This document shows positions 1 to 39,625 of a stretch of 39,625 nucleotides of DNA, piece after piece (within the stretch, counting starts at the first letter, position 1; each line of letters starts with the position of its first letter). This DNA comes from Actinomycetota bacterium (GTDB lineage Bacteria; Actinomycetota; Actinomycetes; Nanopelagicales; Nanopelagicaceae): NCBI GenBank assembly GCA_005800815.1, contig SYEK01000009.1, forward strand, positions 1 to 39,625, read 5' to 3'. A program made the position numbers and the translations under genes. Under the pieces are notes generated by a model, which saw nothing but the letters and a program-made list of their open reading frames with translations, ran no database searches and was not told the DNA's origin.

Positions 1-36
1 CTGCCAGCTGGCGTTGACATCGAGATCAAGCTCTAA
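1..36 (+). CDS. rpsJ: 30S ribosomal protein S10, 3' end only
   Basis: The first 36 bases read in frame as [11 protein letters not shown] followed by TAA, which is the usual carboxyl end of actinobacterial S10 (a '[11 protein letters not shown]' type tail). The start lies outside the window. S10 is part of the 30S head and also the NusE transcription factor. It precedes rplC as in the standard S10 operon, with 16 bases between its stop and the rplC start. Confidence 0.85.
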
Positions 37-52
37 GGAAAGGACCAGAGAG

Positions 53-751
53 ATGACATATACAACTCAAGCCGCTGGCTCCTCCATCAAGGGCCTTCTC
101 GGTAAGAAATTAGGAATGACCCAGGTTTTTGATGCCAACAACAAGATGGTCCCAGTGACCGTTGTCGAGGCTGGTCCATGCGTTGTGACACAGATTCGCA
201 CACCCGAGAAGGATGGCTACTCGGCCGTTCAAATCGCCTTCGGTGCAGTTGATCCAAAGAAGATTACAAAGCCACTTGCTGGCCACTTTGCCAAAGCTGG
301 TGTGACACCACGCCGATCCGTCGCAGAGCTGCGCACCCTTGATACCACCTCTTACAGCGTTGGACAAGAACTTGGTGCAACTCTCTTTAGCGCTGGCGAA
401 CTCGTCGATGCAACTGGAACCAGCACAGGTAAGGGAACAGCCGGTGTTATGAAGCGTCACGGTTTCGGTGGTCTGAGCTCCTCTCACGGTGTCGATCGCA
501 AGCACCGCATGCCAGGCTCAATCGGTGCATGCTCGACTCCAGGTCGTGTATTCAAGGGAATGCGTATGGCCGGTGTGATGGGTGGGGTCAAGATCACCAC
601 ACAGAACTTAACCGTGCACTCAGTCGATGCAGAGCGCAACTTGCTTCTGATCAAGGGATCGGTTCCTGGTCCAGATGGCCAACTTGTCTTCATCCGCTCT
701 GCTGCCAAGCATGCGATCTTTGAAAGCCTCTCCTCAAAGGTAGGTGCATAG
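53..751 (+). CDS. rplC: 50S ribosomal protein L3
   Basis: L3 is an early-assembling protein that binds the 3' end of 23S rRNA and reaches toward the peptidyl transferase centre. The family opening L-L-G-K-K-L-G-M-T lies at residues 15-23. The conserved [15 protein letters not shown] loop is in the middle of the protein. The reading frame is open from base 14, but the ATG at 53 is chosen because AAGGAAAGGA sits at 36-45 as a good ribosome binding site and the upstream codons overlap rpsJ. The product is 232 aa, slightly longer than typical because of a short N-terminal lead. It is the first complete gene of the S10 run; rplD follows three bases after its stop. Confidence 0.95.
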
Positions 752-754
752 CTC

Positions 755-1420
755 ATGACTTTGACTATTGAAGTAAAGAATGCAGAGGGCCTTAAGGTCG
801 GCTCACTCGATCTTCCGACAGAGATCTTTGATGCACAGACCAACGTTCCACTCATCCACCAAGTCGTGACGGCACAACTTGCCGCTGCCCGCCAAGGGAC
901 TCAGAAATCTAAGAACCGCGGAGAGGTCAGTGGTGGAGGTAAGAAGCCTTTCAAGCAGAAGGGAACAGGTCGCGCTCGTCAGGGCTCCTCACGTTCACCT
1001 AACCAGATCGGTGGCGGAACCGCTCACGCCGTTCGCCCCCGCACATATTTCCAACGCACACCCAAGAAGATGATCGCCGCTGCACTGCGCGGAGTCCTCT
1101 CTGACCGTGCGCGCAATAACCGTATCCATATCCTAGATTCACTGACCATGGCCACATCTACAAAGGCGGCTATCGCAGCGGTTCGTCAGTTCAGCGATCG
1201 CAAGAATCTGCTCGTAGTGGTCTCTCGCAACGAGGATCTGGTATGGCGCTGCCTGCGCAACGCCGATGACCTGCACCTTCTAGTCCCAGATCAGTTGAAT
1301 GCATACGACATCCTAAAAAGTGATGATGTCGTATTTTCTCAAGAGGCGATCAAAGACTTCCTAGCCGGGCCAGGCAAAGTGGTCAAGGCCGTTGCACGCG
1401 AGAGTGAGGTCGGGGCATGA
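755..1420 (+). CDS. rplD: 50S ribosomal protein L4
   Basis: L4 (uL4) lines the peptide exit tunnel with an extended loop and in some bacteria also represses its own operon. The loop is recognisable near residues 55-95: a basic, glycine-rich stretch with [14 protein letters not shown] followed by the R-P-R-T-Y segment. The product is 221 aa, normal for the family. The last four bases overlap the rplW start (ATGA), implying translational coupling. No tunnel-loop insertion or deletion of the kind linked to macrolide resistance is obvious by eye, though this was not aligned. Confidence 0.95.
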
Positions 1421-1710
1421 AAGATCACCGCGAAGTCCTAGTAGCTCCAGTTGTCTCTGAGAAGAGCTACTCACTACTCGATGAGAACAAATACACATTT
1501 ATCGTCGCACCAGATGCCAACAAGACCGAGATCAAGATCGCAGTCGAGAAGGTATTTGGGGTCAAGGTAGTCAGCGTGAACACCATGAACCGCAAGGGTA
1601 AGAATAAGAAGACCCGTTTCGGTGATGGGAAGCGCAAGGACACAAAGCGCGCAATTGTGCAGGTAGCAGCTGGCGGCCGTATCGACATCTTCGGAGGACC
1701 AGTCTCCTAA
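1417..1710 (+). CDS. rplW: 50S ribosomal protein L23
   Basis: L23 (uL23) sits at the tunnel exit, where trigger factor and the signal recognition particle dock. It has the family opening [15 protein letters not shown] near residues 3-17, and the V-N-T-M-N-R-K-G-K basic hairpin in the middle. At 97 aa it is the usual length. It starts on the ATGA overlap with rplD. A 33-base gap holding AGAAAAGGA separates it from rplB. Confidence 0.95.
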
Positions 1711-1743
1711 TCAGGGCTGGACTTCCAAGAGAAAAGGATCATC

Positions 1744-2577
1744 ATGGCACTTCGTAAATTAAAGCCAACGACCCCGGGTCAACGTGGGGCAAGCGTCCCA
1801 GATTTTGCTGAACTCACACGTTCAACCGCTGAGAAATCGCTGATGCGTCCAATCCACTCCAAGGGTGGTCGCAACAATGCAGGTCGCATCACTGTTCGCC
1901 ACCAAGGAGGCGGCCACAAGCGTGCCTACCGCCTTATCGATTTCATCCGCAACGATAAAGATGGTGTCCCGGCAAAGGTGGCTCACATCGAGTACGACCC
2001 AAACCGCACAGCACGCATCGCCCTTTTGCACTACGCAGATGGGGAGAAGCGCTACATCATCGCACCGAATAAATTAGAGCAGGGTGCAACCGTTGAAAAT
2101 GGCGCAAAGGCCGATATCAAGCCTGGAAATAACCTGCCTCTGCGCAATATCCCTGTGGGTACCCTCGTTCACGCTATTGAACTTCGCCCAGGTGGAGGAG
2201 CAAAGCTCGCCCGTTCAGCCGGGGCATCTGTTCAGTTAGTCGCTAAAGAGGGCGCATTCGCACAACTACGTCTGCCATCTGGTGAGATTCGTAACGTCGA
2301 TGTCCGCTGCCGTGCAACTATCGGTGAGGTCGGTAACGCCGAACAGTCCAACATCAACTACGGAAAAGCCGGGCGTATGCGCTGGAAGGGCAAGCGTCCA
2401 TCTGTTCGTGGAGTTGTCATGAACCCAGTAGATCACCCACACGGTGGTGGTGAAGGTAAGACCTCTGGTGGACGTCACCCAGTGACTCCATGGGGTAAGC
2501 CTGAAGCACGTACTCGTAAGAAGAAGGCCTCAGATTCAATGATCATTCGTCGTCGTAAATCCAATAAGAAGCGGTAG
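1744..2577 (+). CDS. rplB: 50S ribosomal protein L2
   Basis: L2 (uL2) is a core 23S rRNA-binding protein needed for subunit joining and peptidyl transfer. The product is 277 aa, full length. The invariant D-H-P-H-G-G-G-E-G motif, containing the histidine implicated in peptidyl transferase activity, lies around residue 230. It is followed by the W-G-K-P segment and a very basic C-terminal tail. The start is preceded by AGAAAAGGA. The start of rpsS is 12 bases downstream of the stop. Confidence 0.96.
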
Positions 2578-2589
2578 GTAGGAGTCCTT

Positions 2590-2874
2590 ATGCCAAGAAG
2601 TCTGAAAAAGGGTCCATTCGTTGATGGGCATCTACAAAAGAAGGTAGATGCGCAGAACAATGCCAATACCAAGAACGTGATCAAGACCTGGTCCCGCCGC
2701 TCCATGATCGTGCCTGCGATGATCGGACATACCATCGCAGTTCACGATGGCCGCAAGCACATCCCGGTTTACATCACCGATGCCATGGTGGGACACAAGC
2801 TTGGTGAGTTCTCACCAACTCGTACCTTCCGCGGTCACGTCAAGATTGAAGATCGGAGAGCAAAACTTGTCTAA
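2590..2874 (+). CDS. rpsS: 30S ribosomal protein S19
   Basis: S19 (uS19) is in the 30S head and contacts S13 and the A-site finger. The sequence opens [11 protein letters not shown] and carries the R-R-S-M-I-V-P and [16 protein letters not shown] motifs of the family. Length is 94 aa, typical. GGTAGGAGT upstream (2577-2585) is the ribosome binding site. Its 3' end overlaps the start of rplV by eight bases. Confidence 0.96.
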
Positions 2875-3337
2875 GACAACAGATACATCTGCTCCAACAC
2901 CCAGTGTGGATACGACAGTTGCTCCGCTGATCGCTCGTGCGATCCTGCGCGATATCCGTCACACCCCTCAAAAGGCGCGACGTGTCGTCAACCTCATCCG
3001 TGGGGTGCGTGCCGATGAGGCCCTCTCGATCTTAAAGTTCGCCCCACAAGCTGCAGGTAGCGATATCTACACACTTCTAAACAGCGCAGTTGCCAATGCA
3101 AAGGCTAAAAACCCCGCTATCCGTGATGCCTCAGAGCTCTGGGTAGTTGAGGCGCTTGTCGATGAGGGTCGCACGATGAAGCGCTTTCGCCCACGTGCAC
3201 AGGGTCGTGGATTTCGTATCTTGAAGCGCTCATCCCATATCTGCGTTGTAGTCAGTGATGTCAAAACCATTTCAAAGAGTGTGAAAGCAAAGAAGTCTCA
3301 CGGGAAGGGAGCATCCAACTCATGGGTCAAAAAGTAA
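2867..3337 (+). CDS. rplV: 50S ribosomal protein L22, TTG start
   Basis: L22 (uL22) lines the exit tunnel and binds all domains of 23S rRNA. The family core begins at [19 protein letters not shown]. The frame is open from 2747, but residues before 2867 lie inside rpsS in another frame. The best start is the TTG at 2867, with GGAGAG at 2855-2860 as ribosome binding site. This gives 156 aa with an N-terminal extension of about 23 residues rich in Thr, Ser, Pro and Asp before the core. The gene overlaps rpsS by 8 bases and rpsC by 16, so translation is probably coupled on both sides. Confidence 0.92.
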
Positions 3338-4086
3338 ACCCACACGGCTTCCGTCTTGGTATCACCACAGAGTTCAAGTCACGCTGGTATGCAGATAAGT
3401 TGTACAAGGATTATGTCAAAGAGGATGTCGAGATCCGTCGTCTGATGCAAAAAGGCATGGAGCGTGCCGGTGTATCTCGAGTGGAAATCGAGCGCACACG
3501 TGATCGCGTCCGTATCGATCTCTTTACCGCCCGCCCAGGAATCGTCATCGGCCGACGTGGCCAAGAGGCAGATACCTTGCGCCAGCGTCTTGAGAAGTTG
3601 ACTGGCAAGCAGGTTCAGTTAAATATCCTTGAAGTCAAGAACCCAGAGATCGATGCTCAACTCGTTGCACAGGGAATCGCTGAGCAGTTAGCTGCCCGTG
3701 TCTCTTTCCGCCGCGCGATGAAGAAGTCGATGCAATCTGCGATGAAGGCCGGCGCCCAGGGCATCCGCGTTCAGTGCGGTGGTCGTCTTGGTGGGGCTGA
3801 AATGTCTCGCTCGGAGTTCTACCGTGAAGGTCGCGTTCCATTGCACACCCTTCGCGCCGATATCGATTACGGCTTCTACGAGGCGGCAACAACATTTGGT
3901 CGCTTGGGTGTGAAGGTCTGGATCTACAAAGGCGAGATCATCGGTTCACGTGCAGAGCGTGTAGCGACAGCTCTTGCACAGGCACGTGCACCCAAGCCAG
4001 AGCGTCGTGGGCCACGTGCTGCTCGAGCACCCCGTGGTGAAGTGACCATTACCAAGCCAGCTGCACCAGAAGAGGGGGCTCAATAA
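3322..4086 (+). CDS. rpsC: 30S ribosomal protein S3
   Basis: S3 (uS3) forms part of the mRNA entry channel and has helicase activity on mRNA. It opens [13 protein letters not shown]. The KH domain shows [10 protein letters not shown] near residues 73-82, and the C-terminal domain contains [15 protein letters not shown]. The 254 aa product ends in a low-complexity Ala/Pro/Arg tail of about 35 residues, common in actinobacterial S3. GGGAAGGGAG upstream is a strong ribosome binding site inside the end of rplV. Confidence 0.96.
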
Positions 4087-4087
4087 G

Positions 4088-4501
4088 ATGTTAATTCCAC
4101 GTCGTGTGAAGCACCGTAAGCAGCACCACCCATCTCGCAGTGGTGCAACAAAGGGCGGCAGCGCAGTTGCCTTCGGTGATTATGGTATTCAAGCTCTTGA
4201 ACCAGCATATGTAACCAATCGTCAGATTGAAGCGGCCCGTATCGCGATGACCCGCTATATCAAGCGTGGTGGCAAGGTTTGGATCAATATCTATCCAGAT
4301 CGTCCCATCACAAAAAAGCCTGCCGAGACTCGTATGGGTTCAGGTAAGGGCTCACCAGAGTGGTGGATTGCCAACGTCAAGCCAGGTCGGGTCATGTTTG
4401 AGATCTCAGGTGTCACCGAGGCGATCGCTCACGAAGCGATACGTCTTGCAATCCACAAACTTCCAATGAAATGCCGTGTCGTCAAGCGTGAGGAGGCATA
4501 A
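4088..4501 (+). CDS. rplP: 50S ribosomal protein L16
   Basis: L16 (uL16) organises the A-site region of the 50S subunit. The sequence starts [14 protein letters not shown] and includes [11 protein letters not shown] and [12 protein letters not shown], both diagnostic. Length is 137 aa, typical. It begins one base after rpsC and is followed directly by rpmC. Confidence 0.96.
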
Positions 4502-4723
4502 GTGGCTACTACAACCGTTACCGCCGAAGAGTTGCGCCAGCTATCGGATGAAGAGCTAGCTGGCAAAGTGCGTGAGATGAAGGAAGAGTTATTCAACCTT
4601 CGATTCCAGGCAGCCACTGGTCAACTCGAGACCCATGGTCGCCTGAGCGCTGTACGCAAAGAGATCGCACGCATCTACACAATCATTCGCGAGCGCGAAC
4701 TAGGAATCGGAGGAGCTGCCTGA
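4502..4723 (+). CDS. rpmC: 50S ribosomal protein L29, GTG start
   Basis: L29 (uL29) is a small helical hairpin beside L23 at the tunnel exit. The motif [14 protein letters not shown] at residues 30-43 is the family signature. It begins with GTG immediately after the rplP stop, with GTGAGGAGG at the end of rplP as ribosome binding site. The product is 73 aa. Its final base is shared with the rpsQ start (TGATG). Confidence 0.95.
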
Positions 4724-4992
4724 TGACAACTGTCAATGAAGAGCGCGGGTTCCGCAAGGTTCGTGAGGGTGTAGTCGTGAGTGACAAGATGGATAAGACC
4801 ATCACCGTTGAGGTGTCAGATCGTGTTAAGCACGGTATGTACTCAAAGGTCCTCTCGCGCTCCCGCAAATTAAAGGCTCATGACGAGGCAAACACTGCCG
4901 GTATGGGCGATCGTGTACTCATCATGGAAACTCGACCAATCTCAGCGACAAAGCGCTGGCGTCTAGTCGAGATTCTCGAGAAGGCCAAGTAA
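4723..4992 (+). CDS. rpsQ: 30S ribosomal protein S17
   Basis: S17 (uS17) is an OB-fold protein that binds 16S rRNA early in assembly. It shows [19 protein letters not shown] and the C-terminal [13 protein letters not shown]. The product is 89 aa, normal. The start overlaps the rpmC stop by one base, and a GGAGGAG-like ribosome binding site lies in the end of rpmC. A 17-base gap follows before rplN. Confidence 0.95.
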
Positions 4993-5009
4993 GGGCTGGT
5001 GGATAAGAA

Positions 5010-5378
5010 ATGATTCAACAAGAGTCGCGCCTACGCGTCGCCGATAACACCGGAGCCAAGGAGCTGCTGTGCATCCGCGTGCTCGGTGGAACCAAGCGCC
5101 GTTACGCCGGTATCGGAGACATCATCGTATGTTCGGTCAAGGATGCAATCCCTGGCGGACAGGTAAAGAAAGGTGAGGTCGTCAAGGCCGTCATCGTGCG
5201 CACAGTCAAGGAGCGTCGTCGCCCCGATGGCTCCTACATCAAGTTCGATGAGAACGCCGCGGTGATCTTAAAGGCCGATGGCGAGCCACGTGGAACCCGC
5301 ATCTTCGGACCCGTCGCACGCGAACTTCGCGATAAGAAGTTCATGAAGATCATCTCACTTGCTCCGGAGGTGTTATAA
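5010..5378 (+). CDS. rplN: 50S ribosomal protein L14
   Basis: L14 (uL14) sits at the subunit interface and forms bridge B8. It opens [17 protein letters not shown] and contains D-E-N-A-A-V-I-L and [13 protein letters not shown]. The length of 122 aa is exactly the bacterial standard. It begins the L14-L24-L5 block of the spc operon. The end of the gene carries GGAGGTGTT, which serves rplX. Confidence 0.96.
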
Positions 5379-5381
5379 ACA

Positions 5382-5693
5382 ATGGTAAAGATTAAGAAGA
5401 ATGACTCTGTCCTGGTGATCGCCGGCAAAGATAAGGGTGTGACTGGAAAAGTCCTATCTGTTGATGGGGATCGCATCCTCATCGAAGGCGTCAATCGTCA
5501 GAAGCGTCACACAAAAGAGTCAACGGGTGAGCGCGGCGTCAAAGTCGGCGGAATCATCACCGCTGAAGCCTCAATCCATATTTCAAATGTCATGGTCACC
5601 GATAGCGATGGCTCGGCCTCACGCCTGGGTGTTCGCAAAGATGACGATGGCAAGAATGTGCGTATCTCACGTCGAACTGGAAAGGACATCTGA
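5382..5693 (+). CDS. rplX: 50S ribosomal protein L24
   Basis: L24 (uL24) initiates 50S assembly at the 5' domain of 23S rRNA. The KOW-type motif [15 protein letters not shown] lies at residues 10-24, followed by V-N-R-Q-K-R-H-T-K. The product is 103 aa. A strong GGAGGTG ribosome binding site lies in the rplN 3' end, and the last base is shared with the rplE start. Confidence 0.95.
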
Positions 5694-6250
5694 TGTCAAC
5701 CAAAGTAGATACTCGCCTCAAGAGCAAGTACAAGAGCGATATCGCCCCTGCACTCAAGATGCAGTTTGGATACAAGAATGTGATGCAGATTCCGAGCCTG
5801 ACCAAGATCGTGGTCAATATGGGTGTGGGCGATGCAGCCCGTGACTCAAAGCTGATCGAAGGGGCGATCCGCGACTTAGCTACCATCACGGGTCAAAAGC
5901 CTCAGGTCACTAAGTCACGTAAATCAATCGCACAGTTCAAGCTTCGTGAGAACCAACCAATCGGTGCTCACGTGACGATACGTGGAGATCGCATGTGGGA
6001 GTTTGCAGATCGTCTGCTCTCGATCTCACTTCCACGTATTCGCGACTTCCGTGGACTATCACCGAAGCAGTTTGATGGGAAAGGAAACTACACATTCGGT
6101 CTGACCGAGCAGGTTGTATTCCCAGAGATCCAACAGGACAAGGTCGATCGTCAACGAGGTATGGACATTACCTTCGTCACTACAGCAAAGAATGATGCAG
6201 AAGGCCATGCGCTCCTCAAAGCCCTTGGTTTTCCATTCAAGGAGGCATAA
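5693..6250 (+). CDS. rplE: 50S ribosomal protein L5
   Basis: L5 (uL5) binds 5S rRNA and contacts the 30S head through bridge B1b. The family motifs present are [28 protein letters not shown] and [17 protein letters not shown]. The product is 185 aa. GGAAAGGA lies just before the start. The 3' end contains AAGGAGG, the ribosome binding site of rpsN. Confidence 0.96.
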
Positions 6251-6253
6251 GAG

Positions 6254-6439
6254 ATGGCAAAGACATCACTAGTCGTCAAAGCGGCCCGTAAACCAAAGTT
6301 CAAGGTCCGCGGTTATACCCGATGCAGCCGTTGTGGCCGTCCACACGCTGTCTACCAAAAGTTTGGTATTTGCCGTGTGTGCTTTCGTGAGATGGCGCAC
6401 CGCGGCGAACTCCCTGGTATCACGAAGTCGTCCTGGTAA
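6254..6439 (+). CDS. rpsN: 30S ribosomal protein S14, short zinc-binding type
   Basis: This 61 aa form is the zinc-type S14 (often called rpsZ or S14 type Z). It has the paired cysteines C-S-R-C and C-R-V-C in the centre of the protein, which hold a structural zinc. The longer zinc-free S14 is about 100 aa. The zinc-type form in the spc operon is usual for Actinobacteria. AAGGAGG precedes the ATG. A 74-base gap follows, the only sizeable gap inside the spc block. Confidence 0.95.
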
Positions 6440-6513
6440 TTACACCCAACTAACAACAACGAGATAGGTCCTCACAAGAGGAAACCAGTTCGAGAAAGGC
6501 CACGAGGCCACGT
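6440..6513 (+). promoter_or_regulatory. Structured leader before rpsH (putative)
   Basis: This is the only long spacer in the spc run. It can fold into two short hairpins. The first is TCCTC (6469-6473) with GAGGA (6478-6482) around an ACAA loop, extended by GG 6467-6468 and CC 6485-6486 across two unpaired A. The second is GGCC (6498-6501) with GGCC (6506-6509) around ACGA. The second stem includes the AAAGG at 6495-6499 that would serve as the rpsH ribosome binding site. S8 is the known feedback repressor of the spc operon in E. coli, so a translational control site is possible here; this is inferred from position and folding only. Confidence 0.35.
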
Positions 6514-6918
6514 ATGACAATGACAGATCCGATCGCAGACATGCTAACGCGCCTGCGCAATGCAAACTCTGCCTACCATGATTCGGTTTCTATGCCGTCC
6601 TCATCGGTCAAGGCGAGAATTGCAGCGATTCTTGTGCAAGAGGGCTACATCGCTGCATATCGTGTTGAAGATATAGAGGGTGGAGTAGGTAAGAACTTAG
6701 TTCTTGACCTTAAATTTGGCCCGAACCGTGAGCGTTCACTCGCCGGTTTGCGTCGTGTCAGTAAGCCTGGACTTCGCGTATATGCAAAGTCAACAGCGCT
6801 GCCAAAGGTGCTAGGTGGGCTCGGCGTTGCAATCATCTCAACATCATCTGGACTGCTCACAGATAAGCAGGCCAACAAACAGGGTGTAGGCGGAGAAGTT
6901 CTCGCCTATGTATGGTGA
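6514..6918 (+). CDS. rpsH: 30S ribosomal protein S8
   Basis: S8 (uS8) binds the central domain of 16S rRNA and represses the spc operon in E. coli. It opens with [17 protein letters not shown], and near the end has [12 protein letters not shown], both family signatures. The product is 134 aa. ATG 6514 is preferred over ATG 6520 because the M-T-M-T-D-P opening is the common one. Its ribosome binding site may be buried in a small hairpin. Confidence 0.95.
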
Positions 6919-6925
6919 TCAACTG

Positions 6926-7465
6926 ATGTCACGTATCGGTCGTATGCCTATTACCGTGCCTACCGGTGTTGAAGTCACAATCGCAGGCCAGAGCGTCTTT
7001 GTGAAAGGTCCTAAGGGATCGCTCTCACTCAACGTTGCAGAGCCAATCCGAGTATCACAGACAGAGGGTGTCATCACGATGGTCCGTCCCGATGAGGAGC
7101 GCCTCACACGGGCCCTGCACGGCCTATCTCGCACATTAGTTGCCAACATGGTTGAGGGGGTAACCACTGGATACTCCACGACGATCGAAATAGTCGGTGT
7201 TGGTTACCGTGTTGCTGAGAAGGGCAAGAACCTTGAGTTCCAGCTCGGTTATAGTCACAACATTGATTTTCCAGCACCAGAGGGGATCTCATTTAAGGTC
7301 GAGTCACCGACTAAGTTCGCCATCATGGGAATCGACAAGCAGGTCGTCGGTGAGACCGCTGCAAAGATAAAGAAGCTTCGTAAGGCCGATCCATACAAAG
7401 GCAAGGGCTTACGTATTTCAGGTGAAGTTGTTCGCCGCAAGCAAGGAAAGACGGGTAAGAAGTGA
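6926..7465 (+). CDS. rplF: 50S ribosomal protein L6
   Basis: L6 (uL6) binds the sarcin-ricin loop region near the factor binding site. It opens [12 protein letters not shown] and ends with the [21 protein letters not shown] motif. The frame is open from 6908, but ATG 6926 gives the standard opening and 179 aa, the usual length. No strong ribosome binding site is visible in the seven bases after the rpsH stop, so translation may depend on coupling. The end overlaps the rplR start by one base. Confidence 0.95.
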
Positions 7466-7842
7466 TGGCTATTAGTGTAAAGGTCCGCAAAGGCTCGGCG
7501 ACAAATGCCCGCGCCCGTCGTGCATTCCGACTGCGCAAGAAGGTGTCGGGAACAGCATCACGTCCACGCTTGGTCGTCTCACGCTCATCGCGTCACTTGT
7601 TCGTTCAAGTCATCGATGACTCACAGGGCAAGACACTCGCCTACGCCTCGACAATGGAGGCAGATTTCCGAAACGATAAGGCAGATAAATGTGCAAAGGC
7701 GAAGGCGATTGGTGCATTGATTGCAACACGTGCCAAGAGCGCTGGAGTCTTAACTGTCGTCTTTGATCGTGCCGGTAACAAATATCATGGACGCATTGCA
7801 GCAGTTGCTCAAGGTGCGCGCGAGAATGGATTGGAGTTCTAA
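7465..7842 (+). CDS. rplR: 50S ribosomal protein L18
   Basis: L18 (uL18) binds 5S rRNA together with L5. It contains [34 protein letters not shown] and the ending [14 protein letters not shown] 7465 within TGATGG is chosen over an in-frame GTG three bases earlier. The product is 125 aa. The stop TAA and the rpsE ATG share one base. Confidence 0.94.
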
Positions 7843-8465
7843 TGGCTATTAATCCAACTACACCAGCTCCTGGGTCAAATGATCGCCCAGGTGCAGGTAA
7901 GGCTCGTGGTGAGCGCCGTGAGCGTCGCGATGAGCGCGAGAGAGAGAAAAACCCATTCATGGAGCGCGTTGTATTCATCAATCGCGTGTCTAAAGTCGTA
8001 AAGGGTGGGCGTCGTTTCTCATTTACCGCACTCGTGGTCGTCGGTGATGGCAACGGGCAGGTCGGTATCGGCTACGGAAAGTCCAAGGAGGTCCCACAAG
8101 CGATTTCAAAGGCGGTCGAGGAGGCAAAGAAATCCTTCTTCAGCGTCTCACGAATCCAAGGAACTATCCCGCACTCAGTGCAGGGTGAGACCGCAGCTGG
8201 AGTAGTCCTTCTTCGTCCAGCCAGCCCAGGTACTGGGGTAATCGCTGGTGGTCCAGTGCGTGCAGTCCTTGAGTGTGCAGGCATCACAGATGTTTTAACC
8301 AAGTCACTTGGATCCAACAATGCTATCAATATGGTGCATGCAACCGTTGCCGCTTTGAAGATGCTTGAGAGCCCAGCACAAATCGCTGCTCGACGTGGAC
8401 TTGCATTAGAGGATGTGGCACCAGCTGCCATCATCCGAGCCTCACAGATCACAGTAGGTGCATGA
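7842..8465 (+). CDS. rpsE: 30S ribosomal protein S5
   Basis: S5 (uS5) shapes the mRNA entry channel and the decoding site. The double-stranded RNA-binding fold begins near residue 45 ([21 protein letters not shown]). The C-terminal domain shows [12 protein letters not shown]. At 207 aa it is longer than the roughly 165 aa E. coli protein because of a charged N-terminal extension of about 40 residues rich in Arg, Glu, Asp and Pro, which is frequent in Actinobacteria. It overlaps both neighbours by a few bases. Confidence 0.95.
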
Positions 8466-8647
8466 TGCCTCGCTTGAAGGTAACTCAGATTCGCTCGAAG
8501 GTTGGAAACAAGCCTGAGCAACGTCACACGCTCCGCTCCTTGGGCCTCAAGCGCCTCAACGATGTAGTCGTTCAAGAAGATCGTCCAGAGATTCGTGGGA
8601 TGGTCAATGCAGTTCGTCACTTAGTCAAAGTCGAGGAGGTTGAATAG
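8465..8647 (+). CDS. rpmD: 50S ribosomal protein L30
   Basis: L30 (uL30) is a small 23S rRNA-binding protein. It carries [11 protein letters not shown], then [12 protein letters not shown], then a V-R-H-L-V-K-V-E-E ending. ATG 8465 gives 60 aa; an ATG at 8462 in the same frame would add one Met. The gene overlaps the rpsE stop. GAGGAGG near its end is the ribosome binding site for rplO. Confidence 0.94.
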
Positions 8648-8649
8648 AC

Positions 8650-9090
8650 ATGACACTCAAACTTCATCACCTTCGTCCAGCCCCAGGTGCCAAGAAAGCC
8701 AAAACTCGTAAGGGTCGCGGTGAGGCATCAAAGGGCAAGACTGCAGGTCGTGGTGGCAAAGGAACGCGCGCTCGTAATCAGGTGCGTGCAGGCTTTGAGG
8801 GTGGTCAACTACCTCTCGTGATGCGTCTGCCTAAGCTACGCGGCTTTAAGAATCCAGCACGTATCGAGTACCAGGCAGTGAACGTCTCGACTATCAACGC
8901 CCTCTTTCCCAAGGGTGGGGATGTGACGGTGGCAGATCTCATCGCTCAGGGGGCAGCACGTGACTCTCTTCCAGTGAAGATACTTGGTAATGGCGATATC
9001 CAAGTGAAGGTAAACGTCATTGCACATGCCTTTTCATCCTCGGCAGTCGATAAAATCACTGCCGCTGGTGGTATGACAACCGTCCTGTAG
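8650..9090 (+). CDS. rplO: 50S ribosomal protein L15
   Basis: L15 (uL15) is a late 50S assembly protein with an extended glycine-rich N-terminus. It starts with [12 protein letters not shown] and continues with the basic G-R-G segments, then [16 protein letters not shown]. The length of 146 aa is typical. It closes the spc ribosomal block. A 43-base gap containing GAGGAG leads to secY. Confidence 0.95.
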
Positions 9091-9133
9091 TTGAGCCAAA
9101 CTTTTATTAGGTAGAGAAACGAGGAGAAGAGCA

Positions 9134-10429
9134 ATGCTTTCAGCCTTTGCGATGGCCTTTAGGACACCGGATCTGCGCAAGAAGATCTTCTTCACTCTCT
9201 CCATCATGGCCCTGTTTCGCTTCGGCTCGGTTGTGCCAACTCCTGGTGTCTCCTACGGAAACGTCCAGCAGTGTTTGGCGGGCCAGGAGACCGGTGGTCT
9301 CTTTGGTCTGATCAACCTCTTTAGCGGTGGAGCATTGATTCAACTATCAGTCTTTGCCCTGGGCATCATGCCTTACATCACCAGTTCGATCATCATCCAG
9401 TTGCTGACCGTGGTTATTCCTCGATTCGAGACTCTCAAAAAAGAGGGCCAGTCGGGCACGGCAAAGCTGACCCAATACACACGTTACTTGACGATTGGTC
9501 TTGCAGTCTTACAGTCCACGGGTCTGATCGCAGTTGCTCGCACACCTGGGCGATTAATCCCGGGTTGTGAACTAGCTATTGTCCCTGATACATCATTCTC
9601 ACGAATTATCACCATGATCTTTGTCATGACCGCTGGAACATCTGTGATCATGTGGCTAGGTGAGCTCATCACTGATCGTGGTGTCGGTAATGGTATGTCT
9701 ATCTTGATCTTCACATCGATCGCCGCAGGTTTTCCAAGCCAGTTATGGTCTATCAAACTTCAAAAGGGATGGTTCGCCTTCCTCTTCGTCATGGCAGTGG
9801 GCATCGTGGTCGTTGCAGCAGTGGTATTCGTTGAGCAGGCTCAGCGCCGTATCCCAGTGCAATATGCCAAGCGCATGGTCGGTCGCCAGGCATATGGTGG
9901 GACCAGCACATACATACCCATCAAAGTTAACCAGGCCGGTGTCATCCCTGTAATTTTCGCCTCATCACTGCTCTATATCCCCTCGTTGATCGTCAACTTC
10001 ACGAACTCTCAAGCTTCATGGGCCGTATGGATAAGTCGAAACTTTGTCAACGGAGATAATCTGATCTACGTAATCTCCTATGCCACACTTATCATCTTTT
10101 TCACCTACTTCTACGTCGCAATCACCTTCAATCCAGAGGAGGTTGCAGATAACATGAAGAAGTACGGTGGATTCATCCCAGGTATCCGTGCAGGCCGGCC
10201 AACTGCTGAGTATCTGCAGTATGTGCTCTCACGGATCACAGCACCTGGCTCGCTCTACCTAGCATTGGTCGCAGTCATTCCGATCGGTGCCCTGGTTATT
10301 TTCGGTGCAACCCAGAACTTCCCATTTGGTGGAACGGCCATCTTGATCGTCGTTGGTGTAGGCCTTGATACTGCCAAGCAGATTGAGTCACAGTTGCAGC
10401 AGCGTTCCTATGAGGGATTCCTGAAGTAA
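9134..10429 (+). CDS. secY: Preprotein translocase channel subunit SecY
   Basis: SecY is the membrane channel of the Sec translocon, working with SecE, SecG and the SecA motor. The 431 aa sequence has about ten hydrophobic segments. Recognisable motifs include the first helix region R-K-K-I-F-F-T-L, the plug region after F-G-S-V-V-P-T-P-G-V, and the cytoplasmic R-R-I-P-V-Q-Y-A-K-R loop. The segment F-N-P-E-E-V-A-D-N-M-K-K-Y-G-G-F-I-P-G-I-R-A-G-R-P-T precedes the last helices. The ribosome binding site is GAGGAGAAG. The stop shares one base with the adk ATG, so the two are coupled. Confidence 0.96.
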   Translation: MLSAFAMAFRTPDLRKKIFFTLSIMALFRFGSVVPTPGVSYGNVQQCLAGQETGGLFGLINLFSGGALIQLSVFALGIMPYITSSIIIQLLTVVIPRFETLKKEGQSGTAKLTQYTRYLTIGLAVLQSTGLIAVARTPGRLIPGCELAIVPDTSFSRIITMIFVMTAGTSVIMWLGELITDRGVGNGMSILIFTSIAAGFPSQLWSIKLQKGWFAFLFVMAVGIVVVAAVVFVEQAQRRIPVQYAKRMVGRQAYGGTSTYIPIKVNQAGVIPVIFASSLLYIPSLIVNFTNSQASWAVWISRNFVNGDNLIYVISYATLIIFFTYFYVAITFNPEEVADNMKKYGGFIPGIRAGRPTAEYLQYVLSRITAPGSLYLALVAVIPIGALVIFGATQNFPFGGTAILIVVGVGLDTAKQIESQLQQRSYEGFLK

Positions 10430-11058
10430 TGCGCCTTGTCCTGGTAGGACCACCAGGTGCTGGTAAGGGAACGCAGGCACAATTCCTAGCCGCTCACTAC
10501 TCGATTGCGCACATCGCGACAGGCGATATTTTCCGCACCAATTTGAAGGCAGGAACTCCCCTTGGTCTTAAGGCGAAAGCCTTTATGGATAGTGGAGAAC
10601 TCGTGCCAGATTCATTGACAAATGAGATGATCAAAGAGCGTCTTCTTGGGGCAGATCTAGAGAACGGTTTTCTTCTCGATGGCTTTCCTCGTAATGTCCT
10701 TCAAGCCCAAGTCTTGCGAGCCAATTTAGCGCAAAAAAAGAGCCCACTCACAGCCGTGCTTGAGCTCTCGATTGATAATGAGCAGATCATCTCTCGCTTA
10801 TCCAGCAGGCGCACATGTAAAGAGTGTGGCCTACCCACTCGCGCACAAGAAAAATGTCCTGCATGTGGGGCCGAGCTCTACCAACGTGAAGATGATCGCA
10901 TAGAGGTCATCACCCGCCGTCTTGAAGTCTATGAGGAGCAGACCTCTCCCATCATCTCTTTCTACCGAAGTGAGGGCCTACTCATCACCGTGAGTGCATT
11001 GGGAAGTGTCGAAGAGATCACCCGAAGAGCGATATCAGCACTGGGCCCTAATTCGTAG
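10429..11058 (+). CDS. adk: Adenylate kinase with zinc-type lid
   Basis: Adenylate kinase interconverts ATP + AMP and 2 ADP in the cytoplasm. The P-loop G-P-P-G-A-G-K-G-T is at residues 7-15, and the D-G-F-P-R-N motif follows the AMP-binding region. The lid carries C-K-E-C and C-P-A-C, two cysteine pairs that would bind zinc. Many actinobacterial adenylate kinases are short and lack this lid zinc site, so the zinc form is worth noting. The sequence between the cysteine pairs is shorter than in Bacillus-type lids. The product is 209 aa. It lies between secY and map, the classic order. Confidence 0.95.
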   Translation: MRLVLVGPPGAGKGTQAQFLAAHYSIAHIATGDIFRTNLKAGTPLGLKAKAFMDSGELVPDSLTNEMIKERLLGADLENGFLLDGFPRNVLQAQVLRANLAQKKSPLTAVLELSIDNEQIISRLSSRRTCKECGLPTRAQEKCPACGAELYQREDDRIEVITRRLEVYEEQTSPIISFYRSEGLLITVSALGSVEEITRRAISALGPNS

Positions 11059-11067
11059 GAGATATTG

Positions 11068-11880
11068 ATGCCGATTCAAATCAAAACTCTTGATCAGCTC
11101 AAGGTTATGCGTCGTGCAGGTTTAGTCGTAGCCCAAATGCACCAAGTGATCCGTGATGAGATCAAAGTCGGGATGAGAACCGATGCACTTGATGTGATTG
11201 CCGCTGCCGTGATCAAACGAGCTGGTGCAACATCAAATTTTCTGAATTACCATGGCTTTCCTGCAGTGATCTGTGTTTCTATCAACGATGAGATCGTTCA
11301 CGGCATTCCGGGATCACGGATAATCAATGATGGTGATCTGGTCTCTATCGACTGCGGTGCCATTATCGATGGCTGGCATGCAGATGCCGCCTTTTCAATC
11401 GGTGTCGGAACGGTGAGTGCCCAGGATCAAAGACTCATGGACATCTGTGAAGAGTCAATGTGGCGTGGAATCGCAGCGGGAAGCAATGGTGGAAAGATCA
11501 CCGATATCGGTCATGCAATCGAGCAGTACACGAACTCGCAGGGCACATTTGGAATCCTTCGTGAGTATGGTGGGCATGGCATAGGAACAGAGATGCACCA
11601 AGAGCCACACGTGCTCAACTTTGGCAAAGCCGGTCAAGGTCTAGAGATAACCCCTGGATTAGTTTTAGCCATTGAGCCTATGATCACAAGTGGCTCTGAG
11701 CGCACCAAAGTATTAAGTGATGATTGGACCGTGGTCTCAGTCGATGGCTCCCGCGGTGCCCACTTCGAACACTCCTATGCGATCTGCCCCGATGGCAAAG
11801 CCTTCGTCCTGACTGCCATTGATGGGGGTAGGGCACAACTTGGCCGTCATGGCGTGCAGATATCGGAGTTGCTTCGATAG
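11068..11880 (+). CDS. map: Methionine aminopeptidase, type I
   Basis: This enzyme removes the initiator methionine from nascent proteins. The pita-bread fold metal ligands are visible: Asp in S-I-D-C-G, Asp in W-H-A-D-A-A-F, His in G-H-G-I-G-T-E-M-H, Glu in A-I-E-P-M and Glu in A-H-F-E-H-S. The substrate-loop H-G-I-P-G is also present. ATG 11068 is used rather than the TTG at 11065 because AGGAGA at 11057-11062 is well spaced to it. The product is 270 aa with no N-terminal SH3-binding extension. In many relatives infA follows soon after; here a transport cassette intervenes. Confidence 0.95.
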   Translation: MPIQIKTLDQLKVMRRAGLVVAQMHQVIRDEIKVGMRTDALDVIAAAVIKRAGATSNFLNYHGFPAVICVSINDEIVHGIPGSRIINDGDLVSIDCGAIIDGWHADAAFSIGVGTVSAQDQRLMDICEESMWRGIAAGSNGGKITDIGHAIEQYTNSQGTFGILREYGGHGIGTEMHQEPHVLNFGKAGQGLEITPGLVLAIEPMITSGSERTKVLSDDWTVVSVDGSRGAHFEHSYAICPDGKAFVLTAIDGGRAQLGRHGVQISELLR

Positions 11881-11977
11881 TTACTGTTTTGTTATCCCTG
11901 TGACTTTCCACCACATGGAATAGTGAGTAGATTAGAGGTAGCCCTCATCCTCGGGGGATCAGATGATGGAGATACGA
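11881..11977 (+). promoter_or_regulatory. Upstream region of the tct-type cassette
   Basis: This 97-base gap should hold the promoter for the transporter genes. TAGATT at 11928-11933 fits the TANNNT -10 form. Only TTTCCA lies 17 bases upstream of it, a poor -35. An inverted repeat, TTCCA-N5-TGGAA (11906-11920), sits just upstream and could bind a regulator. No terminator-like hairpin follows map, so read-through from the secY-adk-map transcript is also possible. Confidence 0.3.
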
Positions 11978-13099
11978 ATGAAGATTTTCTTACGTGCAGG
12001 ACTCGCGCTCGCAGTTTCAGCTCTTCTAGTGGGCAGTGTCAGCATCTCGCATGCGGCAGTAAAGCCAGCCAATAAAGCACAGGTAGGCGATGACTGTACC
12101 GCTGCATCTATCGGCAAAACCGCTGCGGGCCGGGGTGTAGATGGCACGGATTTGACCTGCATGGTTGTAGCCACAGGCTCTTTCAAGGGAATGAACAAGT
12201 GGTGGTATAAAGATGTTAAGCCACTCAATAAGATTGACTGGACCGTTCCTGCTAACCCAGGTGGATACTCGCTAACCAGTGGTGCCATCAGTGACACTCT
12301 CAAGGCCGAAGGCCTTCTTACTGAGTACACATCCACATTCAAGCCAGGTGCTGGTGGTTCAGTGGGCTTGGCCGCCTTCCAAGAGATCAAGGGTAAGCCA
12401 GATGCAGCCTTAATTGTCGGGATTGCATTGACTGGCGGAATGTATTCAAACAAGTCTCCACTTAACCTTCTCACATCGACCCCAATAGCCAAGGTTTTGC
12501 GCGAGTACGATGCGATCGTTGTTCCGGCATCATCTAAGTACCGCACACTCAATCAGTTGATGGATGATCTCAAGGCAAAGCCAAATAGTGTGGCCATTGC
12601 CGGCGGTAGCAAAGGTGGAATCGATCACCAAGTGATTGGTCTTTTGGCCCAGAAGGCGGGCATAGATCCAACCAAGTTGAACTATGTGGTCTTCTCAGGT
12701 GGTCCAGAGGTTATTACCTCGGTTCTTAGCAACTCAACTCAAGTTGGTATCTCAGGATCATCGGAATTTGCCGCCTTTGTCGCATCAGGAAAGCTACGCG
12801 TTCTAGGTGTCTCATCGGCAAAGACTCTCAAGGGATTCAAAGGTAAGACCTTTACCTCCCAGGGATATGACCTTGTCTATGGCAACTGGCGTGGAATCAT
12901 GGCACCTGCCGATATTTCAGCGGCAGATCGTTTGAACTTCGTTAAGATCATTGACATCATGCATGTATCTCCCTCATGGCAGGCACAGCTTGTCAAGAAC
13001 AACTGGGATAACGAGTTCGCTGCAGGCAATGCCTTCAAGGCATTTCTTGAGAAGCACATCCCAGAGATCAATGCAGTAATGAAGGGCCTTGGCATCTAA
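11978..13099 (+). CDS. Tripartite tricarboxylate transporter (TctC/Bug-type) substrate-binding protein
   Basis: This is an exported solute-binding protein of the TctC/Bug family, which delivers carboxylates or related small molecules to a TctA/TctB membrane pair. Residues 1-26 form a signal peptide ending S-H-A. The family core starts near residue 88 and includes F-K-P-G-A-G-G-S, the G-G-S-K-G-G-I-D-H loop and L-R-V-L-G-V-S-S. Between signal and core is an unusual stretch (about residues 36-76) with two cysteines (C40, C61) and a W-W pair. ATG 11978 has GGAGAT well placed; ATG 11963 or 11966 would add a few residues. There is no lipobox cysteine. The cargo cannot be read from sequence. Confidence 0.85.
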   Translation: MKIFLRAGLALAVSALLVGSVSISHAAVKPANKAQVGDDCTAASIGKTAAGRGVDGTDLTCMVVATGSFKGMNKWWYKDVKPLNKIDWTVPANPGGYSLTSGAISDTLKAEGLLTEYTSTFKPGAGGSVGLAAFQEIKGKPDAALIVGIALTGGMYSNKSPLNLLTSTPIAKVLREYDAIVVPASSKYRTLNQLMDDLKAKPNSVAIAGGSKGGIDHQVIGLLAQKAGIDPTKLNYVVFSGGPEVITSVLSNSTQVGISGSSEFAAFVASGKLRVLGVSSAKTLKGFKGKTFTSQGYDLVYGNWRGIMAPADISAADRLNFVKIIDIMHVSPSWQAQLVKNNWDNEFAAGNAFKAFLEKHIPEINAVMKGLGI

Positions 13100-13613
13100 G
13101 TTGATCTTTCAAAAGATCTCAAAGCAAGTAAAGGGAGAGCTCGCATTTGCGGGCTCTCTCTTCTTGCTTGGGGTTTTCGTTGCATGGGATACCTCCAAGA
13201 TGGATATTCCCCAGGATAATTCAATAATCAGCCCACAGACATTTCCTTATATGGTCTCGGCATTTGTTTCATTGGTTGGCTTTGCCTTGATTATTCATAT
13301 TTTGCGTGGAAATCATGGAACTCCTGAAGGTAATTCTCCTACAGATCCAATAGAACCTTTGAACTTTAAAACAATGTTGATTGTCTCAACGGCCATAGTC
13401 CTGCACGTCATCTTGCTTGAGATCGCTGGATACATCGTGGCAGCGATTGTCTGCTTTTGGGGTATTGCCTATGGCTTTGGCTCTCGCAAGCCCATTAAAG
13501 ACTTAGGTATCAGCGTAGTTTTTGCATTGATTGTCTACTTTGCCTTCACTCAAGGCTTAAATGTCAATCTGCCTTCAGGCCTCTTGAGAGGGATTTTTGG
13601 TAATGGCAAATAA
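13089..13613 (+). CDS. Tripartite tricarboxylate transporter small membrane subunit (TctB-type)
   Basis: TctB is the small integral membrane partner of TctA. This 174 aa protein has about four to five hydrophobic segments: roughly residues 17-33, 52-70, 96-115, 116-135 and 140-158. It ends with G-L-N-V-N-L-P-S-G, close to the L-P-x-G ending typical of the family. The frame begins at a TTG at 13089 overlapping tctC by 11 bases. A second TTG at 13101 is just after the tctC stop, and neither has a convincing ribosome binding site, so the start is uncertain. It overlaps the tctA start by 11 bases. Confidence 0.75.
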
Positions 13614-15102
13614 CCTTTCAATGTTGTTGGATGGTTTTCAGACCGCCTTTACCCCCACAAATCTGATGTTCGGCTTACTTGGTACATTTCTTGGAACCCT
13701 GGTGGGAGTCTTGCCTGGAATCGGACCAGCACTTGCGATTGGACTCTTGCTACCCATTACCTTGACAGTAAATCCAACATCGGCATTGATCATGTTCGCC
13801 GCCGTCTTCTATGGTGCGATGTACGGGGGATCAACGACCTCCATCTTGCTCAATACACCAGGTGAGAGCGGCTCTGTCATCACGGCCCTTGAAGGCAACA
13901 AGATGGCAAAAGCCGGACGTGCAGGAGCCGCCCTTGCAACGGCGGCTATCGGCTCATTTGTTGCAGGCACGATCGCCACCCTATTACTTGCCTTTGGTGC
14001 ACCAGCCATGGCTGAGCTTGCACTGACAATTCAACCCGCGGGCTATCTGGCATTGATCATTCTCGCCTTTGCAACCGTCGGGACTCTGCTTGGAACATCT
14101 CGGATTCGAGGTCTGGTTGCATTATCTGTGGGTCTAGTTCTTGGACTCATCGGGGCAGATCTACAGTCAGGTGCGCTACGTCTGACATTTGGAAGCCTCA
14201 ATGCAATCGATGGGATCGAGACGGTCACTGTAATCGTGGCGATCTTTGCACTGGGTGAGGTCCTCTACCTTGCTAGCCGCCACACATTAGTTGCCAGCCA
14301 AGTTTTGGCAATAAATGGAAGAGCCTGGATGAGTTGGGCCGATTTTCACAGATCCTGGAGGCCATGGCTGCGTGGAACGGCGATTGGTTTTCCACTGGGA
14401 GTAATTCCTGCAGGCGGCTCGGAAGTTCCAACTTTTTTATCTTACGGTGTTGAAAAGGCGCTTTCAAAGAATAAGAATGAGTTCGGCAAGGGGGCGATAG
14501 AGGGAGTGGCAGGACCTGAGGCTGCAAATAATGCCAATGCTGCAGGTGTACTTGTCCCGATGCTGGCCTTAGGTCTGCCAACATCGGCAACTGCCGCCGT
14601 TGTCTTGGTTGCCTTCCAATCCTTTAATATCCAGCCGGGTCCCATGTTGTTTCAAACTAACCCCGAGATAGTCTGGGGCTTGATAGCCTCATTATTTATC
14701 GGTAACTTCTTGTTGTTGGTGCTCAATCTGCCGTTGATTCGCTTCTGGGTGCTCCTGCTTAAAATTCCAAGTCACTATCTCTATGCCGGTATCACTACCT
14801 TCGCCTTATTAGGTGCTTATGCCCTCAATAACTCCACCTTTGATCTCAAGGTGGCACTTGCCATCGGACTTCTTGGATTCCTCTTTCGCCGCTTCGGTGT
14901 ACCAATCACCCCCCTTATTATCGGAGTGATACTTGGGCCTTTGGCCGAACTCTATTTCAAACGGGCACTACAGATTAGCCAGGGTGATTGGCACATCCTG
15001 ATTGCAGGTGGCTTTCCAAAGTTTATTTATGCCATTCTCATCATGGTGATCATGGCTCCTTTCATCTGGAAATTCATGAAAAAGTTTGTAGTTAAGAAAT
15101 AA
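13603..15102 (+). CDS. Tripartite tricarboxylate transporter large membrane subunit (TctA-type)
   Basis: TctA is the 12-helix channel subunit of the tripartite tricarboxylate transporter, driven by ion gradients. The family duplication is visible as two related motifs. The first is [13 protein letters not shown] near residues 32-44. The second is [18 protein letters not shown] in the middle, followed by the conserved P-E-A-A-N-N-A segment. The second motif has A-G-G-S where many members have G-A-G-A. ATG 13603, with GAGAGGGA upstream, gives 499 aa; a TTG at 13597 is possible. It overlaps tctB and is four bases from the MFS gene. Confidence 0.9.
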
Positions 15103-15105
15103 GAT

Positions 15106-16272
15106 ATGTCATCGGAAAGACTCTTACCGTGGGCTAAGCCACTACTACTGTGCTCAACATTAACGCAGGCAACGATTTATGTCTTACGTCCCATGATCAC
15201 CTATCGCGCCCTGGAACTAGATGCAAATGCAGCCCAGGTCGGTCTAGTTGCTGCGATTTATGCTCTCTTTCCAGTCCTATTTGCTCTGCAATTTGGCCGT
15301 CTTGTCGGTCGATTGGGTGAGGCAAAGTTTCTTATCGCCGGAACGCTCTTGATGGTGATCACCTCAATCTTTCTTGTATTTGCCAACTCCCTTGTCCTTC
15401 TTGCATGTGCTACGGCCTTATCTGGCATCGCACATTTAGCCTGCATGATCGGTGGGCAGACGATGGTCGCCCTGCGCACACCTCGCGAGAATTATGATCG
15501 CTACTTTGGCTACTACACATTTAGCGCATCGGTTGGCCATTTGATTGGTCCCCTTCTTGCAGCCTTGGTTGCCGGCTCTGATGGCGTCCTGCCCAAATCA
15601 ACCTCTCGCGCCTTTATGGTGGGTGCGCTCCTATCTATCGCAGCCCTCATTCCAGTCATTGGTTGGCGTAGGCAGAGAGCATCGGTTGTAGTGGGCACAA
15701 AGGAAGAGGGAACATATTTGATGGCGATGAGGGTGGTAAAAAAACCTGGGATCTTAGCTGCGATATACATCTCACTTGCGATCTCTGCGACAGCTGACGT
15801 ACTCGTTGTCTTTTTGCCACTGTATGGAAGTGAGAACAACTTCTCACCCTATGCAGTCGGATTTATCCTGGCGCTTCGAGCCGGAACCACGATGCTCTCG
15901 CGCTTATTTCTCGGGCGCCTCAGTGAGCGCTTTACCACCTACCAATTACTACTCTGGAGCACATTGATCTCAGTTCTTGCATGCACGGCTATGGCATTGA
16001 CTAAGACACCACTCTCACTGGCCGCAGTCGTCTTTGTGGCAGGCTTTTCACTCGGAATCGGGCAGCCATTGACGATGTCACTGGTCTCACAAAAAACACA
16101 GGCCGATGAGAGAGCAATCGCGGTATCGGCACGCTTGATGGGCAATCGTTTAGGTCAGTTCCTGGTGCCGGCTGCAGCTGGAGTAATCGCTGCAGCATCT
16201 GGCGCAGGGGCAGTATTCATAGGACTTGCGATCCTGCTGGGTAGCTCCATATTTAGCGTCAAGAGGGATTAA
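15106..16272 (+). CDS. Major facilitator superfamily transporter, substrate unknown
   Basis: This is a 388 aa protein with about twelve hydrophobic segments and a central hydrophilic loop (around residues 183-205). A motif-A-like G-R-L-V-G-R-L-G-E-A-K lies between the second and third segments. A second copy, G-R-L-S-E-R-F, follows the eighth, consistent with the two six-helix halves of MFS permeases. It starts three bases after tctA and has only a weak purine-rich stretch as ribosome binding site. It probably belongs to the same transcript. Drug export, metabolite export and uptake cannot be told apart from sequence. Confidence 0.8.
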   Translation: MSSERLLPWAKPLLLCSTLTQATIYVLRPMITYRALELDANAAQVGLVAAIYALFPVLFALQFGRLVGRLGEAKFLIAGTLLMVITSIFLVFANSLVLLACATALSGIAHLACMIGGQTMVALRTPRENYDRYFGYYTFSASVGHLIGPLLAALVAGSDGVLPKSTSRAFMVGALLSIAALIPVIGWRRQRASVVVGTKEEGTYLMAMRVVKKPGILAAIYISLAISATADVLVVFLPLYGSENNFSPYAVGFILALRAGTTMLSRLFLGRLSERFTTYQLLLWSTLISVLACTAMALTKTPLSLAAVVFVAGFSLGIGQPLTMSLVSQKTQADERAIAVSARLMGNRLGQFLVPAAAGVIAAASGAGAVFIGLAILLGSSIFSVKRD

Positions 16273-16307
16273 AGTCGGAGGGAGTATTTCAAATCCCAAC
16301 GATTACC

Positions 16308-16338
16308 TTGACGGATTGCAATCGAGCGTGCCTAACCT
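16308..16338 (+). promoter_or_regulatory. Candidate promoter for infA-rpmJ operon
   Basis: TTGACG (16308-16313) and TAACCT (16333-16338) are separated by 19 bases. The hexamers fit the actinobacterial vegetative pattern (TTGAC and TANNNT), but the spacer is one to two bases longer than ideal. It would start transcription near 16345, giving an untranslated leader of roughly 115 bases before infA. Confidence 0.45.
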
Positions 16339-16461
16339 TGGCCCAGTTTGTGGCCTGAGTTACACCGCTGTAGTTCATCTGGGCCGATTTCCCTTATCCC
16401 ACCCCGGCCTCTAAACTTGGCCTTCGCTTGTTTCAGACTAAAACGGAGATGTGGGTAGATA
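16339..16461 (+). promoter_or_regulatory. Leader of infA with long-range inverted repeat (putative)
   Basis: GGCCCAG (16340-16346) pairs perfectly with CTGGGCC (16379-16385), enclosing 32 bases. The segment ends with GGAGATG and a GTGGGTAG stretch before the infA TTG. The leader is long for this compact genome. Regulation of infA by an RNA structure is inference; no known RNA family is recognised. Confidence 0.3.
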
Positions 16462-16683
16462 TTGGCTGGCAAAGATGGCGCCATCGAGATGGAGGGCACC
16501 GTTTCTGAGGCTTTACCCAACGCGATGTTTCGTGTGGAGCTAACAAATGGACACAAGGTCCTCGCTCATATCAGTGGGAAGATGCGAAAGAACTACATCC
16601 GCATCCTGACCGCTGACCGTGTGATCGTGGAGATGAGTCCGTATGACCTGACAAAGGGTCGAATTATTTATCGTTACAAGTAA
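16462..16683 (+). CDS. infA: Translation initiation factor IF-1, TTG start
   Basis: IF-1 blocks the ribosomal A site during initiation. The 73 aa sequence is a single OB-fold with [20 protein letters not shown] near the start and the C-terminal [12 protein letters not shown]. The start is a TTG that gives the usual A-G-K-D-G opening; there is no ATG or GTG at the family position. Possible ribosome binding sites are GGAGATG (16445-16451) or GGGTAG (16453-16458). It heads the second ribosomal block, with rpmJ 17 bases downstream. Confidence 0.94.
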
Positions 16684-16700
16684 GGAGGAAGTACAAAGTC

Positions 16701-16814
16701 ATGAAGGTCAATCCAAGCGTCAAGAAGATTTGCGATAAGTGCAAAGTCATCCGCCGCAAGGGTCGCGTCATGGTCATTTGTACAAACCTTCGTCACAAGC
16801 AACGTCAAGGTTAA
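16701..16814 (+). CDS. rpmJ: 50S ribosomal protein L36, zinc type
   Basis: This 37-codon gene has the zinc-ligand set of L36: C11, C14, C27 and H32, within C-D-K-C and V-I-C-T-N-L-R-H. It ends R-Q-G, as the family does. A strong AAGGAGGAA ribosome binding site lies at 16682-16690. L36 stabilises the 50S subunit near the L16 and L6 region. It is the cysteine-containing form, not the zinc-independent paralogue. A 151-base gap follows before rpsM. Confidence 0.95.
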
Positions 16815-16965
16815 CAGGGTTAAATAGCAGCAGTATTCAAGAGCCGAATGGTGATTGAAGTAGTAACAAGCTCGTTGTATGACTTCTAGGAGACTAGAAG
16901 ACCTTTGGACTGGAAGGCCAGAGAACAGTGCAGCGGAGGACCTCCAGATACAGATAGGTAGATAC
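16815..16965 (+). promoter_or_regulatory. Structured leader before rpsM (putative r-protein autoregulatory site)
   Basis: The gap has three stem-loops in a row. CTTCTAG (16883-16889) pairs with CTAGAAG (16894-16900) around a GAGA tetraloop of the GNRA type. CCTT (16902-16905) pairs with AAGG (16914-16917) around eight bases. GGAG (16935-16938) pairs with CTCC (16942-16945) around GAC. The rpsM ribosome binding site (AGGTAG, about 16956-16961) follows. In E. coli, S4 represses this operon by binding an rpsM leader pseudoknot; rpsD is three genes downstream here. A weak promoter-like pair, TTGAAG-N17-TATGAC (16855-16883), is also present and, if real, would exclude the first hairpin. Confidence 0.4.
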
Positions 16966-17343
16966 ATGGCACGTCTTGTCGGTGTCGATCTTCCACGCGA
17001 AAAACGTGTTGAAGTCGCACTCACCTACATCTTTGGAATGGGACTTACCCGTTCCCAAAAAACATTGGCTGAAACTGGCATTAGCCCAGATACTCGGGTC
17101 AAAGATCTACAAGAGCCTGAGCTAGCAAAGCTTCGCGAATATATCGAGGCGAACTTTAAGATTGAGGGCGATCTTCGCCGTGAAATCTCTGGCGACATCC
17201 GTCGCAAAGTTGAAATCCAGAGCTACCAGGGCATTCGTCACCGCAAGGGACTTCCCGTTCGTGGTCAGCGCACTCACACAAATGCCCGCACACGAAAAGG
17301 TCCGCGTAAGGCTATTGCAGGTAAGAAAATGGTGACTAAGTAA
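16966..17343 (+). CDS. rpsM: 30S ribosomal protein S13
   Basis: S13 (uS13) lies in the 30S head and contacts P-site tRNA and L5. The sequence opens [16 protein letters not shown] and contains [27 protein letters not shown]. The frame is open for 29 codons upstream, but those are non-homologous and lie in the structured leader; ATG 16966 gives 125 aa. The stop shares one base with the rpsK start. Confidence 0.95.
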
Positions 17344-17762
17344 TGGCTACTCCTAAGGCAAAGACTGCCCCAGCAGTCAAGGGCAAGATCAAGGCTCGCA
17401 AGAAAGAGAAGAAGAATATTGCGGTGGGTAAGGCTTTCATCAAGAGCACTTTCAACAACACCATCATCTCTATCACCGATCCATCCGGTGCTGTCATCTC
17501 CTGGTCATCATCTGGCCAGGTAGGTTTCAAAGGCTCGCGTAAGTCGACTCCCTTTGCAGCACAGTTAGCGGCCGAGGCCGCCGCTCGCCGCGCACAGGAG
17601 CATGGCCTCAAGAAGGTAGATGTCTTCGTCAAGGGCCCAGGCTCTGGACGCGAAACTGCGATCCGTTCACTGCAAGCTGCTGGTTTGGAAGTCGGTGCCA
17701 TCTCTGATGTGACCCCTGCTCCACACAACGGCTGCCGTCCATGCAAGCCTCGTCGAGTTTAG
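17343..17762 (+). CDS. rpsK: 30S ribosomal protein S11
   Basis: S11 (uS11) is in the platform of the 30S subunit near the anti-Shine-Dalgarno region. The motifs are [34 protein letters not shown] and [12 protein letters not shown]. The product is 139 aa with a lysine-rich N-terminal lead of about 20 residues. It is followed after 16 bases by rpsD. Confidence 0.95.
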
Positions 17763-17778
17763 GAAAGGCTGAGAGAAT

Positions 17779-18405
17779 ATGGCTCGTTATACCGGAGCAG
17801 ACTGCAAGCGTTGTCGACGCGAAAAAGTAAAGCTCTTCCTCAAGGGCTCAAAGTGCGATGGTCCAAAGTGTCCAATCGAGTCTCGCCCATATCCTCCTGG
17901 CCAACATGGTCGAGGACGCGCCAAAGAGTCTGAGTACTTGTTACAGATGCGTGAGAAGCAAAAGTGCGCACGTATTTATGGTGTTCTAGAGAGGCAGTTC
18001 CGCGGTTACTACGAAGAGGCCAACCGTAAGTCGGGCAAGACTGGTGATAATCTCCTTGTCTTTCTTGAGACACGTCTGGATAACGTCGTGTTCCGAGCAG
18101 GCTTTGCAAAGAGCCGTGATATGTCACGCCAGTTAGTGCGCCATGGCCACTTCCTGGTCAATGGTAAAAAGGTAAACATCCCCTCATTTCGGGTGACCCC
18201 GATGGACATCATCGATGTTCTACCCAAGTCCCTTGATCTCACACCATTCATCGTGGCCAGTGCAGAGCTTGGCGAGAAGGCAGTACCGGCCTGGATGGAG
18301 GTCGTTGGTTCGCAGATGCGCATCATCATTCACGGCCTCCCTGCGCGCGCGGTCATCGATACCCAGGTCCAAGAGCAGTTGATCGTCGAGCTTTATTCGA
18401 GGTAG
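17779..18405 (+). CDS. rpsD: 30S ribosomal protein S4, zinc type
   Basis: S4 (uS4) initiates assembly of the 16S 5' domain and, in E. coli, represses the alpha operon. The N-terminus keeps four cysteines (C9, C12, C26, C31) in the pattern of the zinc-containing form. The S4 RNA-binding domain begins near residue 95 with the L-E-T-R-L-D-N-V-V-F-R motif and continues S-R-x-x-S-R-Q-L-V-R-H-G-H-F-L-V-N-G. The product is 208 aa. GGAAAGG precedes the start. A 101-base gap follows before rpoA. Confidence 0.95.
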   Translation: MARYTGADCKRCRREKVKLFLKGSKCDGPKCPIESRPYPPGQHGRGRAKESEYLLQMREKQKCARIYGVLERQFRGYYEEANRKSGKTGDNLLVFLETRLDNVVFRAGFAKSRDMSRQLVRHGHFLVNGKKVNIPSFRVTPMDIIDVLPKSLDLTPFIVASAELGEKAVPAWMEVVGSQMRIIIHGLPARAVIDTQVQEQLIVELYSR

Positions 18406-18506
18406 TTGAAAAAGTCTTTGACTTAAAACTCAATGGACATGCACACGGCAGTAAAAATGTGGAGATCAAATAGTGGATCACCCTTAAATGAAGAGGAGCA
18501 GCAGCA
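18406..18506 (+). other. rpsD-rpoA intergenic spacer
   Basis: This 101-base spacer holds a small perfect hairpin, AAGTC (18412-18416) with GACTT (18420-18424) around TTT. It also holds TTGACT (18418-18423), for which no TANNNT box at normal spacing was found. It ends with the rpoA ribosome binding site AGAGGAG (18491-18497). It is probably transcribed through from rpsD; no terminator is evident. Confidence 0.4.
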
Positions 18507-19520
18507 GTGCTAATTGCACAACGTCCCACCCTCAGTGAAGAAGTAGTATCAGAGAACCGTTCACGGTTCATCATCGAGCCGCTAGAGCCTGGCTTTGGCT
18601 ACACCCTGGGCAACAGTATGCGCCGTACATTGCTCTCCTCTATCCCAGGTGCGGCAGTTACCAGTATTCGCGTGGCCGGTGCCCTTCATGAGTTCACAAC
18701 TCTTGAGGGCGTCAAGGAGGATCTCACCGATATCGTATTGAACATCAAGAACTTGGTGCTCTCATCAGATAATGATGAGCCGAGTGTTGTCTATATCCGA
18801 AAATCAGGTGCCGGCACAGTCACTGGCGCCGATATAGCCGTGCCAACTGGCGTTGAGGTCCATAACCCTTCACTCCACTTGGCAACACTGAACGGTAAGG
18901 GATCCCTAGAGATCGAACTCACCGTTGAGCGAGGCCGTGGTTATGTCACTGCTGTCCAGAACAAGCAGGTAGGTGCTGAAATCGGACGGATCCCTGTCGA
19001 CTCAATCTATTCACCAGTTTTGAAGGTAACGTATAAGGTCGAAGCCACACGTGTTGAACAGCGCACCGACTTTGATCGTCTCGTCGTCGATGTCGAGACC
19101 AAGTTGTCGATGAAGCCACGTGATGCAGTTGCATCTGCTGGTCGCACATTGGTCGAGCTCTTTGGCCTTGCCCGCGAACTCAACATGAACGCCGAAGGTA
19201 TCGAGATGGGGCCATCTGTCATGGATGCAGCCCTGGCGGCAGATCTTGCCCTTCCTATCGAAGATCTAGATCTCACGGTTCGCTCATATAACTGTTTGAA
19301 GCGTGAGGGTATCCACACCGTGGGTGAGTTGGTCAATCGCTCTGAGGCCGATCTTCTCGATATCCGTAACTTTGGCTCAAAATCTATCGATGAGGTAAAG
19401 GCAAAGCTGCTATCAATGGGAATGTCTTTGAAGGACAGCCCACTCGGCTTTGATCCAACACAACATCAAAACTACAACGCTGCCCTCGATGATGAATTCG
19501 TCGAAACAGAACAGGCCTAG
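18507..19520 (+). CDS. rpoA: RNA polymerase alpha subunit, GTG start
   Basis: The alpha subunit dimerises to nucleate RNA polymerase assembly and contacts upstream promoter DNA and activators. The N-terminal domain includes [25 protein letters not shown]. The C-terminal domain (about residues 250-315) has [20 protein letters not shown] and N-F-G-S-K-S. The 337 aa length fits, and it ends in an acidic tail. It starts at GTG with AGAGGAG nine bases upstream. The order rpsD-rpoA-rplQ is the classical alpha operon. Confidence 0.96.
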
Positions 19521-19531
19521 GAGACAAAGAG

Positions 19532-19897
19532 ATGCCAAAACCAAGCAAAGGCCCTCGTCTGGGCTCAGGCCCATCGCACGAGCGCTTACTTCTTCGCACC
19601 CTTGCCGAGCAGTTGTTTGAACATGGCAAGATCACAACTACCCAGGCAAAGGCAATGCGCCTGCGCCCATTGGCCGAGAAGCTCATCACCTCTGCAAAGA
19701 AGGGTGATCTTCCAGCCCGCCGCCAAGTCATGGCTGCAATCTCAAATAAGAGCGTCGTTCATACTCTCTTCACCGTTCTTGGACCACGTTTTGCAACACG
19801 AGAGGGTGGCTATACGCGTATTACAAAGATAGGTCCACGCAAGGGTGATAACGCCCCTATGGCAGTAATCGAACTCTTGACTGAGAAAGATAACTAA
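19532..19897 (+). CDS. rplQ: 50S ribosomal protein L17
   Basis: L17 (bL17) lies near the tunnel exit. The family opening [21 protein letters not shown] is present, with K-I-T-T-T-Q-A-K-A and the G-G-Y-T-R-I motif near the end. The product is 121 aa. AGGAGA upstream is the ribosome binding site. A strong hairpin with a U-rich tail follows 37 bases after its stop and probably ends the alpha operon. Confidence 0.95.
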
Positions 19898-19933
19898 GTC
19901 TTAACTCCTTAGAAAACTATTCCTATGTCGGAG

Positions 19934-19966
19934 CCCACTCTCTCTGCAGAGAGTGGGTTTCTTCGT
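19934..19966 (+). terminator. Intrinsic-terminator-like hairpin after rplQ
   Basis: CCCACTCTCT (19934-19943) pairs perfectly with AGAGAGTGGG (19948-19957) around a CTGC loop, and TTTCTTCGT follows directly. A ten-base-pair perfect stem with a T-rich tail at the end of an operon is the form of a Rho-independent terminator. It lies inside the reading frame of truA if that gene starts at ATG 19925, which argues for a later truA start. Confidence 0.75.
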
Positions 19967-20713
19967 TTGCGCATCGAGTTGGCCTATGACGGTACTCATT
20001 ACTCAGGTTGGGCCAAGCAACCAGATCAACGAACTATCCAAGAGGAGATTGAGAACGCACTCTCATTGATAGCTCAGGTGCCGATTGAAACGATCGTCGC
20101 TGGACGCACGGATGCAGGGGTACATGCCAGCGGGCAGGTGATACACATTGATATCCCCCCTGCCTTGGAGTATCACGATCTGGCCTTTAAGTTGAACTGC
20201 ATGCTTGATGAGGATATTCGAGTCCTGAAAGTAACTCCGACAACAGATGCTTTCCATGCCAGGTTTAGTGCAACACAGCGCACTTACTCCTACAGGATTT
20301 TAGATGGTAACCGACTCATACCTCCACTTTTGAGATTGGGTGTAGCGGCCTGGTATCGCACACTTGATCTCGATCTACTCAATTCGGCCAGTGCTCTCTT
20401 GCTGGGCCATCATGATTTCGCCGCATTCTGTAAGTACCGCGAGGGTGCCAGCACCATTCGAACCCTTGTGCGCTTTGACTGGATCCGAGATGAAGATGGA
20501 TATTTGATCGCCGATATCGCCGCCGATGCATTTTGCTATTCAATGGTGCGCAACTTAGTCGGGGCAGTCGTCTGCGTTGCAGAGGGGCGCAATGATCTTG
20601 AATGGATCGCATCGATGTTGGCCAATAAAGAGCGGGTTCCAGACTCTCTCGTCTTTGAGGCGCGTGGTCTGAGCCTTCGCAGTGTTCAATATCCGAATGA
20701 GAGCCCAGATTGA
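19967..20713 (+). CDS. truA: tRNA pseudouridine synthase A
   Basis: TruA converts uridines 38-40 of tRNA anticodon arms to pseudouridine. The catalytic aspartate is in G-R-T-D-A-G-V-H-A, residue 49 from the start used here. The opening R-I-E-L-A-Y-D-G-T-H-Y-S-G-W matches the family start closely. Two starts are possible. ATG 19925 gives 262 aa but has no ribosome binding site and its first codons encode a terminator-like hairpin. TTG 19967 gives 248 aa, begins exactly at the conserved region, and is preferred. A weak GTGGG nine bases upstream could serve translation. It sits between rplQ and rplM as in many bacteria. Confidence 0.9.
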   Translation: MRIELAYDGTHYSGWAKQPDQRTIQEEIENALSLIAQVPIETIVAGRTDAGVHASGQVIHIDIPPALEYHDLAFKLNCMLDEDIRVLKVTPTTDAFHARFSATQRTYSYRILDGNRLIPPLLRLGVAAWYRTLDLDLLNSASALLLGHHDFAAFCKYREGASTIRTLVRFDWIRDEDGYLIADIAADAFCYSMVRNLVGAVVCVAEGRNDLEWIASMLANKERVPDSLVFEARGLSLRSVQYPNESPD

Positions 20714-20731
20714 GCGGCCACACTAGGCATT

Positions 20732-20760
20732 TTGACCCCTGCCCCCTGCACGGGTACCCT
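20732..20760 (+). promoter_or_regulatory. Promoter of rplM-rpsI
   Basis: TTGACC (20732-20737) and TACCCT (20755-20760) are separated by exactly 17 bases, an excellent match to the actinobacterial vegetative promoter. TACCCT is also the -10 box proposed here for groES and tsaE. Transcription would start near 20767, leaving a leader of about 55 bases that ends in the AAGGTAGG ribosome binding site. Confidence 0.8.
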
Positions 20761-20822
20761 TACCTCTCTGCATCCCAACGGGTGCTTGAAGAGAAAATCC
20801 GAAAAAGAAGGTAGGCAAGAGC

Positions 20823-21275
20823 GTGCGTACATATACACCTAAAGCCGGCGATGCCGTGCGTGAGTGGCATGTCATCGATGCCCAGGATGTAGTCCTTGGC
20901 CGCCTTGCAACGCATGCCGCCGCTCTTCTTCGAGGAAAGCACAAGCCGACATTTGCACCTCACATGGACATGGGCGATTTCGTCATCATCATCAATGCCG
21001 AGAAGGTCGCATTGACAGGAAGTAAGGCCAAGCAAAAGTGGGCCCACCAACACTCAGGTTTTCCAGGTGGTCTGACATCAACTGTCTATGGCGAGCTCAT
21101 TGAGAAGTTTCCAACACGGGCAGTTGAAAAGGCGATCAAGGGGATGATCCCCAAGAACCGTCTAGGCCGCGATGTCACCTCAAAGCTCAAGGTCTATGCA
21201 GGTCCGGATCATCCTCATGCTGCGCAAGCACCAAAGCCATATCTCTTCGAACAAGTTTCACAAATCGTCAAGTAA
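20823..21275 (+). CDS. rplM: 50S ribosomal protein L13, GTG start
   Basis: L13 (uL13) is an early 50S assembly protein. The sequence shows R-T-Y-T-P-K, then [29 protein letters not shown], and M-I-P-K-N-R-L-G-R. The product is 150 aa. The start is GTG with AAGGTAGG at about the right distance. It forms a two-gene operon with rpsI behind its own strong promoter. Confidence 0.95.
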
Positions 21276-21284
21276 AGGATGCAC

Positions 21285-21773
21285 ATGCCAGATAACACAC
21301 CTGCAGAAGAGATCGATGAGGATGAGACTCCTACCTCCTACACCTCTGCTACTCCAGCTGCTGCAACCAACCGTCCAGCGATCAAAGCCCCAGGTGGGGG
21401 CACAGGTCGTCGCAAAGAGGCAGTGGCACGTGTTCGTCTGACCCCCGGAACTGGTAAGTGGAGCATCAATGGCAAGACACTTGAGAACTATTTCCCGAAC
21501 AAAGTTCACCAGCAGTCAGTCTCAGAGCCATTTCGCACAGTAGGTGCACAAGATCAGTATGACGTCTTTGCTCGTATCAATGGTGGTGGGGTATCCGGTC
21601 AGGCCGGTGCTCTTCGACTTGGAGTTGCTCGCTCACTTAATCAAATCGATGAAGAGGCAAACCGTCCAGCGTTAAAGAAGGCCGGTTTCCTATCACGTGA
21701 CTCACGTGTTATCGAGCGCAAGAAGTACGGTCTGAAGAAGGCACGTAAGCGCTCTCAATACAGCAAGCGCTAA
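21285..21773 (+). CDS. rpsI: 30S ribosomal protein S9
   Basis: S9 (uS9) reaches its C-terminal tail into the P-site, contacting the tRNA anticodon arm. The conserved core begins [12 protein letters not shown] and ends with the expected [12 protein letters not shown] tail. ATG 21285 is chosen over 21279 because AAAGG at 21274-21278 is then properly spaced. It gives 162 aa, about 35 residues more than E. coli S9, because of an acidic, Thr/Ala-rich N-terminal extension often found in Actinobacteria. Confidence 0.95.
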
Positions 21774-21798
21774 CTCTCATATAAACAGAGGAGTTCCG

Positions 21799-23145
21799 GT
21801 GGCACTCTTTGGTACGGATGGAATCCGTGGCTTGGCCAATAGCGAACTCACCGCCGAGATCGCATTGGATCTCTCAGTTGCCGCCGCCCATGTCCTAGTT
21901 GAGAGTTCATCAAATAGAGATCATCAGCCAACTGCGATCATCGGCCAAGATTCGCGCGCCTCAGGTGAGTTCCTCGAGGCCGCCGTTGTTGCCGGCCTGA
22001 CCAGCGCAGGGATCAATGTCTATCGCGTGGGTGTCATACCTACCCCTGCCATCGCCCACTTGGTGGCCCAGTCAAAGGCAGATTTAGGTGTGATGATCTC
22101 GGCATCACATAATCCAATGCCAGATAATGGAATCAAATTATTCGCTCGCGGTGGCGGCAAGTTAGATGATTCGATTGAGGCGCGTATCGAGGCGCGCATG
22201 GGTGAGGAGTGGAGGCGCCCTACCGGGCGCGGAGTCGGTAGAGCGATCAATGATGAGAGTGCATCCGAGCGATATGTAGAGCACCTACTCACATCAGTTC
22301 TCACCCCGCTCAAAGGATTGAAGGTGGTCGTTGATTGTGCCAATGGAGCCGCCTCATTTGTCGCGCCAGAGGCCTATCGCAGAGCTGGCGCTGAGGTCGT
22401 AGCAATCTTTGACCAACCCGATGGATGGAACATCAATGCAGATTGTGGATCAACGCATATGGAGCATCTACGTGCTGCCGTATTGCAAGAGAAAGCCGAT
22501 ATCGGCGTCGCCCACGATGGAGATGCCGATAGATGTCTGGCCATAGATGCCGCTGGTAAGGAGATCGATGGTGACCACATACTGACAATCTTGGCCAAAG
22601 GCTTCAAGGCTAGGGGAATCTTAAGATCTAATACCGTCGTTGCTACCGTGATGAGCAACTTGGGGTTTCTACATGCGATGAAGGATGCTCACATCGATGT
22701 CATTACCACTGCTGTGGGAGATCGCTATGTGCTAGAAAATATGATCGCACATGATTACGCCTTGGGCGGTGAACAATCGGGCCATGTGATCATGCGTGAT
22801 CTTGCCAATACCGGCGATGGTCTATTGACCGCACTTCAACTTATGCAAGAGGTTGTGCGTTCGGGCAAGGGTTTGCAAGAGTTAGCAGCAACCATGGTGC
22901 GTTTTCCACAAGTCCTTATCAATGTCAAAGATGTGGCAAAAGAAAAGATTGAGAACAACGCCACCATCTCATCGGCGCTCAAGGTGGCACAGCAGCGCTT
23001 GGGAGAGAGTGGCCGAGTTTTATTGAGAGCATCAGGGACCGAGGCCCTTGTGCGGGTCATGGTGGAGGCCTCCAGTGATAGCCTTGCACAAGAAGTTGCC
23101 CAATCACTTGCAGATGTAGTCAAAGGCGAACTGGGGTCGAGATAG
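21799..23145 (+). CDS. glmM: Phosphoglucosamine mutase, GTG start
   Basis: GlmM converts glucosamine-6-phosphate to glucosamine-1-phosphate for UDP-GlcNAc and peptidoglycan. The phosphoserine active site is I-S-A-S-H-N-P, with S103 as the phosphorylated residue. The metal loop D-G-D-A-D-R is near residue 240, and the phosphate-binding R-A-S-G-T-E is near the C terminus. The opening L-F-G-T-D-G-I-R-G is diagnostic of GlmM. The product is 448 aa with GAGGAG before the GTG. It abuts glmS, placing consecutive amino-sugar steps together. Confidence 0.95.
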   Translation: MALFGTDGIRGLANSELTAEIALDLSVAAAHVLVESSSNRDHQPTAIIGQDSRASGEFLEAAVVAGLTSAGINVYRVGVIPTPAIAHLVAQSKADLGVMISASHNPMPDNGIKLFARGGGKLDDSIEARIEARMGEEWRRPTGRGVGRAINDESASERYVEHLLTSVLTPLKGLKVVVDCANGAASFVAPEAYRRAGAEVVAIFDQPDGWNINADCGSTHMEHLRAAVLQEKADIGVAHDGDADRCLAIDAAGKEIDGDHILTILAKGFKARGILRSNTVVATVMSNLGFLHAMKDAHIDVITTAVGDRYVLENMIAHDYALGGEQSGHVIMRDLANTGDGLLTALQLMQEVVRSGKGLQELAATMVRFPQVLINVKDVAKEKIENNATISSALKVAQQRLGESGRVLLRASGTEALVRVMVEASSDSLAQEVAQSLADVVKGELGSR

Positions 23146-24984
23146 ATGTGCGGAATTGTGGGTTATTGTGGGTCACAATCTGCCGTAACACCGCTGATTC
23201 AAGCCCTTCGCCATCTTGAGTACCGTGGATATGACTCAGCAGGTATCGCACTCGGAGTTGGCGGCAGATTATTTGTTGAAAAGCGCGCCGGTAAGCTCGC
23301 AAATTTGGAGAGCGCACTCGATGCATCGCCTCCCCTGGCCCACTCAGGCATCGGTCATACGCGCTGGGCAACCCATGGAGGACCAAGCGATCATAACGCC
23401 CACCCACACGTTGATAACGATGGCAAGTTAGCGGTTATCCATAATGGGATTATCGAAAACTATTCAGAGCTCAGGGTCAGATTGCAGAGCCGTGGACATA
23501 CCTTCTCATCGGAGACTGATACTGAGTCAGTAGCGCATCTACTTAGTGATCTGCGCAAGGAACATCAAGGTGATTTAGCCGCAGCGATGCGTGATGCCGT
23601 AAAGGCCCTTCGTGGCTCATTCACCCTAGTTGCAATCCATGCCGATGCCCCCGATGTAGTCGTTGGCGTGCGTCGTAACTCCCCACTTGTGGTGGGTCTA
23701 GGTGATGGTGAGAACTTCTTGGCCTCTGATGTCGCAGCCTTTATCGACTATACCAAGCGTGCGATAGAGCTTGGACAAGATGAGGTTGTCAGGATCACCC
23801 CCACAACCGTTGAGATCACCGACCTTGGGGGCAGGCAGATTGAGCCCAAAGAGTACGAGATCTCATGGAGTCCGAGCGCGGCCCAAAAAGGCGGCTTCAC
23901 ACACTTCATGCTCAAGGAGATATTCGAACAACCTAAGGCCGTTGCCGATACTTTGATTGGGCGTTTGAGCGATAACAAACAGATTGTTCTAGATGATCTG
24001 CAGATGAGCGCAGATCAGATTCGTGCAATTAAGAAGATCACTGTCATCGCATGCGGGACGGCCTATCACGCAGGCATGATCGCTAAGTACGCCATAGAAA
24101 AATGGGCGAAGATTCCCGTCGAGGTTGAAATCGCCAGCGAGTATCGCTATCGCGACCCGATCATTGATGTGGGTACATTGATACTTGCAATATCCCAATC
24201 AGGTGAAACGATGGATACGTTAATGGCCCTGCGCCATGCAAAGGCATCTGGTGCTCGCGTTGTGGCTATCTGTAATACGAACTCATCGACTATCCCGCGC
24301 GAGGCCGATGCAGTTCTCTATACCCGTGCCGGGCCTGAGATCGCCGTTGCATCAACGAAAGCGCTCTTAACTCAGATGATCGCCGTCTATTTGATCGCTC
24401 TACATATAGCTCAGGTAAATGGCGCACTCAACGATCGGCAAGTTGAAGAGCTATACAACGAGCTCTTAGAGTTACCAGGAAAGATCCAAGCCATTCTTGA
24501 GACCGTAGAGCCACTGCGAGCCTTGACTCGCAGCTTTGCACAGAACAACATTGTTTTGTTCCTGGGCAGAAACATCGGCTATCCAGTTGCACTCGAAGGT
24601 GCCTTGAAGTTAAAAGAGTTGGCATATATTCATGCCGAAGGCTTTGCAGGGGGTGAACTCAAGCATGGCCCCATCGCCCTGATTGATAAGGGCACTCCGG
24701 TAATTGTCATCCTGCCGGTGGCCCATGAAGATGGATTAGATGAAAAGATGAAGAGTAATATTCAAGAGGTCAAGGCCCGTGGTGCGCGCGTGATTGTGAT
24801 AGCCGAAGAGGGCGCACACATTGAGGGTGCCGAGCACATCATCCGCATACCAGTTGCTCCCGCGCTTTTACAACCCGTGCTTGCAACCGTTCCGCTACAG
24901 GTCTTTGCCTATGAGATGGCCGTTGCAAGAGGCAACGATGTGGATCAACCCAGGAATTTGGCTAAATCCGTTACGGTCGAATGA
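23146..24984 (+). CDS. glmS: Glutamine-fructose-6-phosphate aminotransferase
   Basis: GlmS makes glucosamine-6-phosphate from fructose-6-phosphate and glutamine, the first step of amino-sugar synthesis. The N-terminal nucleophile is C2 in M-C-G-I-V-G-Y, followed by the glutaminase region with H-T-R-W-A-T-H-G. Two SIS sugar-isomerase domains follow (about 290-420 and 460-600), with I-S-Q-S-G-E-T and the C-terminal [13 protein letters not shown]. The length is 612 aa, full. The ATG follows the glmM stop with no gap, leaving no room for a glmS ribozyme. The last four bases overlap the next gene. Confidence 0.96.
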   Translation: MCGIVGYCGSQSAVTPLIQALRHLEYRGYDSAGIALGVGGRLFVEKRAGKLANLESALDASPPLAHSGIGHTRWATHGGPSDHNAHPHVDNDGKLAVIHNGIIENYSELRVRLQSRGHTFSSETDTESVAHLLSDLRKEHQGDLAAAMRDAVKALRGSFTLVAIHADAPDVVVGVRRNSPLVVGLGDGENFLASDVAAFIDYTKRAIELGQDEVVRITPTTVEITDLGGRQIEPKEYEISWSPSAAQKGGFTHFMLKEIFEQPKAVADTLIGRLSDNKQIVLDDLQMSADQIRAIKKITVIACGTAYHAGMIAKYAIEKWAKIPVEVEIASEYRYRDPIIDVGTLILAISQSGETMDTLMALRHAKASGARVVAICNTNSSTIPREADAVLYTRAGPEIAVASTKALLTQMIAVYLIALHIAQVNGALNDRQVEELYNELLELPGKIQAILETVEPLRALTRSFAQNNIVLFLGRNIGYPVALEGALKLKELAYIHAEGFAGGELKHGPIALIDKGTPVIVILPVAHEDGLDEKMKSNIQEVKARGARVIVIAEEGAHIEGAEHIIRIPVAPALLQPVLATVPLQVFAYEMAVARGNDVDQPRNLAKSVTVE

Positions 24985-25652
24985 TGCAGCAACTGATACA
25001 CGATCGACGCCAGCAGATGAATCGTGCGCTGCGCTGGTCATCACTCCTCTTTTTAGGTTTTCTACTCGTCACCCAGCAGGTTCTGACCAATGGAGCACTT
25101 ATCGCTTATGACGAAGAGATCAATCGTCAATCCAAACCACAGTTTGCTGGATTTGCCGGATTCACCCTGCGACGCCTGGATGATCTGGGCCTACGGGGTT
25201 TGACTGCGAGCGTGCTTTTGTTATCAGCGATCTTCATCGCATATAAATTCAAGACATGGCGACCGCTCAATCTTGCCATCCTCTCTCTCCTGGCTCTGAA
25301 TCTAGTTGTTGGTACCTCCAAATTATTGCTCGGGCGCACCAAACCCAGAGATGGTTTTGATTTAATCCATGCAGGTGGCATGTCATATCCCAGTGGACAT
25401 GCATCAAATGCAGTCCTGTCCTGGGGGATTCTGGCATATCTGATTTATCGCTATGGGCGTGTGGATAGATTTCAAGGTCGACTTGCAACTGCTGGTGTTA
25501 TCGGCATCTCTCTGACTGTTTGTATAGTCTCACTCATACGTCATACGCATTGGTTCTCAGATTTGTTAGGAGGCCTATTCATCGGTAGTGCATTACTGGT
25601 TGCCGTCATCGCTGTCGATCGCTTCGTTCCCTCAAGGAGCCAACTGCACTAG
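24981..25652 (+). CDS. PAP2-family membrane phosphatase
   Basis: This 223 aa membrane protein belongs to the type 2 phosphatidic acid phosphatase family, which includes undecaprenyl-diphosphate and lipid phosphatases. About five to six hydrophobic segments are visible. Motif 2 is P-S-G-H at residues 137-140. Motif 3 keeps H190-x3-D194, but the arginine expected at position 184 is serine, with an arginine at 187 instead. Motif 1 reads K114 with K121-P122, a lysine replacing the usual arginine. Position after glmM-glmS suggests a role in recycling the lipid carrier for cell-wall synthesis, by inference. It overlaps glmS by four bases. Confidence 0.8.
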
Positions 25653-25655
25653 ACT
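25650..25655 (+). promoter_or_regulatory. Candidate -10 box for a leaderless acpS transcript
   Basis: TAGACT ends seven bases before the acpS ATG at 25663. It fits TANNNT, and no ribosome binding site precedes the ATG. This suggests transcription begins at or next to the start codon. No convincing -35 hexamer lies upstream, so the promoter may be weak. Confidence 0.4.
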
Positions 25656-25662
25656 TCACGTC

Positions 25663-26007
25663 ATGATTGAGGGGATCGGTATCGATGTCGTCGATATCGA
25701 GCGCTTTTCATCCTCACTAGAGCGCACCCCTGGGTTGCGCCAGAGACTCTTCACCCCGGCAGAGTGCACCCAACCTATTGCCTCCCTTGCCGCTCGCTTT
25801 GCCGCCAAAGAGGCGCTGGCTAAGGCTCTGAGCCCGGAAAAGGGCCTGGGCTGGCATGATGCCGAGGTCATCAACCTTGAAAATGGGAGGCCAACTTTTC
25901 TCTTTCGCGGTGCTATCGCCGATCTAATCGATGGAGCAGATGTGCACCTGTCCCTCTCTCATGATGGCGGTATCGCATCGGCCATGGTCCTAGTCGAGCG
26001 CAGATAA
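25663..26007 (+). CDS. acpS: Holo-[acyl-carrier-protein] synthase
   Basis: AcpS transfers 4'-phosphopantetheine from coenzyme A to acyl carrier protein. The magnesium-binding residues are D8 in [10 protein letters not shown] and E50 in [12 protein letters not shown]. The product is 114 aa, close to the usual length, and the frame is open upstream within the PAP2 gene. ATG 25663 is chosen because it places the conserved motif at the N-terminus. The stop shares one base with the alr ATG. Confidence 0.93.
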
Positions 26008-27110
26008 TGGAGCACAGAGCTCAGGCACGCATCGATGGCGCAGCTATCGCCTTTAATATCGCACTTCTCAAAGAGATGAGTAGCGTGGATGTATTAGCAG
26101 TGGTCAAAGCCGATGCCTATGGACATGGCTTGATCGAGGCTGGATTAATCGCTGAAAAAAACGGTGCGAACTGGCTCGGTGTTGCCCTACTAGAAGAGGC
26201 GATTGCACTGCGCACTAAAGGAGTTAAAACTCCGATCCTGGCATGGCTCCTGCCTCCCGGATCGGATTTTCGTGCGGCAACTCATCACGATATCGATATT
26301 GCCGTTGCATGCATCGGCGCATTCAATGAGATAGCAGCACTTAAATCCCGGGCACGTATCCATATCGAACTCGATACTGGGATGACTCGTGGAGGGTTCT
26401 TAGATGAGTGGCAAGAGTTTCTCACGCTAGATTTTTCACAGGTCCAGGTAGTAGGGGTATTTTCTCACTTTGCTCGCGCCGATGAACCTGCTGAAAAGCA
26501 GAATATCGATCAACTCAACCGATTCAATGAGATGGTCTCCGATCTTGCTGCGATTGGGATCAATCCACCGATAAAACACATCTCCAACTCTGCGGCAACA
26601 CTGAAAAACCGCGCTGCAGCACTGACTCTGGTGCGCACAGGTATCGCAATGTATGGATTGACACCTGATGTAAAGACCCTGGGTGATGGCCCCAAACTTG
26701 GTCTGCGCCCTGCTATGCAACTGCGTGCCAAACTCCATCTTGTAAAGAAAGTCACGGCGGGCTCACCCGTTGGCTATGGTGCAACGGCGATGACTCAGCT
26801 CGATACGAAGCTAGGAGTTGTGGCCATGGGATATGCCGATGGGATCCCACGCATCGCACAGGGTGTTGGGGTCTTCATCAATGGCGCGCGTGCACCGATC
26901 ATCGGTCGCATCTCGATGGATCAATTTGTAGTTGATTTAGGCCCAGAGTCGACGGCGCAGTCAGGGGATTGGGTCGTAGTCTTCGGGGATGGATCTCGGG
27001 GTGAGTACACCGCAGATGACTGGGCTGGCGCATCCTCATCGATTAACTACGAGATAGTTACGCGAATCGGGCCTCGGGTGCCTAGAATCTACGCACCTCA
27101 TGTCTACTAA
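26007..27110 (+). CDS. alr: Alanine racemase
   Basis: Alanine racemase makes D-alanine for peptidoglycan using pyridoxal phosphate. The cofactor lysine is K34 in A-V-V-K-A-D-A-Y-G-H-G. The second catalytic base, tyrosine, lies in the V-G-Y-G-A-T segment of the C-terminal beta domain. R-I-S-M-D-Q matches the family dimer-interface motif. The product is 367 aa. In many Actinobacteria alr is followed by the tsaE-tsaB-rimI-tsaD group; here about 6.4 kb of ABC transporter and hydrolase genes separate them. Confidence 0.95.
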   Translation: MEHRAQARIDGAAIAFNIALLKEMSSVDVLAVVKADAYGHGLIEAGLIAEKNGANWLGVALLEEAIALRTKGVKTPILAWLLPPGSDFRAATHHDIDIAVACIGAFNEIAALKSRARIHIELDTGMTRGGFLDEWQEFLTLDFSQVQVVGVFSHFARADEPAEKQNIDQLNRFNEMVSDLAAIGINPPIKHISNSAATLKNRAAALTLVRTGIAMYGLTPDVKTLGDGPKLGLRPAMQLRAKLHLVKKVTAGSPVGYGATAMTQLDTKLGVVAMGYADGIPRIAQGVGVFINGARAPIIGRISMDQFVVDLGPESTAQSGDWVVVFGDGSRGEYTADDWAGASSSINYEIVTRIGPRVPRIYAPHVY

Positions 27111-27185
27111 CACTCCGGCTGTTTGAATCATGATGGGGAATATAGAGAGCCTCAATGCCAACTAATGAGATCAGAGGAAGGGCGT

Positions 27186-27959
27186 ATGACAGATAAGACT
27201 CTGCTGCGCGTTAATGACCTCTCGGTCAACTTCGGTGGCCTCAAAGCCCTCAATGGGGTCAACCTCGAATTGAGAAAAGGTGAAGTCTTGGGACTTATCG
27301 GTCCCAATGGCGCAGGAAAGACCACAGTCTTTAACGCTCTCTGCGGAATCATCACCCCAGACTCAGGATCACTTGAGCTCCATGGCCAGAGAATCAAATG
27401 GCCCCAGCCCCATACATTAGCCAAGCTCAAGATTGCTCGAACATTGCAAGGCGTTGGATTATTTCCAGATTTGAGTGTCTTTGACAATGTGATGATTGGT
27501 GCAAATAAATTCGCTACATCAGGTCTGATCAGAGCGGCCTGTGGGATCAACCAGCAAGATGAGAGGGCGTTAAAGGAGCGCGTACAAGCAGCACTTGAGA
27601 GAGTCTATGTAGGTGGGGTCGCTGCGCGGCGTGCAGATACTCTGGCCTATCCAGATACCAAGCGAGTCTCCATCGCAAGGGCGCTAGTTGCAGAGCCAGA
27701 GATATTATTACTTGATGAACCAGCCGGGGGATTGGGCCCGCACGATATTGAATGGCTCAATGGCCTGATCCATAACTTGAAGTCTGCGACCTCCATCATT
27801 ATCGTCGAGCATCACATGGATGTGGTGATGTCAGTCTGTGATCGGATCTATGTTTTAAATTTTGGCGAGATAATTGCCTCTGGCACCCCATCTCAGGTCA
27901 GAGAAGACCAGGCGGTCATCCAGGCCTACCTGGGGAGTAAATCAAAGGCCAGAACATGA
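27186..27959 (+). CDS. livG: Branched-chain amino-acid-type ABC transporter ATPase (LivG-like) with altered signature motif
   Basis: LivG is one of two cytoplasmic ATPases driving a HAAT-family importer. Walker A is G-P-N-G-A-G-K-T (residues 39-46), the Q-loop glutamine is Q88, Walker B ends L-L-D-E-P (D177, E178) and the H-loop histidine is H209. The signature loop, normally L-S-G-G-Q or L-S-Y-G-Q-Q-R in LivG, reads L-A-Y-P-D-T-K-R (153-160), so the conserved glycine and glutamine are missing. ATG 27186 with GAGGAAGG upstream gives 257 aa; the frame is open for 21 codons before it. It overlaps livF by four bases. Confidence 0.9.
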   Translation: MTDKTLLRVNDLSVNFGGLKALNGVNLELRKGEVLGLIGPNGAGKTTVFNALCGIITPDSGSLELHGQRIKWPQPHTLAKLKIARTLQGVGLFPDLSVFDNVMIGANKFATSGLIRAACGINQQDERALKERVQAALERVYVGGVAARRADTLAYPDTKRVSIARALVAEPEILLLDEPAGGLGPHDIEWLNGLIHNLKSATSIIIVEHHMDVVMSVCDRIYVLNFGEIIASGTPSQVREDQAVIQAYLGSKSKART

Positions 27960-28669
27960 GCGGGCTGGCGGTAAGTGAACTCGCCGTCTCTCATGGGGCG
28001 ATCGTGGCTCTGCGCGGCATCTCATTCTCAGTCCAAGTCGGTCAACTTGCAGCCGTGATCGGCTCCAACGGCGCTGGAAAGACCACATTACTTCGCGCAC
28101 TCTCTGGACTGAACAAGGCATCATCTGGAAGTGCGCAGTGGAATGAGAGGGAAATTCTGGGAGCACGACCAGATGCGCTGGTGCGAAGTGGCATCAGCCA
28201 TGTATCCGAGGGCAAATCCGTCATCCCTGAGTTAAGTGTGAGGGAGAATTTAGTATTAGGTGGAATCTGGCGAGGCGACAAGAGTGATACCAACGCTGCC
28301 ATCGCTGAGGTAGTCGAGCTCTTCCCGATATTAGGCCAGAGGATGAGCCAGAGCGCAGATACTCTCTCAGGTGGGGAGCGACAGATGCTGGCAATCGGTA
28401 GAGCGTTGGTCTCAAGACCGAAGTTGATGCTCTTGGATGAACCCTCACTTGGCTTGGCCCCGATAGTCATCGAGCAGATATTTGCCACCATAGATCAACT
28501 ACGTCGCAAGTTGGGCCTGACCGTAGTTCTAGTCGAACAAAATGCGATGAGCGCACTGGAGATCGCCGATATCGGAGTCATCATCAACCTGGGTGAGGTT
28601 GTCGCCTCTGGCACAGCTAGTGAGTTGATAGATGATCCGGCCCTACGAGCTGCTTATCTGGGATATTGA
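27956..28669 (+). CDS. livF: Branched-chain amino-acid-type ABC transporter ATPase (LivF-like)
   Basis: This is the second ATPase of the importer. Walker A is G-S-N-G-A-G-K-T (36-43), the signature L-S-G-G-E-R-Q (137-143) is intact, and Walker B ends L-L-D-E-P (D161, E162). The switch segment reads V-E-Q-N, with glutamine where most ABC ATPases have histidine; this is usual for LivF. The product is 237 aa. Paired with LivG it would form one ATP site using its own intact signature and one using LivG's degenerate signature. It overlaps livG by four bases and livH by one. Confidence 0.92.
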   Translation: MSGLAVSELAVSHGAIVALRGISFSVQVGQLAAVIGSNGAGKTTLLRALSGLNKASSGSAQWNEREILGARPDALVRSGISHVSEGKSVIPELSVRENLVLGGIWRGDKSDTNAAIAEVVELFPILGQRMSQSADTLSGGERQMLAIGRALVSRPKLMLLDEPSLGLAPIVIEQIFATIDQLRRKLGLTVVLVEQNAMSALEIADIGVIINLGEVVASGTASELIDDPALRAAYLGY

Positions 28670-29565
28670 TGCAGAAACTATTAGAGACCTTGCTCATAGG
28701 AGTATCGACTGGATCTATTTACGCCTTGATGTCCCTTGCTCTCGTACTGGTCTGGAGATCGACTCGCGTCGTCAACTTTGCGCAAGCAGGTCAGGCGATG
28801 CTCTCTACTTATTTTGGTTATGAGATAGCCAGTCGCAGCGAAATATTCTGGCTTGGCTTGGCCGCTGCCATTATCGCTGGAGCACTGGTTGGGGCTGGCG
28901 TGGATTTTTTCTTCATGCGAGTTTTATTCAAACGCGCCATCTCAGGGCCTGCGGCTGTAGTAGCCCCGGTCATCGCCACATTGGGCCTACTCGGATTGAT
29001 CAGAAGTATTGTGGGATTGACCTGGGGCGGGGAGTTCAAATCGATCCAGGCGCCGGCATCCAAGGATGGTCTGACTATAGGCCAAACGACGATTCCATTT
29101 TCAGCCTTGAATATCCTCATTATCGCCACGGTCTCCTTGATTCTAATCACCTTAGCGATCATATTTCAACGAACAAATCTGGGCCTATCACTTCGCGCCT
29201 CGGCCTATGCACCTGAGATTGCCCAGTTGGCAGGTATCAGAACGGCGCGCACCAGGACGATTGGTTGGGCCATCGCCGGTGGAGTCGGTGCAGTCGCTGG
29301 GATGTTAGTGACCTCCTACAACTTCCTCTCACCGTACTCGCTAGATCTCTTGCTGGTCTTTGGATTTATCGCAGCGGTCATCGGAGGTCTTGAAAGTATG
29401 GTCGGCTCTGTTATCGGTGCCTTGGTCCTTGGGATTGGCCTTACCTTTATTTTGAACTACGTTGGGACCTCATTGGTATTTATCGGTGGATTTGTAGTTC
29501 TTATCGTGGTCTTGCTTGTTAAGCCAGATGGAATCATGGCCAGAGGAAAGGCACGCCGTGCGTAA
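28669..29565 (+). CDS. livH: Branched-chain amino-acid-type ABC transporter permease (LivH-like)
   Basis: LivH is one of two membrane channel subunits. The 298 aa protein has about eight hydrophobic segments. Conserved features include G-S-I-Y-A-L-M-S-L-A-L-V-L near residues 14-26, N-F-A-Q-A-G, and the cytoplasmic coupling region with A-P-E-I-A-Q-L-A-G-I (E-A-A-like loop). ATG 28669 in TGATG is chosen over a TTG three bases upstream. It overlaps livM by eight bases. Confidence 0.92.
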   Translation: MQKLLETLLIGVSTGSIYALMSLALVLVWRSTRVVNFAQAGQAMLSTYFGYEIASRSEIFWLGLAAAIIAGALVGAGVDFFFMRVLFKRAISGPAAVVAPVIATLGLLGLIRSIVGLTWGGEFKSIQAPASKDGLTIGQTTIPFSALNILIIATVSLILITLAIIFQRTNLGLSLRASAYAPEIAQLAGIRTARTRTIGWAIAGGVGAVAGMLVTSYNFLSPYSLDLLLVFGFIAAVIGGLESMVGSVIGALVLGIGLTFILNYVGTSLVFIGGFVVLIVVLLVKPDGIMARGKARRA

Positions 29566-30523
29566 AAAAATAATCTTATTCATCCTTCTTGGTTGGCTCT
29601 TGCTTGTAATCGGTGATCGCGTGGATGAGCTTCGGGTCTATCAAGGAGCACAGATTGCGATGTATACGATCGCTCTAGCATCAATAGTCTTGCTCACTGG
29701 TTACTCCGGCCAAGTATCACTTGGCAATGGTGCGATGATGGCAGTTGGTGGTTATGCAGCGGCTCTGACACTTAATAATCTAGGTAGCCCGGTATGGTTC
29801 GCATTTTTGATGGCGATATTTTTCTCAGCTCTCTTTGGCGCCCTCCTTGGAACGGCAGCTGCCCGATTATCTGGACCATATCTGGCGGGAACAACTCTGG
29901 CTCTGGCCGTGGGTCTTCCAGCGATTGCAAATCAATTTTCATTCCTGGGAGGAGAGCCGGGGATCTTCTTTGATGTTGGTCTTCCTCCGCAGAGATTGGG
30001 GCAGGAGTTCACCCAATATAAATGGTTCTTTTGGATCGCTACCTTGATAGCCCTGCTCGCCTTGTTTATCACCTCCAATATCCTCCAATCGCGCTTTGGG
30101 CGCACCTGGCGTGCGATTCGCAGCAACCCCTTGGCAACTGAACTATCAGGAATCCACTCATCGCAGATGAAGATCCTGGCCTTTACCATCAGCTCAGCCC
30201 TGGCCGGACTGGCCGGAGCGGTGCTGGCCATGACGATTAGCCTGGTCGCCCCCGGTGCCTACACCCTGACGCTCTCATTTGCCCTGGTCACAGGGGCTGT
30301 ACTCGCCGGTGTTTCCAGCCTGCCAGGGGTGGTCCTGGGGGCGTTGATCCTGGTGGCAATCCCTGAGATCGCAGATGCTCTAGCCAACAGATTGGGGGGT
30401 GGTGAGAACGTCAGTAGCTATCTCCCCGGGCTCATCGTGAGCATCTTGTTGATTCTCTCGGTTATCTTTACCCCCAATGGTCCAGGGGAGAACCTGCACA
30501 GGCACCATCGAAAAAAAGCCTAA
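29558..30523 (+). CDS. livM: Branched-chain amino-acid-type ABC transporter permease (LivM-like), GTG start
   Basis: LivM is the second permease. The 321 aa sequence shows about nine hydrophobic stretches, the G-Y-S-G-Q-V-S-L-G-N-G-A-M-M-A-V-G-G-Y family motif, and a coupling loop with R-S-N-P-L-A-T-E-L-S-G-I. GTG 29558, with AGAGGAAAGG at 29542-29551 upstream inside livH, is the best start; the frame is open for 14 codons before it. A 70-base spacer with a possible promoter separates it from the binding protein gene. Confidence 0.92.
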   Translation: MRKKIILFILLGWLLLVIGDRVDELRVYQGAQIAMYTIALASIVLLTGYSGQVSLGNGAMMAVGGYAAALTLNNLGSPVWFAFLMAIFFSALFGALLGTAAARLSGPYLAGTTLALAVGLPAIANQFSFLGGEPGIFFDVGLPPQRLGQEFTQYKWFFWIATLIALLALFITSNILQSRFGRTWRAIRSNPLATELSGIHSSQMKILAFTISSALAGLAGAVLAMTISLVAPGAYTLTLSFALVTGAVLAGVSSLPGVVLGALILVAIPEIADALANRLGGGENVSSYLPGLIVSILLILSVIFTPNGPGENLHRHHRKKA

Positions 30524-30593
30524 GGCATTTGTTTTAGGCGGGTGAAGCAGTAGATTACTCGTAAGTAATACAACCCTCGATGGAAGGAACAAA
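30524..30593 (+). promoter_or_regulatory. livM-livK spacer: candidate promoter, palindrome and weak hairpin
   Basis: GCCTAA (30518-30523) and TTAGGC (30534-30539) can pair across the end of livM without a T-run. TTGTTT (30529-30534) and TAGATT (30551-30556), 16 bases apart, make a plausible promoter. ATTACT-N4-AGTAAT (30554-30569) is a perfect six-base palindrome overlapping the -10 box and the expected transcription start, so it could be an operator. AAGGAA before ATG 30594 is the ribosome binding site. A separate promoter would allow higher expression of the binding protein, common for such importers. Confidence 0.4.
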
Positions 30594-31886
30594 ATGATTA
30601 GAAAGACTCCTAGAAAGGGGACTTGGCTCGCCGCTACGGTGCTTGCCTCTGGCAGCCTATTTGCAACGGCGCTTCCAGCCTATGCAGAGGCGGGTGTGAG
30701 CGCCAGAGAGATAAAACTTGGCATCACCCTTCCACTTACTGGCGCGGCATCCCCAGGCTATAACAAGATTGGTAACGCCATGAACGCCTACTTCAAGTAT
30801 GTCAATGACAATGGCGGGGTCTATGGCCGAAAGATCACACTTATCCAAAAAAATGATGAGTACTCCCCACAGTTGGCCATCGCCAAGACGAACGAGTTGA
30901 TTCTTAAAGATAAAGTATTTGCACTCGTTGGCCCACTTGGAACTGCAACGTACACAGCGGTCCATAAATCTGTAAACCTTGCCAAGCGTGGAGTCCCGAG
31001 CCTGTTCCTAAATACTGGATTTAGTGGATTTTCAGATAAGAAGAGCTATCCGACCTCTTTCATGATTCTCTCCTCATATGCCATGGAGGCAAAGATCGTT
31101 GCTCAATTCCTCAAAGACAACCATGCCGGGAAGAAACTGGGACTGGTCTATCAAAACGATGAGTTTGGTATCGATGCGATCACCGCCTTTAAGGCAGCTG
31201 GAACCAAGTTTGACGTTACCGTCCCCTATACATCAGGCTCTCAGAGCGCGGCCACCGCACAGACCTGGGTCTCCCAGCTTGCAGCAGGTGGAGCCCAAGT
31301 GGTTGTCTTCTTTGGCGTAACATCGGCGACAGCTCCGCTACTTGCCGTATCGGCTGCAGCCAAGTACGCACCACAGTGGATCCTTGGATCAGTGGGTTCA
31401 GATCCATTAACTCTGCGAGCACTGGGTGTTCCAGTAGCAGTTCTCAATGGCGCTCAGACTCCAGCGGGTAATCCATCACCAAATGATACGAGCGATGAGT
31501 ATGTCAAGCAGTTCCAAGAGATCAACACCAAGTACAACGATGCCCCTTTCGATGACTATGTACTCCAAGGCATGAACCTTGGCCTGATGACTGTTCAAGC
31601 ACTGCGGGCAGCAGGATCTAATCCAACCCGCAAAGGGCTGATCAGAGCGATGGAGAGCAAGGGATCAAGCTTTGCATCTGTGGCTTACTCTCCGCTGGGA
31701 TATTCAAAGACAAGCAACGTTGGTCATACCGGCTATTACATGGCAGTCATGGATGCCAACGGAGATAGAAAGCCATTTGGTGGAACGGTCAAGCTGTACA
31801 CCACCGATAGTGGCTCTGGTCCAGTTGTGTTATCTACCTTCAAGCGTCCGGCAATGCCAGCGAAAGGATTACCAAGTAACTCATGA
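30594..31886 (+). CDS. HAAT-type ABC transporter substrate-binding protein (LivK-like)
   Basis: This is the exported ligand-binding component. A signal peptide (residues 1-31, ending A-Y-A) precedes a type I periplasmic-binding fold beginning E-I-K-L-G-I-T-L-P-L-T-G-A-A. The family motif V-G-P-L-G-T-A-T is near residue 113. The product is 430 aa. There is no cysteine in the signal region, so it is not an obvious lipoprotein. HAAT binding proteins take branched-chain or other amino acids, amides, or aromatic acids; the ligand cannot be told from sequence. The stop overlaps the ATG of a secreted hydrolase gene by four bases. Confidence 0.9.
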   Translation: MIRKTPRKGTWLAATVLASGSLFATALPAYAEAGVSAREIKLGITLPLTGAASPGYNKIGNAMNAYFKYVNDNGGVYGRKITLIQKNDEYSPQLAIAKTNELILKDKVFALVGPLGTATYTAVHKSVNLAKRGVPSLFLNTGFSGFSDKKSYPTSFMILSSYAMEAKIVAQFLKDNHAGKKLGLVYQNDEFGIDAITAFKAAGTKFDVTVPYTSGSQSAATAQTWVSQLAAGGAQVVVFFGVTSATAPLLAVSAAAKYAPQWILGSVGSDPLTLRALGVPVAVLNGAQTPAGNPSPNDTSDEYVKQFQEINTKYNDAPFDDYVLQGMNLGLMTVQALRAAGSNPTRKGLIRAMESKGSSFASVAYSPLGYSKTSNVGHTGYYMAVMDANGDRKPFGGTVKLYTTDSGSGPVVLSTFKRPAMPAKGLPSNS

Positions 31887-33508
31887 AAAACTTTAAGTTC
31901 AAGCGTTCCTTAACGCTCATAGCAGTCTCATCACTGCTCTCCATCACCGTTGTCTCTATCCCAACGGCCGCGCAGGCAACTCCTGCTTGCACCACGGCAA
32001 ACTTCGTCACCACCTGTCTTGGAGCAACTACAGATGCTGCTCCCTATATGCTGATTACTCCAGCGAACTTCAACGGGACTGTTTATCTCTATTCTCATGG
32101 ATATCGCCCAAATGTTGCAGTTCCTGCCGGAATCCCAGGAGTTGGTGGCTACACCATCACTAACACCCCAGAGCCAGCACCTGGTGGAAATCCACAGATC
32201 ATCGGGGCCCTTCTTGCAAAGGGATTTGCCGTGATGGGCTCTGGTTTTGCCCGTCAAGGCTGGAATGCAGATTCAGCTATCAAGACCAATGTTGAGTTGA
32301 TAGGTGTTTTCAAGAAGCAATATCCAAAGACTACGAAGGTCGTTGCCTGGGGTAGTTCACTCGGAGGCTTTATCACTCAAGCGCTAGCTGAAAAATATCC
32401 AAATTTGATCAGCGCCGCTGCGCCTCTTTGCATGGCAAGTGATCTCAATCCATTGATGACAATGGCCGGGGATGCGATCTGGGGAATCAAGACATTCTTT
32501 GATCCAACCATCAAGGGTGGAAATTACTCAGCTGGTCCAGCAGGTTATGCAGAGGCGATGGGAGATCTGGTGAAGGTCTTTACCGCAATTGGTGCCATGC
32601 AGGTGGCAATCGGGGCAAATCCGGCTGCACCAGCCTGGCCTGCAACATCAACCGTTCCTGCCGCACTCAAGGCAGTTCCTTCACGAAGTGCTCTAGTACT
32701 TGTCGCATTGATGTCTGGTATCCCGATGCAATCGGCACACTTTGATTCAACATCGGCACCAGCAGGCCTTCCAGCCGCTAATGCTCTCTCATTCCAACTA
32801 GCCATCAACCCGGCTCTTGCCGCGCTAGAGAACCTTGCTAACGCCGCAGCGTTGGGAGTTCTGGCTACTTACGATCTAGAGCTACAGGCAGGTGGAGCAA
32901 TATTTGATAACACTGCAACTAATTACGCTGCACGTGTCTCTGACGAGCAGTTCATCTGGAGCTCTGCACTCTCTGGCAACGCTGGAATTGGAGCCCTTCT
33001 TGGATATCTCGCAGTTGTGCCAAGAGCTAAGGGAGATCCTGCGGCAATGGCTAAATTGGCTTCACTGACAACTCATACTGGCAAAGTTGAAATCCCAACG
33101 ATTCTCTTTACCGCAACGGCCGATCCAGTAACAACGCCTGGAAATCAGCAATCAGTGATCGACAAATATGCCGCATATTCAGCCGATAAGTGGGCAGCTA
33201 CCATCAAAGAGAGAGGCAGCAAAAAACCAACTAATAATCAGTTGGCCTTGTGGAGCATCCCTGCTGAGAAGTACACCAAGTTCACCGCTGCTGGCACTCC
33301 TAATACAGCAGTTGCCGCAGCCCCAGGAACCAACCATTGTAACTTCACCGTTGCTCAGCATTTGGCGATAGCAGATCTACTCGCTTATGCCGCATCTAAT
33401 GGTAAGAACCTATCGGGTGGAGCATTGCTCACTAAGATACGTAAGGCAGGCAATATGACTTACGATCGTGGTTATATCGCTCCTAAGATGAAGTATTACG
33501 GAGGATAA
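31883..33508 (+). CDS. Secreted alpha/beta hydrolase
   Basis: The 541 aa product has a signal peptide (1-32, ending A-Q-A) and alpha/beta hydrolase features. These are an oxyanion-type S-H-G-Y at 71-74, nucleophile S159 in G-S-S-L-G, a likely acid D413 in T-A-D-P-V, and a likely histidine H484 in T-N-H-C-N-F-T. An Ala-rich insert (about 215-345) probably forms a lid. Cysteines 36 and 45, and 182 and 485, could form disulfides. It overlaps the binding-protein gene by ATGA, so synthesis of the two is probably coupled. An ester or amide hydrolysed outside the cell to feed the importer is a reasonable inference; the substrate is unknown. Confidence 0.85.
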   Translation: MKNFKFKRSLTLIAVSSLLSITVVSIPTAAQATPACTTANFVTTCLGATTDAAPYMLITPANFNGTVYLYSHGYRPNVAVPAGIPGVGGYTITNTPEPAPGGNPQIIGALLAKGFAVMGSGFARQGWNADSAIKTNVELIGVFKKQYPKTTKVVAWGSSLGGFITQALAEKYPNLISAAAPLCMASDLNPLMTMAGDAIWGIKTFFDPTIKGGNYSAGPAGYAEAMGDLVKVFTAIGAMQVAIGANPAAPAWPATSTVPAALKAVPSRSALVLVALMSGIPMQSAHFDSTSAPAGLPAANALSFQLAINPALAALENLANAAALGVLATYDLELQAGGAIFDNTATNYAARVSDEQFIWSSALSGNAGIGALLGYLAVVPRAKGDPAAMAKLASLTTHTGKVEIPTILFTATADPVTTPGNQQSVIDKYAAYSADKWAATIKERGSKKPTNNQLALWSIPAEKYTKFTAAGTPNTAVAAAPGTNHCNFTVAQHLAIADLLAYAASNGKNLSGGALLTKIRKAGNMTYDRGYIAPKMKYYGG

Positions 33509-33541
33509 TCTTTCGTAATCCATCGTGTGAGATAGCGATCT

Positions 33542-33580
33542 AGAGAGGGCCTGGGAGACCAGGCCCTCTCTTTTTCCTTT
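33542..33580 (+). terminator. Strong intrinsic terminator after the liv-hydrolase cassette
   Basis: AGAGAGGGCCTGG (33542-33554) pairs perfectly with CCAGGCCCTCTCT (33559-33571) around a GAGA tetraloop, and TTTTCCTTT follows. This thirteen-base-pair GC-rich stem with a T-run closes the transporter-hydrolase transcript 33 bases after the hydrolase stop. Confidence 0.92.
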
Positions 33581-33585
33581 ACCCT
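33580..33585 (+). promoter_or_regulatory. Candidate -10 box for a leaderless tsaE transcript
   Basis: TACCCT lies immediately after the terminator and ends six bases before the tsaE ATG at 33592. It is the same hexamer as in the rplM and groES promoters. No ribosome binding site precedes the ATG, so the mRNA may begin at the start codon. The -35 region would fall in the terminator stem and shows no TTGAC-like hexamer. Confidence 0.5.
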
Positions 33586-33591
33586 TGGCAG

Positions 33592-34026
33592 ATGATCTCT
33601 GTTGCAACTGCCCATCAGATGTATGAACTGGGAGAAAGGCTCTGCCGATATTTGCGTCCAGGTGATCTAATTTTGATCAATGGTCCACTCGGAGCCGGTA
33701 AGACAGTTCTGGCCCAGGGCATCGGTGCAGGTCTGGGCATCACCGATGTCACATCTCCTACATTTGTGATCGCCCGTATACACACAGCCCCACTCCCGAT
33801 GATCCATGTAGATGCCTATCGCTTACTCGATACCGATAATCCCAGGTTGTATTTAGATGATCTAGATCTCGATACCGAGCACTCTGTGACCGTCATCGAG
33901 TGGGCAGGAGCAGAGTCTGAGCATCTCAATCAGGATCGCTTAGAGATCACCATCGATCGAAGTGATGAGGTACGAAAAGTCGAGATCACCTGTGTGGGTA
34001 AGCGTTGGGCAGGTTTTTCTCTATGA
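33592..34026 (+). CDS. tsaE: tRNA t6A biosynthesis ATPase TsaE
   Basis: TsaE is the P-loop ATPase that resets the TsaB-TsaD complex forming N6-threonylcarbamoyladenosine at tRNA position 37. Walker A is G-P-L-G-A-G-K-T at about residues 31-38, followed by the family S-P-T-F segment, H-V-D-A-Y-R and the C-terminal E-W-A. The length is 144 aa. Its last four bases overlap tsaB, and it opens the tsaE-tsaB-rimI-tsaD group. Confidence 0.93.
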   Translation: MISVATAHQMYELGERLCRYLRPGDLILINGPLGAGKTVLAQGIGAGLGITDVTSPTFVIARIHTAPLPMIHVDAYRLLDTDNPRLYLDDLDLDTEHSVTVIEWAGAESEHLNQDRLEITIDRSDEVRKVEITCVGKRWAGFSL

Positions 34027-34568
34027 GGATCACATTAGCGATCGATACATCCACATCTTGCACATCTGTAGGCATCATCGGTGATGGTCAATTGATCTGG
34101 AGCGGCTTTGGTGATGGTGCAAGGGCCCATGGCCTAGCTCTTCCCACATTGGTGCAGGAGGCGATAACTGGGCGCCAGGTCGATGAGGTTGTCGTTGGTA
34201 TGGGACCGGGACCTTTTACGGGACTGCGTATCGGTATCGCCTTTGCTCACAGTTTTGCCCTGGCCCAAGATATCCCAGTGCGTGGTGTGTGCTCACTCGA
34301 TGCGATCGCAGCACAGGTGAATGAGAAGGACTTTATTGTCACGGTGGATGCACGGCGAAAAGAGCTCTACTGGGCGCGCTATATAAATGGTGTGCGCATG
34401 GGCGAGCCTGCCGTGAGTTTTCCTGCAGCTGTTGGCGTTGAGAGTGTGCCCATCTTTAGCGATCTGTATCCGGATCTATTGGCCATGGCTGGACTCAGTG
34501 GCGATATCACAGAGCCGATCTATCTGCGCCATCCAGATGCCATTGCAACGGTGGATCGCCAACCATGA
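34023..34568 (+). CDS. tsaB: tRNA t6A biosynthesis protein TsaB
   Basis: TsaB is the inactive ASKHA-fold partner that dimerises with TsaD. It opens L-A-I-D-T-S-T-S-C-T-S-V-G-I and contains G-M-G-P-G-P-F-T-G-L-R-I-G, both characteristic. ATG 34023 overlaps the tsaE stop; an in-frame upstream start at 34005 lies inside tsaE. The product is 181 aa, somewhat short but within the family range. The end overlaps rimI by four bases. Confidence 0.92.
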   Translation: MRITLAIDTSTSCTSVGIIGDGQLIWSGFGDGARAHGLALPTLVQEAITGRQVDEVVVGMGPGPFTGLRIGIAFAHSFALAQDIPVRGVCSLDAIAAQVNEKDFIVTVDARRKELYWARYINGVRMGEPAVSFPAAVGVESVPIFSDLYPDLLAMAGLSGDITEPIYLRHPDAIATVDRQP

Positions 34569-35032
34569 GTAAAAATGGAGTTACCTATCGCGATGCGATG
34601 GCCCTTGATCTTCCAATCCTGGTGTCGATGGAAAAGACTCTATTTGCAGATGCACCTTGGTCGATGGGCCAGTTCAAAGAGGAGTTCAAAGGGGTACCGC
34701 GTACACATCTTTTTATCGTTGCCCTGGATGCTAGCGATGAGATCATCGGATATGCAGCGGTGATGGTGCCAGCCCCTGGCCTCGAGGCCGATGTCTTAAC
34801 TGTGGGAGTTCTGCCTGCCCACCGTAAAGGCGGTATCGGGACTGCCTTTATGGGGCTCCTTGAGATCTGGGCGCAGGAGAAAGGCTCTAACGCCATGATG
34901 CTAGAAGTCGGCGTGGATAACACAGGTGCGATAGGCCTCTATGAATCACTTGGATACTCCAGAGTATCTGTGCGCAAGAACTATTACGGCGCCGGCGCAG
35001 ATGCTCTAGTCATGCGAAAAGAGCTCAGATGA
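34565..35032 (+). CDS. rimI: Ribosomal-protein-alanine N-acetyltransferase (GNAT family)
   Basis: RimI acetylates the N-terminal alanine of S18 and, in some bacteria, other proteins. The 155 aa GNAT domain has the acetyl-CoA pyrophosphate-binding motif [10 protein letters not shown] near residues 87-96. The C-terminal [13 protein letters not shown] follows. It sits between tsaB and tsaD with four-base overlaps on both sides, the usual actinobacterial order, which supports RimI over a generic GNAT enzyme. Confidence 0.88.
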
Positions 35033-36066
35033 TTGAGCCGATCATCTTAGGTATCGAGACATCCTGCGATGAGAGCGCAGTTGGCATCGTTCGGGGACGC
35101 ACCTTGTTGGCCAACGTCATTGCATCAAGTGTCGAAGAGCATGCGCGTTTCGGTGGCGTCGTACCTGAGATCGCCAGCCGTGCTCATTTAGAGGCGATGA
35201 TTCCAACGATTAGGCAGGCACTCCAAGATGCCAAGATCTCACTCTCAGATATCGATGCAGTTGCCGTCACGGCAGGTCCGGGCCTCATCGGTGCCTTGTT
35301 GGTGGGTGTCGGAGCGGGCGCGGGATTAGCCCTTGGCTTGGATCGACCGATCTTTGCAGTTAATCACTTGGCGGCCCACATCAGCGTTGATGCACTCACA
35401 CATTCTCAAAGCTTGCAGCCAACAATCGCACTGCTTGTCAGTGGTGGACACTCCTCACTCCTACAAGTTGATGACATCACCGCATCGATCACACAACTTG
35501 GTGCAACGATGGATGATGCCGCAGGTGAGGCATTCGACAAGATTGCCCGCTTGATGAAGTTAGGTTTTCCAGGTGGTCCTGCTATCGATGCACTGGCCAC
35601 AGGGGCAGATGAGTGCGCCATTGATTTTCCCCGCGGGCTGACAACAAGTGGTGACTGGCAGAGCCGTCCATTTGATTTTTCATTCTCAGGATTGAAAACT
35701 GCAGTAGCCAGATACATAGAGGCCACACCTGATTACACGAGGGCAGATGTAGCGGCTAGCTTCCAAGAGGCGATCGTGGATGTTCTCCTTCTTAAATCAG
35801 TGGCTGCATGTAAAAGCACAGGGATCGATTCATTGGTGATCGCCGGTGGGGTCGCAGCGAACTCTCGTCTTCGAGCCCTGGCCCAGCAGCGCTGTGACAA
35901 GGCCGGTATTCACCTAGCGATCCCGGCCCCTGGCCTATGTACCGATAACGGGGCGATGGTCGCGGCCCTGGGCTCCTTGATGGTCTTGGCCGGGCGCTCT
36001 GCCAGCCCTATCGCCTTTGAGGCCGACTCCAGCCTGCCCGTTGACGTGCTCAGTCTTCTCTCCTAG
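35029..36066 (+). CDS. tsaD: tRNA t6A biosynthesis threonylcarbamoyltransferase TsaD
   Basis: TsaD transfers the threonylcarbamoyl group to A37 of tRNAs reading ANN codons. It begins [13 protein letters not shown], has [11 protein letters not shown], and carries the metal-binding N-H-L-A-A-H motif and the late [10 protein letters not shown]. The product is 345 aa. It overlaps rimI by four bases and is the last gene before the groES promoter. Confidence 0.95.
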
Positions 36067-36071
36067 CCGAT

Positions 36072-36101
36072 TTGCCCTAAGGGAATAGCCCCTAATACCC
36101 T
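36072..36101 (+). promoter_or_regulatory. Promoter of groES-groEL
   Basis: TTGCCC (36072-36077) and TACCCT (36096-36101) are 18 bases apart. Transcription would start near 36108, inside the adjacent CIRCE element, the usual geometry for HrcA repression. Confidence 0.65.
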
Positions 36102-36106
36102 TGGCG

Positions 36107-36133
36107 TTAGCACTCACGGGCCCACACTGCTAA
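36107..36133 (+). promoter_or_regulatory. CIRCE operator (HrcA binding site), imperfect right arm
   Basis: The left arm TTAGCACTC (36107-36115) is a perfect match to the CIRCE consensus. After a nine-base spacer the right arm reads CACTGCTAA (36125-36133) against the consensus GAGTGCTAA, with two mismatches. The position between the -10 box and groES is typical. HrcA bound here would block transcription, with relief on heat shock. No HrcA gene is in the window. Confidence 0.85.
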
Positions 36134-36174
36134 GGGGCCTGAACGAGGAAAACAACGTATAAGAGGAGCAATAA

Positions 36175-36462
36175 ATGGCAATTAAGCCACTAGAAGATCG
36201 CATCGTCATTAAGACCAGTGAGGCCGAGACAACTACGGCATCGGGTCTTGTCATCCCAGATACAGCAAAAGAGAAGCCACAAGAGGGAGTAGTGATCGCC
36301 GTTGGACCAGGTCGCTTTGATGATGGTGTTCGCGTTCCCATGGATGTCAAAGTCGGCGACGTTGTTCTCTACAGCAAGTACGGCGGAACTGAGATCAAGC
36401 ATGGTGGAGATGACCTGCTTGTGCTCTCGGCCCGTGACATTCTCGCTGTGATCGTGAAGTAA
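36175..36462 (+). CDS. groES: Co-chaperonin GroES
   Basis: GroES caps the GroEL ring. The 95 aa protein begins [10 protein letters not shown] and contains the mobile loop around residues 16-33 (including T-T-A-S-G-L-V-I-P) and [21 protein letters not shown] precedes the ATG. It is followed by groEL with no gap. Confidence 0.96.
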
Positions 36463-38097
<1,635 letters not shown>

Positions 38098-38106
38098 GGA
38101 GTGAAG

Positions 38107-38146
38107 TAAGTAAGGCCCCGCAGTTCTTTCTGCGGGGCCTTACTTA
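38107..38146. terminator. Long palindromic terminator between convergent groEL and whiB
   Basis: TAAGTAAGGCCCCGCAG (38107-38123) pairs perfectly with the complementary arm at 38130-38146 around a TTCTTT loop, a 17-base-pair stem. It lies between two genes that converge, so it can serve both strands. There is no long T-run on either side, but a short T-rich segment follows on the + strand. Confidence 0.85.
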
Positions 38147-38180
38147 TCTATCTCTTTCAACTCAGGAGGCGAGTTAAAAT

Positions 38181-38483
38181 CTATGAGGCGTGATGTATGT
38201 CAGAGGCACTCTCTTTATTGATCAACGCCAGACGATCATCCTCTGATAGACCGCCCCAAATTCCATAAGGCTCTTGCACGGCCAGGGCGTGCTCCCGACA
38301 TGCTGCAATCACAGGACAGCTGGCACAGATCGCCTTGGCGCTATTTTCACGATTGCGCCTGCGAGGACCGCGCTCTCCATCTGGATGGAAAAACATCTCA
38401 GCGGGCAGATCGCGACATGCACCTTGGTACTGCCACTCCCATTCATCTGCAACGGGGCGGGGTAAGCGTGATAATTCAGCCAT
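38181..38483 (-). CDS. WhiB-family iron-sulfur transcription factor (WhiB3/WhiD-like)
   Basis: WhiB proteins are actinobacterial [4Fe-4S] regulators that bind the main sigma factor. Cysteines C23, C53, C56 and C62 form the C-x29-C-x2-C-x5-C cluster ligands. The G-I-W-G-G turn (74-78) and basic R-R-R-N-R segment are present. The segment F-F-H-P-D-G-E-R-G resembles the WhiB3/WhiD branch. In mycobacteria whiB3 also lies beside groEL1, which supports this. The ATG at 38483 gives 100 aa; the frame is open for 14 further codons upstream, but the promoter falls there. It has no ribosome binding site and is probably leaderless. Confidence 0.9.
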   Translation of the reverse strand: MAELSRLPRPVADEWEWQYQGACRDLPAEMFFHPDGERGPRRRNRENSAKAICASCPVIAACREHALAVQEPYGIWGGLSEDDRLALINKESASDIHHAS

Positions 38484-38489
38484 GGCAAT

Positions 38490-38518
38490 ACTGTACAACC
38501 GCGCCATAGGTTGTTCAA
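38490..38518 (-). promoter_or_regulatory. whiB promoter, leaderless
   Basis: On the minus strand TTGAAC (38518-38513) and TACAGT (38495-38490) are exactly 17 bases apart, and the whiB ATG follows the -10 box after six bases. This predicts an mRNA beginning at or next to the start codon. The -35 box is part of a TTGAACAA repeat, which could let a regulator occlude it. Confidence 0.65.
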
Positions 38519-38544
38519 GTACCAACGCTTCAAAACTTGTTCAA
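38491..38544. repeat. Three related TTGWACAR boxes in the whiB-merR intergenic region
   Basis: Read on the minus strand, TTGAACAA occurs at 38544-38537 and again at 38518-38511, and TTGTACAG occurs at 38498-38491. The spacing is 26 and 20 bases. The boxes overlap the -35 and -10 of whiB and lie about 50-100 bases before the divergent MerR-type gene. They are candidate operators for that regulator; this is inference. Confidence 0.45.
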
Positions 38545-38593
38545 AGGGCGTTTTGGGGTGGTGAGATAGGCCACTTAGCGCAACGATAGGCAC

Positions 38594-39478
38594 ATGGCCA
38601 AGCAAGAGGAGCTCCTGACGGTGGCAGCGGTCGCTCGGCGCTTGGGCGTGGCAGCGGCAACGCTTCGCACCTGGGATAGGCGCTATGGCCTTGGCCCATC
38701 GAGCCATCAGGCTGGGGCGCATCGGCGCTACCGCCCTCTTGATCTGGCCCGCCTGATGCTCATGCGCCGGTTGATATCAACGGGTGTGGCTCCGGCCGAT
38801 GCGGCAGAGCAGGCCAAAGGCTACAAAGGTAAATTGCGCATGGAAGAGGTCGCCTACGAGTTTGCATCACGTGATGATCTCGTTCAAGGTATTTATAAAG
38901 CGGCCAACAACTTTGACACAGTTTTTATCCAGGCGCAGCTGCGCAAAGATCTACAGACACACGGTGTGGTCTCCACATGGTCAGAGGTGATAGCCCCGGT
39001 CCTCTATCTCGTTGGAAAAAGTTGGGAGGAGACAGAGGAGGGAATTGAGGTAGAGCATCTATTGACTGAGGTCATCAAGAGTGTCTTGCGCGAGTCAGTG
39101 AGCGCAGTTGAGCTATCACAGAGCTCTCGGCCCGTAGTGCTTGCCGCAGTAGGAGCAGAGATCCACGTCCTGGCTCTGCATGCATTAGCCGCTGCCCTTG
39201 CAGAAAGAGATATTCGAACACATTTCTTGGGCTCGCGAACACCTGTGCAGGCTCTGCACGCCATCATCACACGCTCTGCACCGCCGGCAATATTTCTGTG
39301 GGCTCAACTCTCCCAAAACGCACGCCCTGAATACTTCCGAGACCTACCCAAAGTTCGCCCTGCACCACGGATAGTGCTGGGTGGACCGGGGTGGGATCAA
39401 GATGAGTGCGCAGGTGTCGCCTTTGCCCATGATCTTAGCCAGGCATGCCTTGAGATCGAGTATGCAGTAGGGCTTTAA
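38594..39478 (+). CDS. MerR-family regulator with CarH/LitR-like cobalamin-binding domain
   Basis: The 294 aa protein has an N-terminal MerR winged helix (about 5-75; L-T-V-A-A-V-A-R-R-L-G-V then R-T-W-D-R-R-Y-G-L). A helical B12-binding-2-like domain follows (about 93-170). It carries W144-x9-E154-H155, the W-x9-EH signature of adenosylcobalamin photoreceptors CarH/LitR. The Rossmann-like domain has E189-x-H191, fitting the lower axial histidine, although the following glycine of the ExHxxG pattern is alanine. Such proteins repress in the dark and fall apart in light, often controlling carotenoid genes. It is divergent from whiB. The ribosome binding site is weak (GATAGG). A non-cobalamin relative remains possible. 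Confidence 0.8.
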   Translation: MAKQEELLTVAAVARRLGVAAATLRTWDRRYGLGPSSHQAGAHRRYRPLDLARLMLMRRLISTGVAPADAAEQAKGYKGKLRMEEVAYEFASRDDLVQGIYKAANNFDTVFIQAQLRKDLQTHGVVSTWSEVIAPVLYLVGKSWEETEEGIEVEHLLTEVIKSVLRESVSAVELSQSSRPVVLAAVGAEIHVLALHALAAALAERDIRTHFLGSRTPVQALHAIITRSAPPAIFLWAQLSQNARPEYFRDLPKVRPAPRIVLGGPGWDQDECAGVAFAHDLSQACLEIEYAVGL

Positions 39479-39625
39479 AGGCCCATCATGTCCTTGACTC
39501 TGGTAGGGCTACTCCTTTAGCCTTTTATAATTACTCTCCCTTTGCACCCTGCGATAGGGCAAAGGCCGCATCGGGTGATAAGGAGTGGCAGATAAAGACT
39601 CATCGCCTCCTGCATCTTCTTGTCC
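39479..39625 (+). other. Terminal region: weak terminator, promoter and possible start of next gene
   Basis: AGGGCT (39505-39510) and AGCCTT (39519-39524) can pair with one G-U around eight bases, followed by TTATAATT, a weak terminator for the MerR gene. TTGACT (39494-39499) and TAGCCT (39518-39523), 18 bases apart, form a good promoter pair. A perfect TATAAT at 39526-39531 is 26 bases from TTGACT. AAGGAG at 39580-39585 runs into GTG 39585, from which the frame stays open for 13 codons to the window end. Too little is visible to name a product. Confidence 0.35.

Follow-up and report, generated by a model that had tools for sequence, protein, structure and literature searches.

The question raised by this locus is whether a MerR-type regulator with a B12-type fold, encoded next to a divergent whiB gene, controls that neighbor and, if so, whether the signal is light, a corrinoid, or both. 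The window, by which we mean the whole stretch of DNA that was analyzed (39,625 nt), is one entire contig (C7) of a 1.285-Mb assembly. An earlier note on this DNA had proposed a light- and B12-sensing repressor of the CarH/LitR type that would connect light to a WhiB protein and to a chaperonin operon. The features on which our account depends are as follows.

38594 to 39478, forward strand: CarH-like MerR/B12-domain regulator of the "three-tryptophan" type, 294 amino acids, ATG start
38618 to 38809, forward strand: MerR helix-turn-helix domain, residues 9 to 72 (Pfam MerR_1, E value of 2.9e-13)
38885 to 39091, forward strand: four-helix B12-binding_2 domain, residues 98 to 166, with W144, E154, and H155 (PF02607, 31.4 bits; cut-off, 23)
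39134 to 39406, forward strand: B12-type Rossmann domain, residues 181 to 271, with E189-x-H191, W236, GG, and W267 (PF02310 and fold match to Thermus CarH)
38181 to 38483, reverse strand: whiB gene of the WhiB3 type, divergent from the regulator (Pfam Whib, E value of 2.2e-24; WhiB3 structure 8cyf)
38494 to 38518, reverse strand: 25-bp conserved element TTGAACAACCTATGGCGCGGTTGTA, proposed operator in the whiB promoter (73 of 73 loci)
38513 to 38518, reverse strand: whiB -35 hexamer TTGAAC (invariant in 73 of 73 loci)
38490 to 38495, reverse strand: whiB -10 hexamer TACAGT after a 17-bp spacer (72 of 73 loci have TANNNT here)
38526 to 38544, reverse strand: partial second copy of the element, TTGAACAAGTTTTGAAGCG, 26 bp upstream (similarity to TTGAACAAC)

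RESULTS AND DISCUSSION

A regulator with the domain order and fold of CarH

The open reading frame at 38594 to 39478 is real and conserved. Its product has the order MerR, B12-binding_2, B12 Rossmann that is found in class I CarH/LitR proteins, represented here by Thermus CarH (TtCarH; PDB 5c8d, 3whp, and 8c31), and it shares with them the Wx9EH motif, the axial ExH, the GG pair, and the fold. TtCarH is the nearest solved relative by sequence (phmmer, residues 7 to 281; E values of 4.5e-21 for 3whp and 5.8e-21 for 5c8d). A profile search for the B12 domains, which had been advised as a check, gave a divided answer: the B12-binding_2 domain scored above its cut-off, but the Rossmann domain reached 27.1 bits with PF02310, under the Pfam cut-off of 32.1. 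The score against the NCBIfam CarH equivalog was 103 bits (cut-off, 400); we rejected this cut-off as a test of class because it does not discriminate, two copies with canonical motifs (described below) scoring only 122 to 123 bits.

Structure prediction and comparison with CarH had also been advised, and the outcome agreed with a CarH-like fold. An AlphaFold model built from 48 of the 81 rows of the family alignment had a mean pLDDT of 86.8, and every one of the 50 Foldseek matches listed for it was TtCarH (best, 1e-16). VIA-align gave the model Z scores of up to 19.9 against TtCarH, 20.4 to 21.2 against photocobilins (8j2w, 8j2x, and 8j2y), 19.6 to 19.7 against CtMerR (8jbs), 18.2 against the SCHIC domain of AppA (4heh), and 17.3 against MetH.

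The whiB neighbor and the chaperonin side

As had been claimed, the regulator stands next to whiB, which is adjacent and divergent. This whiB is of the WhiB3/WhiD type, its best PDB match being WhiB3 (8cyf; E value of 3e-33, versus 8.4e-14 for WhiB1); such proteins are described in PMC4255298 as having important roles in the redox responses and development of Actinobacteria. A whiB gene with the Cys motif is divergent from the regulator in 73 of the 81 rows of the family, and in 73 of the 75 window-family loci with sufficient upstream sequence (window included). Six of the eight rows lacking it start no more than 310 bases from a contig end, and the others are L003 and L077. At L077, no whiB with the Cys motif was found within 900 bases. 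L003 corresponds in length and sequence to contig C51 of G033 (the genome of L130). There, at about 1156 to 1352 of L130, whiB has lost most of its Cys cluster to an internal deletion and no intergenic region is left, although the CarH-like gene remains whole; this may be a pseudogene or an assembly error.

The groES and groEL genes lie on the far side of whiB. The claim that linked the light/B12 sensor to WhiB and to the chaperonins survived in its first part, in that the connection to whiB proved specific through a conserved promoter element, but the chaperonin part was not supported: groEL and whiB are convergent, and an 18-pair terminator-like hairpin at 38106 to 38147 separates them. We also rejected the groEL-whiB-guaB neighborhood as regulatory evidence; it looks like old synteny, with what we take to be a parallel in Streptomyces and Mycobacterium. 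At L034, the gene after the regulator was read by eye as guaB.

A 25-bp element in the whiB promoter

The whiB promoter has the form TTGAAC-N17-TANNNT, and its 25-bp core is nearly invariant: all 73 intergenic regions contain the element, TTGAACAAYYTAYGNNNCGRTTGTA, little altered and always at the same place in the promoter. In the window, the ATG follows the -10 box by 6 bases, and the whiB transcript is therefore probably leaderless. A generic sigma-70 scan of 38000 to 39625 called no promoter; the whiB promoter was missed because it has 8 of the 12 consensus bases by our own count, and the threshold was 9.

Operators of CarH are reported to consist of tandem 11-bp repeats, nnnnTnnACAn (PMC9304148). 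The sequence TGAACA, which fits TnnACA, occurs in all 73 elements, and in 67 of them a T stands 11 bp beyond it; the consensus element contains no second full TnnACA at the 11-bp spacing. A second, partial copy upstream of the element, matching at least eight of the nine bases of TTGAACAAC, was found in 20 of the 73 loci, 19 of them at 26 to 27 bp, compared to 0.8% of shuffles. The element is also readable as an inverted repeat, ACAACC-N8-GGTTGT. We did not take the operator to be a deep inverted repeat, which is clear in the window's group but has a weaker right arm elsewhere among the families, and so is only one of two readings. Separately, a second conserved block, about CACCACYYGAAA on the whiB strand, was seen by eye at 38552 to 38563, near the start of the regulator gene; it is perhaps the regulator's own promoter or a site for another factor.

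We then compared the distribution of the element with that of the regulator. Searched for at up to 3 mismatches, the element has a single site in the window's own genome, beside whiB; with this single site, a genome-wide light regulon acting through the 25-bp element was rejected for this motif. Across 121 genomes of the order, a CarH-like gene (called at 150 bits or more) was found in 94, and in 91 of these 94 the element is divergent from that gene and within 400 bp of it. The exceptions are G109 and G076, in each of which a contig end truncates the gene, and G033, with its missing intergenic region. The 121 genomes contain 92 sites at up to 2 mismatches, of which 91 are beside the CarH-like gene; the 92nd begins at base 59 of a different contig of G109, the genome whose gene is itself cut. 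Sites with exactly 3 mismatches numbered 36, versus 18 for the backward control in the same genomes. Among them are the upstream partial copy of G096 and six occurrences of a single recurring sequence, TTGAACAATCTTTGTNCCGGCTTCA (in G003, G018, G062, G076, G082, and G099), which looks like coding sequence since, by eye, the base that varies occupies the third position of a codon in one frame of the reverse strand.

The 27 genomes without a CarH-like gene include 21 that also lack a WhiB3-type whiB (best match under 65 bits); the other six keep that whiB and contain no site of the element at up to 3 mismatches. Several of the 27 are only 80 to 90% complete, and some absences may be gaps. In the small-genome genus g3, all 10 sampled genomes (G008, G011, G019, G070, G091, G092, G095, G117, G119, and G120), three of them single-contig genomes, have neither gene, and on this pattern the whole regulator-whiB module is lost from the genus.

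Kept and altered residues of the predicted cofactor site

Residues were compared in a MAFFT alignment of 81 rows (the window protein and 80 loci kept of 90 found) plus TtCarH, for which the chain numbers of 3whp are the native numbers plus 5. Residues W144, E154, H155, E189, and H191, the equivalents of W131, E141, H142, E175, and H177 of TtCarH, do not vary in any of the 81 rows. With relatives that share only 47 to 67% identity with the window protein, such constancy makes the match to the CarH ligands more than chance. The two motifs W144-x9-E154-H155 and E189-x-H191, first pointed out in the window's reading frame alone, are thus present throughout the family, Wx9EH falling in the B12-binding_2 domain that scored above its PF02607 cut-off. 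Their spacings agree with those of CarH to within one residue, as had been stated; H155 and H191 are 36 residues apart, compared to 35 in TtCarH.

The remainder of the site departs from CarH. The last position of ExHxxG had been read as Ala, and position 194 is indeed Ala in the window and Ala, Pro, or Ser (65, 15, and 1 rows, respectively) in the family, never Gly. The extent of the deviation had nevertheless been understated, with W236, W267, and the loss of the His132 equivalent overlooked. The Ser of the SxT/V motif, in the nucleotide pocket, is replaced by Trp at position 236 in 81 of 81 rows. The GG pair is retained in every row and is directly followed in every row by W267, and a further Trp, W129, is invariant in the family where TtCarH has Leu. 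The equivalent of the bis-His residue His132 is absent, being E145 in the window and Glu, Ala, Val, or Lys (43, 29, 7, and 2 rows) in the family. The equivalent of Gly160 (alignment column 173) is not conserved, Lys being the commonest residue (31 of 81 rows); Gly160 is described as important for the dimer-dimer contact of TtCarH (PMC10442372), and a tetramer of the TtCarH type is therefore doubtful for this regulator. The regulator also differs from TtCarH in having a whiB3-type neighbor.

Two published motifs could be compared directly. The CarH Rossmann motif is given as D/ExHx2G/P-x41-SxT/V-x22-27-GG (PMC9304148); the regulator has the Glu, the His, and the GG but has Ala194 in the window and Trp for Ser in 81 of 81 rows. 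The light signature is given as GxxW, EH, GxxH, and GxxxP (PMC11796333, section 8); the regulator has GxxW (G141 and W144), EH, and GxxxP (G213 and P217) but not GxxH, and Gly occupies position 188 in none of the 81 rows. The assignment to the CarH/LitR type stands for the domains, the fold, the upper-face ligands, and the axial His but not for SxT/V, GxxH, and ExHxxG. Because it departs from two tested defining motifs, we do not file the regulator as a class I CarH/LitR protein and regard it instead as a CarH-like variant that may work like the CarH repressor.

We infer that the upper, adenosyl side of the CarH site is kept and that the lower, nucleotide side is rebuilt. W236 could fill the nucleotide pocket, and since the lower pocket is altered (Ser to Trp, Gly to Ala or Pro, and an extra Trp), the corrinoid or its binding mode should differ from that of CarH. 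On balance, the regulator probably binds a corrinoid, while the chances that it responds to light appear about equal to the chances that it does not.

The SCHIC domain of AppA, which binds heme and is not known to come with a MerR domain, has a fold like that of the regulator, with 14% identity over the aligned part. CtMerR and the photocobilins are described as photoreceptors that, like the regulator, are without a His132 equivalent (PMC11796333, section 11); the regulator differs from these fold neighbors in lacking the published GxxH signature. Myxococcus CarA, described as a B12-independent paralogue with a repressor role, shares the MerR and B12 folds but is without the Trp of Wx9EH (PMC9304148), whereas the regulator family keeps W144 in all 81 rows.

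Corrinoid supply and light-related genes

A PduO-type adenosyltransferase is encoded in the window's own genome and in 115 of the 121 genomes of the order. The own genome also contains a weak cobalamin-riboswitch match (24.9 bits; gathering score, 31.5) preceding Peripla_BP_2 and FecCD transport genes, as well as a corrinoid-protein gene (B12-binding, 99.7 bits); riboswitch matches occur in 113 of the 121 genomes, only 55 of them over the gathering score. The cell thus plausibly imports and adenosylates B12. The suggestion that the DNA comes from a sunlit-water actinobacterium agrees with the named relatives, which include Candidatus Planktophila, and with the rhodopsin, phytoene-synthase-type, and photolyase-type genes of the own genome. 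A search for light genes with matching operators had been advised; the genes are present, and the 25-bp element, at up to 3 mismatches, occurs only at whiB. Taken together, the adenosyltransferase, the riboswitch and transport genes, and the rhodopsin-type genes make it plausible that adenosylcobalamin is available and that light is relevant to the organism, whether or not this regulator uses either. Some cultured freshwater Actinobacteria of other orders are reported to respond to light through a sensor given as unidentified in that report (PMC8591293).

B12 supply was rejected as an explanation for retention of the regulator. Adenosyltransferase genes and riboswitch matches occur with and without the regulator gene, and no correlation was seen; 8 of the 10 sampled g3 genomes, which are regulator-less, have the adenosyltransferase. 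In the cluster of the corrinoid-protein gene (G000:C11:43465 region; L001:449-3173), genes read from their open reading frames as IclR-like, MtaC-like (corrinoid protein), and MetF-like stand in a row, a possible corrinoid-dependent methyl-transfer pathway.

Relatives across the Actinomycetes

Among 148 genomes drawn from the class, full-length relatives were found in many other families, the best at about 200 to 315 bits. Forty stretches picked from the better matches yielded 41 class rows, 26 of them adjacent to a divergent whiB and the other 15 not. The three Trp residues extend to these rows (W129 in 41, W236 in 38, and W267 in 40 of 41), and Gly188 of GxxH is present in 10 of 41. In the 26 whiB-adjacent rows, W144 is kept in 24 and E154, H155, and H191 are each kept in 25; W144 is lost in 6 of the 15 rows that are not beside whiB. 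Upstream of whiB, the element is recognizable at 19 of these 26 loci from other families (19 or more matches over its 25 positions, a score that no more than 5 of 300 mononucleotide shuffles of the region in question attained), and the other 7 have no significant element.

In a tree, TtCarH grouped with L128 and L129 (support, 100/98), and 60 three-Trp rows stood apart (98/86); the placement of the long rows L160, L163, and L177 is unsure, and long branches meet. L128:2156-3034 (in G031) and L129:2236-3153 (in G085), from two genomes of the window's order, are CarH/LitR-like copies with canonical motifs that lie beside fasciclin-domain genes and are distinct from the whiB-linked type. Both score over the PF02310 cut-off, and at the three Trp sites they have V, S, and either S or F.

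Two further loci were observed. At L168:2540-6351 (G150), two three-Trp MerR-B12 genes lie near a polyprenyl synthetase gene and an amine-oxidase-family gene read as phytoene-desaturase-like; in both regulators, Gln replaces the Trp of Wx9EH. Besides L176, G145 has a second copy paired with whiB, L177, in which W144, E154, H155, and H191 are lost and E189 is kept, suggesting a paralogue without corrinoid.

From these rows we offer a tentative reading, somewhat short of an even chance as a whole, of an Actinomycetes-wide CarH-like clade, marked by the three Trp residues and a remodeled pocket, that would form an old two-gene module with WhiB3/WhiD-type genes and would read corrinoid state (light-cleaved, de-adenosylated, or a different cobamide), one operator setting the level of the Fe-S regulator. 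On this reading, none of the 81 members of the window's own group would be picked up by the GxxH light signature in its published form. Among the matches listed from the open-licence literature, the three-Trp clade is named nowhere, the pairing of a CarH-like gene with whiB is not described, and no B12-domain regulator of WhiB3/WhiD-type genes appears.

A working model and its alternatives

We conclude that the CarH-like protein very probably regulates the adjacent whiB gene through the 25-bp element and does so as a repressor, since the promoter is normally spaced (17 bp) and both its -35 box and its spacer fall within the element. As a first step, the regulator would act at the element, which runs from the -35 box through the 17-bp spacer into the beginning of the -10 box, and protein bound there would block RNA polymerase; the sequence comparisons strongly support action at this site. 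As a second step, suggested by the invariant ligands and the fold, the C-terminal module would bind a corrinoid, most likely adenosylcobalamin, with W144, E154, and H155 capping the adenosyl group and H191 on the cobalt, and the bound form would repress. As a third and weaker step, light or loss of the adenosyl group may release the protein and allow whiB to be expressed, so that a signal of light or B12 state would feed an Fe-S redox regulator. The joined statement, that of a dedicated CarH-like repressor of the divergent whiB3-type gene whose corrinoid-bound form represses and which light or adenosyl loss releases, seems to us evenly poised between right and wrong. The regulator is a candidate light sensor with a defined target and a directly testable 25-bp site, and a B12-domain repressor conserved beside WhiB3/WhiD-type genes would be an input not found in the literature listed; the altered pocket would also allow a clear test of the range of corrinoids that domains of this kind can take up.

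A different signal could act through the same repressor-operator pair. If the regulator responded to corrinoid supply (B12 or a particular cobamide), with light irrelevant, the altered lower nucleotide pocket, the lack of a bis-His residue, and the lack of GxxH in 81 rows would all be understandable, and cells in which a weak riboswitch match is followed by Peripla_BP_2 and FecCD genes may depend on import. We consider this unlikely, however, as every residue capping the adenosyl group is kept and adenosylcobalamin is inherently light-labile.

It is likewise improbable that the B12 fold has been kept for a ligand other than cobalamin, whether another tetrapyrrole or chromophore or none, in a pocket rebuilt by W129, W236, and W267. 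These three conserved Trp residues are absent from TtCarH and the two canonical copies, AppA SCHIC is a fold neighbor, W144 is lost in 6 of the 15 non-whiB relatives, CarA is B12 independent, and a different light-sensing mechanism is suspected for class III LitR in PMC9758184. Against this stands the retention of W144, E154, H155, and H191 in 81 of 81 rows and in 24 to 25 of the 26 whiB-adjacent rows, for which a heme-binding or ligand-free protein would have no obvious need.

That an ordinary CarH/LitR protein controls carotenoid, rhodopsin, or photolyase genes by light, with whiB an accidental neighbor, is suggested by the presence of such genes in the own genome and by the two L168 regulators beside polyprenyl synthetase and phytoene-desaturase-like genes, but it is very hard to reconcile with the single site of the element in the genome at up to 3 mismatches and with a divergent whiB in 73 of 75 loci and 26 of 41 class rows.

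Finally, the element could be bound by another factor, for example, in WhiB autoregulation, with the CarH-like protein acting elsewhere; the element does sit in the whiB promoter, and Wbl proteins work together with the primary sigma factor, but this is highly improbable, since autoregulation predicts that the element would stay in the six regulator-less genomes that keep whiB (at least 140 bits; G043 and G113 of genus g2 and G055, G069, G079, and G083 of genus g6), and at up to 3 mismatches it is present in none of the six, the absence being weak in G079, where a contig end leaves only 138 bases ahead of the conserved core of whiB. The element lies between the two genes, so one deletion could have removed it together with the regulator gene, and no recognizable old whiB promoter is left in G055, G069, G083, or G113. 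In G043, however, a promoter-like remnant, TTGACA ... GCGATTGTA, survives from which the AACAACYTATG part is gone, which argues, in this one case only, against a single deletion.
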